DNA of 64,000 nucleotides, from the NCBI RefSeq assembly GCF_016743815.1, contig NZ_CP061035.1, forward strand, positions 2,420,501 to 2,484,500, read 5' to 3'. Positions 1 through 64,000 of this stretch are shown here, piece after piece. The position numbers and the translations under genes were made by a program. Position 1 is the stretch's first letter. Each line of letters begins with the position of its first letter. The DNA comes from Sphingomonas aliaeris (GTDB taxonomy: Bacteria > Pseudomonadota > Alphaproteobacteria > Sphingomonadales > Sphingomonadaceae). A model generated the notes under the pieces. It did not search any database. It was not told the origin of the DNA and saw only the letters and a list, made by a program, of their open reading frames with translations.

Positions 1-1165
1 GCCGCTGCTCGACGCCCATGCGCCCCCACCGCGCTATCGTCTCGGCGACGGTCTGGATGACCCATTCGCCGATCTCGACGATCAGCCCGGTTTCCTCCGC
101 GCGCTGGATGAACGTGCCTGCGGATTTCAGCCCGTGGATCGGATGCTGCCAGCGCAACAGCGCCTCCGCTGCCACGATCCGCCCGGCCGGCAGGCTGACC
201 TGTGGTTGGAAGACCAAAGCGAACTGATCATTGTCGATCGCACCGCGCAGATCGGCTTCCAGTTGCGCGCGGTCGGCCATCTCGTCCGCCAGTTCCTGCG
301 TGAAATATTCCGCGCGGCCGCGCCCGTTCGCCTTGGCATGATACATCGCGGCATCTGCCGAGCGCATCAGATCCGTCAGGTTCAGCCCATGATCGGGGCG
401 CAGCGCGATGCCGATCGACGCGCCGATCTCGACCTCATGCCCCATCAGGTCGAATGGTTCGGACAAAGCGAACAGCATCGCCCGGCCGATCCGCGCGGCT
501 TCTCCGATATCCTTCATATCGCTGACGAACATGGTGAATTCGTCGCCGGCCAATCGTCCGATCAACGGCGCCGCGATACGCGCCTCGGCCTGCACCCGGT
601 CGGCCACCGCACGCAACCGGTTCGCCACCATGCCGAGCAGCAGGTCGCCCATCGCATGGCCCAGCGTGTCGTTCACCGCCTTGAACCGGTCGAGGTCGAT
701 GAAGAACAATGCCGCGATATTGCCGCGCGGCAACTCGCTCAGCACGCGTTCGCACGTCCGGCGGAAATTGGTCCGGTTGGGCAACGCCGTGACGGAATCG
801 AACATCGCCAGACGGTGCACGCTTTCCAGATTGCTGCCGAGCTGCTGGAACAGCCCGCGCATCGCATTGGCCAGTTGCGGCACCTGTTCGTCGATTTCCG
901 CCGGAATTTCTCCGTCCAGATCGCCGTGACCCGCACGCGACAGCCGCACGATCGCCGAATCGATCGCGCCCGCGGTGCCCGAAATCGCGCGCTCGGCCGA
1001 TGCCCAGCACATGGCGGCACATACGATCGCGGGGATGATCGCGCGGGCGATGTTGTCGATTCCGACATGGCCGTTCGTCGTCGCGGCGACCGCAAGGACG
1101 AACGCGACCGCACCGGCGCAAAGGGCGAACACGACAGCGCGACTTTTAAGCGTCACTCCTTCCAT
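1..1165 (-). CDS. GGDEF/EAL cyclic-di-GMP signalling protein (C-terminus off the left edge)
   Basis: Partial gene; about 388 codons are visible and the 3' end lies beyond position 1. I chose the ATG at 1165, which gives an N-terminus starting MEGVTLKSR; an in-frame GTG lies three codons upstream. Two hydrophobic segments near residues 9-29 and 40-57 suggest membrane anchoring, followed by a linker and a diguanylate cyclase domain whose signature reads AGDEF (about residues 206-210) rather than GGDEF. An EAL phosphodiesterase domain then begins, with the motif EALLRW at about residue 334. Proteins of this family make and/or degrade cyclic di-GMP. The A-for-G change in GGDEF is often tolerated, but it leaves open which activity dominates, and the end of the EAL domain cannot be inspected here. 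Confidence 0.88.
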   Translation of the reverse strand, partial: MEGVTLKSRAVVFALCAGAVAFVLAVAATTNGHVGIDNIARAIIPAIVCAAMCWASAERAISGTAGAIDSAIVRLSRAGHGDLDGEIPAEIDEQVPQLANAMRGLFQQLGSNLESVHRLAMFDSVTALPNRTNFRRTCERVLSELPRGNIAALFFIDLDRFKAVNDTLGHAMGDLLLGMVANRLRAVADRVQAEARIAAPLIGRLAGDEFTMFVSDMKDIGEAARIGRAMLFALSEPFDLMGHEVEIGASIGIALRPDHGLNLTDLMRSADAAMYHAKANGRGRAEYFTQELADEMADRAQLEADLRGAIDNDQFALVFQPQVSLPAGRIVAAEALLRWQHPIHGLKSAGTFIQRAEETGLIVEIGEWVIQTVAETIARWGRMGVEQR

Positions 1166-1245
1166 CGCGTTCACAATCCCCGCAAAAAACTCACCGGCTC
1201 GAAACGGGACGCGCCGGTCCATCGCGGAAACATGCCCGGAAAAGG

Positions 1246-1926
1246 TTAAAAATTTCGGTTCGGATCGTTCCGGCGGAGAATGATGTACAGCGCGCCCGCC
1301 CCGCCGTGGCGCGGATGCGCGTTGCGGACGGCGGCAATCGCGGAGGCATGCCGCGATCCAGCCAGCCAGTCGCCGATCGCGGCACGGATCGCACCGCGCG
1401 CGTGCGGCCGCTCGCTCGTCGGACGCGGCGGCTTTCCCGTCACCAGCAACACGACGCGGTCGCCCATCCGGATCGATTGCTCCAGTGCCCTGTCCAGCGT
1501 CGCATAGGCGGTCGACAGGTTATGGCCGTGCAGGTCGATCGAGCAATCCGGCGATACCAGTCCCCGCGCCAGCTTCTTGTCCCACGATCCGTCCAGAGTG
1601 TTGGCTGGTCCCCGGCTCACGGGCGGAGGCGCAACCGGCGCGGCACGACTGCGCGATCCCGGCCGTTTCGACGCATCCTTGCCGCCGACCCCGATCTCCA
1701 GCAGCTTCGCGAACAGGCCACGATCGTCGCCCGGCGGCTTGGCTGCCGGTGCTGGCTGCGACGCAGGCCGCACCGCCGTCCGGGCCGGCCCGACGACCGA
1801 TTTTACCGCCGAGACCTTGGCGACCGGCACTTTCGCCACCGGCTTCGGCGCGACGCGCAAGGGGCGCACGGTCGTCAGCACGCGTTCCCACAATGCCGCT
1901 TCTTCAGGGGAAAGTGGGTGGTCCAT
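1246..1926 (-). CDS. Smr-domain protein (MutS2 C-terminal-like)
   Basis: 226 aa. The first 110 residues are a Pro/Ala/Lys-rich linker of low complexity. The C-terminal half is an Smr domain with the DLHGH signature at residues 131-135, the TGKPPRP region where the family has its TGxG-type motif, and a C-terminal end with the RHGGAGALYI pattern. Smr domains bind or nick nucleic acids, but the cellular role of stand-alone alphaproteobacterial Smr proteins is not settled. The gene starts 3 bases after the mltA stop and is the last gene of a tim44-mltA-smr operon divergent from secB, an order common in sphingomonads. Confidence 0.85.
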   Translation of the reverse strand: MDHPLSPEEAALWERVLTTVRPLRVAPKPVAKVPVAKVSAVKSVVGPARTAVRPASQPAPAAKPPGDDRGLFAKLLEIGVGGKDASKRPGSRSRAAPVAPPPVSRGPANTLDGSWDKKLARGLVSPDCSIDLHGHNLSTAYATLDRALEQSIRMGDRVVLLVTGKPPRPTSERPHARGAIRAAIGDWLAGSRHASAIAAVRNAHPRHGGAGALYIILRRNDPNRNF

Positions 1927-1929
1927 GCA

Positions 1930-3243
1930 TCAGGGCGTGGGCACGCCGCGACCTGCGTTCAGCCGCGCGACCGTACCGACCGGCAGCAACAGGAACGCCG
2001 TTCCTCGCGCCCCCATCCCGCCCGCCGTCGCGCGCGCATCGTCGCCTGCGCCCCAGAACGTATCGAACCGGTTCGTGCCCTTGATCGCGCCGCCCGTATC
2101 CTGCGCGACCCACAATCCGGTCGCATCCGTCCGGTCGAGCGACAGGAAGACCGGCGCGCCCAGCGGCACGAACTTCACATCCGCCGCCGCGCTGACGCCG
2201 CCGGTTACGGCAAGCCCAAGTGCCCCGAGCGGCGCACTCGGCAATTCGCGGAAGAAGACGAAGCTCTTGTTCTCGCGCATGATGTCACGGCCTTCCACCG
2301 GATGATCGCGCAGCCATTGCACGATCCCCTGCATCGACGTCTGCCCCGCCCCGATCAACCCGCGCGCCTTCATCAACGCGCCGATCCCGGTATAGCCCCG
2401 CCCGTTCTGCGTGTCGTAGCCGATCCGCATCACCGATCCGTCAGGCAGCCGAAGCCGCCCCGATCCCTGTATCTGCAGGAAGAACATCTCGATCTCGTCC
2501 GCCGCCCACGCGATGACCGGCGCGCGGTTGGCGAGTGCGCCTTGTTCGATCGCGGTCCGGTCGAAATAGGGCACGAACGCACGCCCATCGACGCGACCGC
2601 GGATTTTCTTGCCCTTCAGGTCGTCCGAGAACAGCCCGAGATCCGCCTCGAGCAGATCGGTCGGCCGGCCATAGACCGGCACGTCATATCCCGGCCGACG
2701 GTCGTGCGAACCGGCAATCTCCGGCTCGTAATATCCCGTCGCGAACGCCTTGCCGTCGCCGACCTGCACGCTTTCGAACCAGGACGCGAAGAACGCCCGC
2801 GCATCCCCCGGCCGCACCGACGCAGCCGCCGCGCAGGCGGGCTGCCAATCCGCGCCACGCGTCAGGCCCGACGTATCGGCACGCCGCATGACGGATGGAC
2901 AGGATAACCGGAATGCGGCGAGCGCCCGCGTCGCCTGATCATCCGTAATCGGCAGGCTGGCGATCGGCGGCCCCGCCGTGACGCCGGCGGTGGCCGCGGT
3001 CTGCGCACCCGGCGCCGAGATCGCCGGCATTGGCGCGATCGGAGTCGCGGCAACCGGCTGACGCACCGGGACATAGCGTTGGGGCGGAATATTGGTCCGG
3101 CTGGGTCCGCTGCTCTGCACGGGCGTCGACCGCGACAGCGAAGACGGCGGCACGATCCCGCCGCCGCACGCGCTCAATAAAAACGCGAGTCCCGTAGTCA
3201 GCGCAAGCCGCGCCCTACCCCCTAGCCCCCCGACCATCGGCAT
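1930..3243 (-). CDS. mltA: Membrane-bound lytic murein transglycosylase A
   Basis: 437 aa from the ATG at 3243, which overlaps the stop of the upstream tim44-like gene as TGATG; a longer start at 3273 is possible but would overlap more. The N-terminus is a lipoprotein signal with lipobox LSAC and lipidated Cys at about residue 26. A Pro/Ala-rich spacer follows, then the MltA barrel domain (about residues 130-330) and a C-terminal 3D domain carrying the conserved Asp residues (DTGGAIKG, FDTFWGAGDDA). MltA cleaves the MurNAc-GlcNAc bond of peptidoglycan to 1,6-anhydro products at the outer membrane. Length and domain order match the family. Confidence 0.93.
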   Translation of the reverse strand: MPMVGGLGGRARLALTTGLAFLLSACGGGIVPPSSLSRSTPVQSSGPSRTNIPPQRYVPVRQPVAATPIAPMPAISAPGAQTAATAGVTAGPPIASLPITDDQATRALAAFRLSCPSVMRRADTSGLTRGADWQPACAAAASVRPGDARAFFASWFESVQVGDGKAFATGYYEPEIAGSHDRRPGYDVPVYGRPTDLLEADLGLFSDDLKGKKIRGRVDGRAFVPYFDRTAIEQGALANRAPVIAWAADEIEMFFLQIQGSGRLRLPDGSVMRIGYDTQNGRGYTGIGALMKARGLIGAGQTSMQGIVQWLRDHPVEGRDIMRENKSFVFFRELPSAPLGALGLAVTGGVSAAADVKFVPLGAPVFLSLDRTDATGLWVAQDTGGAIKGTNRFDTFWGAGDDARATAGGMGARGTAFLLLPVGTVARLNAGRGVPTP

Positions 3244-3887
3244 CAGGCTTCGTCGGTGTCGGCAAGCTTCCAATTCGGGTCGCTGCTGCGCAGCGTCCGC
3301 GCGAAGGTCCAGACGTCGTGAGTCTCGACCGCGTCGCTCATCGACCCGGCGACCACATTGCCCTCGCTGTCGCGGGTCACTGCGGCGATATCGGCGTCAA
3401 AACGCACCGTGATCCGCGCGAGCTTTCCATCCAGCGACGCGTCGGCAATCACCGCCCGTTCGATCGACACCAGACGATTGTCCAGCACATGACCGGATTC
3501 CGTGCGCGCCGCGATCGCGTCGGCAAAGGCCTGCTTCACGTCGGCCTCGACCAGCCAGTCCAGCGCGTCCTCGTCACCCTTCCAATACGCTTCCAGGATC
3601 ATCCGGTAGGCGGATTGAGCGCCATCCACGAACTGCCCGACGTCGAAACCCGGTTCCGCCTGAACGATCTGACGCAGGCCCGGTTCGGCCTTCGCGTCGA
3701 CGTTGCGATTGGCGATATCGCGCGGTTCGGCCGCATTCTCGATCGGGCGCGGCAGCGTCGTGATCGGCGCGCGTTCCTCGACCGGCTTGGACAATGGCTG
3801 TTCGTGCCCGGTGCGCTTGCCCAGCACCATATAGAGCCGGAGCGCCACGAACCCGGCGATCATCGCAAGAATAACAACGTAAGGCAC
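3243..3887 (-). CDS. Tim44/TimA-like domain protein
   Basis: About 214 aa. I favour the GTG start at 3887 because a GGAGAA ribosome-binding site lies just upstream at 3892-3897 and the protein then begins directly with a membrane anchor (VVILAMIAGFVALRLY). An ATG at 3914 would add nine residues. After the anchor comes the common LGKRTGHEQP motif and a C-terminal Tim44-like domain (about residues 75-210), related to the mitochondrial import motor subunit. In alphaproteobacteria these are inner-membrane-anchored cytoplasmic proteins of uncertain role, usually beside secB. The stop overlaps the mltA ATG, so the two are translationally coupled. Confidence 0.85.
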   Translation of the reverse strand: MPYVVILAMIAGFVALRLYMVLGKRTGHEQPLSKPVEERAPITTLPRPIENAAEPRDIANRNVDAKAEPGLRQIVQAEPGFDVGQFVDGAQSAYRMILEAYWKGDEDALDWLVEADVKQAFADAIAARTESGHVLDNRLVSIERAVIADASLDGKLARITVRFDADIAAVTRDSEGNVVAGSMSDAVETHDVWTFARTLRSSDPNWKLADTDEA

Positions 3888-4125
3888 CCGGTTCTCCGAT
3901 ACTGGCCGCTGCATCCGGCCGCTACAGTTACATAGGCCCAACGTGGGAATGTTTCAAATGCCACGCGAACCTCGATTGTTCCGCACGGCTGTTCGGTGGC
4001 AAGGGGTCTGCGGTCACGCGCCCGGGCCGTCCGGACATGCCACCGTTGAACATGGCGACGCCGCCTGCTAGGCGCGCGCATCTCCTAAAAATTCCACAAT
4101 CCGAAATTCTAGAGGACGACTTCTC

Positions 4126-4629
4126 ATGGCAGAGCAGGACAACGGCGTGACCGGCGAACCCTATAGCAACGGCGAAGACACGTTGCCGGCGGTTGGGCTC
4201 ATTTCTCAGTACATCAAGGACTTGTCCTTCGAGAACCCGAACGCTCCGGCCATCTACCAGAGCCAGGAAGCACCGCAGATCGACGTGCAGTTCAACATCG
4301 CGTCCAGCCAGGTCGGCGAAGACGTGTACGAAGTCGTGCTGAAGGTCGAAGTCCGCGCGGAAACCGACACGACCGTCGCCTTCATCGTCGACCTTTCCTA
4401 TGCTGGCCTGTTCGGCATCCGCAACGTGCCCGCCGAACATATCCAGCCGTTCCTGCTCGGCGAGGCACCGCGCCTGATCTTCCCGTTCGCCCGCCGCGTG
4501 CTGGCCGACGCCGTCCGCGACGGCGGCTTCCCGCCGCTGCTGCTGGAGCCGATCGATTTCGCGGCGATGTATCAGCAGCAGGCCGCCGGCCAGCCTGCCG
4601 TCACCACGGGTGAAACCGGCCACGCCTGA
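4126..4629 (+). CDS. secB: Protein-export chaperone SecB
   Basis: 167 aa, the usual alphaproteobacterial length. The sequence shows the SecB fold signatures: the LISQYIKDLSFENPNAP opening, the DVQFNI strand, the acidic VLKVEVRAETD strands and the FPFARRVLADAVRDGGFPPL stretch. SecB is a cytosolic tetramer that holds preproteins unfolded and hands them to SecA. The gene is divergent from the tim44-mltA-smr operon, with 238 bp between the two starts, and lies upstream of murJ-trpS. The C-terminal 20 residues are variable and Gln/Ala-rich. Confidence 0.97.
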   Translation: MAEQDNGVTGEPYSNGEDTLPAVGLISQYIKDLSFENPNAPAIYQSQEAPQIDVQFNIASSQVGEDVYEVVLKVEVRAETDTTVAFIVDLSYAGLFGIRNVPAEHIQPFLLGEAPRLIFPFARRVLADAVRDGGFPPLLLEPIDFAAMYQQQAAGQPAVTTGETGHA

Positions 4630-4650
4630 TCCGGCCGTTACCTGATATCT

Positions 4651-4747
4651 CGTCATCACCGCGCAGGCGGGGATCCATAGTCACCGGCCTCAGTGTCGGT
4701 GCGGCACGCCTCAGCCAGTATGGATTCCCGCCTGTGCGGGAATGACG
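4651..4747. repeat. Palindromic intergenic repeat (CGTCAT...ATGACG type)
   Basis: Two 29-base arms (4651-4679 and 4719-4747) are inverted copies of each other with about four mismatches. They begin CGTCATCACCGCGCAGG and end GTGCGGGAATGACG, with a 39-base spacer. Arms of this kind recur between genes in sphingomonad genomes and resemble REP/BIME elements. It lies between secB and murJ and could fold into a long hairpin. Confidence 0.8.
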
Positions 4748-4781
4748 GCGGACGAGGGGCAACCATCAACAGGGTAATCGC

Positions 4782-6350
4782 ATGAACCTCACACGCGCGC
4801 TCGGATCGGTGGGGGGCCTCACCCTCGCCAGCCGCGTGCTGGGGCTCGTCCGCGATTCGCTCTTTGCGCGCTTCGTCGGGGCGGGGTTCGCGTCGGACGC
4901 GTTTCTCGTCGCTTTCCGCCTGCCCAACCTGTTCCGCGCCCTGTTTGCGGAGGGTGCCTTTTCCGCCGCATTCGTCCCGATGTTCAATCGCAAGGTCGGG
5001 GACAAGGCTGGCGCCGGCCTGCCCGACGGGATAGTTTTCGCGCAGGACGTCTTGTCCGTCCTGTTCCCGATCCTGATCGTCATGACGGTCATGCTGGAAC
5101 TGCTCGCCTGGCCCGTTACTCTGGCCTTGTCGGGCAAGTTCAACGGGGTCAGCCACGATCAGTTCGCCTTCGCGGTGATGTTGTCGCGGCTGACGATACC
5201 GTATCTGATGCTGATCAGCCTCGTGTCGTTGCTCGGCAGCATCCTCAATTCGATGCATAAATTCTGGGTAAACGCCGCCGCGCCGATCCTGCTCAACCTG
5301 ACGCTGATTGCCGCGTTGCTGTTCTTCCATGCCGCCGATCCGTACGGCACCGCGCGCAACCAGGCGCTGGCGGTCACCATTTCGGGCGCGCTGCAACTGC
5401 TCTGGCTGATCTGGGCGTGCCGGGCGAACGGCATCCGCCTGCGCCTGAAACTGCCGCGCTTCGGTCCCGACGTGAAGCGGCTGCTCGCGCTCATCCTGCC
5501 CGCCGCCGCCGGCGCGGGTGCGGTGCAGATCAACCTCGTCGTCTCGACCGCGCTTGCCGCCTCCTTGCTCGCGCACGGGTCGGTGACCTATATCTATATG
5601 GCCGACCGCGTGAATCAGTTGCCGCTCGGGCTGATCGGCATCGGGCTCGGCACCGTCCTGCTCCCGCTCATCTCCCGGCAACTCGCGTCTGGCGATGAAG
5701 CGGCGGCGATGGAAACGCAGAATCGCGGGCTGGAACTGGCGCTGCTGCTTACCCTGCCCGCCACCGTCGCATTGGTCCTGTGCGGCGGCCCTATCGTCGC
5801 CGCGCTCTTCCAGCATGGCAAGTTCACGCCGGAGGACACGTATTTCACCGCACAGGCGCTCGCCGCATTCTCAGTCGGCTTACCCAGCTATATTCTGGTG
5901 AAGGTGCTGACGCCGGGCTTCTACGCCCGCGCCGACACCCGGACGCCGGTTCGCTACGCCACGATCTCGATGGTCGTGAACCTCGTCCTCAACCTCGCTT
6001 TGATCGCCCCGCTGAAACATATGGGCCCGCCGCTCGCCACCGCGCTGGCCTCCACCGTGAACGTCGCATTGTTATACCGGATGCTGCGGAAACGCGGGCA
6101 ATTCGTGCCGGACGCGCGATTGCTCCGCCGCGTTTGGCGACTGGCCTTGTCCGCGCTGGCGATGGGTGCCGTGCTGTGGCTGCTGCAGGGGTACGTCATG
6201 CCGTATACGCACGGCACCTGGGCCGTCCGCTCGACCGCGATGGTCGTGCTGGTCGCGGCAGGCGGGCTGGTCTATGCGATCGCAACCTTCGTCCTCGGCG
6301 CGTTCACCCGCGACGACCTCGCCTTCCTCCGGCGCCGCCGCGCCGCATGA
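4782..6350 (+). CDS. murJ: Lipid II flippase MurJ (MviN family)
   Basis: 522 aa polytopic membrane protein of the MATE-like MurJ/MviN family, with about 14 hydrophobic segments. The N-terminus carries the diagnostic run [20 protein letters not shown] and the [15 protein letters not shown] motif, including the conserved Arg and Asp residues of the central cavity. MurJ moves lipid-linked peptidoglycan precursor across the inner membrane. The C-terminal end is rich in Arg. The stop overlaps the trpS start as ATGA, so murJ and trpS are co-translated. Confidence 0.97.
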
Positions 6351-7374
6351 CACGAGTTCCCATCGACATGCGCGTTCTCTCCGGCATCAAGCCCACCGGC
6401 AACCTTCACCTCGGCAACTATCTCGGCGCCGTGAAGCAGTGGGTCGCGATGCAGGATGCGATCCAGGCGCAGGGTGGCGAGACTTTGTATTTCATCGCCG
6501 ATCTGCACGGGCTGACGGAATGGATCCCGCCTGCCGAACTGCACGCCAATACGATCGAGATGACCGCCACGATCGTCGCCGCGGGGATCGATCCCGAGCG
6601 CTCGATCCTGTTCAACCAGACCCGCGTTCCACAGCATAGCGAACTGGCCTGGTTGCTGAACAACGTCGCCCGCGTCGGGTGGCTCAACCGGATGACCCAG
6701 TTCAAGGACAAGGCGGGCAAGAACCGCGAAGGCGCCAGCGTCGGGCTGTACGATTATCCCGTGCTGATGGCCGCCGACGTCCTGCTGTACAACACGACGC
6801 ACGTCCCCGTCGGCGAGGATCAGAAGCAGCATCTCGAACTCGCCCGCGACATCGCGGCGAAGTTCAATCTCGATTACGATATCGACCTGTTCACCCAACC
6901 CGAGCCGATGGTGAGCGCCGAGGCCCCCGCATCATGAGCCTGCGCGACGCGAGCATGAAGATGTCGAAGTCCAATCCGTCCGAACAGGCGCGCGTCAATC
7001 TGGTCGACGACGACGACACGATCGCCGCCAAGTTCCGCAAGGCCAAGACCGACGCGGAGCCGCTGCCCGACACCGTCGCCGCGCTGGCGGATCGGCCGGA
7101 AGCGAAGAACCTCGTCACGATCTTCGCGGCGCTGGCCGACATGACTCCCGATGCCGTGATCGCGGACTATGCCGGGCAGGGTTTCGGCGCGTTCAAGCCC
7201 GCGCTCGCCGATCTCGCGGTCGCCAAGCTCGGCCCGATCCGCGACCGCATGCTGCGCCTGCTTGACGACCGGACGGCGGTCGCCAAGCTGCTCGATGATG
7301 GCGCGGAAAAGGCACGTGCGCTCGCTGCGCCGACGCTGCTTCAGGCGCAGCGCGCGATGGGCCTGCATATCTGA
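6347..7374 (+). pseudogene. trpS: Tryptophan--tRNA ligase, single-base frameshift as read
   Basis: The frame opened by the ATG at 6347 (alternative ATG at 6368) encodes class I TrpRS through the HIGH-like motif [10 protein letters not shown], the [15 protein letters not shown] region and FTQPEP, then runs into a stop at about 6937. The remaining third, with [19 protein letters not shown] (the KMSKS loop) and the C-terminal helices, continues in another frame to 7374. Adding one C to the run at 6926-6930 joins the halves exactly where homologues read E-A-x-R-I-M-S-L-R-D and gives about 342 aa, the normal length. TrpRS is essential, so I infer a sequence or assembly error. The start overlaps the murJ stop. 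Confidence 0.9.
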
Positions 7375-7429
7375 TCGCCGGCGCAGATCCAGCGGGGCAA
7401 CCGTTCCGCTCGCCGCTGGTTATGCGTCG

Positions 7430-8227
7430 ATGCCAGCCAACGCACACAGCTCATCCAGAACCACGACGCTCGCCTGGATCGCGCCGATCGCCTGCGCGAT
7501 CTTCCAGATCCTGACACCGACTCTGCCCCTGCTCGGCTTCGGCCGTCCGATCGGCGACCAGTCGGACAGCGTCCGCACACTGATTACGCCCGCCGGATGG
7601 GCGTTTGCGATCTGGGGCGCGCTCTACACGGGCACGATCGTCTTCGCGATCTATCAGGCGCTGCCGAAGCACCGCGACGACGCACTGCTCGCCCGCATCC
7701 GCTGGCCCGCCGCCGGGGCGTTCCTCGGCAACGGGCTATGGGCGCTCTATACCCAGAGTTTCAGCCTGACCGCGATTTCGGTAATCATCATTCTCGGTAC
7801 TCTGGCCTGCCTGCTCGTCATCTACCGCATCGTCGCGGCCTGGCCCTCGCCCTTCACCGCGGGGGAGCGGTGGTGTGTCGTCCTGCCGCTCACCGCGCTG
7901 GCAAGCTGGCTGACCGTCGCATCGATCGTCAATATCGCCGCTGCGTTGCGCTTCCACGGCGTGGAGGGCGGCGACGCGACGCCGATGATCTCTGCGGCAG
8001 TGTTGATTGTGGCGGGAATGATCGCGGCGGCGGCAATCGTATCCGGACGCGGCAACCCGCCCTATGCACTGGTGATGCTCTGGGCGCTGTCGGCAATCTA
8101 CGTCGCCGGTGGCCGGCAATCGCAGCCGGTCGCGGTCGCCGTGGTCGTCGCGGTGATATTGGTCATTCTGTCGCTCGTCATCGGACTACGGCGCGGCGGA
8201 TACCGCCACTGGTTCGCCAACCGCTAG
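7430..8227 (+). CDS. Polytopic membrane protein, TspO/MBR-like
   Basis: About 265 aa from the ATG at 7430, with seven or so hydrophobic segments and a short basic C-terminus (RRGGYRHWFANR). The segment TPAGWAFAIWGALYTG resembles the Pro/Trp-rich helix of TspO/MBR-type sensory proteins, and a second segment contains GLWALYTQSF. The relationship is weak and the ligand, if any, is unknown. It follows trpS on the same strand after 55 bases and may share its transcript. I am confident that it is a membrane protein and much less so about the family. Confidence 0.6.
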   Translation: MPANAHSSSRTTTLAWIAPIACAIFQILTPTLPLLGFGRPIGDQSDSVRTLITPAGWAFAIWGALYTGTIVFAIYQALPKHRDDALLARIRWPAAGAFLGNGLWALYTQSFSLTAISVIIILGTLACLLVIYRIVAAWPSPFTAGERWCVVLPLTALASWLTVASIVNIAAALRFHGVEGGDATPMISAAVLIVAGMIAAAAIVSGRGNPPYALVMLWALSAIYVAGGRQSQPVAVAVVVAVILVILSLVIGLRRGGYRHWFANR

Positions 8228-8245
8228 AGCGCCCCTTTATCCCAA

Positions 8246-8277
8246 CCGTTCGTGCTGAGCCTGTCGAAGCACCTGTC
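8246..8277. repeat. Short intergenic repeat arm (GTTCGTGCTGAGC type)
   Basis: The sequence CGTTCGTGCTGAGCCTGTCG and the following AAGCACCTGTC match, in the opposite orientation, an arm at 35746-35774. This motif is widespread in sphingomonad intergenic regions. Only one arm is present here, between convergent genes. Confidence 0.65.
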
Positions 8278-8351
8278 CTGCCCCGCCCTTTGACAAGCGC
8301 AGGACTAACATTGGAAGCGGATCGAACCCGGCCCTTTGGCGCAGAACGAAG

Positions 8352-9722
8352 TCAGCCCTCGAGTTCGCGCAGCAACGTCCGCACCGCACCGTCGATATCG
8401 CGATCCGTATCGCGCAGTTGCTCGATCCGGCGCACTGCGTGGATCACGGTCGAATGGTCGCGCCCGCCGAACTTCCGTCCGATCTCGGGCAGCGACCGGG
8501 TGGTCAGCCGCTTGGCGAGGTACATCGCGATCTGGCGTGGCCGCGCCACCACCACCGCACGCCGGGCAGACACCAGATCGATCGTCTTCAGCTCGAAATG
8601 CGCCGAGACCGCCTTCTGGATCTCGTCGATCGTGACGCGGCGTTCGGCCCCGCGCAGTACGTCGCCAAGCGTCGCCACGGCGAAATCCAGGTCGATCCGG
8701 TCCCCGGTCAGCTGCGCATAGGCGACCACACGGCCCAGCGCGCCTTCCAGATCGCGAATGCTCTGCGTGATCCGCCCGGCGAGCAGGTCCAGCACCTCGC
8801 CCGGCACGTTGGCGCCCGGCATGTCCGCCAGCTTGCGGGTCAGGATCGCGCGGCGCAGCGTCAGGTCCGGCGCCTTGATATCCGCCACCAGCCCGACCGA
8901 CAGCCGCGACGTTATGCGCGCCTCGACTCCGTCCAGACCCTGCGGGCAGCGATCGGCACAGATCACCAGCCGCTTGCCGGCCGCCATGACCTCGTTGATC
9001 GTGTGGAAGAATTCTTCCTGCGTCGAATCCTTGCCGGCGATGAATTGCAGGTCGTCGATCAGCAACAGGTCGGCGGAGCGCAGCCGCGTCTTGAACGTAT
9101 GCGTGTCGCGCGCGCGCATCGCCGCGACGAATTCGAACATGAACCGCTCGGCCGACATCAGGATGACGCGCGCCTCGGGCACCGCCTCCAGATAGGCCGC
9201 ACCGATCGCGTGCATCAGATGCGTCTTGCCCTGCCCGGTCCCGCCATGCAGGAACAAGGGGCTGAACCGCGGCACACCCGGCTCGGCAAGCGCCTTGCCG
9301 GCGTTGAACGCCACCTTGTTCGACGCATCCACGACGAACCGGTCGAAGGTGAAGCGCGCGTCGAGCGGCGGGCGCTCCGATACCATTACAGCGGCGGCGA
9401 CCGGCGCCTCGGACGTCTCGACCGTCAGCACGGTCGGCTGCGCCACCGATGCCGCGCGCGTCTCGATCGATACGCTGCGGACGTCGGGCAGGATCGCCCG
9501 GAATTCAGCCACCAGCCGGTCCGCATAATGATTGCGCACCCAATTGGTCATAAAGGCGGATGGCAGCGCGAGGCGGATCGCGTCGACGGCGCCGTCGTCG
9601 ATCAGCTCCATCGGCTTCAGCCACTGATCGAACAGGCGTGCGCCCGCCGACTCACGCAGATGCCCCCGCACGGTCGCCCATGCGCGCACAGCATCGCCCG
9701 GTCGGTTGGTCGCAGACGCCAT
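8352..9722 (-). CDS. dnaA: Chromosomal replication initiator DnaA
   Basis: 456 aa. Domain I lies at the N-terminus (about residues 12-85), followed by a short linker. The AAA+ domain has Walker A GGTGQGKT at residues 160-167 and Walker B LLLIDD at about 219-224. The C-terminal DNA-binding domain carries the DnaA signature GRKFGGRDHSTVIHA near residues 424-438. DnaA binds origin boxes and opens the replication origin. The gene lies downstream of rpsT across a 471-bp gap. I find no clear cluster of DnaA boxes next to it, consistent with many alphaproteobacteria where oriC is elsewhere. Confidence 0.97.
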   Translation of the reverse strand: MASATNRPGDAVRAWATVRGHLRESAGARLFDQWLKPMELIDDGAVDAIRLALPSAFMTNWVRNHYADRLVAEFRAILPDVRSVSIETRAASVAQPTVLTVETSEAPVAAAVMVSERPPLDARFTFDRFVVDASNKVAFNAGKALAEPGVPRFSPLFLHGGTGQGKTHLMHAIGAAYLEAVPEARVILMSAERFMFEFVAAMRARDTHTFKTRLRSADLLLIDDLQFIAGKDSTQEEFFHTINEVMAAGKRLVICADRCPQGLDGVEARITSRLSVGLVADIKAPDLTLRRAILTRKLADMPGANVPGEVLDLLAGRITQSIRDLEGALGRVVAYAQLTGDRIDLDFAVATLGDVLRGAERRVTIDEIQKAVSAHFELKTIDLVSARRAVVVARPRQIAMYLAKRLTTRSLPEIGRKFGGRDHSTVIHAVRRIEQLRDTDRDIDGAVRTLLRELEG

Positions 9723-10136
9723 CTATCGTGCACCCTCTTGCCGCACAGCGAGGATTTTGCCCCCTCGCCGGTCGATTGAAAAAAGACAAAAAACTCCCGC
9801 AGCCGGAATCGAGTCCGCCTGACGCCGAAGCTTTTGCATTGGAATGCGGTGGCGAGTCCGCCGCCGCGTCAGATCAATTAGGGAGATCGGCGGGAGTCGA
9901 TCAACCTCAATATTTCCGATTTGTGACCTTGACAGGGAACGGGCCAAGGATTCCCGTCGTATTTCTCACAAGTGCCTGAAAACACTTAGATATCGCGGTG
10001 GATTAACTATCCCCGTTCGATCCGGTACGTGCGAATCGCGACGAATCCTACGTTTTCCGGGGACCGTCCCAGATCGGCCATTTCACTGATCGTGCGCGAT
10101 GTTGCGGGTGCGAAACGTGCGGGAAATGCACACGAC
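9723..10136. other. Intergenic region between rpsT and dnaA without a recognisable gene
   Basis: This stretch is locally more AT-rich than its neighbours and should hold the dnaA promoter. I saw no convincing coding sequence and no cluster of consensus DnaA boxes; the only near match is the GTGGATTAA at about 10008. It ends at the rpsT terminator hairpin. Confidence 0.5.
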
Positions 10137-10167
10137 AAAAAGCCCGCCGGGACGGGTCCCGACGGGC
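10137..10167 (-). terminator. Intrinsic terminator downstream of rpsT
   Basis: On the minus strand an 11-bp GC-rich stem, GCCCGTCGGGA pairing with TCCCGGCGGGC across a 4-base loop, is followed by TTTTT. It starts about 26 bases after the rpsT stop codon, so it is a textbook Rho-independent terminator. Confidence 0.88.
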
Positions 10168-10193
10168 GTGATGCCTAAACGATATCGCCGAAA

Positions 10194-10457
10194 TCAGGCG
10201 AGTGCGGACAGCGCCTTTGTCAGGCGCGAGAATTTCCGCGATGCGGTGTTCTTGTGGAACACGCCCTTCGCGACGCCGCGAGCCAACTCCGGCTGAACCT
10301 GCGCAAGCGCTGCAGCGGCAGCTTCCTTGTCGCCAGCCGTCAGGGCATTTTCGCACTTCTTCACGAAGGTACGGATGCGGCCGACGCGGTTGCCGTTCAC
10401 AATGGTGCGCGCCGCGTTACGACGGATACGCTTTTTCGCCTGTGGCGTGTTCGCCAT
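10194..10457 (-). CDS. rpsT: 30S ribosomal protein S20
   Basis: 87 aa, Lys/Arg/Ala-rich and of normal length. It opens [14 protein letters not shown] and ends in the [16 protein letters not shown] motif of the bS20 family. It binds 16S rRNA in the small subunit. It sits between mutM and dnaA and has its own terminator downstream. Confidence 0.97.
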
Positions 10458-10549
10458 GATATCCTCGACTTTGAAATAGAAAGGGGCGCGGAATCGCTCC
10501 GGCCCCGGAAAGCGTCGCCCTTACCGAGGACGCGCGATCCGGTCAACCT

Positions 10550-11362
10550 TCAACGTTGGCATTTGGGGCACCAGAAGGTCGAACGTCCGCCCTCGCTATA
10601 CCGCTTTACCTTGCCGCCGCAGGCACATGGCTCGCCCTCGCGACCATAGACTGCGAATTGCTTGGAAAAATATCCCAGCTCGCCGTCCGGGCGCGCATAG
10701 TCGCGTAGGGAGGATCCGCCTGCCTCGATCGCCGCCAGCAACACCTCCCGGATCGCGACGACGAGTCGCTCCAGCCGCGGCAGCGATATCCGCCCCGCGG
10801 CGGTCTTTGGCGAGATCCGCGACAGGAACAAAGCCTCGCAGACGTAGATATTGCCCAGCCCCGCGACGATCCGCTGGTCGAGCAGCATCAGCTTGATCGA
10901 TGCCTTGCGCCCCGCCAGCGCCGTGAGCAGGTGCTCCGCGGTCAGGTTCGGTCCCAGCGGCTCCGGCCCCATCGCGCCGAACGGGGGATACGCGTCCAGC
11001 GCGTCGGTCGGCCACAGATCGACCGAGCCGAATCGCCGCGGATCGTTCAGCGCCAGGTGCCGCCCCGCCTCGGTGGCGATCAGCAGGTGGTCGTGCGGCA
11101 GCACCTCCGCCGGATCGACCCGCCACCGCCCCGACATGCCAAGATGGAAGATCATCGTATCGCCGCGATCCGTCCCGATCAGCCCATATTTCGCACGCCG
11201 GCTCAGTCCGGTGATCGTCGCTCCGGTCATCCGCTGGCGCAGGTCGACCGGAAATGGCCGCCGCAAATCGCCGCGCCGCGTCTCCACCGATGCCACCCGC
11301 GCACCGTCCAGCACGGGCCGCAGGCCGCGAACGGTCGTCTCCACTTCGGGCAGTTCGGGCAT
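10550..11362 (-). CDS. mutM: Formamidopyrimidine-DNA glycosylase (Fpg/MutM)
   Basis: 270 aa from the ATG at 11362, chosen because the mature enzyme must begin MPELPEVE; Pro2 is the Schiff-base nucleophile and Glu3 the catalytic acid. The central helix-two-turn-helix region contains the G-L-G-N-I-Y-V-C-E-A motif. The C-terminus has a four-Cys zinc finger (CACGG ... CPKCQR). The enzyme excises 8-oxoguanine and other oxidised purines from DNA. It is divergent from ubiE, with 143 bp between the starts. Confidence 0.96.
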   Translation of the reverse strand: MPELPEVETTVRGLRPVLDGARVASVETRRGDLRRPFPVDLRQRMTGATITGLSRRAKYGLIGTDRGDTMIFHLGMSGRWRVDPAEVLPHDHLLIATEAGRHLALNDPRRFGSVDLWPTDALDAYPPFGAMGPEPLGPNLTAEHLLTALAGRKASIKLMLLDQRIVAGLGNIYVCEALFLSRISPKTAAGRISLPRLERLVVAIREVLLAAIEAGGSSLRDYARPDGELGYFSKQFAVYGREGEPCACGGKVKRYSEGGRSTFWCPKCQR

Positions 11363-11469
11363 GCTGGTCCTTGCGCGGCGGATCGTTCCGCATCCCCGGA
11401 TTCGCACGAACGGGCGCGACCGCGACACATACCGAACGAACGGAGGTTGTTACCCGAGCTAGGTTGCGT

Positions 11470-11497
11470 TTGCCCCTGCCACAAGCCTTGGCTAGAG
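11470..11497 (+). promoter_or_regulatory. Possible ubiE promoter
   Basis: A TTGCCC hexamer at 11470-11475 and a CTAGAG hexamer at 11492-11497 are separated by 16 bases. The distance from the -10-like element to the ubiE ATG is only 8 bases, which would predict a leaderless or nearly leaderless transcript. This is a by-eye match only. Confidence 0.25.
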
Positions 11498-11505
11498 CGC
11501 AGGAC

Positions 11506-12243
11506 ATGACCACGCCAGACACCGTCTCCTTCGGGTACGAAGATATCGCCGCTTCCGAAAAGACCGCCCGCGTCGGCGGCGTCTTCACCAACGTCGCGTC
11601 GAAATACGATTTGATGAACGACGCGATGTCCGGCGGCATGCACCGCCTGTGGAAGGACCGCTTCGTGCGCCGCGTGAAACCGCGCGATGGCGAACAGATT
11701 CTCGACATGGCGGGCGGCACGGGCGACATCGCCTTCCGCCTGGCCGAACATGGCGCATCAATCACCGTTGCGGACATCAATCCCGCGATGCTCGAAGTGG
11801 GCATGGACCGCGCCCAGAAGCGCGGGATCGACGGTCTCGTCTGGACCGAGGCGAATGCCGAGGTCCTGCAATTCCCGGATCGCTTCTTCGACGCCTATAC
11901 GATCGCCTTCGGCATCCGGAACGTCACCGACATTCCGGCCGCCCTGAAGGAGGCGCACCGTGTGCTGCGTCGCGGCGGGCGTTTCTATTGCCTTGAATTC
12001 TCGACCACATTGTGGCCCGGCTTCGGCGAGATATACGACGCCTATTCGCACAAGGTCGTGCCCAAACTCGGCCAATTGCTCGCGGGCGATGCGGGTTCGT
12101 ACCGCTATCTAATCGAATCGATCCGCCGCTTCCCGGACATGGAGAAGTTCAAGGGCATGATCGCCGATGCGGGCTTCGTCCAGACGCGCGTCGAACCGAT
12201 GCTCGGCGGACTGGTGGCGATCCACAGCGGCTGGAAGATTTGA
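11506..12243 (+). CDS. ubiE: Ubiquinone/menaquinone C-methyltransferase UbiE
   Basis: 245 aa from the ATG at 11506. A class I SAM-dependent methyltransferase with the UbiE signatures YDLMNDAMSGGMHRLWKD near residue 35, the SAM-binding motif ILDMAGGTGDIAFR (about residue 65) and the RVLRRGGRFYCLEFS segment. It methylates the benzoquinol ring during ubiquinone synthesis. The gene leads a ubiE-ubiB cluster and is divergent from mutM, a common alphaproteobacterial arrangement. Confidence 0.96.
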   Translation: MTTPDTVSFGYEDIAASEKTARVGGVFTNVASKYDLMNDAMSGGMHRLWKDRFVRRVKPRDGEQILDMAGGTGDIAFRLAEHGASITVADINPAMLEVGMDRAQKRGIDGLVWTEANAEVLQFPDRFFDAYTIAFGIRNVTDIPAALKEAHRVLRRGGRFYCLEFSTTLWPGFGEIYDAYSHKVVPKLGQLLAGDAGSYRYLIESIRRFPDMEKFKGMIADAGFVQTRVEPMLGGLVAIHSGWKI

Positions 12244-12261
12244 TGGCCCTCCCATGTAAAG

Positions 12262-12474
12262 CCCCTCCCCTTCAGGGGAGGGGTTGGGGTGGGGGAAGTC
12301 TCACCGAGATCATCCTTTGTGGCCTTCTCCGCCCCAACCCTTCCCGCGTCCGGCAGGGCACCTTCCTTCTACTCCCCTCCCGCTTGCGGGAGGGGTCGGG
12401 GAGGGCCTGATCCAATCTCCGTCGCCCCGTGGCAGACACCCCCTCCCCCACCCCCTCCCGCAAGCGGGAGGGGA
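12262..12474. repeat. Cluster of C/G-tract palindromic repeats between ubiE and ubiB
   Basis: Three short hairpin-forming units occupy this gap. The first is CCCCTCCCCTTCAGGGGAGG at 12262-12281. The other two form an inverted pair: 12373-12406, with core CTCCCGCTTGCGGGAGGGG, and 12438-12474, with core CCTCCCGCAAGCGGGAGG. The same family recurs at 56384-56485. The final arm ends directly upstream of the ubiB GTG and supplies its purine-rich ribosome-binding sequence. Confidence 0.8.
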
Positions 12475-12480
12475 GCCTAA

Positions 12481-14016
12481 GTGACATCGTCCGCCACGCA
12501 TCTCTGGCGCCTGCTGAAATGGGGCCGCATCCTCGCGCGCCACGGTGCGCTGAGCGGGATCGAGCGCGATCCGAACACGCCACCCACGATCCGCCGCCTC
12601 GCCCGCGTCGCCCGCTTCGGCGCCCGCGTTCCCAAAATCCCCGCTTATGCCGACGCGCTCCAGGCGATCGGGCCCGCCGCGATCAAGCTCGGCCAGTCGC
12701 TCGCCACCCGCCCCGATATTGTCGGCGAGGCGGCGACTTTGGACCTGCTGCGGCTGCAGGACGCGCTGCCCCCGGTTCCGTACGAAACGATCCACGCCGC
12801 GATGACGCGCGCGTTCGGGCGCGACCCCAGCGCGCTGTTCCGGTCGATTGATCCCGTCCCCGTCGGCGCCGCCTCGATCGCGCAGGTCCACCGCGCGGTC
12901 ACGACCGACGGGCGCACCGTCGCCGTGAAGGTCCTCCGCCCCGGCGTGGAGGAGGATTTCGCGCGCGCGATCGATACGTATCAATGGGCCGCCGCACAGG
13001 TCGAAGGGATGGGCGGCGAACTCTCCCGCCTGCGCCCGCGACTGGTGATCGAGACGTTCAAGCGCTGGACCGCGCGCGAACTCGATCTGCGTCGCGAAGC
13101 CGCCTCCGCGTCCGAACTCGCCGATTCGATGGCCGCAGAACCCGATTTCGTCGTGCCGAAGATCGACTGGCAGCGGACCAGCGGCAAGGTGTTGACACTC
13201 GAATGGGTCGACGGGATCAAGCTCAGTAATCGCGCGGCGCTGATCGAGGCGGGGTACGACGTCCCCGCGATCGCCAACACGCTCGTCCATGCGTTCCTGC
13301 GCCAGGCGATCGCGGAGGGATTCTTCCACGCCGACATGCATCAGGGCAATCTGTTCGCCTTGCCCGGCAACCGCATCGCCGCGATCGATTTCGGCATTAT
13401 GGGGCGGATCGATCGCCGCGCCCGCGTCTGGTTGGCCGAGATCCTCTACGGTCTGATCACCGGCAATTATAAGCGCGTCGCGGAAATCCACTTCGAGGCG
13501 GGCTACGTCCCGGCGCATCACAATGTGGAGGAATTCGCCACGGCTCTGCGTGCGGTCGGCGAACCGATGCGCGGGCTGGCAGTGAAGGACATGTCGATCG
13601 GCATGATGCTGGACGGCCTGTTCAACATCACGCGTGACTTCGACATGCAGACGCAGCCGCATCTGCTGCTGCTGCAAAAGACGATGGTGATGGTCGAAGG
13701 CGTGGCGACCAGCCTCGATCCGGACATCAACCTGTGGGACACGGCGGCGCCGTTCGTCCGCGAATGGATCCGTACCGAACTGGGTCCCGAGGCGTTCGTC
13801 GCCGACCGCCTGATCACCGATCTGCGCACCTTCGCCCGATTGCCGGAACTGATCCGCAATATCGAGGCGCGCTACCCCTCGCCCGGCGGCGCTCCCCCGG
13901 CTCCACCGCTGCAGGAGATCGAGATCGTACGCATCGGCGGTGGCTGGCGCTATCTCGCGGTCGCGATTCTGAGCGCGGGCGCCGCAGTCGCCGCCACCTG
14001 GGCGTTGCTCGGATGA
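12481..14016 (+). CDS. ubiB: UbiB ABC1/ADCK-type atypical kinase for ubiquinone biosynthesis
   Basis: 511 aa from the GTG at 12481; the GGAGGGGAG just upstream, part of a repeat arm, acts as Shine-Dalgarno. The protein has the K-x-G-Q-type motif AAIKLGQSLATRPD, the Ala-rich nucleotide loop VGAASIAQVH, the VAVKVLRPG lysine, and HADMHQGN and DFGIMG in the catalytic lobe. One or two C-terminal transmembrane segments (YLAVAILSAGAAVAATWALL) anchor it. UbiB is needed for coenzyme Q synthesis and probably acts through ATPase activity on lipid precursors. The stop overlaps the next start as ATGA. Confidence 0.95.
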   Translation: MTSSATHLWRLLKWGRILARHGALSGIERDPNTPPTIRRLARVARFGARVPKIPAYADALQAIGPAAIKLGQSLATRPDIVGEAATLDLLRLQDALPPVPYETIHAAMTRAFGRDPSALFRSIDPVPVGAASIAQVHRAVTTDGRTVAVKVLRPGVEEDFARAIDTYQWAAAQVEGMGGELSRLRPRLVIETFKRWTARELDLRREAASASELADSMAAEPDFVVPKIDWQRTSGKVLTLEWVDGIKLSNRAALIEAGYDVPAIANTLVHAFLRQAIAEGFFHADMHQGNLFALPGNRIAAIDFGIMGRIDRRARVWLAEILYGLITGNYKRVAEIHFEAGYVPAHHNVEEFATALRAVGEPMRGLAVKDMSIGMMLDGLFNITRDFDMQTQPHLLLLQKTMVMVEGVATSLDPDINLWDTAAPFVREWIRTELGPEAFVADRLITDLRTFARLPELIRNIEARYPSPGGAPPAPPLQEIEIVRIGGGWRYLAVAILSAGAAVAATWALLG

Positions 14017-14336
14017 TCGCCGGCGTCCTGCTCGCTTTGTCGCAGGCGCTGCCCGCCGCGCCGCCGCAGGAGGCGGTGGACGAGATCGTCGTCACCGCGA
14101 TCGACAAGAAGAAATGCCGCGTGCGATTTGCCGATCGCGACATGAACGACACGGAATTGCGCCGCCGGTCGGAGGAATGGGCCGCGGGCAAGCCGCTCCG
14201 CGTCGTCGCGCGCGCCAGCACCGACATAAAGTGCCTCGCGAAGATCGCCTTCCAGCTGGCCGATCGCGGAGTCACGCGCATCCAGTTCATCGAGCCAAAG
14301 GATCTGGCGACGCTTCCCCTGGCGGTCCAGCCGTGA
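14013..14336 (+). CDS. Small secreted hypothetical protein
   Basis: 107 aa, overlapping the ubiB stop (ATGA) and the next gene (GTGA). A signal peptide covers roughly residues 1-16 (MIAGVLLALSQALPAA). The mature part is charged and contains two Cys residues (about positions 36 and 73). The C-terminal stretch LADRGVTRIQFIEP is reminiscent of the periplasmic end of ExbD/TolR-like proteins, but there is no transmembrane anchor after cleavage and the resemblance may be accidental. I do not recognise a family. Translational coupling to ubiB suggests a shared envelope-related context. Confidence 0.7.
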   Translation: MIAGVLLALSQALPAAPPQEAVDEIVVTAIDKKKCRVRFADRDMNDTELRRRSEEWAAGKPLRVVARASTDIKCLAKIAFQLADRGVTRIQFIEPKDLATLPLAVQP

Positions 14337-15460
14337 TCGGCCGCGCACTCAAGCCCGTATGGCTGTCCGCGCCGAGCCGCTATGCGGGCATCGCCCCGAC
14401 GCGCGCCCGCTGGGTCTTCGCCGCGCTCGCCCTGCTGCTTGCCGCCAGCCTCACCGCAATTATCGCGCCCGGACCGCCGCCGGTCAGCCAGGATGCGAGC
14501 ACCGCCAGCCGCGCCGACGACCAGGCCGATGTCGTGCTATACAGAATCGATCGTCGCGGGGCTTCGCGCGGGCGGCAATTACTATGCCGTCACCGCCGCG
14601 GCCTTGCGGGCGGGCGATTATCCGCTGCGCCCGTTCGTCACCTTCCGTCTGCCGACGCTCGCGGTGATCCAGTCGCACCTGCCCGAACCGGTGACGATCG
14701 CCTTGCTCTACCTGCTCGCGGCCGGCGTCCTGCTCGCCTGGTATGGGCGGTTGCGCAATGCATTCGCGCGCCCCCGCCCCGTCTCATCGCGCTCATCCTG
14801 CTTGCCGCGGGAATGGTGGTGTTCGTCCAGTCCGATCTCGCCGGCTTCCACGAAGTCTGGGCCGGCCTGCTCGTCGCTCTGTCACTCGCGCTCCGCCGTC
14901 CGGGTCGCTGGGTCGAGGCGGTCGCGATCGGGATGGTCGCGATGCTGATTCGCGAAACCGCCGCGCTATATGTGGCGATCATGGCCGTCATGGCGTTCGC
15001 CGAGGGTCGGCGTCGCGAATCCTGGGCTTGGGCGGGCACGCTGGCCATGCTCGCGATCGTCGTCATCCTGCATGCGCGTGCCGTCGGACAAGTCGTCCGC
15101 CCGCTCGATCCAGCGTCGCCCGGCTGGTCGGGGATGCTCGGCTTCGGTTTCTTCGTGAAGACGATGGGCCTTTCGACCGCGCTGAACCTCGCCCCCGGCT
15201 GGATCGCCGCCTTGCTCGTCGGGCTCGCCCTGTTCGGATGGTCGGCGTGGCGCGACATGCTGGCGTTGCGCGCGCTCGCCATGTTCTGCGGCTATGCGGC
15301 GCTGCTCGCGCTGTTCGGCCGCGTCGATACCTTCTACTGGGGATTGATGATCGCGCCCACGATCCTGATCGGCTTGGCGTTCGTGCCCGACGCGCTGCGA
15401 GATCTCGCCGCGGCCGCCCGCGACCGGCGCAAGATCACCGTGACCCGGCTGACGCTATGA
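14333..15460 (+). pseudogene. Polytopic membrane protein, two compensating frameshifts as read
   Basis: Starts at GTG 14333, overlapping the previous stop. The first frame carries a transmembrane segment and QADVVLY, then the natural continuation ESIVAGLRAGGNYYAV runs in a second frame from about 14541 (one extra base). The original frame resumes near 14777 (one base missing in a C-run), giving RLIALILLAAGMVVF onward. Repaired, it would be about 375 aa with some nine hydrophobic segments. The LY-x2-IVAG-x-R-x2-G-x-YY motif near the N-terminus is shared, as I recall it, with uncharacterised sphingomonad membrane proteins that look like glycosyltransferase-type transporters. Function unknown. 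It is coupled to coaC downstream (ATGA). Confidence 0.65.
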
Positions 15461-15990
15461 AGATCCTCCTTATCGTCGCGGGCGGCATCGCCGCGTACAA
15501 ATCCGCCGAACTGATCCGCCTCTGCCGCAAGGCCGGCATATCGGTGAAGTGCGTCATGACCGACAGCGCCCATCATTTCGTCACCCCGATGACGCTCGCC
15601 GCTCTATCCGAAAATCAGGTCTACACCACCTTGTGGGACCTGAAGGACGAGACGGAGATGGGCCATATCCAGCTCAGCCGCGAAGCCGATCTCGTCGTCG
15701 TCGCGCCCGCCACCGCGAACATCCTTGCAAAGATGGCCGCCGGTATCGCGGACGACCTCGCCACGACGTTGCTGCTCGCGACCGACAAGCCGGTGCTCGC
15801 CGCGCCCGCGATGAACGTCCGCATGTGGCTGCATCCCGCCACACAGCGCAACGTCGCGACCCTGCGCGGCGACGGCATCACCGTCATGGAACCCGATGAA
15901 GGCGCCATGGCGTGCGGCGAATATGGCCCCGGCCGCCTCCCCGAACCGGACGCGATCCTCGCAGTGATCCGGGCCGCACTGGCGACATGA
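15457..15990 (+). CDS. coaC: Phosphopantothenoylcysteine decarboxylase (CoaC half of CoaBC)
   Basis: 177 aa flavoprotein of the HFCD family. Visible signatures are the N-terminal KILLIVAGGIAAYKS strand, the catalytic His context SAHHFVTPMTLAALSE, the FMN/substrate motif PATANILAKMAAGIADDL, the PAMNVRMW loop and the ACGEYGPGRLPEP substrate-recognition clamp with active Cys. It converts phosphopantothenoylcysteine to phosphopantetheine in coenzyme A synthesis. In most bacteria this domain is fused to the CoaB ligase. Here it ends in TGA and the ligase starts in another frame with an ATGA overlap, so it is either a genuine split or an artefactual one. Confidence 0.92.
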   Translation: MKILLIVAGGIAAYKSAELIRLCRKAGISVKCVMTDSAHHFVTPMTLAALSENQVYTTLWDLKDETEMGHIQLSREADLVVVAPATANILAKMAAGIADDLATTLLLATDKPVLAAPAMNVRMWLHPATQRNVATLRGDGITVMEPDEGAMACGEYGPGRLPEPDAILAVIRAALAT

Positions 15991-16643
15991 TCTCCGCGCC
16001 CGATCGGACCGCACTCGCCGGCAAGCATATCCTCGTCACCGCCGGGCCGACCCACGAACCGATCGATCCCGTCCGCTACATCGCCAACCGGTCCTCGGGC
16101 CGGCAAGGCTTCGCGATCGCCGCCGCTCTGGCCGAGCGCGGCGCCCGCGTGACGCTGGTCGCGGGACCGGTCACGCTCGATACGCCGCCCGGCGTACGGC
16201 GTATCGACGTCGAAACCGCGCTCCAGATGTCTGCCGCCGTAGACGCCGCCCTGCCCGCCCACGCTGCGGTGATGGTAGCAGCCGTCGCCGACTGGCGCGT
16301 CGAAGGCATGCCGCAGAAGATCAAGAAATCCGGTGCACCGCCAGTGCTGACACTGGTTGAGAATCCCGACATCCTCGCCGGCCTGGCAAAAAGCCCCCGC
16401 CGCCCCGGATTGTTGATCGGATTCGCCGCGGAGACCGAAAAGGTCGTCGAACACGCCACCGCCAAACGCGCGCGCAAGAACGTCGACTGGATCGTCGCCA
16501 ACGACGTCTCCGGCGATGTCATGGGCGGCAGCGCCAATACCGTGCACATCGTCACGGCGCACGGCGTCGAGAGTTGGGAACGATTGCCGAAGGAAGACGT
16601 CGCCGCCCGCCTCGCCGACAGGATTGCCGAGGCGCTACGCTAA
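15987..16643 (+). CDS. coaB: Phosphopantothenate--cysteine ligase (CoaB half of CoaBC)
   Basis: 218 aa from the ATG at 15987, overlapping the coaC stop. It has the ligase signatures ILVTAGPTHEPIDPVRYIAN and RSSGRQGFAIA, the Lys-rich KIKK motif, GFAAET and DWIVANDVS. It couples cysteine to phosphopantothenate with CTP, the step before CoaC. Read separately it is complete and of the expected size for the domain. A single added base before the ATG would fuse it to CoaC with a roughly 15-residue linker, the usual bacterial architecture. Confidence 0.92.
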   Translation: MISAPDRTALAGKHILVTAGPTHEPIDPVRYIANRSSGRQGFAIAAALAERGARVTLVAGPVTLDTPPGVRRIDVETALQMSAAVDAALPAHAAVMVAAVADWRVEGMPQKIKKSGAPPVLTLVENPDILAGLAKSPRRPGLLIGFAAETEKVVEHATAKRARKNVDWIVANDVSGDVMGGSANTVHIVTAHGVESWERLPKEDVAARLADRIAEALR

Positions 16644-16714
16644 AGCCCGAACGTGCCCGCTCCCCCGATCCGCAGATCTCGGCGACGGCGCGCATATCAG
16701 CAATTTCAAGAAAA

Positions 16715-16790
16715 TGGTGGAGCCGAGGGGGATCGAACCCCTGACCTTTCGCATGCCATGCGAACGCTCTCCCAGCTGAGCTACGGCCCC
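16715..16790 (-). tRNA. tRNA-Ala (anticodon GGC)
   Basis: 76 nt including encoded CCA. Acceptor stem GGGGCCG pairs with CGGCTCC, with one G-U pair. The D arm is GCTCAGCTGGGAGAGC, the anticodon arm TTCGC-ATGGCAT-GCGAA places GGC at 34-36, and the T arm contains GGTTCGATCC. Decodes GCC. Confidence 0.97.
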
Positions 16791-16915
16791 ATCGTCCCCG
16801 TCTGGTTGGCCCGGGAAGGCGTCGCCCCTACCGGGGCTCCGCAGGTTTGGCAAGCGGCGTTCGAACGCCGCCTGCCACTTTATTCAACCTGGCCCCGGAA
16901 AACCGGGGCGAACGA

Positions 16916-17233
16916 TCAATGCTCGTCGTCTTCCACCGGCGCTTCCACGCCGATATCGTCGTCGCCGCCCAGATCGACTTCGTCGTCGGGCGAGATTTCC
17001 TCGTCCTCGCCGGTGTCGATATCCTCGTCGTCGCCGGCCAGATCGTCATCCTTCTTGACCAGGTCGGGCTTGGCCGCCTCGAACGGCAGCGGCTGCTTCG
17101 ACTTCAGGATCGGTTCGGGCGTCCAGGTCGATCCGCACTCGATGCACGTGACGGGATCGTCCTTCTCGAGATCGTAGAAGCGCGTTGCGCATTTCGGGCA
17201 CGTTCTCTTCGTGCCCCATTCGGCCTTGATCAT
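16916..17233 (-). CDS. FYDLN_acid / TIGR02300 family protein
   Basis: 105 aa from the ATG at 17233. The N-terminus is a small zinc-ribbon-like module with CPKC and CIEC pairs surrounding the FYDLEKDDPVTC motif that defines the family. The C-terminal half is almost entirely Asp/Glu, as usual for it. The function is unknown. The four Cys residues suggest metal binding and the acidic tail suggests binding to basic partners. Divergent from aroA. Confidence 0.9.
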   Translation of the reverse strand: MIKAEWGTKRTCPKCATRFYDLEKDDPVTCIECGSTWTPEPILKSKQPLPFEAAKPDLVKKDDDLAGDDEDIDTGEDEEISPDDEVDLGGDDDIGVEAPVEDDEH

Positions 17234-17350
17234 AGCCTTGGTCCAACCTTTCGAATTTTTCGGGTTTGCAGGATAGGAACTGCCCCGCATCGCTGCAAAG
17301 TGGGGCGCGCCTTGCCATAGCACAAGCGCACTGTCAAAAGCCCGGCGCTC

Positions 17351-18696
17351 ATGTCGCACTCAACCCCCGCCCCCGCCAGATCCACGCCTCCGGCCCCTTG
17401 CGCGGTCGCGTCGCGGTGCCGGGCGACAAATCGATCAGCCACCGCGCGCTGATGCTGTCCGCGCTTGCGGTCGGCGAAAGCCGCATCGAAGGGCTGCTGG
17501 AGGGCGAGGACGTGCTCGCCACCGCCGCCGCGATGCGCGCGATGGGGGCGACGATCACGCGCGGCGACGACGGCATCTGGACCGTTCACGGCGTCGGCGT
17601 CGGCGGGCTGATGCAACCCGCGACCGCGCTGGACATGGGCAATTCCGGCACCTCTACACGCCTGCTAATGGGTCTCGTCGCCAGTCACGACATCACCGTC
17701 ACCTTTATCGGCGACGCATCGCTGACATCCCGGCCGATGGCGCGCGTCATCGATCCGCTGTCGCAGATGGGCGCGGATATAACCGCCTCGCCCGGCGGGC
17801 GCCTGCCGCTGATGGTGCGCGGGCTGAACCCCGCCGTACCGATCACCTATACGCTCCCGGTCGCCTCGGCCCAGGTCAAGTCCGCCATCCTGCTCGCCGG
17901 GCTCAACACGCCCGGCACCACCCGCGTGATCGAACCCGTCGCCACCCGCGATCATAGCGAACGGATGCTGGCAGGGTTCGGCGCGGACCTGACCGTCGAG
18001 CAAACGCCGGAGGGCCGCGTCATATCTCTGGTCGGCGAGGCCGAGTTGAAGCCACAGCAGATCGTCGTGCCGGGCGATCCGTCCTCCGCCGCTTTCCTCG
18101 TCGTCGCCGCGACGATCGTCCCCGGGTCCGACGTGGTCGTCGCCAATGTCGGCCTGAACCCGACCCGCGCCGGCATCTTCACCGCGCTGCGTATGATGGG
18201 CGCGGACATCACCGAACTCGATCCCCGCACGGTCGGTGGCGAGCCGGTCGCCGACCTGCGCGTACGCCATGCGAAGCTTACCGCGATCGAGGTACCGGCC
18301 GATCTCGCACCCAGCATGATCGACGAATATCCCATCCTGTTCGTCGCCGCCGCCTGCGCCACCGGCACGACAGTGGCCCGCGGCGCGCACGAGCTGCGCG
18401 TCAAGGAATCGGACCGTATCGCCGCAATGGCCGCGGCGCTCGGCGAGATCGGCGTGCGGACCGAGGAATATGACGACGGCCTCGCGATCCACGGCAGCGG
18501 CGGCGCGGGCCTGCCCGGCGGCGGCACGATCGCGACGAAACTCGATCACCGTATCGCGATGAGCCTGTCGGTCGCAGCTCTGGTGTCCGATCGCCCCGTC
18601 GAAATCGATGATGCGTCGCCCATCGCAACCAGTTACCCTATATTCTTCGCGTCCCTTGACGCGCTCAGAGGAACCAACGACGTGGCCGCCGCATGA
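17351..18696 (+). CDS. aroA: 3-phosphoshikimate 1-carboxyvinyltransferase (EPSP synthase), start region shifted by one base
   Basis: The body of EPSP synthase is intact: [12 protein letters not shown], the [11 protein letters not shown] phosphate loop, the [16 protein letters not shown] segment and the [13 protein letters not shown] motif, ending at 18696. No start codon exists in that frame close to the expected N-terminus. The ATG at 17351 (MSHSTPAPA...) fits in position and sequence but lies one frame off. Adding one C in the C-rich stretch 17363-17374 joins the two and gives about 448 aa, the family length. An ATG at 17266 in the main frame would add an unlikely 28-residue extension. The enzyme makes EPSP in the shikimate pathway. 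Its stop overlaps cmk (ATGA). Confidence 0.9.
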
Positions 18697-19346
18697 TCAT
18701 CGCCGTCGACGGACCCGCCGCGTCGGGCAAGGGCACGATCGCCCGCTCGCTCGCGCGTCACTACGGCCTGCCCTATCTGGATACCGGCCTGCTGTACCGT
18801 GCGGTTGCCGAGAACGTCCGCCGCATGGAATTGAACCCGGAGATCGAGGCCGACGCCGTCGCCGCCTGCGATTTCGAGGATGCGCTGCTTGACGATCCGG
18901 TCCTGCGCACCGACGACGTCGGCAAGATGGCGTCCATCGCGTCCGTCCACCCGCTGGTGCGCGCCGCCTTGTTCCACCGCCAGCGCCGCTTCGCCAACCA
19001 GCCCGGCGGCGCGGTGCTCGACGGACGCGATATCGGCACCGTAATCGCGCCTGAGGCCGACGCCAAGCTGTTCGTCCGCGCCACGCCCACGATCCGCGCC
19101 AAGCGCCGCCACGCCGAACTGCGCGACAACGGCTCCAGCGTCAGCCTGGACAAGGTGCTTGCGGACATCCGCGCCCGCGACCTGCGCGATTCGACACGCA
19201 GCGCGGCGCCGCTCGTGGCGGCGAACGACGCGGCCCTGCTCGACACCAGCTTCCTGTCGATCGAAGCCTCGCTGCAACGCGCGATCGAACTGGTCGATCG
19301 GCAGGTGGCGCTTCGTGCCGAACGAGACGCCTACCGCTCGTCATAA
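18693..19346 (+). CDS. cmk: Cytidylate kinase
   Basis: 217 aa. The P-loop [12 protein letters not shown] is at residues 7-18, with the [12 protein letters not shown] substrate-binding motif, the [12 protein letters not shown] motif and the LID region RAKRRHAEL. It phosphorylates CMP and dCMP. The start overlaps the aroA stop. The order aroA-cmk-rpsA is conserved in many proteobacteria, which supports all three calls. Confidence 0.96.
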
Positions 19347-19871
19347 GCGACACCTGCCGTCTGCGACTTGCAATGTTGGGAATCGCCTGCTTCGCTTTCC
19401 GGTCATGGAAACCGCTTGTCGACGCCTCCTCCCACGCCGCCTTCTCCGGCGCGCAGGGGTGGCAAGTAAGGCGTACGTGTCGTCAACTTCGTCAACTTGG
19501 CCTGTCGCGACTCGGCCGGACGGATATCTATCGAACTGTTCGCTACTAACGATCAAACGGGCATCGCTTCCGCCCGGCACGCGCCCCAACGAAAAAAAAC
19601 GGCGATCGGATGCGATCCTTCCAAACGCGCAGATAACCTTGCGTTTTACGTCCCTTTACGCTAGGGGCGCGTCCGTCCGGCGGGCTATGCTCTCGGAGGA
19701 AGGCTTTGGTGGCATGTCCCCCTCGCCCTTTTCGCATACTTCCCGCGTTGAGACTCCTCCATCACTGTCCGAACGGATGTCGCGTCCGGCATTCGGCCGC
19801 CGCGGCGTTTTGGCCAAGACCACCGGAGACAACCGGTTGGCCGGAAACAGAATTTAGGACTGATACATTTT
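19347..19871. other. 525-bp intergenic region upstream of rpsA
   Basis: I see no credible gene here. It contains a dispersed repeat at about 19417-19502 and should hold the rpsA promoter and leader. TTGCGT near 19640 and TACGCT about 12 bases later are suggestive of a promoter but too closely spaced to call. The last 60 bases, with two CCGG-containing inverted segments before the start codon, could fold as a leader structure, but I cannot support a specific regulator. Confidence 0.5.
19417..19502 (+). repeat. Dispersed ~80-bp intergenic repeat, copy 1
   Basis: The right end GTACGTGTCGTCAACTTCGT, followed by CAACTTGGCC, matches the reverse complement of 25854-25884 almost perfectly. The preceding block (GACGCC..., GCCG..., GGGGTGGCAAGTAAGGC) matches more loosely in the same order. 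Both copies lie outside genes. Confidence 0.65.
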
Positions 19872-21602
19872 ATGGCCACTCAGGCACATCCCACCCGTGA
19901 CGATTTCGCAGCCATGCTCGACGAGCAGTTCGGCGGCGCCGACAGCTTCGAAGGCCGCGTCGTCAAGGGCACCGTTACCGGAATTGAAAACGACCTCGCC
20001 GTCATCGACGTCGGCCTGAAGTCGGAAGGCCGCGTGCCGCTTCGCGAATTCGCAGCGCCGGGCCAGAAGGCCGATCTGAAGATCGGTGACGAAGTCGAAG
20101 TCTATGTCGATCGCGTCGAGAACGTTCATGGCGAAGCGATGCTGTCGCGCGATCGCGCACGCCGCGAAGCCGCATGGGACAAGCTGGAAACCGAATTCGC
20201 TAAGACGGCGCGTGTCGAAGGCACGATCTTCGGTCGCGTGAAGGGTGGCTTCACCGTCGACCTGAACGGCGCCGTGGCGTTCCTGCCCGGTTCGCAGGTC
20301 GATATCCGCCCGGTCCGCGACGTGACCCCGCTGATGGACATCCCGCAGCCGTTCCAGATCCTGAAGATGGACCGCAAGCGCGGCAACATCGTCGTTTCGC
20401 GCCGTGCGATCCTCGAAGAGACGCGCGCAGAACAGCGTTCGGGCCTCATCCTGTCGCTGGCGGAAGGCCAGATCATCGACGGCGTGGTCAAGAACATCAC
20501 CGATTACGGTGCGTTCGTGGACCTCGGCGGCATCGACGGCCTGCTGCACGTCACCGATCTCAGCTACAAGCGCGTCGGTCACCCGAGCGAAGTGCTGAAC
20601 ATCGGCGACGTCGTGAAGGTGCAGATCATACGCATCAACAAGGACACGCAGCGCATCAGCCTCGGCATGAAGCAGCTGGAGAGCGATCCGTGGGATGGCG
20701 CGATGGCGAAGTATCCGATCGGCGCGAAGCTGTCGGGCCGCGTCACGAACATCACCGAATATGGTGCGTTCGTCGAACTGGAGCCGGGCATCGAAGGCCT
20801 CGTCCACGTGTCGGAAATGAGCTGGACCAAGAAGAACGTCCATCCGGGCAAGATCGTCAGCACTTCGCAGGAAGTCGACGTCATCGTGCTCGAGGTCGAT
20901 TCGGAAAAGCGTCGCATCTCGCTCGGCCTCAAGCAGGCTCAGGCCAATCCTTGGGAAGCCTTCCTGGAAGCGCATCCGATCGGTTCGACCGTCGAAGGCG
21001 AAGTCAAGAACGCGACCGAATTCGGTCTGTTCATCGGCCTCGACAACGATGTCGACGGCATGGTCCACATGTCCGACATCGCCTGGGGCGTTTCGGGCGA
21101 GGACGCGCTCAACCTGCATCGCAAGGGTGAGACGGTTCAGGCCATCGTGCTCGATATAGACGCCGAGAAGGAGCGCATCTCGCTCGGCATGAAGCAGCTT
21201 GAGCGTGGCGCACCGGCAGCCGGCGGCGTTGCCGCAGGCGGCACGGCAGCGGCGGGTTCGGGTCTCAACAAGAACCAGGTCGTCACGGTCACCGTGCTCG
21301 AAGTTCGCGACGCAGGTCTCGAAGTTCAGGTCGGCGACGATGGCGCTACCGGCTTCATCAAGCGTACCGATCTCGGCCGCGACCGCGACGAGCAGCGTCC
21401 GGAGCGTTTCCAGGTCGGTCAGAAGTTCGACGCGATGGTCACCGGTTTCGATCGGTCCAAGAAGCCGACCTTCTCGATCAAGGCGATGCAGATCTCGGAA
21501 GAGAAGCAGGCCGTTGCGCAGTATGGTTCATCCGATTCGGGCGCGTCGCTGGGCGACATCCTCGGTGCCGCGTTGAAGGCACAGAGCGAAGACAAGAAGT
21601 AA
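19872..21602 (+). CDS. rpsA: 30S ribosomal protein S1
   Basis: 576 aa with six S1 (OB-fold) repeats. The repeats are recognisable by motifs such as NITDYGAFVDLGGIDGLLH, NITEYGAFVELEPGIEGLVH and NATEFGLFIGLDNDVDGMVH, each ending in RISLGMKQ-type sequence. The first two are the ribosome-binding divergent copies. An Ala/Gly-rich linker precedes the last repeat (about residues 445-460). S1 binds mRNA leaders and promotes initiation. Codon use is strongly biased, as expected of a highly expressed gene. A clear terminator follows. Confidence 0.97.
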   Translation: MATQAHPTRDDFAAMLDEQFGGADSFEGRVVKGTVTGIENDLAVIDVGLKSEGRVPLREFAAPGQKADLKIGDEVEVYVDRVENVHGEAMLSRDRARREAAWDKLETEFAKTARVEGTIFGRVKGGFTVDLNGAVAFLPGSQVDIRPVRDVTPLMDIPQPFQILKMDRKRGNIVVSRRAILEETRAEQRSGLILSLAEGQIIDGVVKNITDYGAFVDLGGIDGLLHVTDLSYKRVGHPSEVLNIGDVVKVQIIRINKDTQRISLGMKQLESDPWDGAMAKYPIGAKLSGRVTNITEYGAFVELEPGIEGLVHVSEMSWTKKNVHPGKIVSTSQEVDVIVLEVDSEKRRISLGLKQAQANPWEAFLEAHPIGSTVEGEVKNATEFGLFIGLDNDVDGMVHMSDIAWGVSGEDALNLHRKGETVQAIVLDIDAEKERISLGMKQLERGAPAAGGVAAGGTAAAGSGLNKNQVVTVTVLEVRDAGLEVQVGDDGATGFIKRTDLGRDRDEQRPERFQVGQKFDAMVTGFDRSKKPTFSIKAMQISEEKQAVAQYGSSDSGASLGDILGAALKAQSEDKK

Positions 21603-21612
21603 GATACCGACT

Positions 21613-21648
21613 GGCGGGAGGTCCTGATGGGCCTCCCGCCTTTATTTT
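21613..21648 (+). terminator. Intrinsic terminator of rpsA
   Basis: A GC-rich stem GGCGGGAGG pairs with CCTCCCGCC around a short loop and is followed by TTTATTTT, starting 11 bases after the rpsA stop. Confidence 0.9.
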
Positions 21649-21739
21649 CGATCATGTGGTTCGTTTTGGGCGTTTTTGCCGCCCCGATCGCCGAGTCTCT
21701 TCTGGAAGATTGAGGCAGATCAAGTTATTGCACCCCCGG

Positions 21740-21787
21740 CATCCTCGAGGATGACCGATTCTCGTTTCGCATACGACACGATGTGTC
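21740..21787 (+). promoter_or_regulatory. Two small palindromes upstream of ihfB
   Basis: CATCCTCGAGGATG (21740-21753) is a perfect 14-base palindrome and GACAC-GAT-GTGTC (21775-21787) is a 5-3-5 inverted repeat ending 30 bases before the ihfB start. They could be operator sites, but no regulator is identifiable from sequence alone. Confidence 0.3.
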
Positions 21788-21817
21788 TCATTTAGAAATG
21801 CCTTGGGGGGCGCTACA

Positions 21818-22096
21818 ATGATCCGGTCCGAACTCGTAGATACGCTTGCACAAGACAATCCCGATCTTTCCGTCCGTGATATCGAAGCGATCGTGGGGAC
21901 GTTCTTCGACGAAATCACCAAGCGCTTGGCGCAGGACGGCCGCGTCGAATTGCGCGGCTTTGGCGCATTTTCCACCCGGGCCCGTGATGCCCGCACCGGC
22001 CGCAACCCGCGCACCGGCGAAACCGTCGATGTCGAGGCGAAGCGCGTACCGTATTTCAAGCCCGGCAAGGAAATGCGCGCGCGCCTGAACGTCTAA
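21818..22096 (+). CDS. ihfB: Integration host factor subunit beta
   Basis: 92 aa from the ATG at 21818, which has a G-rich ribosome-binding sequence upstream. HU/IHF fold: [18 protein letters not shown] helix, [12 protein letters not shown] core and the DNA-intercalating arm with GRNPRTGE. The spacing and the [16 protein letters not shown] ending match the IHF beta branch. It pairs with IHF alpha to bend DNA. The rpsA-ihfB neighbourhood is conserved in proteobacteria. Confidence 0.95.
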
Positions 22097-22119
22097 TCTA
22101 TTGTAATATTTAACGAACT

Positions 22120-22158
22120 TGTCCGCCTGCGATCACGGTGGTTGATCGCCGGCGGACA
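22120..22158 (+). terminator. Strong hairpin after ihfB, possible terminator
   Basis: TGTCCGCC..CGATCA pairs with TGATCG..GGCGGACA, a 14-bp stem with one 2x2 internal mismatch, 23 bases after the ihfB stop. No U-run follows, so termination is only inferred. Confidence 0.4.
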
Positions 22159-22211
22159 GAGACGGGTTAGCGGTTGACGCCAATCGCTCGCCACGCCACC
22201 AGAGCCGCAAC

Positions 22212-22297
22212 GCGGACGTGGCGAAATTGGTAGACGCACGGGACTTAAAATCCCTCGCCCTTCGGGTGTGCGGGTTCGAGTCCCGCCGTCCGCACCA
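22212..22297 (+). tRNA. tRNA-Leu (anticodon TAA)
   Basis: 86 nt including CCA. Acceptor GCGGACG pairs with CGTCCGC. The anticodon loop CTTAAAA in a GGGA/TCCC stem gives TAA. A long variable arm (TCGCCCTTCGGGTG) marks a type II tRNA, and the T arm is GGGTTCGAGTCCC. Decodes UUA, a rare codon in this GC-rich genome. Confidence 0.97.
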
Positions 22298-22365
22298 TTG
22301 TACTTTTCCGGTGGCGCGCACTTTGCCGGTGGTGGCCCCGCCCCTCCGGGTGCAAGGTGAGTGAC

Positions 22366-23838
22366 ATGACGATCCGCCTCAACCCGCGCGTGACCGCCCC
22401 GCTTATCGCCGCGCTGCTGCTGACGACAGCCTGCGACAAGCGCCGCGATGCCGGCCGCGTCGTCGTCAGCGCAATCGGCGGCGATCTCGTCATCGGCGAT
22501 CCGTCCCGCACGCCGCTCGGCCACGCCGCGCGCCTGATGATGGACGCAACGGCACAAGGCTTGGTCCGCTTCGACGCTTCCGGTCAGATCGAGCCGGGCA
22601 TCGCGGAACGCTGGATCGTCATCGACGACGGCATGAGCTATATCTTTCGCCTGCGCGATGCGGAATGGAGCAACGGCGAGCCTGTCACCGCTGCCGAGGT
22701 CGTTGCCGTCCTTCGCCGCCAGATCGCGCCGCGCTCCCGTAACCCCCTCGCCCCTTATCTCAGCGCGATCGACGAAATCGTCGAGATGACCCCAGAAGTG
22801 ATCGAGGTCCGCCTGAAGCGGCCACGCCCCGATCTTTTGAAGCTGTTCGCCCAGCCGGAATTGGCCGTGTTCCGCGCCAGACCGGTCGTCGGCAGCGGGC
22901 CGATGCGCGTCCTGCGGGCGACGCGGGACGAAGCGCTCCTGCGACCCGCCGTCGATCCAGCGCGGTCGCCCGACGATGTCGCCGACCCCATTCCGGAAGA
23001 CGATGTTCGCTTGATCGGGGAGCGAGCGGCGCGCGCCATCGCCCGGTTCGCGGCGGGGCAGTCCGATCTCGTCACCGGAGGGACCTTCGCCGACTGGCCG
23101 CTCCTTGCCACCACGACCATCGCGCCGGTCAATCGCAAGCTGGATCCGGCGGCCGGGCTGTTCGGGCTGGTCGTCACGAACCGCACGGGGTTTCTTGCGG
23201 ATGCCAAGGCGCGCGCCGCGATTTCGGCGGCGCTCGACCGGCAGTCGATCGTCTCCGCGTTTCTTCCTGAATGGACGCCGGTATCGCAGATCTTGCCCGA
23301 GCAGCTCGATTCCGGCGCGGGTCCGATCATCCCCGACTGGTTCGCACCCAGGCCCGAGGAGCGATTGCAGGCCGTCCGCGCGTTGGTCGGCGCTTGGCGA
23401 TCGGTGCATCCGGGGCCGTTAACGCTGCGGCTTGCGGTGCCGGCCGGTCCCGGGTCGACGATGCTATATGGCCTGGTCGGCGCAAGCCTCGCGACGATGG
23501 GCATTCGGCTGCAGCGGGTCGGGATGGATGATCCCGCCGACCTGCGATTGATTGATGCCGTCGCCCCCTATGACAGCGCCCGGTGGTATCTTGCGACCGC
23601 TTGTGCGCCCTGCGGAGAGGAAGCCACGGCGGCGATCGAGGCGGCGCGCGATGCCCCCGACATGGCGTCGCGAGGGCAACGTCTGGCCGAGGCGGATTTC
23701 GCGCTGGCGGCCGATGCGGCATTCATTCCGATCGCCCGGCCGCTACGTTGGTCGTTGGTCGCTATTCGGTTGCGGCAGTGGGAGCCGAACACACGCGGGT
23801 GGCACCCGTTGAATCATCTGCGTGCCGTACCCAATTGA
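22366..23838 (+). CDS. ABC-transporter-type substrate-binding lipoprotein (SBP_bac_5 family)
   Basis: 490 aa from the ATG at 22366, with AAGGTGAG upstream; a GTG three codons earlier is possible. The lipoprotein signal ends LLLTTAC with lipidated Cys at about 23. The mature protein follows the family 5 pattern of oligopeptide-binding proteins: an early GLVRFDASGQIEPGIAERW segment, then YIFRLRDAEWSNGEPVTAAEVV and LDRQSI-type helices. Substrates are usually peptides or similar solutes bound in the periplasm. No permease or ATPase gene lies nearby, so its transporter partner is unknown. Codon use is normal for the window. Confidence 0.82.
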   Translation: MTIRLNPRVTAPLIAALLLTTACDKRRDAGRVVVSAIGGDLVIGDPSRTPLGHAARLMMDATAQGLVRFDASGQIEPGIAERWIVIDDGMSYIFRLRDAEWSNGEPVTAAEVVAVLRRQIAPRSRNPLAPYLSAIDEIVEMTPEVIEVRLKRPRPDLLKLFAQPELAVFRARPVVGSGPMRVLRATRDEALLRPAVDPARSPDDVADPIPEDDVRLIGERAARAIARFAAGQSDLVTGGTFADWPLLATTTIAPVNRKLDPAAGLFGLVVTNRTGFLADAKARAAISAALDRQSIVSAFLPEWTPVSQILPEQLDSGAGPIIPDWFAPRPEERLQAVRALVGAWRSVHPGPLTLRLAVPAGPGSTMLYGLVGASLATMGIRLQRVGMDDPADLRLIDAVAPYDSARWYLATACAPCGEEATAAIEAARDAPDMASRGQRLAEADFALAADAAFIPIARPLRWSLVAIRLRQWEPNTRGWHPLNHLRAVPN

Positions 23839-23843
23839 TATTC

Positions 23844-24275
23844 ATGGCCAACACGACCCGCATCGATAATGACCCGCTCCGCCGCATTGCCGGCATGGTC
23901 CCACTCGGCAAGGAGCCCGCCGCGGTTCGTCAGCGGTTGGAGGCGATGGAGCATTTGCTGGAGGGGCTATTCACGATCCCCGGCACCAACCGGAAGGTCG
24001 GCCTGGACGTGATCCTGAACGTCGTCCCGATCGGCGGCGACGTGATCGCCGCGGCGATGGGGTCGTGGATCGTGTGGGAAGCACGCAACCTGGGCATGTC
24101 GAAGCTCCAGATGGCGCGGATGTTCGGCAATGTCGGCACCGACTTCATGCTCGGACTAATCCCCTTCATCGGCGCTGTTCCCGACTTCTTCTTCCGCTCG
24201 AACACTCGCAACCTCCGGATCATCAAGAAGCATCTCGACAAGCATCACCCCGCGACGGTAACCGTTCAGGGCTGA
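23844..24275 (+). CDS. DUF4112 family membrane protein
   Basis: 143 aa from the ATG at 23844, 5 bases after the previous stop. The IPGTNRKVGLDVILNVVPIGGDVIAAAMG segment and the FMLGLIPFIGAVPDFFFRSNTRNLRII segment are typical of DUF4112, a small family with two hydrophobic helices. Function unknown. It is probably cotranscribed with the preceding lipoprotein gene. Confidence 0.85.
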   Translation: MANTTRIDNDPLRRIAGMVPLGKEPAAVRQRLEAMEHLLEGLFTIPGTNRKVGLDVILNVVPIGGDVIAAAMGSWIVWEARNLGMSKLQMARMFGNVGTDFMLGLIPFIGAVPDFFFRSNTRNLRIIKKHLDKHHPATVTVQG

Positions 24276-24290
24276 CGACCGCCGTCGATT

Positions 24291-24998
24291 CTATCGGCGT
24301 CCGCGCCAGATCTTCAGGTCCGCCGTTGCGGGCAGACCGCCGGAATTCGGCTGGCAACGCTCGTACCGGAAGGCCTTGTCCATGCAGAGCCACACCTCGT
24401 CCAGCCACCCCTGACGCGTCTCCGTGACGCGGATCGAGGTTACCGGCAAGCGCGGGTTGGCGCGCGAGAGCGCTGCGGAAAAATCGCCAACGGTCAGTGA
24501 CTTGCGAGAAAGAGCGTTCATGTCCGGATAGCGAAGGGCGTAATATAGCCGCGTCGATGTCCGGAAGTAATTGGCCGGCGTGGTCTGCATGCAGGTGCCA
24601 TGCTTCGCCCATTCGTGCTGGATCAGTTGCGGCGACGGCGTCGAACACAGCGTGTCGCGGATGACCTTTTTGGGCACGATCGCAGTGGCTGTGCAATATT
24701 GTGGCCATTCCTTGCCCACGCCGTCCGGCCATAGCCCGTGCAGTGTGAAGCCGAAGCGATTGCCGCCCCCACACTGGAAGCGCGCAGATCGGTCGTTCGC
24801 CTTGTTGCGGCAATATTCCGGAGCCCAGGTGATCGCCAGCGTGTAGCTGCCGATCGGCAGGACACGCTTCGGCTGATCTGGAGAGGGCAAGTCCGGGCGC
24901 GGCGTGGCAACGTTGCGCGGAATGACGCATTGATTGGCCTGCGCCTGCGCAATGCCGGGGATGGCCAGCGCGAGACCGGCGAGGATCTTCAACGTCAT
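24291..24998 (-). CDS. Ribonuclease T2 family protein
   Basis: 235 aa from the ATG at 24998, overlapping the nadC stop as ATGA. The signal peptide spans about residues 1-20 (MTLKILAGLALAIPGIAQAQ). Both active-site segments are present: CAS I as TLHGLWPDG and CAS II as HEWAKHGTC, each with its catalytic His, and the extra Cys residues of the family are retained. RNase T2 enzymes cleave single-stranded RNA via 2',3'-cyclic phosphates, here presumably in the periplasm or outside the cell. Coupling to nadC is unexpected functionally. Confidence 0.9.
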   Translation of the reverse strand: MTLKILAGLALAIPGIAQAQANQCVIPRNVATPRPDLPSPDQPKRVLPIGSYTLAITWAPEYCRNKANDRSARFQCGGGNRFGFTLHGLWPDGVGKEWPQYCTATAIVPKKVIRDTLCSTPSPQLIQHEWAKHGTCMQTTPANYFRTSTRLYYALRYPDMNALSRKSLTVGDFSAALSRANPRLPVTSIRVTETRQGWLDEVWLCMDKAFRYERCQPNSGGLPATADLKIWRGRR

Positions 24999-25846
24999 TT
25001 CGGGCTCTCCGTGAAATCCAGACCGATATCGGTGGCGGGGGCGGATTGGGTCAAGCGGCCGACGCTGACATAGGTTACGCCCGTTTCGGCCAGCGCGCGG
25101 ATCGTGTCGAGCCGCACGCCGCCGGATGCCTCGGTCGGCACGCGTCCGCCGACCAACGTCACCGCGCCGCGCAGGGTCGGCGCGTCCATATTGTCGAGCA
25201 GCAGATGCGTCGCACCTGCCGACAAAGCCGGCTCGATCTGGTCGATGCGATCGACCTCGACGATGATGTTCGCGATCCCCGCCGTTTTGGCACGCGCTAC
25301 CGCCTCCCCGACATTGCCGGCGACGGCGACGTGATTGTCCTTGATCATCGCGGCATCCCACAGGCCCATGCGATGATTGGTCGCGCCGCCCATTCTGGTC
25401 GCGTATTTTTCCAGCCGCCGAAGGCCCGGTATGGTCTTGCGCGTGTCCAGAAGTGTCGCACCGGTGCCCGCGATCTTGTCGACATAGCCGCGGGTCATCG
25501 TCGCGATGCCGGACAGGTGTTGCACGGTGTTGAGCGCTGACCGCTCCGCCGTCAGCATCGCGCGCGCCAGCCCCTCCAGCCGCATCAGGTCGGTTCCCGC
25601 CGCGACGCGCTGACCGTCTTCCACCAGCAACTCGATCCGAACGTCGGGATCCAGCGCGCGGAAGAACGCCTGCGCAATACCGAGGCCCGCGACGACGATA
25701 GCATCGCGACTGTCCATCGTTCCTTTAAAACGCGCATCGGCCGGAATGACGGCGGCCGAGGTGATGTCGCCGCCCCGCCCCAGATCCTCCGCGAGCGTCG
25801 ATGCGACGAACGATTCGAGGTCGAACCCGTCGAGCTGAAAAGTCAT
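24995..25846 (-). CDS. nadC: Nicotinate-nucleotide pyrophosphorylase (quinolinate phosphoribosyltransferase)
   Basis: 283 aa. Hallmarks include the LGRGGDITSAAVIP N-terminus, the ERSALNTVQHLSGIAT helix, the DTRKTIPGLRRLEKYA substrate loop, NHRMGLWDAAMIKDNH, and the LLLDNM and EASGGV barrel motifs. It converts quinolinate and PRPP to nicotinate mononucleotide in de novo NAD synthesis. nadA lies about 3 kb away on the same strand. The RNase T2 gene is translationally coupled downstream. Confidence 0.96.
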   Translation of the reverse strand: MTFQLDGFDLESFVASTLAEDLGRGGDITSAAVIPADARFKGTMDSRDAIVVAGLGIAQAFFRALDPDVRIELLVEDGQRVAAGTDLMRLEGLARAMLTAERSALNTVQHLSGIATMTRGYVDKIAGTGATLLDTRKTIPGLRRLEKYATRMGGATNHRMGLWDAAMIKDNHVAVAGNVGEAVARAKTAGIANIIVEVDRIDQIEPALSAGATHLLLDNMDAPTLRGAVTLVGGRVPTEASGGVRLDTIRALAETGVTYVSVGRLTQSAPATDIGLDFTESPK

Positions 25847-25853
25847 TTCGAAC

Positions 25854-25950
25854 GGCCCAAGTTGACGAAGTTGACGCTACGTACGGCCCTTTGGCCCCCC
25901 ATCCGCCGATTTTGCGATGGCGAAACCGCGCCGCCCGGGGGCGTCGAAGC
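25854..25950 (-). repeat. Dispersed ~80-bp intergenic repeat, copy 2
   Basis: Read on the minus strand, GTACGTAGCGTCAACTTCGT followed by CAACTTGGGCC repeats 19473-19502, and the preceding part (GACGCC..., GGCGCGG..., GGATGGGGGGCCAAAGGGCC) parallels that copy. It lies just upstream of nadC. Confidence 0.65.
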
Positions 25951-26122
25951 CATGTTGGAAAAAGGTCTGAAGCTGGACATGCGACGACCTGTGGCATGAA
26001 ACCGGACCAGTAGGACAGGGCCTTGTTTATCCCGTCCGATCACAGCGGATCCGATCGTGCGTATCGCTTGCTCCGCCGATACGCCGGGCTAAGACTACGG
26101 CCGAACGATATGAGGAACATAT

Positions 26123-27910
26123 ATGCGCCGCACCCTGACTCTGCTGCTTGCTCTCGCGGTGCTGCCCGGCACGCCGATCATGGCCCAACCGCAAGCGAAG
26201 CCCGTCGTGAAGTCAGACGAGAATGCGCGTTTCGCCGCGATCGGCCAGCGCTACATCGACGGCATAGCGAAGTTCGCGCCGGTTTATGGCACCACCCTTG
26301 GCGATCATCGCTATGACGACCAGATCGGCGACGTCTCCGCTGCCGGACGAGCCGCAGTGGTGGCGCACGACCGGGCATTGCTGGCCGATCTGGCGAAGAT
26401 CGACCGGCGCAAATTGACCCGCGAGGCGCAGGTGGATGCCGCGTTGCTGGATAACGCCTTGCGGTACGACCTGTGGCAGACCGAGGTTCTCAAGAATTGG
26501 CAGTGGGATATCCAGATCTACAACGATCTGGGCGGCGGCGCGCTCTATGGCCTTGCCGCGCGGGACTTCGCGCCGTGGGAGAAACGGCTGAAATCCGCAA
26601 CCGCCCGCATGGAGCGGATGCCCGCTTTCCTGGCGCAGGCGCGCGCCGAAATCGTTCCCGCACGCGTGCCCGCGGTGTTCGCGACCACCGTCGCCAAACA
26701 GAATGGCGGCATGGTGGAGATCGCGGAAGGCATGCTTGCGCCGCATAAAGGGGAGTTGAACGCCGCCGACGCGAAACGCTTCGACGCCGCGTTGGTGACG
26801 CTGAAAAAGGCGGTGGCCGAGCATCAGAAGTGGCTGGACACCGTGCTGGTCCCGCAGGCGAAGGGGGAGTTCCGCCTAGGTGCCAAATTGTACGATCAGA
26901 AGATGAAGTTCGCTCTAGTGTCGAACCTGAAGCGTCCCGAGATCAAGGCGCGCGCCACCGCCGCGCTGGCCGATACGAGGGCGCAGATGTACGCGCTGTC
27001 GAAGCAGGTTCTGGCAGGCAAGCCGGGCGCCCCCGCCTTGCCAGACCGGCCGAGTGCCGCCGAACAGCAATCCGCGATCGAGGCGGCCCTGGCCCTGTCC
27101 TACGCGCAGCGCCCGGCGCGCGACGGGCTGATGGCGAAGGCCAAGCAGACATTGGCGCAGGCGACCGATTTCGTACGGGCGAAGAATTTGGTCACGATGC
27201 CCGACGGACCGGTGCGGATCATCACCATGCCCAAGTTCCAGCAGGGTGTCGCCGTGGCCTATTGCGACAGCCCCGGTCCGCTGGAGACGCAGTTGGAGAC
27301 GTTCTACGCGATCTCCCCGATTCCGGAAGACTGGACCGATGCGCAGGCGACGTCGTTCCTGTCGGAATATAACGATTACATGATTCACGATCTGAGCATC
27401 CACGAAGCGATGCCGGGCCATTATCTGCAGATTGCGCATGGCAACCAGTACAAGTCGGTCCTGCGCGCGGTGCTGGGATCCGGGCCGTTCGTCGAGGGAT
27501 GGGCAGTCTATGCCGAGGGCATGATGATGGACGCAGGGTATCTGAACGACGATCCGTTGTTCAAGCTGACCGTCCTGAAGATGCGGTTGCGATCGATCAC
27601 CAATTCGCTGCTCGACATCGGTATCCAGACGGAAGGGCTGACGCGCGATCAGGCGATGACCATGATGATGAAGGGTGCGTTCCAGCAGGAGCGCGAGGCA
27701 TCGGGCAAGTGGGTACGCGCGAGCCTGGGATCGACGCAACTGCTCAGCTATTTCACCGGATATAGCGAGCATGTGGCGATGCGCGACGAGGCCAAGAAGC
27801 GTTGGGGTGCGAAGTTCGACCTGAAGACCTATAACGACGCCGTGCTCGCGCATGGATCGCCGCCCGCTCGCTATACCCGTCAATTGTTGTTCGACCTGCC
27901 GATCGGGTGA
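26123..27910 (+). CDS. DUF885 family secreted protein (putative zinc metallo-hydrolase)
   Basis: 595 aa with an N-terminal signal peptide (MRRTLTLLLALAVLPGTPIMAQ). The DUF885 domain fills the rest. The HEAMPGHYLQ motif (about residues 426-435) provides the His-Glu-x3-Gly-His pattern of a probable zinc site, and a downstream Glu lies in VEGWAVYAEGMM. Family members are periplasmic and thought to be peptidases, but substrates are unknown. It stands alone, with a repeat-containing 276-bp gap upstream. Confidence 0.88.
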   Translation: MRRTLTLLLALAVLPGTPIMAQPQAKPVVKSDENARFAAIGQRYIDGIAKFAPVYGTTLGDHRYDDQIGDVSAAGRAAVVAHDRALLADLAKIDRRKLTREAQVDAALLDNALRYDLWQTEVLKNWQWDIQIYNDLGGGALYGLAARDFAPWEKRLKSATARMERMPAFLAQARAEIVPARVPAVFATTVAKQNGGMVEIAEGMLAPHKGELNAADAKRFDAALVTLKKAVAEHQKWLDTVLVPQAKGEFRLGAKLYDQKMKFALVSNLKRPEIKARATAALADTRAQMYALSKQVLAGKPGAPALPDRPSAAEQQSAIEAALALSYAQRPARDGLMAKAKQTLAQATDFVRAKNLVTMPDGPVRIITMPKFQQGVAVAYCDSPGPLETQLETFYAISPIPEDWTDAQATSFLSEYNDYMIHDLSIHEAMPGHYLQIAHGNQYKSVLRAVLGSGPFVEGWAVYAEGMMMDAGYLNDDPLFKLTVLKMRLRSITNSLLDIGIQTEGLTRDQAMTMMMKGAFQQEREASGKWVRASLGSTQLLSYFTGYSEHVAMRDEAKKRWGAKFDLKTYNDAVLAHGSPPARYTRQLLFDLPIG

Positions 27911-28049
27911 GCGGGCCAGTACATTCGGCCCGCGTCGCTGCCAATTCCGCCATACTATAGTATAGGGATCAGTAACTTGCCGGTTCGGCCTTGTATTGTT
28001 GGAAAATTCCCGCGAGCAAGACCCGACTGAACTCGGGGGAGGCAAGTCT

Positions 28050-28799
28050 ATGAGCGTCATCGTAATCGATCCGGGGCACGGCGGCACGAAGTCCATTTCG
28101 AACGACAGTAGCTGGAACAATGCGACATCGATCAGCGGCGTGCGGGAAAAGGACCTGACGCTTGATCTGGCGAGACGAATACGGTGGTCGTTGCAGGCGG
28201 GTAGCGGCAAGCAGCGAGCAACGGCCTTGGGCAAGAAGGTGACCGTGGTGCTGACGCGCGAGAGCGACGTCAATCTGAGTTTCAAGGCACGCGGTGGCTT
28301 CGTCGTCCAGCACCGCGCCGCCATCTTCCTAAGCCTGCATTTCAACGCATCGAACACCCACACCGCGCGCGGGACGGAGGCGTGGATCGACCGGAAATAT
28401 GTCCGGCCGGGCGTGGGTAGCGAGGGGCCGGGCGTGCCGTTGTCGGGCTTGCGAAACGTCAACGTCGCAGCTGATGCCGCGCTGGCAGGTGCGGTCGCGC
28501 AAGCGACCTATATGGCGCTGAAGGATATGGACCCGAAGGCCGCCTTGCGATCCGACTCTTACGCTGAAGAAACGAATGGCGAGGCCTATGCGCCGCCAGC
28601 CGGGGTAAAGATGAAGGGGCTTGGTGTCCTTCGCGATGCGACGTTGGGAACGGCTGCAAACCGGTGCCGGGCGGCACTGCTCGAAGTGGATTTCATCGAC
28701 ACGAAGGCTGTCGATACGCTTTTGTGCGGCGCGAATTCGGAGGCCAATCGCAACGCACTGGCGAGCGCGATCGCGATTGCTTTGGTGGAGGCGGCTTAA
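28050..28799 (+). CDS. N-acetylmuramoyl-L-alanine amidase (Amidase_3)
   Basis: 249 aa from the ATG at 28050, with GGGGGAGG just upstream; an in-frame start at 27996 would add 18 residues. The zinc ligands and catalytic Glu of Amidase_3 are in place: DPGHGG (residues 7-12), GVRE, SLHFNAS and LLEVDFI. It should cleave the amide bond between MurNAc and the stem peptide. Unusually, the protein starts immediately with the catalytic domain and no signal peptide is seen with either start, so export would need another route or cell lysis. Confidence 0.88.
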   Translation: MSVIVIDPGHGGTKSISNDSSWNNATSISGVREKDLTLDLARRIRWSLQAGSGKQRATALGKKVTVVLTRESDVNLSFKARGGFVVQHRAAIFLSLHFNASNTHTARGTEAWIDRKYVRPGVGSEGPGVPLSGLRNVNVAADAALAGAVAQATYMALKDMDPKAALRSDSYAEETNGEAYAPPAGVKMKGLGVLRDATLGTAANRCRAALLEVDFIDTKAVDTLLCGANSEANRNALASAIAIALVEAA

Positions 28800-28902
28800 C
28801 TCCTCTCCCGTCTCGGTCGAGAAGCTGCCGATTGCAGGATGATCGGCATGTTTCTCGACTATGCCGGAAACGGACCGAAGGAGCGGTCAGGCACCGGGGC
28901 GA

Positions 28903-29913
28903 TCAATCCCCGGTGACGCGCACCGGCCCGAGGTCGCCCATGCCGACCGTTCCGCTCGCCATCGCCAGCATCGCATCCAGGCTCTTCTTGGCTTGCAGGC
29001 GAAGGCCTTCCTCGATCTCGATCCGCGGCTCCAGATCGCGCAACGCGATGTACAGCTTTTCCATCGTGTTGAGCGCCATGTACGGGCAGATGTTGCAGTT
29101 GCAGTTTCCGTCCGCGCCCGGCGCACCGATGAAGTTCTTGAGCGGCGCGGCCTTTTCCATCTGATGGATGATGTGCGGTTCGGTGGCGACGATCAGCGTG
29201 TCGCCCGCCATCTGGTCGGCATATGCGAGAATACCGCTGGTCGATCCGACATAATCCGCATGATCGAGGATGTAGGGCGGGCATTCGGGGTGCGCCGCGA
29301 CCGGCGCGCCAGGGTGCTTGAGCTGCAGCTTAAGCAATTCCGTCTCGCTGAACGCCTCGTGCACGATGCACACGCCGGGCCACAGCAGCATGTCGCGCCC
29401 CGTCTTCCGCGCGAGATAGCCGCCGAGGTTCTTGTCCGGTCCGAAGATGATCTTCTGGTCGAGCGGAATCTGGCTGAGGATCTTTTCGGCGGAGGAGGAC
29501 GTGACGATCACGTCGCTCAGCGCCTTCACCTCGGTCGAGCAGTTGATGTACGTCAGCGCGATGTGATCCGGGTGTTGCGCACGGAATTCGGCGAACTGGT
29601 CCGGCGGGCAGCTATCCTCCAGCGAACAGCCGGCATTGAGATCGGGAAGCACGACGATCTTGTCCGGCGACAGGATCTTTGCCGTTTCCGCCATAAACTT
29701 CACGCCGCAGAACGCGATCACGTCGGCATCGGTCGCCGCCGCCTTTTTCGAAAGGTCGAGGCTGTCGCCGACGAAATCGGCAATGTCCTGAATTTCCGGC
29801 TTCTGGTAATAATGCGCGAGGATGACGGCGTTGCGATCCTTGCGCAGCCGATCAATCTCGGCCCTCAGGTCCAGCCCGGTGAGTGTTCCGCCGATGCCTT
29901 GTCTCGCGTCCAT
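28903..29913 (-). CDS. nadA: Quinolinate synthase
   Basis: 336 aa. NadA features are the AHYYQKPEIQDIADFVGDS motif, the GVKFMAETAKILSP segment, and three Cys ligands of the 4Fe-4S cluster: one in NAGCSLEDSCP, one near WPGVC and one in NCNICPYM. It condenses iminoaspartate with dihydroxyacetone phosphate to quinolinate. No L-aspartate oxidase (nadB) is in this window. Confidence 0.96.
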   Translation of the reverse strand: MDARQGIGGTLTGLDLRAEIDRLRKDRNAVILAHYYQKPEIQDIADFVGDSLDLSKKAAATDADVIAFCGVKFMAETAKILSPDKIVVLPDLNAGCSLEDSCPPDQFAEFRAQHPDHIALTYINCSTEVKALSDVIVTSSSAEKILSQIPLDQKIIFGPDKNLGGYLARKTGRDMLLWPGVCIVHEAFSETELLKLQLKHPGAPVAAHPECPPYILDHADYVGSTSGILAYADQMAGDTLIVATEPHIIHQMEKAAPLKNFIGAPGADGNCNCNICPYMALNTMEKLYIALRDLEPRIEIEEGLRLQAKKSLDAMLAMASGTVGMGDLGPVRVTGD

Positions 29914-29964
29914 TCGTCAAACCCTTGCAGTGCGGGTCGTAGATGGACGGCGGCGCGCGAAGGA

Positions 29965-30752
29965 TCAAGGGCGGACGGCGGGCGGCGGCCCCGGGAACGG
30001 TGGATAGGCGAGCGGATCGACCGATGCCCCGGGGGATCCCGCGACCACGCCGCGGTACAGCGCCGGGCCGGCGGGACTGTAAGTCACTACCTCGACCAGT
30101 ACGGTCGATCCGACGATCACGCCGATGCCCCAGAGCCATGCCGGATGCACCTTGCGGCGGCGGCGCAGGTCGGCCGCGACGCCGATCGCCGGGAAGATCA
30201 GCACCGCGGCGAACGTCGCTTCATAGGCATAGGGGATGAAGAGCGGCAGCGGCATCAGCCGGCCGAATGCAGGGCCGAGCAACAATGCCATTCCGCAATA
30301 ATGCAGCCGCGCATGCCACGCCGTCTGCTTGCGATAGACGATCGCCGCCGCGGTTAGCCCGGCAAACGCCAGGATCGATACCGGGTTGAGTAGCAGGAAC
30401 TTCACGGCTGAAAGAAGAACGGCGCGTGCCCCGCGCGGACCAGCCGCACCGTGACGAGCGTGCCCAGCACGACCATCGCGATCATCCATCCCGCACCGAT
30501 CCAGCCCAGCCAGCGGTGCAGCGTCCGCGCTCGCCGTGCCACGAGGACGTTCTGCGCAAGATACAAAGCGGTCCAGCCCATGAAGACGATCGCATGTGCA
30601 TGGACGATGGCGGGCGAGGCGAAGCTGGACCGCCCCATGCCAAGTTGCAGGCCGAACCCGGCGACGATAGTCAGCGCCATCGCGATCGAAGTGTAGAGAA
30701 AGAACCGCTCGCCGCGCGGAGCGATCTCGATAGATTCGGTCACCGTAGCCAT
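29965..30752 (-). pseudogene. Polytopic membrane protein, single-base frameshift as read
   Basis: The ATG at 30752 (alternative 30785) opens MATVTESIEIAPRGERFF followed by three membrane segments up to GHAPFFFQP and then a stop. The next reading frame continues VKFLLLNPVSILAFAGLTAAAI with three or four more segments and ends at 29965. Adding one base near 30405 (CAGCCGTG) joins them as FFFQPVKFLLLNPVS, and the whole matches a family of roughly 260-aa integral membrane proteins common in sphingomonads. Function unknown. Probably a sequence error, although real disruption cannot be excluded for a non-essential gene. Confidence 0.65.
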
Positions 30753-30805
30753 CGTCGCCCCCGACAATAGAAGTCGGGCGTTCATACCCGATTCTATCGA
30801 GTCAC

Positions 30806-31507
30806 TCAACGCTGGTTGGCGAGGACTTCCTCCGGGGTGCGGGATCGATCCATCTGCTCGCCGGGACCGCGTGCGTCGAACGGAAAGCGGACGACGACGC
30901 GAATGTCCTGTTCGCCCGTCGCCGCGATCGGCGCGCTGGCGAGATCGGCGAGCACCCGGCGCGCATTCTCCCGCGCAGCCGCCATGTGTTCGGGCCTGAT
31001 CCCTTCCGCGACGGCGGCACGCCGGGCGTTGACGCTGGTCTGGCGGTTGAGTTGATCGGCGGCGTCGCGCGTCACGACGAGTCCCCGCGTGCGATTGGCG
31101 GTCTGCGCCGCCCAATCGATATTTGGCGCGGCCGGTACGATATCGGGCGCCTCGATCGTCAGGACGCGGCGTTCCGCGTCCCAGACATAGGCGTCGGCCG
31201 GAAGCTTCGACATATCGACGAAATAGTCGATCGAGAACGGCGCCTTCACCACCTTGTCGGAAGTAAACATGCCGAAACCCCGCGTGTCGGTCGCGCTGGC
31301 CTGGACGGTCCCGGTCAGCGCGCCGACCTTGATCGCGCTCGCGCCCGCAAACTTCGCGCTGACGATACGGGTGATCGCGCGACCATCCGCTTCCGTGGTG
31401 ATCGCATAGCTTTCGTTATATTTGTCCCACGCGATCCTGCCCGCGACCATTGCCGCGATGATGACAATGATCGCGACGACGATCCTTGCGATGCCCTTAT
31501 TGCCCAT
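30806..31507 (-). CDS. DUF4230 domain protein
   Basis: 233 aa with an N-terminal transmembrane anchor (GIARIVVAIIVIIAAMVAG). The body matches DUF4230: a conserved VKAPFSIDYFVDMSKL strand, the LTIEAPDI strand and a C-terminal helix-rich part, ending FPFDARGPGEQMDRSRTP. Function unknown; presumably a periplasm-facing bitopic protein. The start overlaps the stop of the MBL-fold gene as TGATG. Confidence 0.82.
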   Translation of the reverse strand: MGNKGIARIVVAIIVIIAAMVAGRIAWDKYNESYAITTEADGRAITRIVSAKFAGASAIKVGALTGTVQASATDTRGFGMFTSDKVVKAPFSIDYFVDMSKLPADAYVWDAERRVLTIEAPDIVPAAPNIDWAAQTANRTRGLVVTRDAADQLNRQTSVNARRAAVAEGIRPEHMAAARENARRVLADLASAPIAATGEQDIRVVVRFPFDARGPGEQMDRSRTPEEVLANQR

Positions 31508-32391
31508 CAGGCCGCGTCCACGACATGCCAGGTCTCACCGCGTTCGATTGCCAGACCGCGCGACCGCAGATCGATCAGATGCGCGAGCACGGAACGTTCG
31601 GCGGCGGGAAACAGGCGGGGATCGATACCGACATACATGCGCCCGACCATATCGGGGATCGTGCGAGGCTCATCGCGCAGGAGCCGCAGGATCTGCCCCT
31701 CGCGTTGCTTGCGATGGCCGATCATGCCGCGCAACAGCCGCTTGGGATTGTCGACCGGGTCGCCGTGGCCCGGATAATAGACGCGGTCGTCGCGCGCCTG
31801 AAGTTTTTCCAGGCTGCGCATGTAATCACCCATGTCGCCGTCGGGCGGGGAGACGATGCTGGTCGACCAGCCCATGACATGGTCGCCGCTAAACAGCGCG
31901 CCGTCCTCTTCCGACGTTCCGCCGGACAGTGCGAAACACAAATGATTCGAGGTGTGGCCCGGCGTGGCGATCGCGGTCAGCGCCCATCCTTCCCCGCCGA
32001 CCGAATCGCCGTCCGCCAATATGGTGTCGGGCGCATAGTCCCGATCGAATGCCGCATCGGACCGTAGCCCCGCATCGTCCAGCGCAAGCGGTGCGCAACC
32101 GACGATCAGGGCGCCGGTCGCCCGTTTCAGCGGGCGTGCGCCGGGGCTGTGATCACGGTGCGTGTGCGTGATGACGATCGCGCGAAGCGGGCGGGCGCCC
32201 AGTGCATCCAGTATTGCCTGGATATGCACGGCATCGTCCGGTCCGGGATCGATAACGGCGAGATCCGCCGTTCCGACGATATAAGTCTGCGTGCCGGTAT
32301 AGGTATAAGGCGAGGCGTTGGGCGCGAGAAGCCGAACGACACGGGGTTCAAGCGTCTGCGGGACGCCGGGTTGCTGGTCGCTCATGGCCAC
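31507..32391 (-). CDS. MBL-fold metallo-hydrolase
   Basis: 294 aa. The metallo-beta-lactamase fold is clear: ITHTHRDHSPG supplies the HxHxDH metal motif, followed by TPGHTSN, FSGDHVMG and YPGHGDPV. The C-terminal winged-helix-like end (IPDMVGRMYVGIDPRLFPAAERSVLAHLIDL) resembles LACTB2-type hydrolases, which act on RNA or thioesters. The substrate is not predictable. It is cotranscribed with the DUF4230 gene. Confidence 0.88.
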   Translation of the reverse strand: MAMSDQQPGVPQTLEPRVVRLLAPNASPYTYTGTQTYIVGTADLAVIDPGPDDAVHIQAILDALGARPLRAIVITHTHRDHSPGARPLKRATGALIVGCAPLALDDAGLRSDAAFDRDYAPDTILADGDSVGGEGWALTAIATPGHTSNHLCFALSGGTSEEDGALFSGDHVMGWSTSIVSPPDGDMGDYMRSLEKLQARDDRVYYPGHGDPVDNPKRLLRGMIGHRKQREGQILRLLRDEPRTIPDMVGRMYVGIDPRLFPAAERSVLAHLIDLRSRGLAIERGETWHVVDAA

Positions 32392-32436
32392 GAGATGGAG
32401 TTTTCGGGTGTCCGGCGCAAGTCCGGCGGTTCGCCG

Positions 32437-32730
32437 TTACAGCCGCTCCACCGCGCGCTTGATCCTGCGGAGAACCTCCTGATCGCAGGCGGGCGCGTCC
32501 GATGCCTCGATCGCCAGCGCCATCAGCCGGACCGCACCGAAACTGGCCGCCAACCCCTTCAGGCGAAAGGCGGCGGCCTGCCAGCCATCATGGTCCTGCG
32601 CGGCCTCCAGACCCTCTACACCGCGCTGCACGCTTTCTATAAACGCGCCACGTAGTTCCGCGATCAGCGCGGGTTCGTCGCCCACCGCCGCCGCAAGGGC
32701 CGCATCGATTGCACCGGGATCATATGCCAT
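32437..32730 (-). CDS. Hpt-like domain protein lacking the phospho-acceptor His
   Basis: 97 aa, predicted as a four-helix bundle. The Hpt signature normally reads A-H-x-L-K-G; here residues 54-59 are AFRLKG, so Phe55 replaces the phosphorylated His while LKGLAASFGA is otherwise well kept. It may be a binding-only Hpt that docks a receiver or kinase domain. No other two-component genes are nearby. It is divergent from the large coiled-coil gene at 32806. Confidence 0.75.
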   Translation of the reverse strand: MAYDPGAIDAALAAAVGDEPALIAELRGAFIESVQRGVEGLEAAQDHDGWQAAAFRLKGLAASFGAVRLMALAIEASDAPACDQEVLRRIKRAVERL

Positions 32731-32805
32731 GCCCCTTTCTAAAGCCGAATTGCTTAACGCAACGTTTCGCTATTCGCTTCCCCGGCGCGCGTTTCGTGGT
32801 ACACG

Positions 32806-35127
32806 ATGCGGATGAACGGGGGTTCTCGCATCGTCGATTTCAAATCGGATCGCTCGGACGGTGTGCCGGAGGATGAACTGCTGCCAGACCCTATCGGCGA
32901 ACGGGCCGGCCACGATATTGCCCGCCCTTCCCAATTCGATACCGACATGATCGATTATGAAGAATCGTCCGGCACGCTGGGCAAGGTGCTGGCGGCGCTG
33001 GGCGTCGTCGTGTCGCTCGCATGGGTCGGCGGGGCGCTGTTCCTGGCCTGGCCGACGTTAGGGAATGTCAGCCCCGTGACGCTGGCGGGGTTCATCGCAG
33101 CCTTGTGCGTTCCGCCCGCGCTGATCGGTATCCTGCTGCTGCTTGGCCTGCGCAACAGCACGGCGGAGGCGCGGCGTTTCGGTCGCACCGCGCAGGCGAT
33201 GCGCGATGAGGCGGCAAGCCTTGAGCGCACCGTGGCCCTGCTGTCCGATTCGATCGAGGCAAACCGCACGCGGCTCGCCGAACAAGTCACGACGCTCATC
33301 GCATTGGGCGACGGCGCGGCCGTGAAGCTCGGCACGATCGGCGCCGGCCTGGCGGACCAGGTCGTCCAAACCGAGGCGCATGCCCGGACGCTCGCGGAAG
33401 CCGCGACGGCCGCGCATGTTAAGCTGGACGTGCTGACGACGATGTTGCCGCGCGCGCATCAGGAAACGGACGATCTCGCGCAGTCGCTGGAACGCACTGG
33501 GCTGACCGCAGCGTCGCATGCCGCGGCACTGGACGCGCAATTGACCGCCCTCGCGGACCGCGGGCGCGAGGCGGATGCACTGGCCAGCGGTGCCGCACAA
33601 CGGCTCGCCGCGCACATCACGCGGATGGAAGCGACCGGCGAGACCGCAGGCGCCCGGCTCGAACAGGTTACCGGCAAGATGTCCGAAGCGGTCGACGGAC
33701 TGCTCGGCCGCACCGCCGATGCCGTCGATGAGGCACGCAAGGGCATTGCCGCACAGGGCGATGCGATGCTGGCGATGCTCGGCACGAACCAGGCCGCGCT
33801 CGACCGCGCCGGACACGACAGCGCCGAGGCGTTGTCCGCACGCATCACGACGATCGAAACGCTGATCGACCGCATCGCCGACAGGCTGAGCGACCAGCGG
33901 ACGGCGAGCGATGCGATCATCCACGAACTGGACACGGGCATCTCGCACGTCTCGGGCCGGCTCGACACGATGCACAGCAATGGCATCGAACGGACGCAGA
34001 CGCTCGCTGCCTCGATCAGTGCGCTCGGCGGATCGGCCGACGCGATGACGGAAGCGTTGAAGACGGGCGAGGAAATGGCGCGCGCGACCATCTCCACGAC
34101 CGAACACCTGCTGCTCGCGCTGGACGCTGCGGCGCGCGAGATCGACGAGACGCTGCCGGATGCGCTCGCCCGACTGGACGACCGTATCGCGGGGAGCCGC
34201 CGCGTCGTGACGGAAGCCAAGCCGGAGCTGCTCGCCTTGGTGACTGCGGCCGAGAGCACGCACGATGCGATCGAGGCAATCGCTCAGGTCATTTCCGGAC
34301 AACGCGATCTGGTCGACAAATTGTCCGGCACGATGATCGCGACGCTGAATAACGGGCGTATCAAGGCGGACGAAATCGGCCAGATGGTCGACGACACGAT
34401 CGACCGGACCAACTTGTTCGCCGAAGAGGCAGCGCCCCGGCTGGTCGAGGCGCTGCTGCGCGTCCGCGATACCGCCAGCGCCGCCGCCGACCGGGCGCGC
34501 GAGACGCTGGCGAGCGTCATCCCCGAAGCTGCCGAAGCATTGGAAGCCGCCAGTGGAGAGGCGATGCGCCGCGCAACGGACGCCGCGCTGGAGCAGCAGA
34601 TCGCCGCGATCGGTCGGGCCGCCGACGATGCCGCGAACGCCGCGCAACGCGCTTCCGAACGCCTGACGCACCAGATGCTCAACATCGCCGATTCGACCGC
34701 CGTGGTGGAAAGTCGGATCGAGGAAGCTCGCGTCGAACGCGAGGCCGCGGATAAGGACAGCATCGCCAAGCGGGTTTCGCTGCTGATCGAGGCGCTGAAT
34801 TCGGCATCGATCGATATTACCAAGACCTTCTCGACCGAAGTGACCGACAGCGCCTGGGCCGCGTACCTGAAGGGCGACCGGGGCGTCTTCACACGCCGCG
34901 CCGTCCGTCTGGTCGACGCCAGCGACGCCCGCGACATCCTGCGCCTGTATGACGAGGACATGGCGTTCCGCGAACAGGTCAATCGCTACATCCACGACTT
35001 CGAGGCGATGCTCCGCGCGATCCTGTCGCAGCGCGATGGCTCGCCGCTTGGGGTGACGTTGCTGTCGTCCGACATGGGTAAGCTGTACGTCGCCTTGGCT
35101 CAGGCGATCGAGCGGTTGCGGACCTGA
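32806..35127 (+). CDS. Large membrane-anchored coiled-coil protein, TipN-like
   Basis: 773 aa. An acidic cytoplasmic N-terminus (about 1-58) precedes two transmembrane segments (about 60-82 and 91-115). A very long Ala/Glu/Arg-rich helical region then runs to about residue 640, and a conserved globular end contains WAAYLKGDRGVFTRRAVRL and VTLLSSDMGKLYVALAQAI. This plan (two N-terminal membrane segments plus a long coiled coil) is that of the Caulobacter polarity factor TipN. I infer a polar scaffold or cell-cycle landmark by architecture, not by demonstrated homology. Start codons at 32806 and 32812 are equally plausible. Confidence 0.7.
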   Translation: MRMNGGSRIVDFKSDRSDGVPEDELLPDPIGERAGHDIARPSQFDTDMIDYEESSGTLGKVLAALGVVVSLAWVGGALFLAWPTLGNVSPVTLAGFIAALCVPPALIGILLLLGLRNSTAEARRFGRTAQAMRDEAASLERTVALLSDSIEANRTRLAEQVTTLIALGDGAAVKLGTIGAGLADQVVQTEAHARTLAEAATAAHVKLDVLTTMLPRAHQETDDLAQSLERTGLTAASHAAALDAQLTALADRGREADALASGAAQRLAAHITRMEATGETAGARLEQVTGKMSEAVDGLLGRTADAVDEARKGIAAQGDAMLAMLGTNQAALDRAGHDSAEALSARITTIETLIDRIADRLSDQRTASDAIIHELDTGISHVSGRLDTMHSNGIERTQTLAASISALGGSADAMTEALKTGEEMARATISTTEHLLLALDAAAREIDETLPDALARLDDRIAGSRRVVTEAKPELLALVTAAESTHDAIEAIAQVISGQRDLVDKLSGTMIATLNNGRIKADEIGQMVDDTIDRTNLFAEEAAPRLVEALLRVRDTASAAADRARETLASVIPEAAEALEAASGEAMRRATDAALEQQIAAIGRAADDAANAAQRASERLTHQMLNIADSTAVVESRIEEARVEREAADKDSIAKRVSLLIEALNSASIDITKTFSTEVTDSAWAAYLKGDRGVFTRRAVRLVDASDARDILRLYDEDMAFREQVNRYIHDFEAMLRAILSQRDGSPLGVTLLSSDMGKLYVALAQAIERLRT

Positions 35128-35426
35128 GGCGGTTTCGGCTGGGTTGGGCCGCGGATCGCGTGCTTAGGTCGGAAGGGTAAGGCGTTTTGGGCCCGGGTTG
35201 CGGGAGGCGATTCCGAGCCGGCGCTTTTTTCCTGTCATTTGCAGTTGCGTCCCAAGCCAAGCCGGGCAGAGATACGACCGTGAAAACGGGGCGCGGCAGT
35301 TGCCTCACTTGACGTCGTATCGAGCGTGCATCCAGTCCGACGGGAAAGCGTCGCCTGTCGCGGTTCTGGGTCGAAGCCCGATATCTTCTCGCTGCCGAAC
35401 GAACGCCTTCCCGCAAAGCACTTCCG

Positions 35427-35510
35427 CCCCCGTTCGTTTCGAGCGAAGTTGAGAAACCTTAGCGATGGTCCGCTAACGTCGTTTCTCGACTTCGCTCCAA
35501 ACGAATGGGG
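35427..35510. repeat. Palindromic repeat (TTTCGAGCGAAGT type), copy 1
   Basis: Left arm CCCGTTCGTTTCGAGCGAAG at about 35429-35448 continues TTGAGAAAC. The right arm GTTTCTCGACTTCGCTCCAA continues ACGAATGGGG. The arms are near-perfect inverted copies and the element recurs at 61717-61800. Confidence 0.8.
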
Positions 35511-35696
35511 GAACGCGTGGGGATACGAGCGCCCCTCGGGTGCAAACGTCTGGCGGCGGTTCGGACGTCAGTCGTATCGAGGATCGTATCAGCGGGATAT
35601 CCCGCCGCAGATGCGTTGCGAGCAGGCTTTAAAAGCTGAGTAACCTGCTGGAATATTTCAAGAGCAGCCTGGGACAGGTGACTCAACGCGACAGAC

Positions 35697-35775
35697 TTCC
35701 GTTCGCCCTGAGCTTGTTGCCGGGCGTGTCCGTGTCCGCTGTGAAGGTGCTTCGACAGGCTCAGCACGAACGGGT
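35697..35775. repeat. Palindromic repeat (GTGCTGAGC type)
   Basis: A degenerate left arm CCGTTCGCCCTGAGCTTGTT and a well-preserved right arm GGTGCTTCGACAGGCTCAGC followed by ACGAACGGG. The right arm is the reverse complement of 8246-8277. Confidence 0.7.
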
Positions 35776-35883
35776 CGGGGGTAGCTGCCACGTCTTATGC
35801 CCGGAAGCGTAAGGATATCCCGCCGCCGCATCCCCTCGAAGCATCACCATGCCGGTCCTGGGCGTATCGACATTCACCCCTGC

Positions 35884-35985
35884 CGCTCCGGCGAAGACCG
35901 GAGCTCAGTCGCGGGGAAGGTCCGTAACGAGCTACAGCCCCTTGATACCGCAGCTTTCCCAACCGGACCCCGGCCTCGGCCGGGG
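35884..35985. repeat. Palindromic repeat (CCGGCGAAGRCCGG type)
   Basis: Left arm GCTCCGGCGAAGACCGGAGC followed by TCAGTCGCGGGGAA. The right arm, read in reverse complement, is CCCCGGCCGAGGCCGGGGTC followed by CGGTTGGGAAA. Each arm is itself a small hairpin. Confidence 0.65.
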
Positions 35986-36078
35986 CGGTGTGGAAGCGCA
36001 CACGCCTTTAGCAGCTGAATGTCGATCGGGCCTAAAGCAAATTAACCCGACCCACGCGGACGCCGGGCCCCTGCCCGA

Positions 36079-36351
36079 TCACTCGGCCGGGATAAGCCGA
36101 TCGATGATCTGCGGCGTGATCCAGCCGTAGATATAATTCAGCTGGAACAGCAGGAACAACACGGTCGCCACGACCGTCACGCGCAGCGCGATGCGTCCGG
36201 GGCGGAATTCGTGCGGTGCGCTCTCGGCCTGGCCGGGGACGCGGGCCGCCCCGGCCTCGTCCGTCGTTCGGACACCGAACGGCAGGACGAGGAACACGGA
36301 CAGCGACCAGAACAGGAAGTAGATCGCCAGCGCGGAGGTCCACTTCATCAT
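36079..36351 (-). CDS. DUF1467 family small membrane protein
   Basis: 90 aa (or 89 from the next ATG) with two transmembrane segments: ALAIYFLFWSLSVFLVLPFG, and a second around VVATVLFLLFQLNYIYGW. The F-G-V-R-T linker and overall size match DUF1467, a small family found in alphaproteobacteria downstream of rnj. Function unknown. It follows rnj by 4 bases and closes the nuo-birA-coaX-rnj gene block. Confidence 0.85.
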   Translation of the reverse strand: MMKWTSALAIYFLFWSLSVFLVLPFGVRTTDEAGAARVPGQAESAPHEFRPGRIALRVTVVATVLFLLFQLNYIYGWITPQIIDRLIPAE

Positions 36352-36355
36352 GGCG

Positions 36356-37996
36356 TCAGGCCTCGATCAGCAGGACATCGACGATCGGCTTCTTGCCGGT
36401 CCAGCGCGTCGCGACGCGGCGGACCGCAAGGCGCAGCGACTCACGCAGCTTGGCGCGATCGCGCCCGCTTTGGCGGACCGCCTGGACAAGCGCATCGGTC
36501 GCCTCGTCGACGAAGGGATCGCGATCCTCCTCGACCGGAATACCCTGCAAACGGACCTGAGGCTGGCCGATCATCCGGCCGCCCTTGTCGATAGCGACCG
36601 CAACGGAGATCTGCCCGTTGACTGCCAGCTTGCGGCGCTCGTTGATGGTTTGGCCGTCACCCGGCAGGATGACGTCGCCGTCGAGCACGAGCCGCCCGAC
36701 CTGTGCATGGCCGATCTTAGCCGGATCGCCGGGCGCCAGACGAACGATGTCGCCATTGGTCTGCACCAAAGCGCGCGGCACGCCCTGCGACAGGCCATAG
36801 CGTGCCTGCTCCATCAGGTGACGCATCTCGCCGTGAACCGGGATCAGCACCTCGGGACGCATCCAGCGGTACATCTGCGCGAGTTCGGGACGGCCGGGGT
36901 GACCCGATACGTGGACGTGCGCCTGACGATCGGTGATCATCACTACGCCCTTCGCCGCGAGCTTGTTCTGGATCAGGCCGATCGCGACTTCGTTGCCGGG
37001 AATCTGCTTCGACGAGAAGATCACCGTGTCGCCTGCATCCAGGCTGATCGGGTGGGATCCCGCCGCGACGCGGCCGAGCGCGGCACGTTCCTCGCCCTGC
37101 CCGCCCGTGGCGATGATCATCACCTTGTTCGCCGGCAGGCGCATCGCCGCATCCGGATCGATCGTGTTCGGGAAATCCTTGAGATACCCCGTTGCCTTGG
37201 CGACCTTCAGGATACGATCCAGCGACCGGCCGGCGACGCACAATTGGCGCCCCGTCTCGCGCGCGACCTCACCCAGCGTGTGCAGACGCGCGGCGTTGGA
37301 CGCGAACGAGGTGACCAGCACGCGACCGCGCGCCTTGCCGACCGTCTCCATCAGGCCGATACGGACATCCGCCTCCGATCCCGACGCATCCTCGTTGAAA
37401 ACGTTGGTCGAATCGCAGACCAGGGCGAGGATACCCTCGTCGCCGATCGCGGTCAGCTGCTCCGGCGTGGCGGGCGTGCCGACCTGCGGTGCTGCGTCCA
37501 GCTTCCAGTCGCCGGTGTGGAAGATGCGGCCGTAAGGCGTGTCGATCAGCAGCGCGCTCGGCTCGGGGATCGAATGCGCCATGGGCACGAAGGTGAAGCG
37601 AAACGGCGCGAGGTCGAAGCCTTCGCCGACCGGGATAACCTTCAGCTTTACGCGATCGGCATTGCCTTCCTCGTCCAGCTTGCCGCGGATCAGCCCCGCG
37701 GTGAACGGCGTCGCGTACAACGGCACGCCCAGATCCTCGGCGAGATACGGCAATGCGCCGATATGGTCCTCGTGCCCGTGGGTCAGGACGATACCCACCA
37801 GGTCGTCCAGCCGTTCTTCGATAAAGGCGAGATCGGGCAGGATCAGGTCGATGCCCGGATATTGCGGATCGGCAAAGGTCACGCCGCAATCCACCATCAC
37901 CCATTTGCCGTCACACCCGTACAGGTTGACGTTCATGCCGATTTCACCGGAGCCGCCAAGCGCGACGTAGAGGAGTTCTTTCTTTGAGCTTTTCAC
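36356..37996 (-). CDS. rnj: Ribonuclease J
   Basis: 546 aa MBL/beta-CASP nuclease. The metal motif THGHEDHIGALPYL lies at about residues 73-86. Downstream are MAHSIPEPSALLI, FHTGDWKLD, the beta-CASP elements and HVHVSGHPGRPE, then the C-terminal domain. RNase J has 5'-3' exonuclease and endonuclease activity and takes part in mRNA decay and rRNA maturation in alphaproteobacteria. A 141-bp gap separates it from coaX, so it may have its own promoter. Confidence 0.95.
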   Translation of the reverse strand: MKSSKKELLYVALGGSGEIGMNVNLYGCDGKWVMVDCGVTFADPQYPGIDLILPDLAFIEERLDDLVGIVLTHGHEDHIGALPYLAEDLGVPLYATPFTAGLIRGKLDEEGNADRVKLKVIPVGEGFDLAPFRFTFVPMAHSIPEPSALLIDTPYGRIFHTGDWKLDAAPQVGTPATPEQLTAIGDEGILALVCDSTNVFNEDASGSEADVRIGLMETVGKARGRVLVTSFASNAARLHTLGEVARETGRQLCVAGRSLDRILKVAKATGYLKDFPNTIDPDAAMRLPANKVMIIATGGQGEERAALGRVAAGSHPISLDAGDTVIFSSKQIPGNEVAIGLIQNKLAAKGVVMITDRQAHVHVSGHPGRPELAQMYRWMRPEVLIPVHGEMRHLMEQARYGLSQGVPRALVQTNGDIVRLAPGDPAKIGHAQVGRLVLDGDVILPGDGQTINERRKLAVNGQISVAVAIDKGGRMIGQPQVRLQGIPVEEDRDPFVDEATDALVQAVRQSGRDRAKLRESLRLAVRRVATRWTGKKPIVDVLLIEA

Positions 37997-38137
37997 TATT
38001 GTCTTTCGTATTCAGCCGCTTGTGCGCAATATGCGGGCGGCAAAGTGGTGCGCGGTAAAGCGCGGATGATCTCGTGAGGAAGAGCGGGGCGCCATCCGCA
38101 CCTGGCGGGGACGAGCGCGCACTCGAAACTCTTGGAA

Positions 38138-38926
38138 CTATATATGGGCGCGATCCCACATCATCGCCAGCCCCTGAATCGTCAGGTCGCCCTCGATGAC
38201 GTCGAAAACATCGGTTTGTTTCTCGAACAGGGTCGCGAGACCGCCCGTTGCGATGACCTTCACCGGCCGTCCGACCTCGGCCTTCATCCGGCCGACGAGT
38301 CCCTCGATCATCGCGACATAGCCCCAATAGATGCCGATATGCATCTGGCTGACGGTATCGCGGCCGATCACGCTGGTGCTGACGGGTGCCTCGATCGCGA
38401 TACGGGGGAGCTTGGCGGCGGCGGTGACAAGAGCATCAAGCGACAGGTTGATACCGGGCGCGATGATCCCACCCTTATAAGCGCCGGAATAATCTACGAC
38501 GTCGAACGTCGTCGCGGTTCCGAAATCGATGACGATCAGGTCGCCGGGATGCAGCGCATGCGCAGCGATGACGTTGACGGCGCGGTCCGCCCCGACCTGG
38601 CTCGGTTCGTCCACGTCGAGCTGGATGCCCCATTCGACCGGAGCCTGTCCGGCGATCAGCGGTTCGCCACCGAAATACTTGCGGGCCAGCGTTTGCAGAT
38701 TGTGCAACGCGCGGGGCACGACGGTGGCGATGATCACGCCGGTCACTTGGCTGCGATCATAGCCCTCCAGGCTCAGCAACTGGCTGAGCCAGACGGCATA
38801 TTCGTCCGCGGTGCGACGTGGGTCGGTGGCGATGCGCCAGCGCGCCTTGATCCCATTGGCCCGATCGCTCGGGTCGACGAGCGCGAATACGACATTGGTA
38901 TTGCCGGCATCGATCGCGAGCAGCAT
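38138..38926 (-). CDS. coaX: Type III pantothenate kinase
   Basis: 262 aa from the ATG at 38926. The ASKHA fold is shown by [18 protein letters not shown] at the start, [13 protein letters not shown], the catalytic region [14 protein letters not shown], the [15 protein letters not shown] loop and a C-terminal [11 protein letters not shown]. It phosphorylates pantothenate, the first step of CoA synthesis, and complements the CoaB/CoaC genes at 15.5-16.6 kb. It follows birA by 17 bases. Confidence 0.95.
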
Positions 38927-38943
38927 TGGTCTTTGTCCTAGCG

Positions 38944-39720
38944 CTAGATCAGGAAGATATCGGCGGCGTGAATGACACGGGTCGATCCATCCGCCAAGCG
39001 GAGGATGAGTGCGCCGTCTGAATCGAGCCCCTGAAACAGGCCTTCGACCACGCTTCCATCGGGCAAAGCGGCGTTCAGTGCGGTGCCCACCGGGTGCGCC
39101 CGGTCCATCCAGCGCTGACGAATGGGGGCGATCCCCTCGCCGCGCCAACGCGCGAGCCAGCGGGCAAAGCTTTCCGCGAGCGTTTCGGCAAAATCGGCCG
39201 GGTCGGGGGTGACGCCGTGCGCGGACAGGCTCGTCGTCGGCCGATCCAGTCCCTCGGGGTGGTGCGCCAGGTTGACGCCGATCCCGATCACGACGGCATC
39301 GGCATTGCGTTCCAGAAGGATGCCCGACACTTTCGCGCCTGCGATGAGCAGGTCGTTCGGCCATTTCAATGCAGCTTCCAGGCAAAGCGGATCGGCCGGA
39401 AGGTAGACCCGGACCGCCTCTTCGACGGCAACCGCCGCGACCAGCGCCAGCGTCGCCGCGGCGGGATCGGTCGGCCGCAACCGGACGAGTGTCGAGGCAC
39501 TGTAATTACCGACCGGCGATACCCAGGCCCTACCCTGCCGCCCGCGCCCGCTGGACTGGCGTTCGGCGCGAAGCCACAACCCTTCCGCTGCGCCCGTTCC
39601 GGCGAGCGCCAGCACGTCCGCGTTCGTCGATCCGGTCTCCGCGACAGTGCGGATGGTGGTCAGAAGAGCGACCGTGCGGCGTTGAGTGTGAGAACGCCCA
39701 GCGGCGCGAGCAACACCCAA
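38944..39720 (-). CDS. birA: Biotin--[acetyl-CoA-carboxylase] ligase
   Basis: Catalytic BirA/BPL domain without a DNA-binding N-terminus. Signatures are [13 protein letters not shown], the biotinyl-AMP loop [33 protein letters not shown] and [10 protein letters not shown]. It biotinylates the acetyl-CoA carboxylase carrier protein. The start is uncertain: the ATG at 39720 would overlap nuoN by 61 bases, giving a non-conserved 20-residue extension, whereas the conserved part begins just after the nuoN stop, where only a CTG (39663, overlapping as CTGA) is available. Confidence 0.9.
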
Positions 39721-41105
39721 CCCACTGGCGAGACGAACACAGCCGCCGCGGCGATCAAGCCGCCCTCGACCACGCTACCGCCGCGTTGAAATTCCGGCGC
39801 AGGCTCATCGAAGTACATTACCTTGACGACACGAAGGTAATAATAGGCGCCGATGACGGAGGCGACGAACCCGGCGACCGCCAACGGGTACAGACCCGCA
39901 TCGACCGCCGCCTTGAACACGGCCAGCTTGGCATTGAACCCCAGCAGCGGCGGTATGCCCGCCAGCGAGAACATGAAGATCGCAAGCGCCGCCGCGAGCC
40001 CCGGACGCGTCTGCGACAGGCCGGACAGGCTGGAAATCGTCTCGACCGGTTCACCGCTCGCATCGCGCATCTGCAGCACGACGAGGAAGCTGCCCAGCGT
40101 CATGACGACATAGACGGTCAGGTAGAACAGCACCGACGCCACACCGTCCGGCGTACCGGCGGCGAGGCCGACCAGTACGAAGCCGACATTGTTGATCGAC
40201 GAATAGGCCAGCAGGCGCTTGATGTTGCTCTGTCCGATCGCTGCGACCGCACCGAGGATGATCGAGGCGAGCGCCGCGAAGATCACGATCTGGCGCCACG
40301 CGTCGGTCGCCGGGCCCATCGCCTCGATGGCGACACGGACCGCCATCGCCATTGCCGCCACTTTGGGAGCGCTGGCGAAGAACGCAGTCACCGGCGTGGG
40401 AGCGCCTTCATATACGTCCGGCGTCCACATGTGAAACGGCACGGCGCTGATCTTGAAGGCCATGCCGGCGAAGACGAAGACGAGACCGAAGGTCAGGCCG
40501 AGCGAATTGGTGCCAGCATAGGCGGTGGAGATCTGGTTGAACGTGGTCGATCCGCTAAAGCCATAGACCAGCGAAATGCCATACAGCAGAATACCGCTCG
40601 CCAGCGCGCCGAGCACGAAATACTTCAGCCCCGCTTCGGCCGACCGCGTATCGCGCCGCATGAAGCTGGCGAGGACATAGGCAGCAAGGCTCTGCAGTTC
40701 CAGACCGACATACAATGTCAGCAGGTCGCCCGCCGACACCATCATCCCCATGCCGGCCGACGAGAGCAGGATGAGAACGGGATATTCGGGTCGCAGATCG
40801 TCACCCGTCGTGCGCTCGAAGAAACGGGGCGCCATGATGATCGCAACGGCGGCCGCGATATAGATCAACACCTTGGCGAACGCGCCGAACGCGTCCGCAT
40901 GATAGAGCCCGTCGAACGCGAGGCCACCATTGGCGGACGGCCCGGTCAGCGCGATGCCCGCACCGGCGAGGATCGCGACCGCGGTCCACGATACCGCGCG
41001 GGTCGAGGCCTGACCACCCCAGGCGGAAACCAGCATCAGCACCAGCGCGCCGATCGCCAGAACGACCTCCGGCAGGGTCAAGATAAGATTGGCGGACGTG
41101 CTCAT
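39660..41105 (-). CDS. nuoN: NADH-quinone oxidoreductase subunit N
   Basis: 481 aa antiporter-like membrane subunit of complex I, with about 14 hydrophobic segments. The conserved Glu/Lys residues of the proton channel are seen in [14 protein letters not shown] and in the [26 protein letters not shown] block, where the broken helix lies. The start overlaps the nuoM stop (ATGA). It is the last nuo gene of the operon and runs into birA. Confidence 0.96.
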
Positions 41106-42634
41106 TTATGATCCCCGGCATGCGCGGCCGTGGCCGGCGGCGCTGCCTTCCCTATCGTCGGCTTGCTATCCCCGGCGGGCGCCGCGTGGGCGACGCGCGC
41201 GACCAGGGTCGATACGTCTCCGCGCATTGGTGCCATGAAGCTCTCGGGATAGACGCCCATCCACAAGATCACGGCAGCGATCGGCGCGAGCAATGTGATC
41301 TCGCGCAGGCTGAGGTCGCTCATCGCCTTTACGTCGTCCTTCACCAGCTCGCCGAACACGACGCGGCGGTACAGATACAGCATGTACGCCGCGCCGAGGA
41401 TGATGCCCGTGGTGCAGAGCAATGCCGCCCAAGTCGACACCTTGTACGTGCCCATCAACGACAGGAATTCACCCACGAAGCCACTGGTGCCCGGCAGGCC
41501 GATCGAGGCCATCGTGAACAGCAGGAAGAAGAGCGCATAGCGCGGCATGTTGATCGCAAGGCCGCCGTACCGGTCGATCTCGCGCGTGTGCAGGCGATCG
41601 TAGATGACGCCGACGCAAAGGAACAACGCGCCCGAAGCGAGACCATGCGACAGCATGACCATCATCGCGCCTTCGATACCCTGCTGGTTGAACGCGAACA
41701 GGCCGATCGTGACGATCGCCATGTGGGCGACCGACGAATAGGCGATCAGCTTCTTCATGTCGTTCTGAACCAGCGCGACGAGCGAGGTGTAGATCACCGC
41801 GACCGCCGAGAGGCCGAGGACCAGCCAGGTCAGTTCCGAAGATGCTTCCGGGAACATCGGCAGGCTGAAGCGCAGGAAGCCGTAGCCACCCAGCTTGAGC
41901 AGCACGCCCGCCAGGATGACCGACCCCGCGGTCGGCGCCTGGACGTGCGCGTCGGGCAGCCAGGTGTGGACGGGCCACATCGGCATCTTCACCGCGAAGG
42001 ACGCGAAGAAGGCGAGCCACAGCCAGAATTGCGCATGGACCGGGAAGTCGGTGTTCATCAGCGTCGGAATGTCGCTGGTGCCCGCATAGTTGGTCATCCA
42101 CAGCATCGCGACGAGCATCAGCACCGAGCCGAGCAGCGTGTAGAGAAAGAATTTATAGCTGGCGTAGATCCGGTTCGCGCCGCCCCAGATACCGATGATC
42201 AGGTACATCGGGATCAGGCCGGCTTCGAAGAAGATGTAGAACAGGAACAGGTCCTGCGCCGCGAACGTGCCGATCATCAGCACTTCGGTCAGCAGGAACG
42301 CAGCCATATATTCGGGCACGCGCTTGGTGATCGCCGACCAGCTGGCGCCGATGCAGATCGGCATCAGGAACACGCTGAGCATGATCAGGAGCAGCGCGAA
42401 CCCGTCGATGCCGAGTTTCCAGTCGAACACGCCCAGGCTACCGGGATATTCCACGAACTGCCATTGCGGACCGCCGATATCGAACTGCGTCCACAGGCCG
42501 ATGCCGAGCACGAAATCGACCAGGGTCGCGGCCAGCGCGAGCCAGCGCGCGGTGTTCGCCGACACGAACAGGCAGCTCACTGCCGCGATCGCGGGGACCG
42601 CCAGCATGACGCTCAGGATGGGAAAGCCGCTCAC
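41102..42634 (-). CDS. nuoM: NADH-quinone oxidoreductase subunit M
   Basis: 510 aa, starting at GTG 42634, which overlaps the nuoL stop (GTGA). Antiporter-like subunit with the [19 protein letters not shown] segment, the [28 protein letters not shown] broken helix and [16 protein letters not shown]. It forms one of the proton channels of the membrane arm. The last 30 residues are Ala/Pro/His-rich and variable. Confidence 0.96.
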
Positions 42635-44762
42635 TTCGAGATCGCCCAGGTAATCGCGGCGGTCAGGCCGATCAGCATGACGAACGCATAGCTATAGAGA
42701 TACCCCGTTTGAACCCTGGCGGTGACTCGCGTGCCCTGCTGTACCAGCCAGGCCGACCCGTTCGGGCCGAAGCGATCGATCGTCCTCTCGTCCCCGCGGT
42801 GCCAGAAGAACCTCCCGATCGCGAAGGCCGGCCGCACGAAGATGAGATGGTACAATTCGTCGAAATACCATTTGTGCAGCAGAAAGTCGTAGATCACGCT
42901 GAACTGTGCCGCCAGCGTCGCCGGGAAGCCCGGGTTCCGGATATAAGCGAGCCAGGCCGTCCACAGACCGAGCAACATCGCGATCGTCGCCGATAGTTTG
43001 ATGATCGTCGGGACGCCGTGCATTTCGTGCATTAGATGTTCGCGGAAGGCGATGGCATTGTGCCAGAACCGTTCGCCCGCTTCCGGCTCGATGAAGAAGC
43101 TGTGGAACGCGAAACCGGCCGCGATCGCGCCGATCGACAGGACGATCAGCGGGATCAACATCGGCAGCGGGCTTTCGTGCGGGTGATAGCCACCCGTCCC
43201 TGCCGGCAGTTCGTGCGCGCCGGCCGAATGCGTATCGGGCGTATGCCCGGCATCTTCGACGGCCGGGTGCGCGTCGTCCGCAGCGTGATGCGCATCGTGT
43301 GCGGCATGATGGCCGTCATGGCCATGATCGCCATGACCATGCGCCTCGTGGATCGCGTGCTGGATATGCTCGGACCGCGCCCAACGCGGCTTGCCGTAGA
43401 AGGTGAGGAACATCAGCCGCCACGAATAGAAGCTGGTCAGCAATGCGACGAGCACGCCGACGAACCACACGCCGGGCTGGCCCGCGGCCCATGCGCCTTC
43501 GATGATCGCGTCCTTCGAATGGAAACCGGCAAAACCGATCGCCAGATGGTTGCCGAACACAGCGGGAAGCCCGACGCCGGTGATCGCCAAGGTACCGGCC
43601 ATCATCGCCCAGAACGTCACCGGAATGCTTTTCCGCAGGCCGCCATAATAGCGCATATCCTGTTCGTGATGCATTGCGTGAATCACCGAACCGGCGCCCA
43701 GGAACAGCAAGGCCTTGAAGAAGGCATGCGTGAACAGGTGGAACATCGCCGCGCCGTAAGCGCCGACGCCCGCTGCGAAGAACATATAGCCAAGCTGCGA
43801 GCAGGTCGAATAGGCGATCACGCGCTTGATGTCGGTCTGCACCAGCCCGCACGTCGCGGCGAACAGGCATGTCGCGGCGCCGATCGTGGTAACCACGCTC
43901 AGGGCGACCGGGCTCGTCTCGAACATCGGCGACAGACGGCAGACCATGAACACGCCCGCAGTGACCATCGTCGCCGCGTGGATCAGCGCCGACACCGGGG
44001 TCGGCCCCTCCATCGCGTCCGGCAACCAGGTGTGCAGCCCGAGCTGCGCCGACTTGCCCATCGCGCCGACGAACAGCAGCAGGCACAGGACCGTCATCGT
44101 GTCGAGATCGGTATCCGAGAAAGCCGATCGTCGATCCGGCCATACCCGGTGCGGCAGCGAGGATTTCCGGGATCGAGACAGTATTGAACACCAGGAACGT
44201 GCCGAAGATGCCGAGCATGAAGCCCAGATCGCCGACGCGGTTGACGACGAACGCCTTGATCGCCGCGGCGTTCGCGCTCGGTTTCTTGAACCAGAAGCCG
44301 ATCAGCAGATAGCTTGCGAGACCGACGCCTTCCCAGCCAAAGAACATCTGGACGAGGTTGTTCGCCGTCACCAGCATCAACATCGCGAAGGTGAACAGCG
44401 ATAGATAGGCGAAGAAGCGCGGCTGGCTGTCGTCTTCCGACATATAGCCCCAGCTATACAGATGGACGAGCGCGGACACGCTGGTGACCACGACGAGCAT
44501 TACGGCGGTCAGCAGAATCCACCTTCAATGCCCAGGACACGTCCATGTCGCCGGAATGGATGAAGTGCAGCACCGGCACGACATAGGCCTCCGCTTCCCC
44601 GCCGATAAACGACAGGAAGATCGGCCAGCTGAGCGCGCAGGACAGGAAGAGCGCCCCGGTCGTGACGACCTTGGAGGGCACCAGACCGATGACGTTGCGG
44701 CCGAGCCCCGCCACGATCGCGGCGAGCAGCGGCAGGAAGACGACGAAGAGGATCGCGTTCAC
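42631..44762 (-). pseudogene. nuoL: NADH-quinone oxidoreductase subunit L, two single-base frameshifts as read
   Basis: Starts at ATG 44762 (MNAILFVVFLPLLAAIVAGL). The frame breaks near 44518, where VSWALKVDS continues as [23 protein letters not shown] in the next frame. It breaks again near 44125, where TIGFLGY continues as [20 protein letters not shown]. Removing one base at each point gives 2130 nt, 709 aa. Both breaks are therefore one-base insertions, most likely errors. Core motifs ([44 protein letters not shown], the K/H-rich broken helix) are intact. A His-rich cytoplasmic or periplasmic loop of some 65 residues precedes the C-terminal lateral-helix part. Confidence 0.92.
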
Positions 44763-44769
44763 TGGTCGA

Positions 44770-45075
44770 TCACCCCTTCATCCGGTTGACGTCGTCGACC
44801 GAAATGGTCCCGCGTCCACGGAAATATATCACCAGAATAGCCAGCCCGATCGCTGCCTCGCCCGCAGCGACGGTCAGCACGAACATCGCGAACACCTGTC
44901 CCACGAGATCGTGCAGGTAGCTGGAAAAGGCGACGAAGTTCAGGTTCACCGACAGCAGGATCAGTTCGACCGCCATCAGCATGACGATCAAATTCTTGCG
45001 ATTGGCGATGATGCCGACCACGCCCAGCGCGAACAGGATCGCCGCCACGACCAGATAGTGCGTCAACCCGATCAC
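44770..45075 (-). CDS. nuoK: NADH-quinone oxidoreductase subunit K
   Basis: 101 aa with three transmembrane helices, starting at GTG 45075, which overlaps the nuoJ stop (GTGA). The conserved Glu residues lie in [21 protein letters not shown] and in [13 protein letters not shown]. It is part of the hydrophilic axis of complex I's membrane arm. The nuoL start follows after 7 bases. Confidence 0.97.
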
Positions 45076-45683
45076 AATTCCACCCCCTGCCCGACGCCCG
45101 GCTGCGTGTTGCGCGTCGCATCCTGCGGACGGCGCGCAACCTGGCGCGAGATATTCTGGCCACGCACGCCACCACGCTCGCGATGCGTCAGCACGATCGC
45201 CCCGATCATCGCGACCAGCAGCACCAGACCGGCACCTTCGAACACGAACAGGTAGCGCGTGTACAATAGCATGCCGATTGCCTCGATATTGGGCACAGCG
45301 GCGTCGATCGGCGCGGCGCGGCGGCCGAGTTCAATCCCGCCTGCGCTCCACGCACCGAACGCGATCATGATCTCCGCCGCCAGCGCGATCGCCAGGACGA
45401 GGCCGATCGCGGCGTAGCGCGCAAAGCCGGCGCGGAGCTCGGCAAAGTCGATGTTGAGCATCATCACGACGAACAGGAACAACACCGCGACCGCCCCAAC
45501 ATACACGATGACCAGCAGCATCGCGATAAATTCGGCGCCGACCAGGACCATCAGCCCGGCGGCGTTGAAGAAGGCCAGGATCAGCCACAGCACGGCATGC
45601 ACCGGGTTGCGCGCCGTAATGGTCAGCGCTCCCGATACGATCACCATGATCGCGAAGAGATAGAAGGCGATTGCTTGGATCAC
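45072..45683 (-). CDS. nuoJ: NADH-quinone oxidoreductase subunit J
   Basis: 203 aa with five membrane segments, starting at GTG 45683. The pi-bulge helix region [21 protein letters not shown] is clear. It lies in the membrane arm next to NuoK and NuoA. The C-terminal 35 residues are polar and variable. A 33-bp gap separates it from nuoI. Confidence 0.96.
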
Positions 45684-45716
45684 GGAATCTGTGTGCCCCT
45701 CAGAGTTGTCGCGCGC

Positions 45717-46202
45717 TTAACGGTACGGCGCATCGGCGGCAAGGTTGGCCGCGATCGCGCTTTCCCACCGGTCGCCATTGGCGAGCAGTTTCGCCTTGTC
45801 GTAGATCAGTTCCTCGCGCGTCTCGGTCGCATATTCCAGGTTCGGACCTTCGACCACGGCATCGACCGGGCAGGCTTCCTGGCACAGGCCGCAGAAGATG
45901 CACTTGGTCATGTCGATGTCGTAGCGCGTCGTACGACGGCTGCCGTCCTCGCGCGGTTCGGCCTCGATCGTTATCGCCAGCGCAGGGCACACGGCCTCGC
46001 ACAATTTGCACGCGATGCACCGCTCTTCGCCATTGGGATAGCGCCGCAGCACATGCTCACCCCGGAAACGCGGCGATAGCGGGTTCTTTTCGTACGGATA
46101 GTTGATCGTCGCCTTGGTCTTGAAGAAGTATTTCAGCGTCAAAGCGTGTGCCTTGACGAACTCCCACAGGGTGAAGGCCTTGATGTACTGACCAATGCTC
46201 AC
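45717..46202 (-). CDS. nuoI: NADH-quinone oxidoreductase subunit I
   Basis: 161 aa from GTG 46202, overlapping the nuoH stop (GTGA). Two 4Fe-4S clusters (N6a, N6b) are predicted from [12 protein letters not shown] and [12 protein letters not shown]. The N-terminal amphipathic helix and the [18 protein letters not shown] lead-in are typical. It passes electrons from the peripheral arm toward NuoB. Confidence 0.97.
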
Positions 46203-47380
46203 AGGCTGGCCTCCGTTCTGGTGACGACCCGGTCGCGGCACACGCCGTCGGTCGGGTAGGTCGGACGCTGGGCATCGTACAGGCCCGATGGCGTCGCATA
46301 TCGCTTGAGATACACGCGATCGGCCGGAGCGCAGTCCGTGCCGACGCGCGTCAGCATGAGGAACCCGGACACCAGGAACACCCAGAAGAGCGACAGCGGC
46401 AGAAATACCTTCCAACCCAACCGCATCAACTGGTCGTAGCGATACCGCGGCACGGTCGCCTTCACCCAGCTGAACAGGAAGAAGAAGAACAGGATCTTGG
46501 CGAACAGCCAGATGATCCCCGGTACCAGATACAGCGGCGCCCAGTCGAACGGAGGCAGATATCCGCCCCAGAATAACGTCGCGTTCAGCGTGCACATCAG
46601 GATGACGTTGGCATATTCGCCCAGCCAGTAGAGCGCGAACGACATGGACGAATATTCTGTCTGATACCCCGCGACCAACTCGCTTTCCGCCTCGGTCAGA
46701 TCGAACGGCGCACGCTGGGTTTCGGCAAGCGAGGAGATGAAGAACACGATCGACATCGGGAACAGCAACGGATTGAACGCATAGCCGTTGATGAAGCCGT
46801 ACAGGCCCTTCTGACCTTCGACGATCGCGGTCAGGTTGAAGCTGCCGGTCCACAGCACGATCGAGATCAGCACGAACCCGATCGCCACTTCATAACTGAC
46901 CATCTGCGCCGCGGCACGGATCGCCGAGAAGAACGGATATTTCGAGTTGGACGACCAACCGGCCAGGATGATGCCGTAAACGCCGAGCGACGACGCCGCG
47001 AGGACGTAAAGCAAGCCGACATTGATGTTGGCGAGCACGACGCCGACCTGGAACGGCACCACCGCCCATACGATCAGCGCGACGGTGAAGGTGATGATCG
47101 GCGCAAGCAGGAACAGGCCCTTGTTCGCCGCCGTCGGCACGATCGTTTCCTGAAGGAAGACCTTCAGACCATCGGCAAAGGATTGCAGCAGTCCGAACGG
47201 GCCCACGACGTTGGGGCCGCGACGCAGCGCCATCGCCGCCCAGATCTTTCGATCGGCATAGATGATCATTGCCACGGCCAGCATCAGCGGCAGTGCGATG
47301 ACGAGAATGCCGACGATCGTGGACGTGAACCACGCCCATTCGAACGGCATACCGACAGTGTTCTGGAAGAATGCGGTCAT
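46199..47380 (-). CDS. nuoH: NADH-quinone oxidoreductase subunit H
   Basis: 393 aa with eight or so membrane segments, overlapping the nuoG stop (ATGA). It has the [20 protein letters not shown] quinone-site motif, the [20 protein letters not shown] loop and [17 protein letters not shown]. It forms the quinone chamber with NuoB and NuoD. A polar C-terminal tail of about 45 residues extends beyond the core. Confidence 0.97.
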
Positions 47381-49380
47381 TCCGCCGCCTCCGCATAATC
47401 TTCGCCGTGGATCAGTTCGGCCGAACAGCGCTGCATCGTCGGGCTAGCCCGGCAGATCGCATTGGTCAGGTAGAAGTCTTTGATCGGATAGCCGGAAAGC
47501 TCGCCGGATCCAGTCTCGCCCAGCGCCGGAGGGTTCCACGCGAACGTCTTCAGCCCCAGCGTGGCAAGATTGGGCGTATCGCCGCCCATCGCCGCGCGCA
47601 GTTCGTCGATCGTGTCGAACGGCAACGTCTTGCCGAGCACTGCCGACAGTGCGCGCAGGATCGTCCAATCCTCGCGAGCATCGCCGGGTGGGAATACGGC
47701 GCGTTCGCCACGCTGCACGCGACCTTCCAGATTGACCCAGGTCCCCGACTTCTCCGCATAGCTTGCGCCCGGCAGGATAACGTCCGCCTGCGCCGCGCCG
47801 CGATCGCCGTGATGTCCGATGAACACCTTGAAACTGCCCGAGAAGGCCGAGAAATCTACTTCGTCGGCGCCGAGGAAGAAGGTCAGCTTCGGCTTGGCAG
47901 CGGCGACATCAGCGATGCCGCCCTTCTGCGCCCAACCGAGCATCAGCCCGCCCATGCGCGATGCCGCCATGTGCAGTACGTTGAACCCGTTCCAGCCATC
48001 GCGCACCAGGTTCAGCGACGTGGCCAATGCCAGTGCGGCGCCATGCCCGCCCTTCAACGCCGCGCCGCCGACGATGACCATCGGCGCCTTGGCGTCCTTG
48101 AACGCCTCCGTCACGGCATCCGGCAGATTGCCGAGCAAGGCCAGATCGCTGCCGATCCACTCCGCCTTGTAGGTCAGGTCCGTCTCCGGCCCGATCGCAA
48201 AGACCTTCGCGCCCTTCTTGATCGCCTTGCGAATGCGCGTGTTGACCAAGGGCGCTTCCCAACGAACGTTGGTACCGACGAGCAGGATCACGTCCGCGTC
48301 TTCGGTGCCGGCGATCGTCGTGTTGAAATTGACCGCGGCGATGTTCGTCGCGTCGTAATCCATCCCCGTCTGACGGCCCTCCAGCAATGTGGAGCCCATC
48401 GACGCGAGCAAGGCCTTCGCCGCGTACAAGGTTTCGCAATCGACCAGATCGCCATGCACCGCGGCGACGCTGTCACCTGCATCGACCGCCTTGATCGCGG
48501 CGAATGCCTCGTCCCAGGTCGCTTTTTGCAGTTTGCCGTTCACGCGAACGTACGGCGTATCGAGCCGGCCGCGAACCAGGCCATCGACCGCATGCCGCGT
48601 CTTGTCCGACGCCCATTCCTCGTTGACGTCCTCGTTGATCACGGGGAGCGCGCGCAGCACCTGGCGCCCGCGGCTGTCGAGCCGGATGTTGGTGCCGACT
48701 GCATCCATCACGTCGATCGTCAGCGTCTTCTTGAGCTCCCACGGCCGCGCCTCGAAAGCGTAAGGCTTGGACGTCAGCGCACCGACCGGGCACAGATCCA
48801 CTACGTTACCCGACAATTCGCTCTTCACGGCATTTTCGAGATAGGACGTGATCTGCATGTCCTCGCCGCGATAGATCGCGCCGATTTCCTCCACGCCCGA
48901 AACCTCCTCGGCGAAGCGGATGCAACGCGTGCACTGGATGCACCGCGTCATGATCGTCTTCACGATCGGTCCCATATACTTCTCGGTCACCGCGCGCTTG
49001 TTCTCGGCATAACGCGACTGGCCACGACCATAAGCGACCGACTGGTCCTGCAGATCGCATTCGCCGCCCTGATCGCAGATCGGGCAATCGAGCGGGTGGT
49101 TGATCAGCAGGAATTCCATGATGCCTTCGCGGGCATTCTTCACCATCGGCGTGTTGGTGAAGATTTCCTGATTGTCCGCGGCCGGCAACGCGCACGACGC
49201 CTGCGGCTTGGGCGGACCAGGCTTCACCTCGACCAGGCACATGCGGCAATTGCCGGCGATGCTCAGACGCTCGTGATAGCAGAAACGCGGAATTTCCTTA
49301 CCCGCGATTTCGCAAGCCTGCAGCACGGTGGCGCCGGCAGGAACTTCGACCTCGACGCCGTCTACTTTGACTTTAGGCAT
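47377..49380 (-). CDS. nuoG: NADH-quinone oxidoreductase subunit G
   Basis: 667 aa. The N-terminal ferredoxin-like domain has 2Fe-2S ligands ([15 protein letters not shown]...C), then the His/Cys N5 cluster region ([17 protein letters not shown]) and the second 4Fe-4S set ([10 protein letters not shown]). The large C-terminal half is the molybdopterin-oxidoreductase-like domain without cofactor. The start overlaps the stop of the inserted secreted-protein gene (TAATG). Confidence 0.96.
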
Positions 49381-50078
49381 TAATTGGATTCCGCCGTGGC
49401 GACAGGATGCCGCCGTTTATACAAAGCCTCTGCAGCCCAGCCATGAATTGCAGTACCGCTAATATCGACCCTGCCCTTGCCCCGTCCGCACGCATTGAGC
49501 GCCGGTGCCAGCGCCCGTCCGGCATCACTTTCTGCAACGGACATACGCTTGGCACGCACAAGTCGATCGGCCGCGAGCGGCTCGCGATCAACGGCGCAAC
49601 GAACCACCACATACCCAACTGGCAGCAAACGATCCGCCCGATCGACTGAGGCGAAGTTTTGCGAGGCGGTACCTGACGTCTCACCGGACCCCAAATAAAG
49701 ACGCGTCACGATAGCGCCTCGAAGCGCCCGCCGGGAAAAAATCATTTGTCGTCGATCGTTCGCCATTTGGGCAGCAGCCGCCCCGAGCGACGTTTGTCCG
49801 AGGTTCACCGACGCCGCCAACCCCGCACTCTGGATCGAAGTGCCCAATCTCATGCATTTGCTATGCTTTTGAAACAGACGATCGATTTGTGTCTGCTCAT
49901 CCGCACTCTCTGGCATGGATTCGATCACCCGGCGTGACTGTTGCGGCGCTTCACGCACAGCACATCGCGCAAAATCAGCGAGGACCTTCTCGCCATCGAG
50001 ACTTGGCTTTGTCGCTGCCAAGGACGGGGTGGGAAAGCACAGCATCATCCCGGCCGGAAATAGAAACGTGCGCTTCAT
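49380..50078 (-). CDS. Secreted tandem-repeat hypothetical protein inside the nuo operon
   Basis: 232 aa, starting at ATG 50078 overlapping the nuoF stop (TAATG) and ending in a TAA that overlaps the nuoG ATG. A signal peptide covers about residues 1-21 (MKRTFLFPAGMMLCFPTPSLA). The mature part consists of two copies of one motif: Cys39...Cys75 and Cys161...Cys197, both 36 residues apart and each opening R-C-A-V. Each is followed by a related helix, FSRRALRGAIVTRLY (114-128) and ISGTAIHGWAAEALY (206-220). No domain name is known to me. Similar Cys-pair repeats occur, as I recall, in other uncharacterised sphingomonad exported proteins. Base composition is less GC-rich than the flanking nuo genes. 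Confidence 0.8.
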   Translation of the reverse strand: MKRTFLFPAGMMLCFPTPSLAATKPSLDGEKVLADFARCAVREAPQQSRRVIESMPESADEQTQIDRLFQKHSKCMRLGTSIQSAGLAASVNLGQTSLGAAAAQMANDRRQMIFSRRALRGAIVTRLYLGSGETSGTASQNFASVDRADRLLPVGYVVVRCAVDREPLAADRLVRAKRMSVAESDAGRALAPALNACGRGKGRVDISGTAIHGWAAEALYKRRHPVATAESN

Positions 50079-51386
50079 TATTCCGCCGCTTCCATCATCG
50101 GCGACAGATCGCCGCCGCCGTTTCGTTCGAGTATCCGCCGCTCCATTTCCGGACGGAAATGCTTGATTAGCCCCTGGATCGGCCATGCCGCAGCATCGCC
50201 GAGCGCGCAGATCGAATGACCCTCGACCTGCTTGGTGACCTGCTGGAGCATGTCGATCTCGCTGATGTCGGCATCGCCGGTGCGCATCCGCTCCATCACG
50301 CGCCACATCCAGCCGGTACCTTCGCGGCACGGCGTGCACTGGCCGCAGCTTTCATGCTTGTAGAAGTAGGAGATCCGGCTGATCGCGCGGACGATATCAG
50401 TGGACTTGTCCATCACGATCACGGCCGCAGTGCCGAGACCGGATCCGACCGCCTTCAGGCCGTCGAAATCCATCGGGACGTCCATGATCTCGGCGGCCGG
50501 CACCAAAGGCACGGACGACCCGCCCGGGATGACGGCGAGCAGATTGTCCCAGCCACCACGGATGCCGCCGCAATGCGTCTCGATCAGTTCGCGGAAGGTG
50601 ATGCTCATCGCCTCTTCCACGACGCACGGCGTGTTCACATGGCCGCTAATCTGGAAGAGCTTCGTGCCTTCGTTCTTTTCGCGACCGAAGCTGGCGAACC
50701 ATTCCGGCGACCGGCGCAGGATCGTCGGCACGACCGCGATCGATCTCGACGTTGTTCACCGTGGTCGGGCAGCCGTACAGCCCCGCGCCCGCCGGGAAAG
50801 GCGGCTTGAGGCGCGGCTGGCCCTTCTTGCCCTCCAGGCTTTCGAGCATCGCCGTCTCTTCGCCGCAGATATACGCGCCCGCGCCGCGATGGACGAAGAC
50901 GTCGAAGTCGTAGCCGGACTTGCACGCATTCTTGCCGATCAGACCGGCCGCATAAGCCTCGGCCACGGCAGCGAAAAGCGTCTCCGCCTCCCGGATATAT
51001 TCGCCGCGGATGTAGATGTACGCGGCGCGCGCGCGCATCGCGAAGCCGGCGATCAACGCGCCTTCGATCAGCTTGTGCGGATCGTGCCGGATAATCTCGC
51101 GATCCTTGCACGATCCGGGCTCAGATTCGTCCGCGTTGATGACGAGGAAGTTCGGACGGTCCGGCTTCGGTTCCTTTGGCATGAAGCTCCACTTCATACC
51201 GGTCGGGAAGCCTGCCCCACCGCGCCCGCGCAGGCCCGATGCCTTGACCTTGTCGATCAGCCCGTCCTGCCCGATCTTCATCAGGTCGGCGGTCTTGTCC
51301 CAATCGCCGCGCGCCATCGCCGCCTTCAGATTCCATGGCTGGAACCCGTACACGTTGGTGAAGATGCGATCCTTATCGGCGAGCAT
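50078..51386 (-). pseudogene. nuoF: NADH-quinone oxidoreductase subunit F, single-base frameshift as read
   Basis: Starts at ATG 51386 and is intact through the FMN/NADH-binding region ([52 protein letters not shown]). It then shifts frame at about 50742. The continuation [17 protein letters not shown] and the 4Fe-4S ligands [12 protein letters not shown] plus a later Cys run on to 50078. Removing one A (GAG-A-TCGATCGCG) restores V-E-S-I-A-V-V-P, as in homologues, and gives 435 aa. Likely a one-base insertion error. NuoF is the NADH dehydrogenase site of complex I. Confidence 0.92.
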
Positions 51387-51484
51387 TACTTCTTGCCCTT
51401 CTTCGCGCCCGAGATTGCAATGAACATCATCAGGCCAGCGCCCATGAACACCGCGAGCAAGGCGATCCACACGGCCGGGTTCAT
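51386..51484 (-). CDS. 32-aa single-span membrane protein between nuoE and nuoF
   Basis: Encodes [20 protein letters not shown] and then [12 protein letters not shown]. The ATG overlaps the nuoE stop as ATGA and the TAA overlaps the nuoF start as TAATG, so every base is embedded in the translational chain. One transmembrane helix (about residues 4-25) is followed by a Lys-rich tail, giving a predicted N-out/C-in topology. It is too short for most gene callers. No known complex I subunit has this sequence, so it is either an accessory subunit or a coupling peptide. Confidence 0.7.
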
Positions 51485-52149
51485 GCCCATTCCCCGCGAT
51501 AATCGTGATTTTCGTCGACCATCGCCTTCAGCGACGTAGGCCCGCCGACAGGCTCGCTCGACTTGCGGCCGGTGGTCGAACCCGGCGGCGGCGACTTGCC
51601 GGCCGCGAGCGCCTCCAGCACGGCGGTCGTGCGATCGTAATCCAGGTCTTCGTAATTATCGTCGTTGATCTGTACCATCGGCGCGTTCGCGCAGGTGCCG
51701 AGGCATTCGACTTCGGTCAGCGTGAACAGGCCGTCAGGCGTTGTTCGTCCCTTGATCAGGCCATGATTCTTGCACGCGGCGAGTACGTCGTCGCTGCCCG
51801 CGAGCATGCACGGCGTCGTGCCGCACACCTGCACATGATAACGGCCGACCGGCGCCAGATTGAACATCGTGTAGAAGGTCGCGACCTCGTAGACGCGCAT
51901 GTACGGCACGCCGATCTGGCGCGCGACGAATTCAATCACCGGGACGGGCAGCCAGCCCTGCGTCTGGGTTTCAGCGCCGACCTGACGTTGCGCCAGATCG
52001 AGGAACGGGATCGACGCCGACTGCTCGCGGCCTTTGGGATAGCGGCCGAGGATCTCGTTCGCCTTCGTCTGGTTTTCGTCCGACCACGCGAATGCGCCCC
52101 AGCGTGCGCGGGTCTCTGCCTCGTCAGGAATCTGGGGTGCTTCAGCCAT
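51481..52149 (-). CDS. nuoE: NADH-quinone oxidoreductase subunit E
   Basis: 222 aa thioredoxin-like 2Fe-2S subunit. The cluster ligands are in [11 protein letters not shown] and [10 protein letters not shown]. It starts with the usual helical bundle ([25 protein letters not shown]). With NuoF and NuoG it forms the NADH module. Its start overlaps the preceding small membrane ORF by 8 bases. Confidence 0.96.
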
Positions 52150-52330
52150 GTGTCTTAACCTTGCCGAACCGGCGTACGTTATACGCGACCCAAATCAGGG
52201 ACGCGCCGATCACGACGACCATCCCCAAACCCGGTGCGATCGATCCGGCGCCGAAAGCACAGCCGGCAATCATCGCCGCCACGGCGCCGTAAATCCAAAG
52301 CGGAAAGCCTGCACCACTCAACGGTCGCAC
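52142..52330 (-). CDS. ~60-aa two-span membrane protein between nuoD and nuoE
   Basis: 62 aa from GTG 52330, overlapping the nuoD end by 13 bases, or 59 aa from TTG 52321, overlapping the nuoD stop as TTGA. Two transmembrane segments are visible (about residues 11-29 and 34-51), followed by a basic tail [12 protein letters not shown]. Its stop overlaps the nuoE start. I know no complex I subunit with this sequence. The tight packing on both sides argues that it is translated. Confidence 0.7.
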
Positions 52331-53553
52331 TCCCCGAACACGATATCCATCGCGCCCAGAATGGCTGTCGTATCCGCCAGCATATGCCCCTTCGCCATGA
52401 AATCCATCGCCTGCAAATGGCTGAACGCGGTCGGGCGGATCTTGCAGCGATACGGCTTGTTCGTGCCATCCGCGACAAGATACACGCCGAACTCACCCTT
52501 CGGGCTTTCGGTTGCGACATAGACGTCGCCTGCCGGCACGTGGAAGCCTTCGGTATACAGCTTGAAGTGATGGATCAGCGCCTCCATCGACCGCTTCATC
52601 TCGCCACGCTTCGGCGGCACGACCTTGCGATCCAGGCTGGAGATCGGCCCGTCGGGCATTTCGTTCAGGCACTGCTTCATGATCCGCGCGGACTGGCGCA
52701 CTTCCTCGACGCGCACCATGAACCGGTCGTAGCAATCGCCACGCGTGCCGACCGGCACGTCGAAATCCATCTTGGCGTAGACGTCGTACGGCTGCGACTT
52801 GCGCAAATCCCAAGGAATGCCGGACCCGCGGATCATCGGGCCGGAAAAGCCCCATTTGATCGCATCTTCGCGGCTGACCGTGGCGATATCGACATTGCGC
52901 TGCTTGAAGATGCGGTTGTCCGCGACGAGCGAGATGGCATCCTCGAACAGTCGCGGCAGGCGCGTGTCGAGCCAGTCGGCGATGTCAGTCAGCAGCTTGA
53001 GGGGCACATCCTGATGCACGCCGCCAGGACGCAGATAGGCAGCATGCATGCGCGCGCCCGATGCGCGTTCGTAGAAGCCCATCGTGTCTTCGCGCAGTTC
53101 GAACAGCCACAGGTTCGGCGTCATCGCGCCAACGTCCATGACGTGCGAACCAAGATTGAGCATGTGATTCATGATGCGCGTCAGTTCGGCGAAGAACACC
53201 CGCAGATATTGCGCACGGATCGGCACTTCCAGGTCGAGCAGCTTCTCGACCGCGAGCACGTAGCTATGCTCCATGCACATGGGCGAGCAGTAATCGAGCC
53301 GGTCGAAATACGGCAGCGCCTGCAGATACGTCTTGTATTCGATCAGCTTTTCGGTGCCGCGGTGAAGCAGCCCGACATGCGGATCGACCCGCTCCACAAT
53401 CTCGCCGTCCAGCTCCATGACGAGGCGCAAAACGCCGTGCGCCGCGGGATGCTGCGGGCCGAAATTGATCGTGTAGTTCTGGATTTCCACATCGGCCTGC
53501 GCGGCGTCCGTGTGATCCGTGCGGCGCTCGACCGCTTCGATATGATCGCTCAC
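52318..53553 (-). CDS. nuoD: NADH-quinone oxidoreductase subunit D
   Basis: 411 aa 49-kDa-type subunit related to NiFe-hydrogenase large subunits. Signatures are [22 protein letters not shown], the [13 protein letters not shown] quinone-site region (His and Tyr), [23 protein letters not shown] and a C-terminal DIVFGECDR. It makes the quinone-binding pocket with NuoB. The start is adjacent to and overlaps the nuoC stop. Confidence 0.97.
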
Positions 53554-54395
53554 TGGTTCTGCCCCTTGCCCGGCGTGGGCACGACATCGGGATCGGCCGG
53601 CTTGCTGTCGGCCTTGTTACCGGGATGCGGCTCGCCCGCCCCGGTCTGCGAGGTCTTGTCGGTGGTCTTGCCGTACGGTTCGCTCGGCGCCTTTGCGGCG
53701 CCGGCCGGCGTTTGCGCGGCATCGGCCTTGACGATCTCGTCCGCCTTCAGCGGCGTCGGCGCGCCCTTGGCTTCCGGCAGCTTGGCCTTTTCGTCTCCCG
53801 GCAGGACGTACTCCGCCCCTTCCCAGGGCGAGGTGAAGTCGAACGTGCGAAAATCCTGCGCCAGCTTGACCGGCTCGTACACGACGCGCTTGGCCTCTTC
53901 CGAATAGCGCAGTTCGACGAACCCGGAGAGCGGGAAGTCCTTGCGCTGCGGATGACCGCGAAAGCCATAGTCGGTCAGGATACGACGCAGATCGGGGTTC
54001 CCCGAGAACAGCACGCCGTACATGTCGTACACTTCGCGCTCCAGCCAGCCGGCGACCGGCCAGATGCCCGTCACCGACGGCACCGGCTTTTCGTCGTCGG
54101 CCTGCACATGCACGCGGATCCGATGATTGCGCGTCAGGCTGAGCAGGCAATAAACGACCTCGAACCGGTCGGCCCGGTCCGGGTAATCGACGCCCGCAAT
54201 TTCCATCAGCTGCTGATATTCCAGCCCCGGCGTATCGCGCAGCAGGGTCATCGTCTCGACCAAGCTCGCGCGATCGACCGTGAACGATACTTCGTTCACC
54301 GCCTCCAGGCTCGACAGCACCTTGCCGCCAAGCGCGCGCTCGGCGGTGTCGATCACGCCATCGTTGGGCGAATAGGCAGGCGCCGGCGCTCTCAT
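53550..54395 (-). CDS. nuoC: NADH-quinone oxidoreductase subunit C with a C-terminal low-complexity tail
   Basis: 281 aa from the ATG at 54395, overlapping the nuoB stop (ATGA). The 30-kDa-subunit core ends with [40 protein letters not shown] and [15 protein letters not shown] (to about residue 200), the normal length of alphaproteobacterial NuoC. The last roughly 77 residues are Lys/Ala/Pro/Thr/Gly-rich, probably disordered, and not part of the known fold. Confidence 0.95.
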
Positions 54396-54931
54396 CGCTC
54401 GATCGTCCCGACGCGGCGGATCTTCCGCTGCAACTGCATGATGCCGTACAGCAGCGCCTCGGCAGTCGGCGGGCAACCGGGCACGTAGATGTCGACCGGC
54501 ACGATCCGGTCACACCCGCGAACGACGCTGTAGCTATAGTGATAATAGCCGCCGCCATTGGCGCACGAGCCCATCGAGATGACGTATTTGGGCTCCGACA
54601 TCTGGTCGTAGACCTTGCGCAGCGCCGGGGCCATCTTGTTGCACAGCGTACCCGCGACGATCATCACGTCCGACTGGCGCGGAGACGCACGCGGCGCGGC
54701 GCCGAAGCGCTCGAGATCGTAACGCGGCATGTTGACGTGGATCATCTCGACCGCGCAGCACGCCAGGCCGAACGTCATCCACCACAGGGAACCGGTACGC
54801 GCCCACTGGAACAGTTCCTCGGTCGAGGTGACCAGGAAGCCCTTGTCGCCGAGTTCGCTGTTGATATCGTTGAGGAACGCGACGTCGGGCAGCGTGCCCG
54901 GACGTTCCGGTGCGACGAGTTCTACTCCCAT
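54392..54931 (-). CDS. nuoB: NADH-quinone oxidoreductase subunit B
   Basis: 179 aa from the ATG at 54931, which overlaps the end of nuoA by 10 bases. N2 cluster ligands are the adjacent Cys pair in [10 protein letters not shown], the Cys of GTLCNKM and that of [12 protein letters not shown]. It carries the last iron-sulfur cluster before quinone. A polar N-terminal extension of about 25 residues precedes the core. Confidence 0.97.
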
Positions 54932-55296
54932 TCCAGGGCTCCCTTCTTCCACGCATAGACCAGGCCCAGCGCGAGTTCGGCGATGAACACCATCATCGAT
55001 CCCCAGGCGAGCCAGCCCAGCTTGAACACCGAAACGGCCCACGGATACAGGAACGCCGCCTCCAGATCGAAGATGATGAAGAGGATGGCGACGAGATAGA
55101 AACGCACGTCGAACTGGCTGCGGCTATCCTCGAAGGCGGGGAAGCCGCATTCATATTCGGTAAGCTTTTCCGCCGTCGGCTTGTGCGCGCCCGTAAAGCG
55201 CGCCGCGATCATCGGCAGGAACACGAACGCGCTCGACAGGACGAGTGCGACGCCCAGGAAAAGCAGGATCGGAAGATATTGCGACAGGTCGACCAA
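54922..55296 (-). CDS. nuoA: NADH-quinone oxidoreductase subunit A
   Basis: 124 aa, three transmembrane helices. The loop [20 protein letters not shown] contains the conserved Cys near the quinone site, and [15 protein letters not shown] contains the conserved acidic pair. First gene of the operon; a 259-bp gap upstream should contain its promoter. Confidence 0.97.
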
Positions 55297-55370
55297 GGGT
55301 ATCTCGCAACTGCGAAGGGGATGACCCGGGCTTTAGGCCTCTGGGCCTGCACGGGCAAGGGTTGGAGCCA

Positions 55371-55385
55371 TGAGAATGACTCGCA
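55371..55385 (-). promoter_or_regulatory. Fur-box-like site upstream of nuoA
   Basis: The minus strand reads TGCGAGTCATTCTCA, close to the 7-1-7 palindrome of Fur boxes (TGMGAAT-N-ATTCKCA type), 75 bases upstream of the nuoA start. Twelve or so of 15 positions fit the palindromic consensus. Iron control of the iron-sulfur-rich complex I is plausible but inferred. Confidence 0.5.
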
Positions 55386-55518
55386 ATTGGCATGCGTTAA
55401 TCGCGTTCGCCCGGCGCGCAGCCCCTGCCCGTCCTGCAGATGGCGATCAGATCGCGGCGCGCGGTTCATTACGGAACCAGCGCACCGGTGCGACCTCGAC
55501 GGAAACACGTTTGCCACG

Positions 55519-55543
55519 GCCGGCCACTAAACACGCGGCCGGC
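55519..55543 (-). terminator. Hairpin downstream of suhB, weak terminator candidate
   Basis: GCCGGCC pairs with GGCCGGC across an 11-base loop, 12 bases after the suhB stop. No U-run follows. Confidence 0.35.
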
Positions 55544-55555
55544 GCGAACTTAGCG

Positions 55556-56368
55556 CTATCGTAGCGCCCCGGCGATCAGCTTGTGCATTTTCGACTGAAG
55601 CACGTCGTTCGCCGCCAGAAATTCCTTCCGCGCGACCATCTGGTCTCCGCCGCGATAGTCGGTGACGAACCCACCGGCTTCCTTGATCAGCAGCATGCCC
55701 GCAGCGACATCCCAATACTTCAGGTCCGATTCCCAGAACCCGTCGAACCGCCCCGCGGCGACCCAGGCGAGATCCAGCGATGCTGCGCCGAAGCGGCGGA
55801 TCCCCGCAACTTCCGGGGCCACAGCGCCGAAGATCCGGCTCCACTGCGCGAAATTACCGTGGCCGAGGAACGGGATACCGGTCGCGATCAGGGCATCCGC
55901 CATGTCGCGGCGGGCGGACACGCGCAGCCGTTCGGACTGTACCCAGGCCCCCTTGCCCTTTTCCGCCCAGAAGCTTTCGTCGGTCAGCGGCTGGTAGATC
56001 AGACCGGCCGTGATCTCGCGCTTGCCGTTGGCCAGCATCTCCTCGACCGCGATCGAAATGGCGAAGTGCGGGATGCCGTGCAGGAAGTTCGACGTGCCAT
56101 CCAGCGGATCGACGATGAAGCGCGGCTTGTTCGGATCGCCGGCAACCTCGCCGCGTTCCTCCATCAGGAAACCCCAATCGGGTCGGCCGCGCGACAATTC
56201 CTCGAACAAGGTCTGTTCGGCGCGCTGGTCGGCCATCGACACGAAGTCGGCCGGCCCCTTGCGACTGACCTGCAACTGCTGAACTTCGTTGAAGTCGCGA
56301 CGCAGCCGCGGCCCCGCCTTGCGCGCAGCGCGATCCATGATCGTCATCAGGCCGGAATGGGAAACCAT
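55556..56368 (-). CDS. suhB: Inositol monophosphatase family protein (SuhB-like)
   Basis: 270 aa. The metal site is formed by FLMEERGEVAG (Glu), VDPLDGTSNFLHGIPHF (Asp-Asp) and YWDVAAGMLLIKEAGG (Asp), the three diagnostic blocks of the family. Such proteins dephosphorylate inositol-1-phosphate in vitro, and in proteobacteria SuhB also joins transcription antitermination complexes on rRNA operons. It sits downstream of efp across a palindromic repeat. Confidence 0.92.
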   Translation of the reverse strand: MVSHSGLMTIMDRAARKAGPRLRRDFNEVQQLQVSRKGPADFVSMADQRAEQTLFEELSRGRPDWGFLMEERGEVAGDPNKPRFIVDPLDGTSNFLHGIPHFAISIAVEEMLANGKREITAGLIYQPLTDESFWAEKGKGAWVQSERLRVSARRDMADALIATGIPFLGHGNFAQWSRIFGAVAPEVAGIRRFGAASLDLAWVAAGRFDGFWESDLKYWDVAAGMLLIKEAGGFVTDYRGGDQMVARKEFLAANDVLQSKMHKLIAGALR

Positions 56369-56383
56369 GTTCTAAACTCCTCA

Positions 56384-56485
56384 CCCTCCCGCTCGCGGGA
56401 GGGGCCGGGGAGGGCGTGTCCGCAACGTCGGACGTTGACGGAGGAGGAACTACCCTCCCCCAACCCCTCCCGCAAACGGGAGGGG
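56384..56485. repeat. C/G-tract palindromic repeat between efp and suhB
   Basis: Inverted pair: 56384-56414 with core CCCTCCCGCTCGCGGGAGGG, and 56453-56485 with core CCCCTCCCGCAAACGGGAGG. Same family as the ubiE-ubiB cluster at 12262-12474. Confidence 0.8.
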
Positions 56486-56493
56486 AGCAAGTA

Positions 56494-57057
56494 TCAGTCG
56501 GCGCGGCGCACGTACGTCTGTTCGTACACGTCGACCACGATGCGCGTGCCGGCGCCGATATGCGGCGGCACCATCACGCGCACGCCGTTTTCGAGGATCG
56601 CCGGCTTATAGGAAGACGATGCGGTCTGCCCCTTCACAACGGCATCCGCCTCGACGATCATCGCCTCGATCGTGTCGGGCAACTGGACCGAGATCGGACG
56701 TTCGTCCCACAATTCCATCACGACATCCATGCCGTCCTGCAGGAACGCGGCGGCGTCGCCCAGGATGCCAGCGTCGAGCGAGACCTGCTCGTAATTGATC
56801 TTGTCCATGAACGTCAGCGTATCGCCTTCGCGGAACAGGAACTGGAAATCGACGGTATCCAGCCGGACCCGCTCGACGCTTTCGGCGGAGCGGAAACGCA
56901 CGTTGGTCTTCCGGCCATCGATCAGGTTCTTCATTTCGACCTGCATATACGCCCCGCCCTTGCCCGGCTGGGTATGCTGGATCTTGACGGTCTTCCAGAT
57001 GCCGCCTTCATATTCGAGGATGTTGCCGGGACGAATCTCGACCGCGTTGATCTTCAT
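56494..57057 (-). CDS. efp: Elongation factor P
   Basis: 187 aa, normal length, with KOW-like domain I and two OB domains. The modification loop reads PGKGGAY with Lys at residue 33, the position that is beta-lysylated in enterobacteria; Arg is absent, so the rhamnosylation type can be ruled out. The ending is [21 protein letters not shown] relieves ribosome stalling at polyproline. No epmA or epmB gene is in the window. Confidence 0.97.
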
Positions 57058-57136
57058 GGCTGAACCTGTGCGTGGGAAAGAGCGAAGGCGCGGCCCTTAG
57101 CGCCCGGCGCGCGTTCCGGCAAGATAGGGGCCGGAT

Positions 57137-57718
57137 TCAGGACCCGACAAGATAGGGATAAGGATCGACGTCGCGGCCTTCATACCAATGCTGGTCCGGC
57201 GTGGTACGCGTCAGACCGAAATGCAGGTGATAATTCCCGGCGCCGGCATTCCCCGTATCACCGACAAAGCCGATCGGATCGCCGGTTTTTACGACCTGCC
57301 GCTCGCGTAAGCCGGGGGCATAGCCGCTCAGATGCGCATAATAATAGATCCAGTCCTTTTTGGGCGACCGGACATAGACCGTCGTTCCGCCAGCCGCGCT
57401 GTTCCAGAGTTTCTCGACCACACCAGGAGCCGCCGCGACCACCGGCGTGCCGAGTGGCGCAGGGATATCGGTGCCATGATGCTCGCGCAGGCCGTTCTCG
57501 CGCGGGTCGCCCCAGCTTTCGCGCACCGCCTCACGCGGCAGACCCGCAACCGGCATGGCGAGCGGCCCCGCTCGCCCGGCATCTGCGACCGGCCGGGCCT
57601 CGGGGGCCGACACCGACACCGACGCGGGGGCATCGGGCAGCAATTTCAGCGCCGCGATCCACGCGCCGAGCAGCAACAGGACCGCGACCAGCAGCCCGAC
57701 ACCCAATCGCCGCGCCAT
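57137..57718 (-). CDS. M23 family peptidase (LytM-type)
   Basis: 193 aa from the ATG at 57718. An N-terminal membrane anchor or uncleaved signal (GVGLLVAVLLLLGAWIAALKLL) is followed by a Pro/Ala linker and the peptidase domain. Zinc ligands are seen in HHGTDIPAPLGTPV (His and Asp) and NYHLHFGL, with the catalytic His in YYYAHLSGY. Such enzymes cut peptidoglycan cross-links or activate amidases. It begins 2 bases after the L,D-transpeptidase stop, making a two-gene cell-wall operon. Confidence 0.9.
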   Translation of the reverse strand: MARRLGVGLLVAVLLLLGAWIAALKLLPDAPASVSVSAPEARPVADAGRAGPLAMPVAGLPREAVRESWGDPRENGLREHHGTDIPAPLGTPVVAAAPGVVEKLWNSAAGGTTVYVRSPKKDWIYYYAHLSGYAPGLRERQVVKTGDPIGFVGDTGNAGAGNYHLHFGLTRTTPDQHWYEGRDVDPYPYLVGS

Positions 57719-57720
57719 GC

Positions 57721-58740
57721 TCAGTTCTGGAACACCGCAGGCGTGCCCGGCTTGATCATCATCGACAGCCGTGCCGCATCCCAGTTGGTCAGGCGGATAC
57801 AACCGTGGCTCTCCGCCCGGCCTATCGTGCTGGGTTCGGGCGTGCCGTGAATGCCGTAATGCGGCTTCGACAGATCGAGCCAGATGACACCCACCGGTCC
57901 GTTCGGCCCCGGCGGAAGCTTGGCCGCCTTGGCACTATCCTTCGCGTCCCAGAACAGGTCGGGATTATAGTGGAACGGCGGATTGTAGGACGCGCCCTTG
58001 ATCGTCCATTTCCCGATCGGCAGCGGATCGTGGCTGCTGCCCATCGTCGCCGTGAATTGCGCGATCAGCTTGTCATTCTTGTCGAGCACACGCAGAACCT
58101 CGTCCGACTTGTCGACGACGACCCTCACGCCCTGCGGCTGATCCGCATTGATGTTCAGGTCCGACAGCGTCTTGCGCCAGTGATCCGGCAGCTTGGCGTC
58201 ATACGCACGCGACTGGGCCACGACATTGGGAAATACGACCTTCGTTCCCGCGCTGACCGGGGTGGAAGGGCTGTTCAGCGCCATCAGCGTTCCCGGCGTC
58301 GTGTGGAACATCTCGGCCAGTTTTTCCATCGCGGTGCGATAGCCCAGGCCCGGCAGCTTGGCCTGCTGTGCCGGATCCTTCGGCAGCGGATTGGTGTAGG
58401 GACCCGCAAGCATCTCGTCCGTCAGCGCGATCGTTACGGTCGGACGAAAGGCACGCGACGGATACAGCGCGCGAAGCGTCGCCTTGTCCATCTCTCCGGA
58501 GACTTTCAGCCCGTTCGCTTCCTGAAATCCCTTCAGCGCCGCAACGAGCGACTTGCCCGGCTTCCCGTCTATCACGCCCGGCGAGAAACCGAGATGATCC
58601 AGGATCACCTGTACATGCATCGTCGACAGATCGACGCCGCTACTCGTCGTCGGCGCCGCCTTTGTTCCCTGCGCGCTGACGGAGATCGGACCAAGCGAGA
58701 CGAGGGCCAGACAGGCTGCACCCCAAAGCGTTTTCTGCAC
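57721..58740 (-). CDS. L,D-transpeptidase with peptidoglycan-binding domain
   Basis: 339 aa. Signal peptide about 1-23 (MQKTLWGAACLALVSLGPISVSA), then a PG_binding_1-like domain (about 35-95) and a LysM-like stretch (AEMFHTTPGTLMALNSP). A YkuD catalytic domain follows (about 205-338) with IHGTPEP and ESHGCIRL, supplying the catalytic His and Cys. It would make 3-3 cross-links or attach proteins to peptidoglycan. It is divergent from the DUF882 gene, another envelope enzyme. Confidence 0.93.
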   Translation of the reverse strand: MQKTLWGAACLALVSLGPISVSAQGTKAAPTTSSGVDLSTMHVQVILDHLGFSPGVIDGKPGKSLVAALKGFQEANGLKVSGEMDKATLRALYPSRAFRPTVTIALTDEMLAGPYTNPLPKDPAQQAKLPGLGYRTAMEKLAEMFHTTPGTLMALNSPSTPVSAGTKVVFPNVVAQSRAYDAKLPDHWRKTLSDLNINADQPQGVRVVVDKSDEVLRVLDKNDKLIAQFTATMGSSHDPLPIGKWTIKGASYNPPFHYNPDLFWDAKDSAKAAKLPPGPNGPVGVIWLDLSKPHYGIHGTPEPSTIGRAESHGCIRLTNWDAARLSMMIKPGTPAVFQN

Positions 58741-58766
58741 GAACCCAAACTCCTACATATCCGATC

Positions 58767-59360
58767 ATGCAGACAACGACAGACGCGCAGCTTGTTTCCG
58801 AGCCGTCACGAATTCCCGATATTTCCCGCCGCGCGCTGATGGGCGGCGGCCTGGTCGCCGGAGCGGCGGCGTTGATGCCCTTCCCCGCAATGGCGGCCGG
58901 TGCGGAATGGCGGCTTGCGATCCGCAACGTGCACAATAACGAAAGCGTCGATGCGGTATTCGCACGCGCCGGTCGCTTCGTGCCGGAGGGGCTGGCTGAA
59001 CTGAACCACGGCCTGCGCGACTGGCGCACTGGCGAAGTGTTCCAGATGGACCGCCGGCTGCTTGCCTTGCTGGCGAACCTGCGCGCGAAGCTCGACCTGC
59101 CCGGGCGGCAGAAGATCGATCTGATCTCGGGCTACCGATCGCCGCATACCAACGCCGCGCTGCGCGCGAGGGGCGGCGAGCATACCGGCGTCGCGACGCG
59201 CAGCCAGCATATGTTGGGCAAGGCGACCGACATCATGGTCCCCGGCATTTCGCTCGACAAACTACGCGGCGCGGCGCTTGCGCTGGGCGGCGGCGGGGTC
59301 GGCTATTATCCGCGCGACGGGTTCGTCCATGTCGACACGGGACGTGTCCGCCACTGGTGA
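58767..59360 (+). CDS. DUF882/YcbK-family (peptidase M15-like) Tat-exported protein
   Basis: 197 aa. The N-terminus carries a twin-arginine signal: SRRALMGGGLVAGAAALMP following 20 polar residues. The domain shows the M15/YcbK zinc motifs SGYRSPHTN, RSQHMLGKATDI (His and Asp) and FVHVDTG (His). It is predicted to be a periplasmic murein DD-carboxypeptidase-type hydrolase. It converges on thiE with only 4 bases between the stops. Confidence 0.9.
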   Translation: MQTTTDAQLVSEPSRIPDISRRALMGGGLVAGAAALMPFPAMAAGAEWRLAIRNVHNNESVDAVFARAGRFVPEGLAELNHGLRDWRTGEVFQMDRRLLALLANLRAKLDLPGRQKIDLISGYRSPHTNAALRARGGEHTGVATRSQHMLGKATDIMVPGISLDKLRGAALALGGGGVGYYPRDGFVHVDTGRVRHW

Positions 59361-59364
59361 GCCG

Positions 59365-60045
59365 TCAGGCCATCGCCTCGGCAAACGCGCGGACCGCCGC
59401 GGCCTCGTCCCCGCCCCATACGGCATGCGACACCGCCAGGAAGTCCGCGCCGGCCGCGACCAAAGGCGCGGCATTGGCGGGGGTGATGCCACCGATCGCG
59501 ACGCAGGGTATCTCGAACATCGTCGACCACCAGCTCAGCAGCACCGGCTCGGCATGGTGGAGCACCGCCTTCGTGCTGGTGGGGTAGAAGGCACCGAAAG
59601 CGACATAGTCCGCCCCGGCCTCGCCCGCTTCCATCGCAAGGTGGCGGCTGTCATGGCAGGTGACGCCGATCTGCGCATTCGGACCCAGCGCCTCGCGTGC
59701 GTCGCGCGGGTCGCCGTCCTCCTGCCCCAGATGCACGCCATCCGCGCCGAGACGCTTTGCCAGCGAGATACTGTCGTTGATGATGAACGCGACGTCTGCA
59801 TCGGCGCAAATGCGCTGCAACGGCTCGGCCAGCACCGCCGCCGCATGCTGGTCCACATCCTTCACGCGGAACTGGAACGCCGCCACCGGCCCCGCATCCA
59901 GCGCGCGGCGCAACCGATCGGGAAAGGCGCCGCCGACGTCCAGCGGCGACACGAGATACAATTGGCACGGCGGCCGGCGCATATCGCGCGAGAATTGCGC
60001 CGCGAAATTCGGATCGAGCGGGCCGAGGGGATCGATATCGTTCAT
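59365..60045 (-). CDS. thiE: Thiamine-phosphate synthase
   Basis: 226 aa TIM-barrel. Motifs are FQFRVKD, FIINDSISLAKRLGADGVHLGQED, IGVTCHDSRH, ADYVAFGAFYPTSTK and VAIGGITPANAAPLV. It joins HMP-PP and THZ-P. The N-terminal 25 residues precede the usual start of the barrel. No TPP riboswitch is seen in the short gap upstream. It follows the aldolase gene by 52 bases. Confidence 0.92.
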   Translation of the reverse strand: MNDIDPLGPLDPNFAAQFSRDMRRPPCQLYLVSPLDVGGAFPDRLRRALDAGPVAAFQFRVKDVDQHAAAVLAEPLQRICADADVAFIINDSISLAKRLGADGVHLGQEDGDPRDAREALGPNAQIGVTCHDSRHLAMEAGEAGADYVAFGAFYPTSTKAVLHHAEPVLLSWWSTMFEIPCVAIGGITPANAAPLVAAGADFLAVSHAVWGGDEAAAVRAFAEAMA

Positions 60046-60097
60046 ACCGACCCCCTAGCCGTTACGTCATGCCCGCGAAAGAAGCGATGACGCGGGA

Positions 60098-61006
60098 TTA
60101 TTCCTCGTTCTTGTAGATGCGCACCAGCTTGTCGAGCATCGCCAGCGCCTCGTCGCGCGGACGCTGGAACGTGTTGCGGCCGATGATCGAGCCGTTGCCG
60201 CCGCCGTCGCGAATGTCGCGCGCGTCCTGATAGACCGCATCGGCACCCTTGGCCGCGCCGCCCGAAAACACCACGATGCGACGCCCGGCGAAGCTCGCCT
60301 GCACGACATGCTTCACCCGGTCGGACTGCTTCGACCAATCCGTGCCTTCGTACATCGGCTTGGCTTCGGCCTGTTCGATATGATCGCTCGGCAGCTTCAC
60401 CTTGATGATGTGCGCGCCGAGCAGTGCCGCCATGTGCGCGGCATAGGCGCCAACGTCGAGCGCGAGTTCACCCGACTTGGGCAGCATGCCGCCGCGCGGA
60501 TAGGACCAGATGACCGTCGCGATGCCGAGCGTCTTGGCCTCTGCCGACATTTCGCGGATCTGACCGATCATGTCGAACAGATCGTCCGATCCCGGATAGA
60601 TCGTGAAGCCGATCGCCGCGCAGCCAAGACGCACCGCATCCTCGACCGATCCGGTGATCGCCTGATTCGCACCCTGCGCCCAGCTGTTCGAGCTGTTGAC
60701 CTTCAGGATCGTCGGCACCTGGCCCGCGAAGGTCGTGGCGCCGGCCTCGATCATGCCGAGCGGCGCGGCGAAGGCGGACAGACCCGCGTCGATCGCAAGC
60801 TGATAATGGTAATGCGGATCGTAACCCGCTGGATTGATCGCGAAGCTGCGGGCCGGGCCATGTTCGAAACCCTGGTCGACCGGCAGGATGATCAGCTTGC
60901 CCGTGCCGCCCAGCTTGCCCTGCATCAGGATGCGCGCGATGTTCGCCTTGGTTGCGGAATTGTCGGACTCGTACTTGTCGAGAATGGCCTTCACGATCGG
61001 CGTCAT
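60098..61006 (-). CDS. Class I fructose-bisphosphate aldolase (archaeal/DhnA type)
   Basis: 302 aa from the ATG at 61006. Characteristic stretches are LIILPVDQGFEHGP, the TILKVNSSNSW strand, IGFTIYPGSDD, VIWSYPRGG, the Schiff-base Lys region IIKVKLPSDH and the phosphate loop GGGNGSIIGRNTFQRP. It cleaves fructose-1,6-bisphosphate in glycolysis. It lies near pgk and gap, separated from them by the TlpA-like gene on the other strand. Confidence 0.93.
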   Translation of the reverse strand: MTPIVKAILDKYESDNSATKANIARILMQGKLGGTGKLIILPVDQGFEHGPARSFAINPAGYDPHYHYQLAIDAGLSAFAAPLGMIEAGATTFAGQVPTILKVNSSNSWAQGANQAITGSVEDAVRLGCAAIGFTIYPGSDDLFDMIGQIREMSAEAKTLGIATVIWSYPRGGMLPKSGELALDVGAYAAHMAALLGAHIIKVKLPSDHIEQAEAKPMYEGTDWSKQSDRVKHVVQASFAGRRIVVFSGGAAKGADAVYQDARDIRDGGGNGSIIGRNTFQRPRDEALAMLDKLVRIYKNEE

Positions 61007-61206
61007 CTTGGTTCCTATGCGTTTCGACTTCGTTGTCCGCGCTGTTAGCGGTCGCACCCCGCCGGAGCAACATCGGCGAGCGGCACGGATGCCCCATTAC
61101 GACGCGTAATCGCTCATGGGTCGGGCAAACGACACTGTATCAGTCCGGGCCAGACGTCCATCTGCGGCGCATTGACCCGACCGGCGCGCCGCGGCAGCGT
61201 CCCTCA

Positions 61207-61689
61207 ATGTCTTTGCCCGGCCCGCGAATCCTCATTCCGTTCGTCGCGCTTGCAGGCGGGATGACGATCGCCGCGCCTGCACCGCGATCGGCCGATATTC
61301 CGCGCGATTTTACCCTGTCCAACGGGGTACGGACGACCCTCGACCAACTCCGCGGCAGGGTAGTGATGCTCAATATCTGGGCGACCTGGTGCGTGCCATG
61401 CCGCGCAGAGCTTCCGCTGTTGAATGCCTATTACCGCCGGCATCGCGGGGAAGGTCTGGTCGTTATCGGCATCGCGGTCGATGAGGGCAAAACACCCGCC
61501 GACCAGTTGGTTTCACCTGCAATCGCGTACCTGCAGGCGCGCCATGTCCACGGCCGGGACCTCACCGTTTCGTCCGTACCGACGAGCTACGTCTTCGCGA
61601 AAAGCGGGCGGCTCGAACATGTGGGACGGCAGGCGTTCGATGCGCGGTCGCTCGAGCGGGTATTGGGGCCGCTGCTCAAGGCGAAGTAG
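61207..61689 (+). CDS. TlpA-family thioredoxin-like protein
   Basis: 160 aa from the ATG at 61207. A signal peptide (about 1-24) precedes a redoxin domain with the WATWCVPCRAELP active site (CxxC) and the cis-Pro region SSVPTSYVF. It is probably a periplasmic disulfide reductase of the TlpA/ResA group. It is convergent with pgk, and a palindromic repeat lies between the two stops. Confidence 0.88.
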   Translation: MSLPGPRILIPFVALAGGMTIAAPAPRSADIPRDFTLSNGVRTTLDQLRGRVVMLNIWATWCVPCRAELPLLNAYYRRHRGEGLVVIGIAVDEGKTPADQLVSPAIAYLQARHVHGRDLTVSSVPTSYVFAKSGRLEHVGRQAFDARSLERVLGPLLKAK

Positions 61690-61716
61690 CGCGATCCTAT
61701 CGCCCCGGCTTCACAC

Positions 61717-61800
61717 CTCCGTTTGTTTTCGAGCGAAGTCGAAAAACATGGGCCTTGCAGGTCGCAAGCGGTTTCTCGACTACGCTCGAAACGAACGGAG
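61717..61800. repeat. Palindromic repeat (TTTCGAGCGAAGT type), copy 2
   Basis: Left arm CTCCGTTTGTTTTCGAGCGA continues AGTCGAAAAAC. The right arm GTTTCTCGACTACGCTCGAA continues ACGAACGGAG. Between convergent genes, it could act as a bidirectional transcript end. Same family as 35427-35510. Confidence 0.8.
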
Positions 61801-61832
61801 CTGGGGGCGGCGCGACAAATCCAGCCGCGATC

Positions 61833-63029
61833 CTACCGCGCTAGCGCAGCCACGCCGGGCAGTTCCTTGCCTTCCATCCACTCCAGGAACGCGCCGCCGG
61901 CAGTGGACACGAAGGTGAAGTCGCCTCCTGCCCCCGCCTGATTGAGCGCGGCGACCGTATCGCCGCCGCCCGCCACGGAAACCAGCGATCCATCGCGGGT
62001 CAGCGCCGCCGCCGTTCTGGCGAGCGCGACCGTCGCCGTGTCGAATGGCGGCGTCTCGAACGCGCCCATCGGGCCATTCCAGACCAGCGTGCGGCAATTC
62101 TTCAGCACGTCCGCCAGCGCCTCGACCGCGGCCGGACCGACGTCCAGGATCATCTCGTCCGCGGCGACCTCGTGCACGTTGCACGTCCGGACGCTGGGCG
62201 GATTGGCGGCGAATTCCTTTGCGACGACCACGTCGTACGGAAGGTGGATCGTGCAGTTGGCGCGCTCCGCCGCGTCGAATATCTCGTCCGCCGTGCCGGT
62301 CAGGTCATGTTCGCACAACGACTTGCCGACATCCACGCCGCGCGCCGCGAGGAACGTATTCGCCATCCCACCGCCGATGATCAGGTGATCGACCTTGGTC
62401 ACCAGATGCTTGAGCACGTCGAGCTTGGACGACACCTTCGCACCGCCGACCACGGCCGCGACGGGATGCTCTGGATTGCCCAGTGCCTTGTCCAGCGCGT
62501 CGAGTTCCGCCTCCATCGCGCGGCCCGCAAAGGCGGGCAGGACATGTGCGAGCCCTTCGGTCGAGACGTGCGCGCGATGCGCGGCGGAAAAGGCATCGTT
62601 GACGTACAAATCGCCCAGCTTCGCGATCTGCGCGGTCAGGTCGGCGTCGTTCTTTTCCTCGCCACCGAAGAAGCGCGTATTTTCCAGCACGGCGACATCG
62701 CCCGGCTGCAAGGTGGCGACGGCGGCTTCGGCGCCGTCCCAATCGATGAAGCGCACGGGGCGGCCCAGCACGGCCTCGTAAGGCTTGGTAACAAGAGCAA
62801 GCGACATGGCCGGATTGCGTTCGCCCTTCGGACGTCCGAAATGCGCCAGTACGAGCACGATCGCACCCTTGTCGGCCAGTTCGCCGACGGTCGCGAGCGT
62901 TGCACGCAACCGCGTATCGTCGGTCACCGCACCATCCGCCATCGGTACGTTCAGGTCTTCGCGAACGAGCACGCGCTTGCCCGCGACATCGCCCATATCG
63001 TCCAGCGTCTTGAAGGCTCTCGTCGTCAT
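61833..63029 (-). CDS. pgk: Phosphoglycerate kinase
   Basis: 398 aa, normal length. [15 protein letters not shown] and [10 protein letters not shown] form the N-lobe substrate site. [20 protein letters not shown] and [13 protein letters not shown] lead to the C-lobe, with the nucleotide site [12 protein letters not shown]. It catalyses ATP formation from 1,3-bisphosphoglycerate. The start overlaps the stop of the MOSC gene (ATGA), making a gap-MOSC-pgk operon. Confidence 0.96.
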
Positions 63030-63577
63030 CGTTCGATCCTGATCTCATCGCCGACGGCAATCGTGCCGCCCGTTATCACCATCGCGCAGGCCCCGCCGCG
63101 CCAGTCCGGTAGCAGCGCCGCACGCAATCCATCCGCCAGAACTTCCATCCGCTCGCACGGATCGGTCTCGCGCGTGATTTCCAGCACGACATCGTCGCCG
63201 ATGCGGACGCGTATGCCCCGAACCTGCGGCAGATCGAAGCCATCGATCAACAGGTTGGAACGGCGTTCCTCCCACGGAATGACATGGCCGACCTCAGCCG
63301 TCGCCGCTTCCCAATCGCCCCGTTCCATCAGCGTGACCTGGCGCCGGTACGGCTTGCCCTTCATCGCGCCGCGGAAGTCGCCGACGATGCCGCGCTCCAG
63401 CGTGACCGCGGCGTGATCGACGGTTTCCATCGGCGCCTTGGGCCGCATGTGCCGGGCGATGCCGGCCAGCGTTCCAACGGTGCCGTCAAGCCGCCCCTCC
63501 AGAAAGGCTTCCTTGCGCGCATTCTCGGCGCGCTTGGAAGACGATCCCGGACGGGCCAGCGTGACGGCAGAATCCAT
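63026..63577 (-). CDS. MOSC domain protein between gap and pgk
   Basis: 183 aa from the ATG at 63577, overlapping the gap stop as TGATG. The MOSC beta-barrel is indicated by [39 protein letters not shown] and the conserved Cys in TDPCERM, ending with the [11 protein letters not shown] strand. MOSC domains take part in molybdenum-cofactor sulfuration or in reduction of N-hydroxylated compounds. Its place inside a glycolytic operon is unexplained. Confidence 0.88.
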
Positions 63578-64000
63578 CAGAGGAACTTGCCCATCGCACC
63601 CGCGGTATCGACCATACGGTTCGAAAAGCCCCATTCATTGTCGTACCAGCTGACGACGCGAACCAGCTTGCCGTCCAGCACTGCCGTTTCCAGGCTATCC
63701 ACGGTCGAAGAGGCGGACGTGTGCATCAGGTCGATCGAAACGAGTGGTTCGTCGGTATAATCGAGGATGCCCTTCAGCGGGCCGCTTTCCGACGCCGCCT
63801 TCAGGATCGCATTGACCTCGTCCTTCGTCGTATCGCGCGACGGAGTGAAGGTCAGGTCGATCAGCGACACGTCGGGGGTCGGCACGCGGATCGCCGAGCC
63901 GTCCAGCTTGCCCTTCAATTCGGGCAGCACTTCACCGACGGCACGCGCCGCACCGGTCGTGGTCGGGATCATCGACATGCCCGCGGCACGCGCACGACGC
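63577..64000 (-). CDS. gap: Glyceraldehyde-3-phosphate dehydrogenase (N-terminus off the right edge)
   Basis: Only the last 141 codons are visible; the catalytic Cys lies outside. Recognisable parts are the segment [21 protein letters not shown], the [21 protein letters not shown] strand and the C-terminal [16 protein letters not shown] helix. It oxidises glyceraldehyde-3-phosphate in glycolysis. It is followed directly by the MOSC gene and pgk. Confidence 0.95.

Follow-up and report, generated by a model that had tools for sequence, protein, structure and literature searches.

A variable slot between nuoF and nuoG in Sphingomonadaceae, mostly filled by a secreted-looking family of helical-repeat proteins

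The gene between nuoF and nuoG

In the 64,000-nt stretch of the Sphingomonas aliaeris genome analysed here (the window), the operon for respiratory complex I carries an extra gene, referred to below as gene X, which is read from the minus strand between nuoF and nuoG and shares the pentanucleotide TAATG with each of them. The features of this junction, in the order in which they are read, are:

50078..51470, minus strand: nuoF, upstream flank of the slot, present as two overlapping frames (50078-50731 and 50646-51470) in the ORF list
50076..50080, minus strand: TAATG overlap of the nuoF stop and the gene X start, seen in the sequence
49380..50078, minus strand: gene X, encoding a 232-aa predicted secreted protein with two repeats and four cysteines (ORF, relatives, predicted structure)
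50016..50078, minus strand: predicted Sec signal peptide, residues ~1-21 (by eye; the structural model has low confidence here; relatives are alike)
49686..49997, minus strand: repeat 1, residues 28-131, with Cys39 and Cys75 (profile comparison, model)
49410..49622, minus strand: repeat 2, residues 153-223, with Cys161 and Cys197 (profile comparison, model, conservation)
49378..49382, minus strand: TAATG overlap of the gene X stop and the nuoG ATG, seen in the sequence
47377..49380, minus strand: nuoG, downstream flank of the slot (ORF list, relatives)

That a 232-aa frame is locked between nuoF and nuoG by a TAATG on either side had been proposed in an original prediction made from the letters of the window, together with the suggestion that it is less GC-rich than its flanks, and both points were borne out. 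The GC content of gene X is 58.8% against 60-64% in six neighbouring nuo stretches, the difference being larger at third codon positions (58% against 76-84%), and a GC content this low is found in 1.7% of 699-bp segments. A search of the S. aliaeris genome for a second copy gave none that was recognisable, and a paralogue was dropped as a candidate, the sole match being at chance level (E 0.34). In this assembly, nuoF (50646-50745) is broken into two frames and nuoL (44108-44514) into three, while relatives have single frames; sequencing indels are the probable cause, the alternative being a defective complex I in this strain.

Two homologous helical units

The architecture of the protein was examined with a family alignment of 46 rows, composed of database relatives and of divergent members taken from nuo loci. 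When the N-terminal half of this alignment is compared with the C-terminal half, the two are homologous (hhalign probability 99.0, E 3.7e-17), and with the four cysteines as its sole invariant columns across 46 diverse rows, the mature part of gene X is a true internal duplication, as had been predicted. Exactly four cysteines past residue 20 are found in 44 of the 46 members, gene X having one more, Cys14, within its signal peptide. Further details of the original prediction can be read directly in gene X: both copies carry RCAV (38-41 and 160-163), and both have LY in their last helix, as RLY in repeat 1 and ALY in repeat 2. The claim that the second cysteine lies exactly 36 residues after the first in both repeats is correct for gene X itself (39/75 and 161/197) and, at the level of the family, survives for repeat 2, where 45 of 46 rows have a spacing of 36 (overall 36-37), but not for repeat 1, where it ranges from 33 to 43 and equals 36 in just 19 rows. 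Among close relatives it is the end of repeat 2 that is most conserved: 11 of its 24 columns do not vary, compared with 9 of 52 in the opening part of repeat 1.

The predicted structure, which the original prediction had proposed as a check, is confident (pLDDT 85.7) and entirely helical. In the model, repeat 1 has helices at 28-43, 45-53 and 59-71, two insert helices at 82-92 and 98-107 and a closing helix at 116-130, while repeat 2 is made of helices at 154-165, 167-175, 181-198 and 208-223. Matches of this model to PDB structures are at the level expected by chance for helical proteins and give no clear or informative fold. Each repeat is probably stapled by one disulfide, Cys39-Cys75 in repeat 1 and Cys161-Cys197 in repeat 2. 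At the N-terminus, a signal peptide layout was recognised as predicted, with a KR n-region, a hydrophobic core and small residues preceding the mature part; it recurs in most of the named relatives, and was assessed by eye and with a home-made hydrophobicity score. The protein is probably exported, to judge from this layout.

Helical proteins that are held by disulfides and face the positive side of the membrane are familiar from mitochondrial complex I, in which NDUFA8 and NDUFS5 are CHCH subunits of the intermembrane space with twin CX9C motifs. The likeness to gene X, in which the disulfides are inferred, goes no further than this general layout, as both units of gene X show the pattern C-x35-C and CX9C is absent from it, and the twin CX9C pattern is likewise missing from the family, given the cysteine spacings of its two repeats.

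A family of the Sphingomonadaceae

A search of 5.8 billion proteins returned 25 relatives of gene X besides its own protein, and those that carry a name from their source are called ‘hypothetical protein’. The gene X protein itself has zero matches in Pfam, NCBIfam, PADLOC and PHROGs, and the family profile has none among PDB sequences at E values up to 10. Other members give isolated weak library matches, with one member per matched family; the best E values are 0.0071 in Pfam and 0.00098 in NCBIfam, from alignment scans that do not show curated cut-offs beside them, and PADLOC gives a single weak match for 1 of the 46 members (E 0.048). Weak matches in these four libraries were discarded, being scattered over unrelated families with one member each. 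The family looks undescribed, no description of the gene or of its slot having been found in openly licensed PMC papers.

A profile survey across genomes, similar to the one suggested for sphingomonads in the original prediction, shows how narrowly the family is distributed. In an order-wide sample, its profile matches 32 of 147 genomes, all of them in one family, identified as Sphingomonadaceae by named relatives, and in a class-wide sample of 190 genomes it matches the window, the congener G005 and one 54-residue stretch at E 8.5e-4, a borderline candidate for a member outside the Sphingomonadaceae that was taken as chance. The 46 matches of the order sample comprise 41 just upstream of nuoG, 1 between nuoG and nuoH and 4 elsewhere. 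The genus sample (101 genomes) has 76 matches, again with 41 just upstream of nuoG and with 35 elsewhere; among matches ranked above E 1.1e-17, 40 of 51 are just upstream of nuoG. Pooling the two samples, the nuo locus accounts for 79 of 117 distinct matches, three shared genomes (five matches, four at nuo) being counted once; the uncorrected figure is 83 of 122. Among the best 80 of 584 named nuoG loci, two of which have no measurable F-G junction, 31 have a family match, one being cut short by the end of its contig (L072) and another lying in the nuoG-nuoH gap (L117).

A junction that changes its content

To describe the junction itself, nuo regions were compared from 63 further Sphingomonadaceae genomes of the order sample and from one chosen genome, L194. 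The counts below refer to 61 genomes with a measurable F-G junction, the window included and L194, which was picked for carrying the family, excluded; L190, L191 and L193 were left out as no nuoF was found in the stretch. Of these 61 genomes, 30 have the family at nuo, 29 times in F-G and once in G-H (L145, scored as family-bearing with other ORFs in its F-G junction). Another 12 have other ORFs alone in the F-G junction, which by eye include several small membrane proteins and a coiled-coil-like protein of 76 aa, and in the remaining 19 the junction is empty, consisting of a bare TAATG in 16 and of 2-3 nt in three. Very divergent members could be overlooked by the family profile in the 12 junctions with other ORFs, but not in the 19 empty ones.

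The lengths of the nuo junctions give the same picture. F-G is at least 600 nt long in 28 of 63 genomes; D-E, the next most frequent, reaches this length in 3 of 62, G-H and H-I in one each, and the junctions from J-K to M-N never exceed 160 nt. The survey of nuoF-nuoG junctions across Alphaproteobacteria that had been called for found variability in Sphingomonadaceae, against an F-G junction shorter than 90 nt in 25 of 28 loci from other alphaproteobacterial families (30 examined of 48 class-sample genomes with nuoG, minus the window’s genome and G005). The F-G junction of Sphingomonadaceae is a variable slot, mostly filled by a secreted-looking family.

Even close relatives differ in what the slot holds: L150 has one copy where L152 is empty, and L182, L184 and L185 have, respectively, a copy, another ORF and nothing. 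Presence of the family requires 21 changes on a NuoG tree against a shuffled mean of 21.2, and 21 changes on a tree of NuoG+H+L+M+N against 20.9 (62 rows each, L194 included), a turnover that is measured between species and an absence of clustering that holds for the present sampling depth. Bacterial hotspots, which are variable gene slots with a fixed site, changing content and conserved flanks, offer the obvious comparison; the F-G slot differs from them in lying inside a core respiratory operon, in mostly overlapping both of its flanks and in holding mostly one secreted family. Core respiratory operons are taken as conserved, yet here one junction turns over its genes with roughly the freedom of a genomic hotspot.

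While the content changes, the overlaps with the neighbouring genes mostly stay. In 29 of 30 family junctions (L194 included), a start codon in frame with the first gene shares 4 or 1 nt with the nuoF stop, and the last family stop falls -8 to +10 nt from the nuoG start in 25 of the 30, being 51-419 nt away in the other five. We infer that these overlaps act as translational coupling. Several slots hold more than one family gene. In the F-G junction of L162 (G120), two tandem genes are fused to give a four-repeat protein with a single signal peptide, a fusion which suggests that the products of tandem copies can act together. L194 (G173) has three family genes, two close to genes of L132 and L068 and the third to that of the window. 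In L031 the 3' end of nuoF occurs a second time (~1921-2097), flanked by two family genes, and the fourth family gene of L068 opens with a stretch copied from the nuoG 5' end (5249-5310), 45 of its 62 nt being identical; these flank copies are possible scars and hint at growth of the slot by flank duplication.

Selection and history

The family evolves fast and is under purifying selection, which marks it as made of real genes: dN/dS is 0.16-0.38 in 11 pairs of relatives, whose nuoG genes give 0.03-0.16. The pairs were hand-picked from a list and include two with saturated dS. With the family present at nuo in about half of the genomes compared and its dN/dS in this range, the gene is not absent from all related nuo operons and does not look like one in neutral decay, and with an hhalign probability of 99.0 its halves are not dissimilar; these were the two findings that the original prediction had named as evidence against it.

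The nearest relative of a copy belongs to a genome at median rank 5 of 30 by NuoG (15.5 expected), and to the NuoG-nearest genome itself for 7 of 44 copies. This last figure makes a simple vertical history insufficient, and the history of the family appears to be partly vertical and partly one of loss of old paralogues or of transfer. As to how slots might be exchanged, the flanks adjacent to the slot show an identity dip of at most a few percent in their first 150 nt (12 pairs, most with different slot content), so homologous recombination was rejected as an established route and counts as a candidate.

Passenger or partner of complex I

The original prediction had left two readings of gene X, a periplasmic accessory or assembly factor of complex I and a passenger in its operon, and the distribution of the family weakens the one and favours the other. 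An accessory subunit would accompany nuo throughout the lineage, whereas 31 of 61 genomes lack the family at nuo and a few of these, such as G005, carry a copy elsewhere. Nor does complex I itself register its presence: against 4325 residue features of NuoF, NuoG, NuoH, NuoJ, NuoK, NuoL, NuoM and NuoN, no association with presence of the family was found and the idea of one was rejected (permutation p 0.97), the test scoring presence only in 61 genomes and therefore having limited power.

We lean towards gene X encoding an optional periplasmic helical-repeat protein that borrows the expression of nuo, in preference to a subunit of complex I. On this account, its product would be exported by Sec to the periplasm as two homologous helical units, each stapled by one disulfide, and the F-G slot would have been repeatedly filled, enlarged, emptied and refilled by Sphingomonadaceae. 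The slot would work because a gene whose start overlaps the nuoF stop, and whose own stop overlaps the start of nuoG, would always be produced along with complex I and would keep the translation of nuoG coupled. The task of the protein, an optional one, would lie on the side of the envelope and most likely consist in binding a variable partner, whether in an inhibitor- or immunity-like role or for envelope protection, and gene X would not be an obligatory part of complex I. As a whole, from exported repeats through variable slot to optional envelope-side binding, this explanation seems to us modestly probable. Against it stand the 79 of 117 matches at one locus, more than expected if any well-expressed operon would serve, and a secreted-looking protein at the same junction in another family, the Rhodobacteraceae, which could mean a link to complex I.

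This second protein belongs to DUF5333 (PF17267) and is encoded directly upstream of nuoG in the F-G gap of one rhodobacterial locus (G265/L225), where it is the protein of Shimia isoporae; with two invariant cysteines in 18 aligned relatives, it resembles gene X in position and apparent secretion, and differs from it in being 133 aa long with no second unit noticed. Homology between them was rejected, as hhalign of the 46-row family alignment against the 18 DUF5333 proteins gives a probability of 1.7, and PF17267 is missing from the Pfam matches of the 46 family members at E values up to 1. In L225, a lipoprotein-like ORF and the DUF5333 gene together fill the junction (1492-2338). Extra frames at nuo junctions are also a feature of the nuo operons of Paracoccus and Rhodobacter, whose URF genes include one between the equivalents of nuoF and nuoG; the likeness is to these extra frames in general, one rhodobacterial junction having been examined here.

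That gene X encodes a lineage-specific accessory subunit or assembly factor, docked on the membrane arm from the periplasmic side and dispensable in part of the lineage, is unlikely in our view. Most family copies do lie between nuoF and nuoG with overlaps, other secreted-looking or membrane ORFs occur in the D-E, E-F, G-H and H-I junctions, and the secreted DUF5333 protein shares the junction in one rhodobacterial genome. It has to be set against this that absence from nuo in half of the genomes comes without an associated change in eight Nuo subunits and that family copies sit at other sites too. In a further bacterial family, cryo-EM of Paracoccus complex I revealed NDUFS4, NDUFS6, NDUFA12 and PIMT as extra subunits, and, in the available part of that account, the extra subunits include no periplasmic one (PMC11522691). 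If the family does act on complex I, then bacterial complex I has lineage-specific periplasmic partners, of which we found no description; otherwise, one can read from the slot which genes it pays sphingomonads to express in step with respiration.

More doubtful still is an immunity role, in which the gene X protein would counter, in the periplasm, an antibacterial toxin or an injection factor of phages and the nuo slot would provide constant expression; this is one specific form of the passenger explanation and partly coincides with it. Immunity genes are usually marked by copies in tandem, rapid divergence, a patchy distribution and periplasmic disulfides; the family has the first three and probably the fourth, and the H-I slot has other very divergent secreted-looking proteins. 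However, PADLOC and PHROGs give no convincing match, no toxin gene was noticed beside the non-nuo copies in a by-eye look at their neighbours, and dN/dS is well below 1. Very improbable, finally, is a neutral or translational filler, in which the ORF would be a mere spacer tuning the output of NuoF relative to NuoG. The unrelated ORFs in 12 of 61 slots and the absence of any in 19 would fit a filler, but against it stand the cysteines kept in all 46 diverse rows, a retained signal peptide layout, a dN/dS of 0.16-0.38 and a confidently predicted fold. A wider and distinctly speculative reading makes the nuo operon of Sphingomonadaceae a plug-in socket, in which unrelated hypervariable periplasmic families, four-Cys helical proteins at F-G and mostly two-Cys proteins at H-I, are swapped at fixed junctions and together form an immunity-like arsenal guarding the energised inner membrane, its dose tied to that of complex I.

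Other nuo junctions and other sites of the family

Genes of other kinds are found at several nuo junctions. A second slot lies between nuoH and nuoI, where 11 of 65 nuo loci (e.g. L134, L152 and L189) encode secreted-looking proteins that differ from one another, are 125-172 aa long and mostly have two cysteines (by eye); of these, just one pair (L180 and L189) is similar by BLAST. The nuoD-nuoE junction (e.g. L140, L155 and L160) has a recurrent and conserved SnoaL-like protein of ~110-120 aa (named by eye), sometimes joined by ORFs for small membrane proteins or for secreted-looking ones. In L194 (G173), the 811-nt H-I junction contains a gene for a methyltransferase-like protein of 273 aa (by eye), and the 400-nt nuoG-nuoH junction of L135 (G005) is filled by an ORF resembling retropepsin-like aspartyl proteases (by eye).

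Copies of the family outside nuo were inspected in 20 chosen regions (the family gene being uncalled in one, L233) and six short loci, and lie at several unrelated sites, none with nuo genes. Four of these sites recur in two genomes each, with gene names assigned by eye: tandem copies beside uvrC (L226 and L227), and copies near an N-carbamoylputrescine amidase-like gene (L228 and L229), beside lptF/lptG-like genes (L234 and L239) and near a lysA-like gene (L237 and L238). Given this recurrence, further fixed sites for the family may exist outside nuo, and at one of the four, in L229, the copy overlaps the preceding gene by 4 nt.
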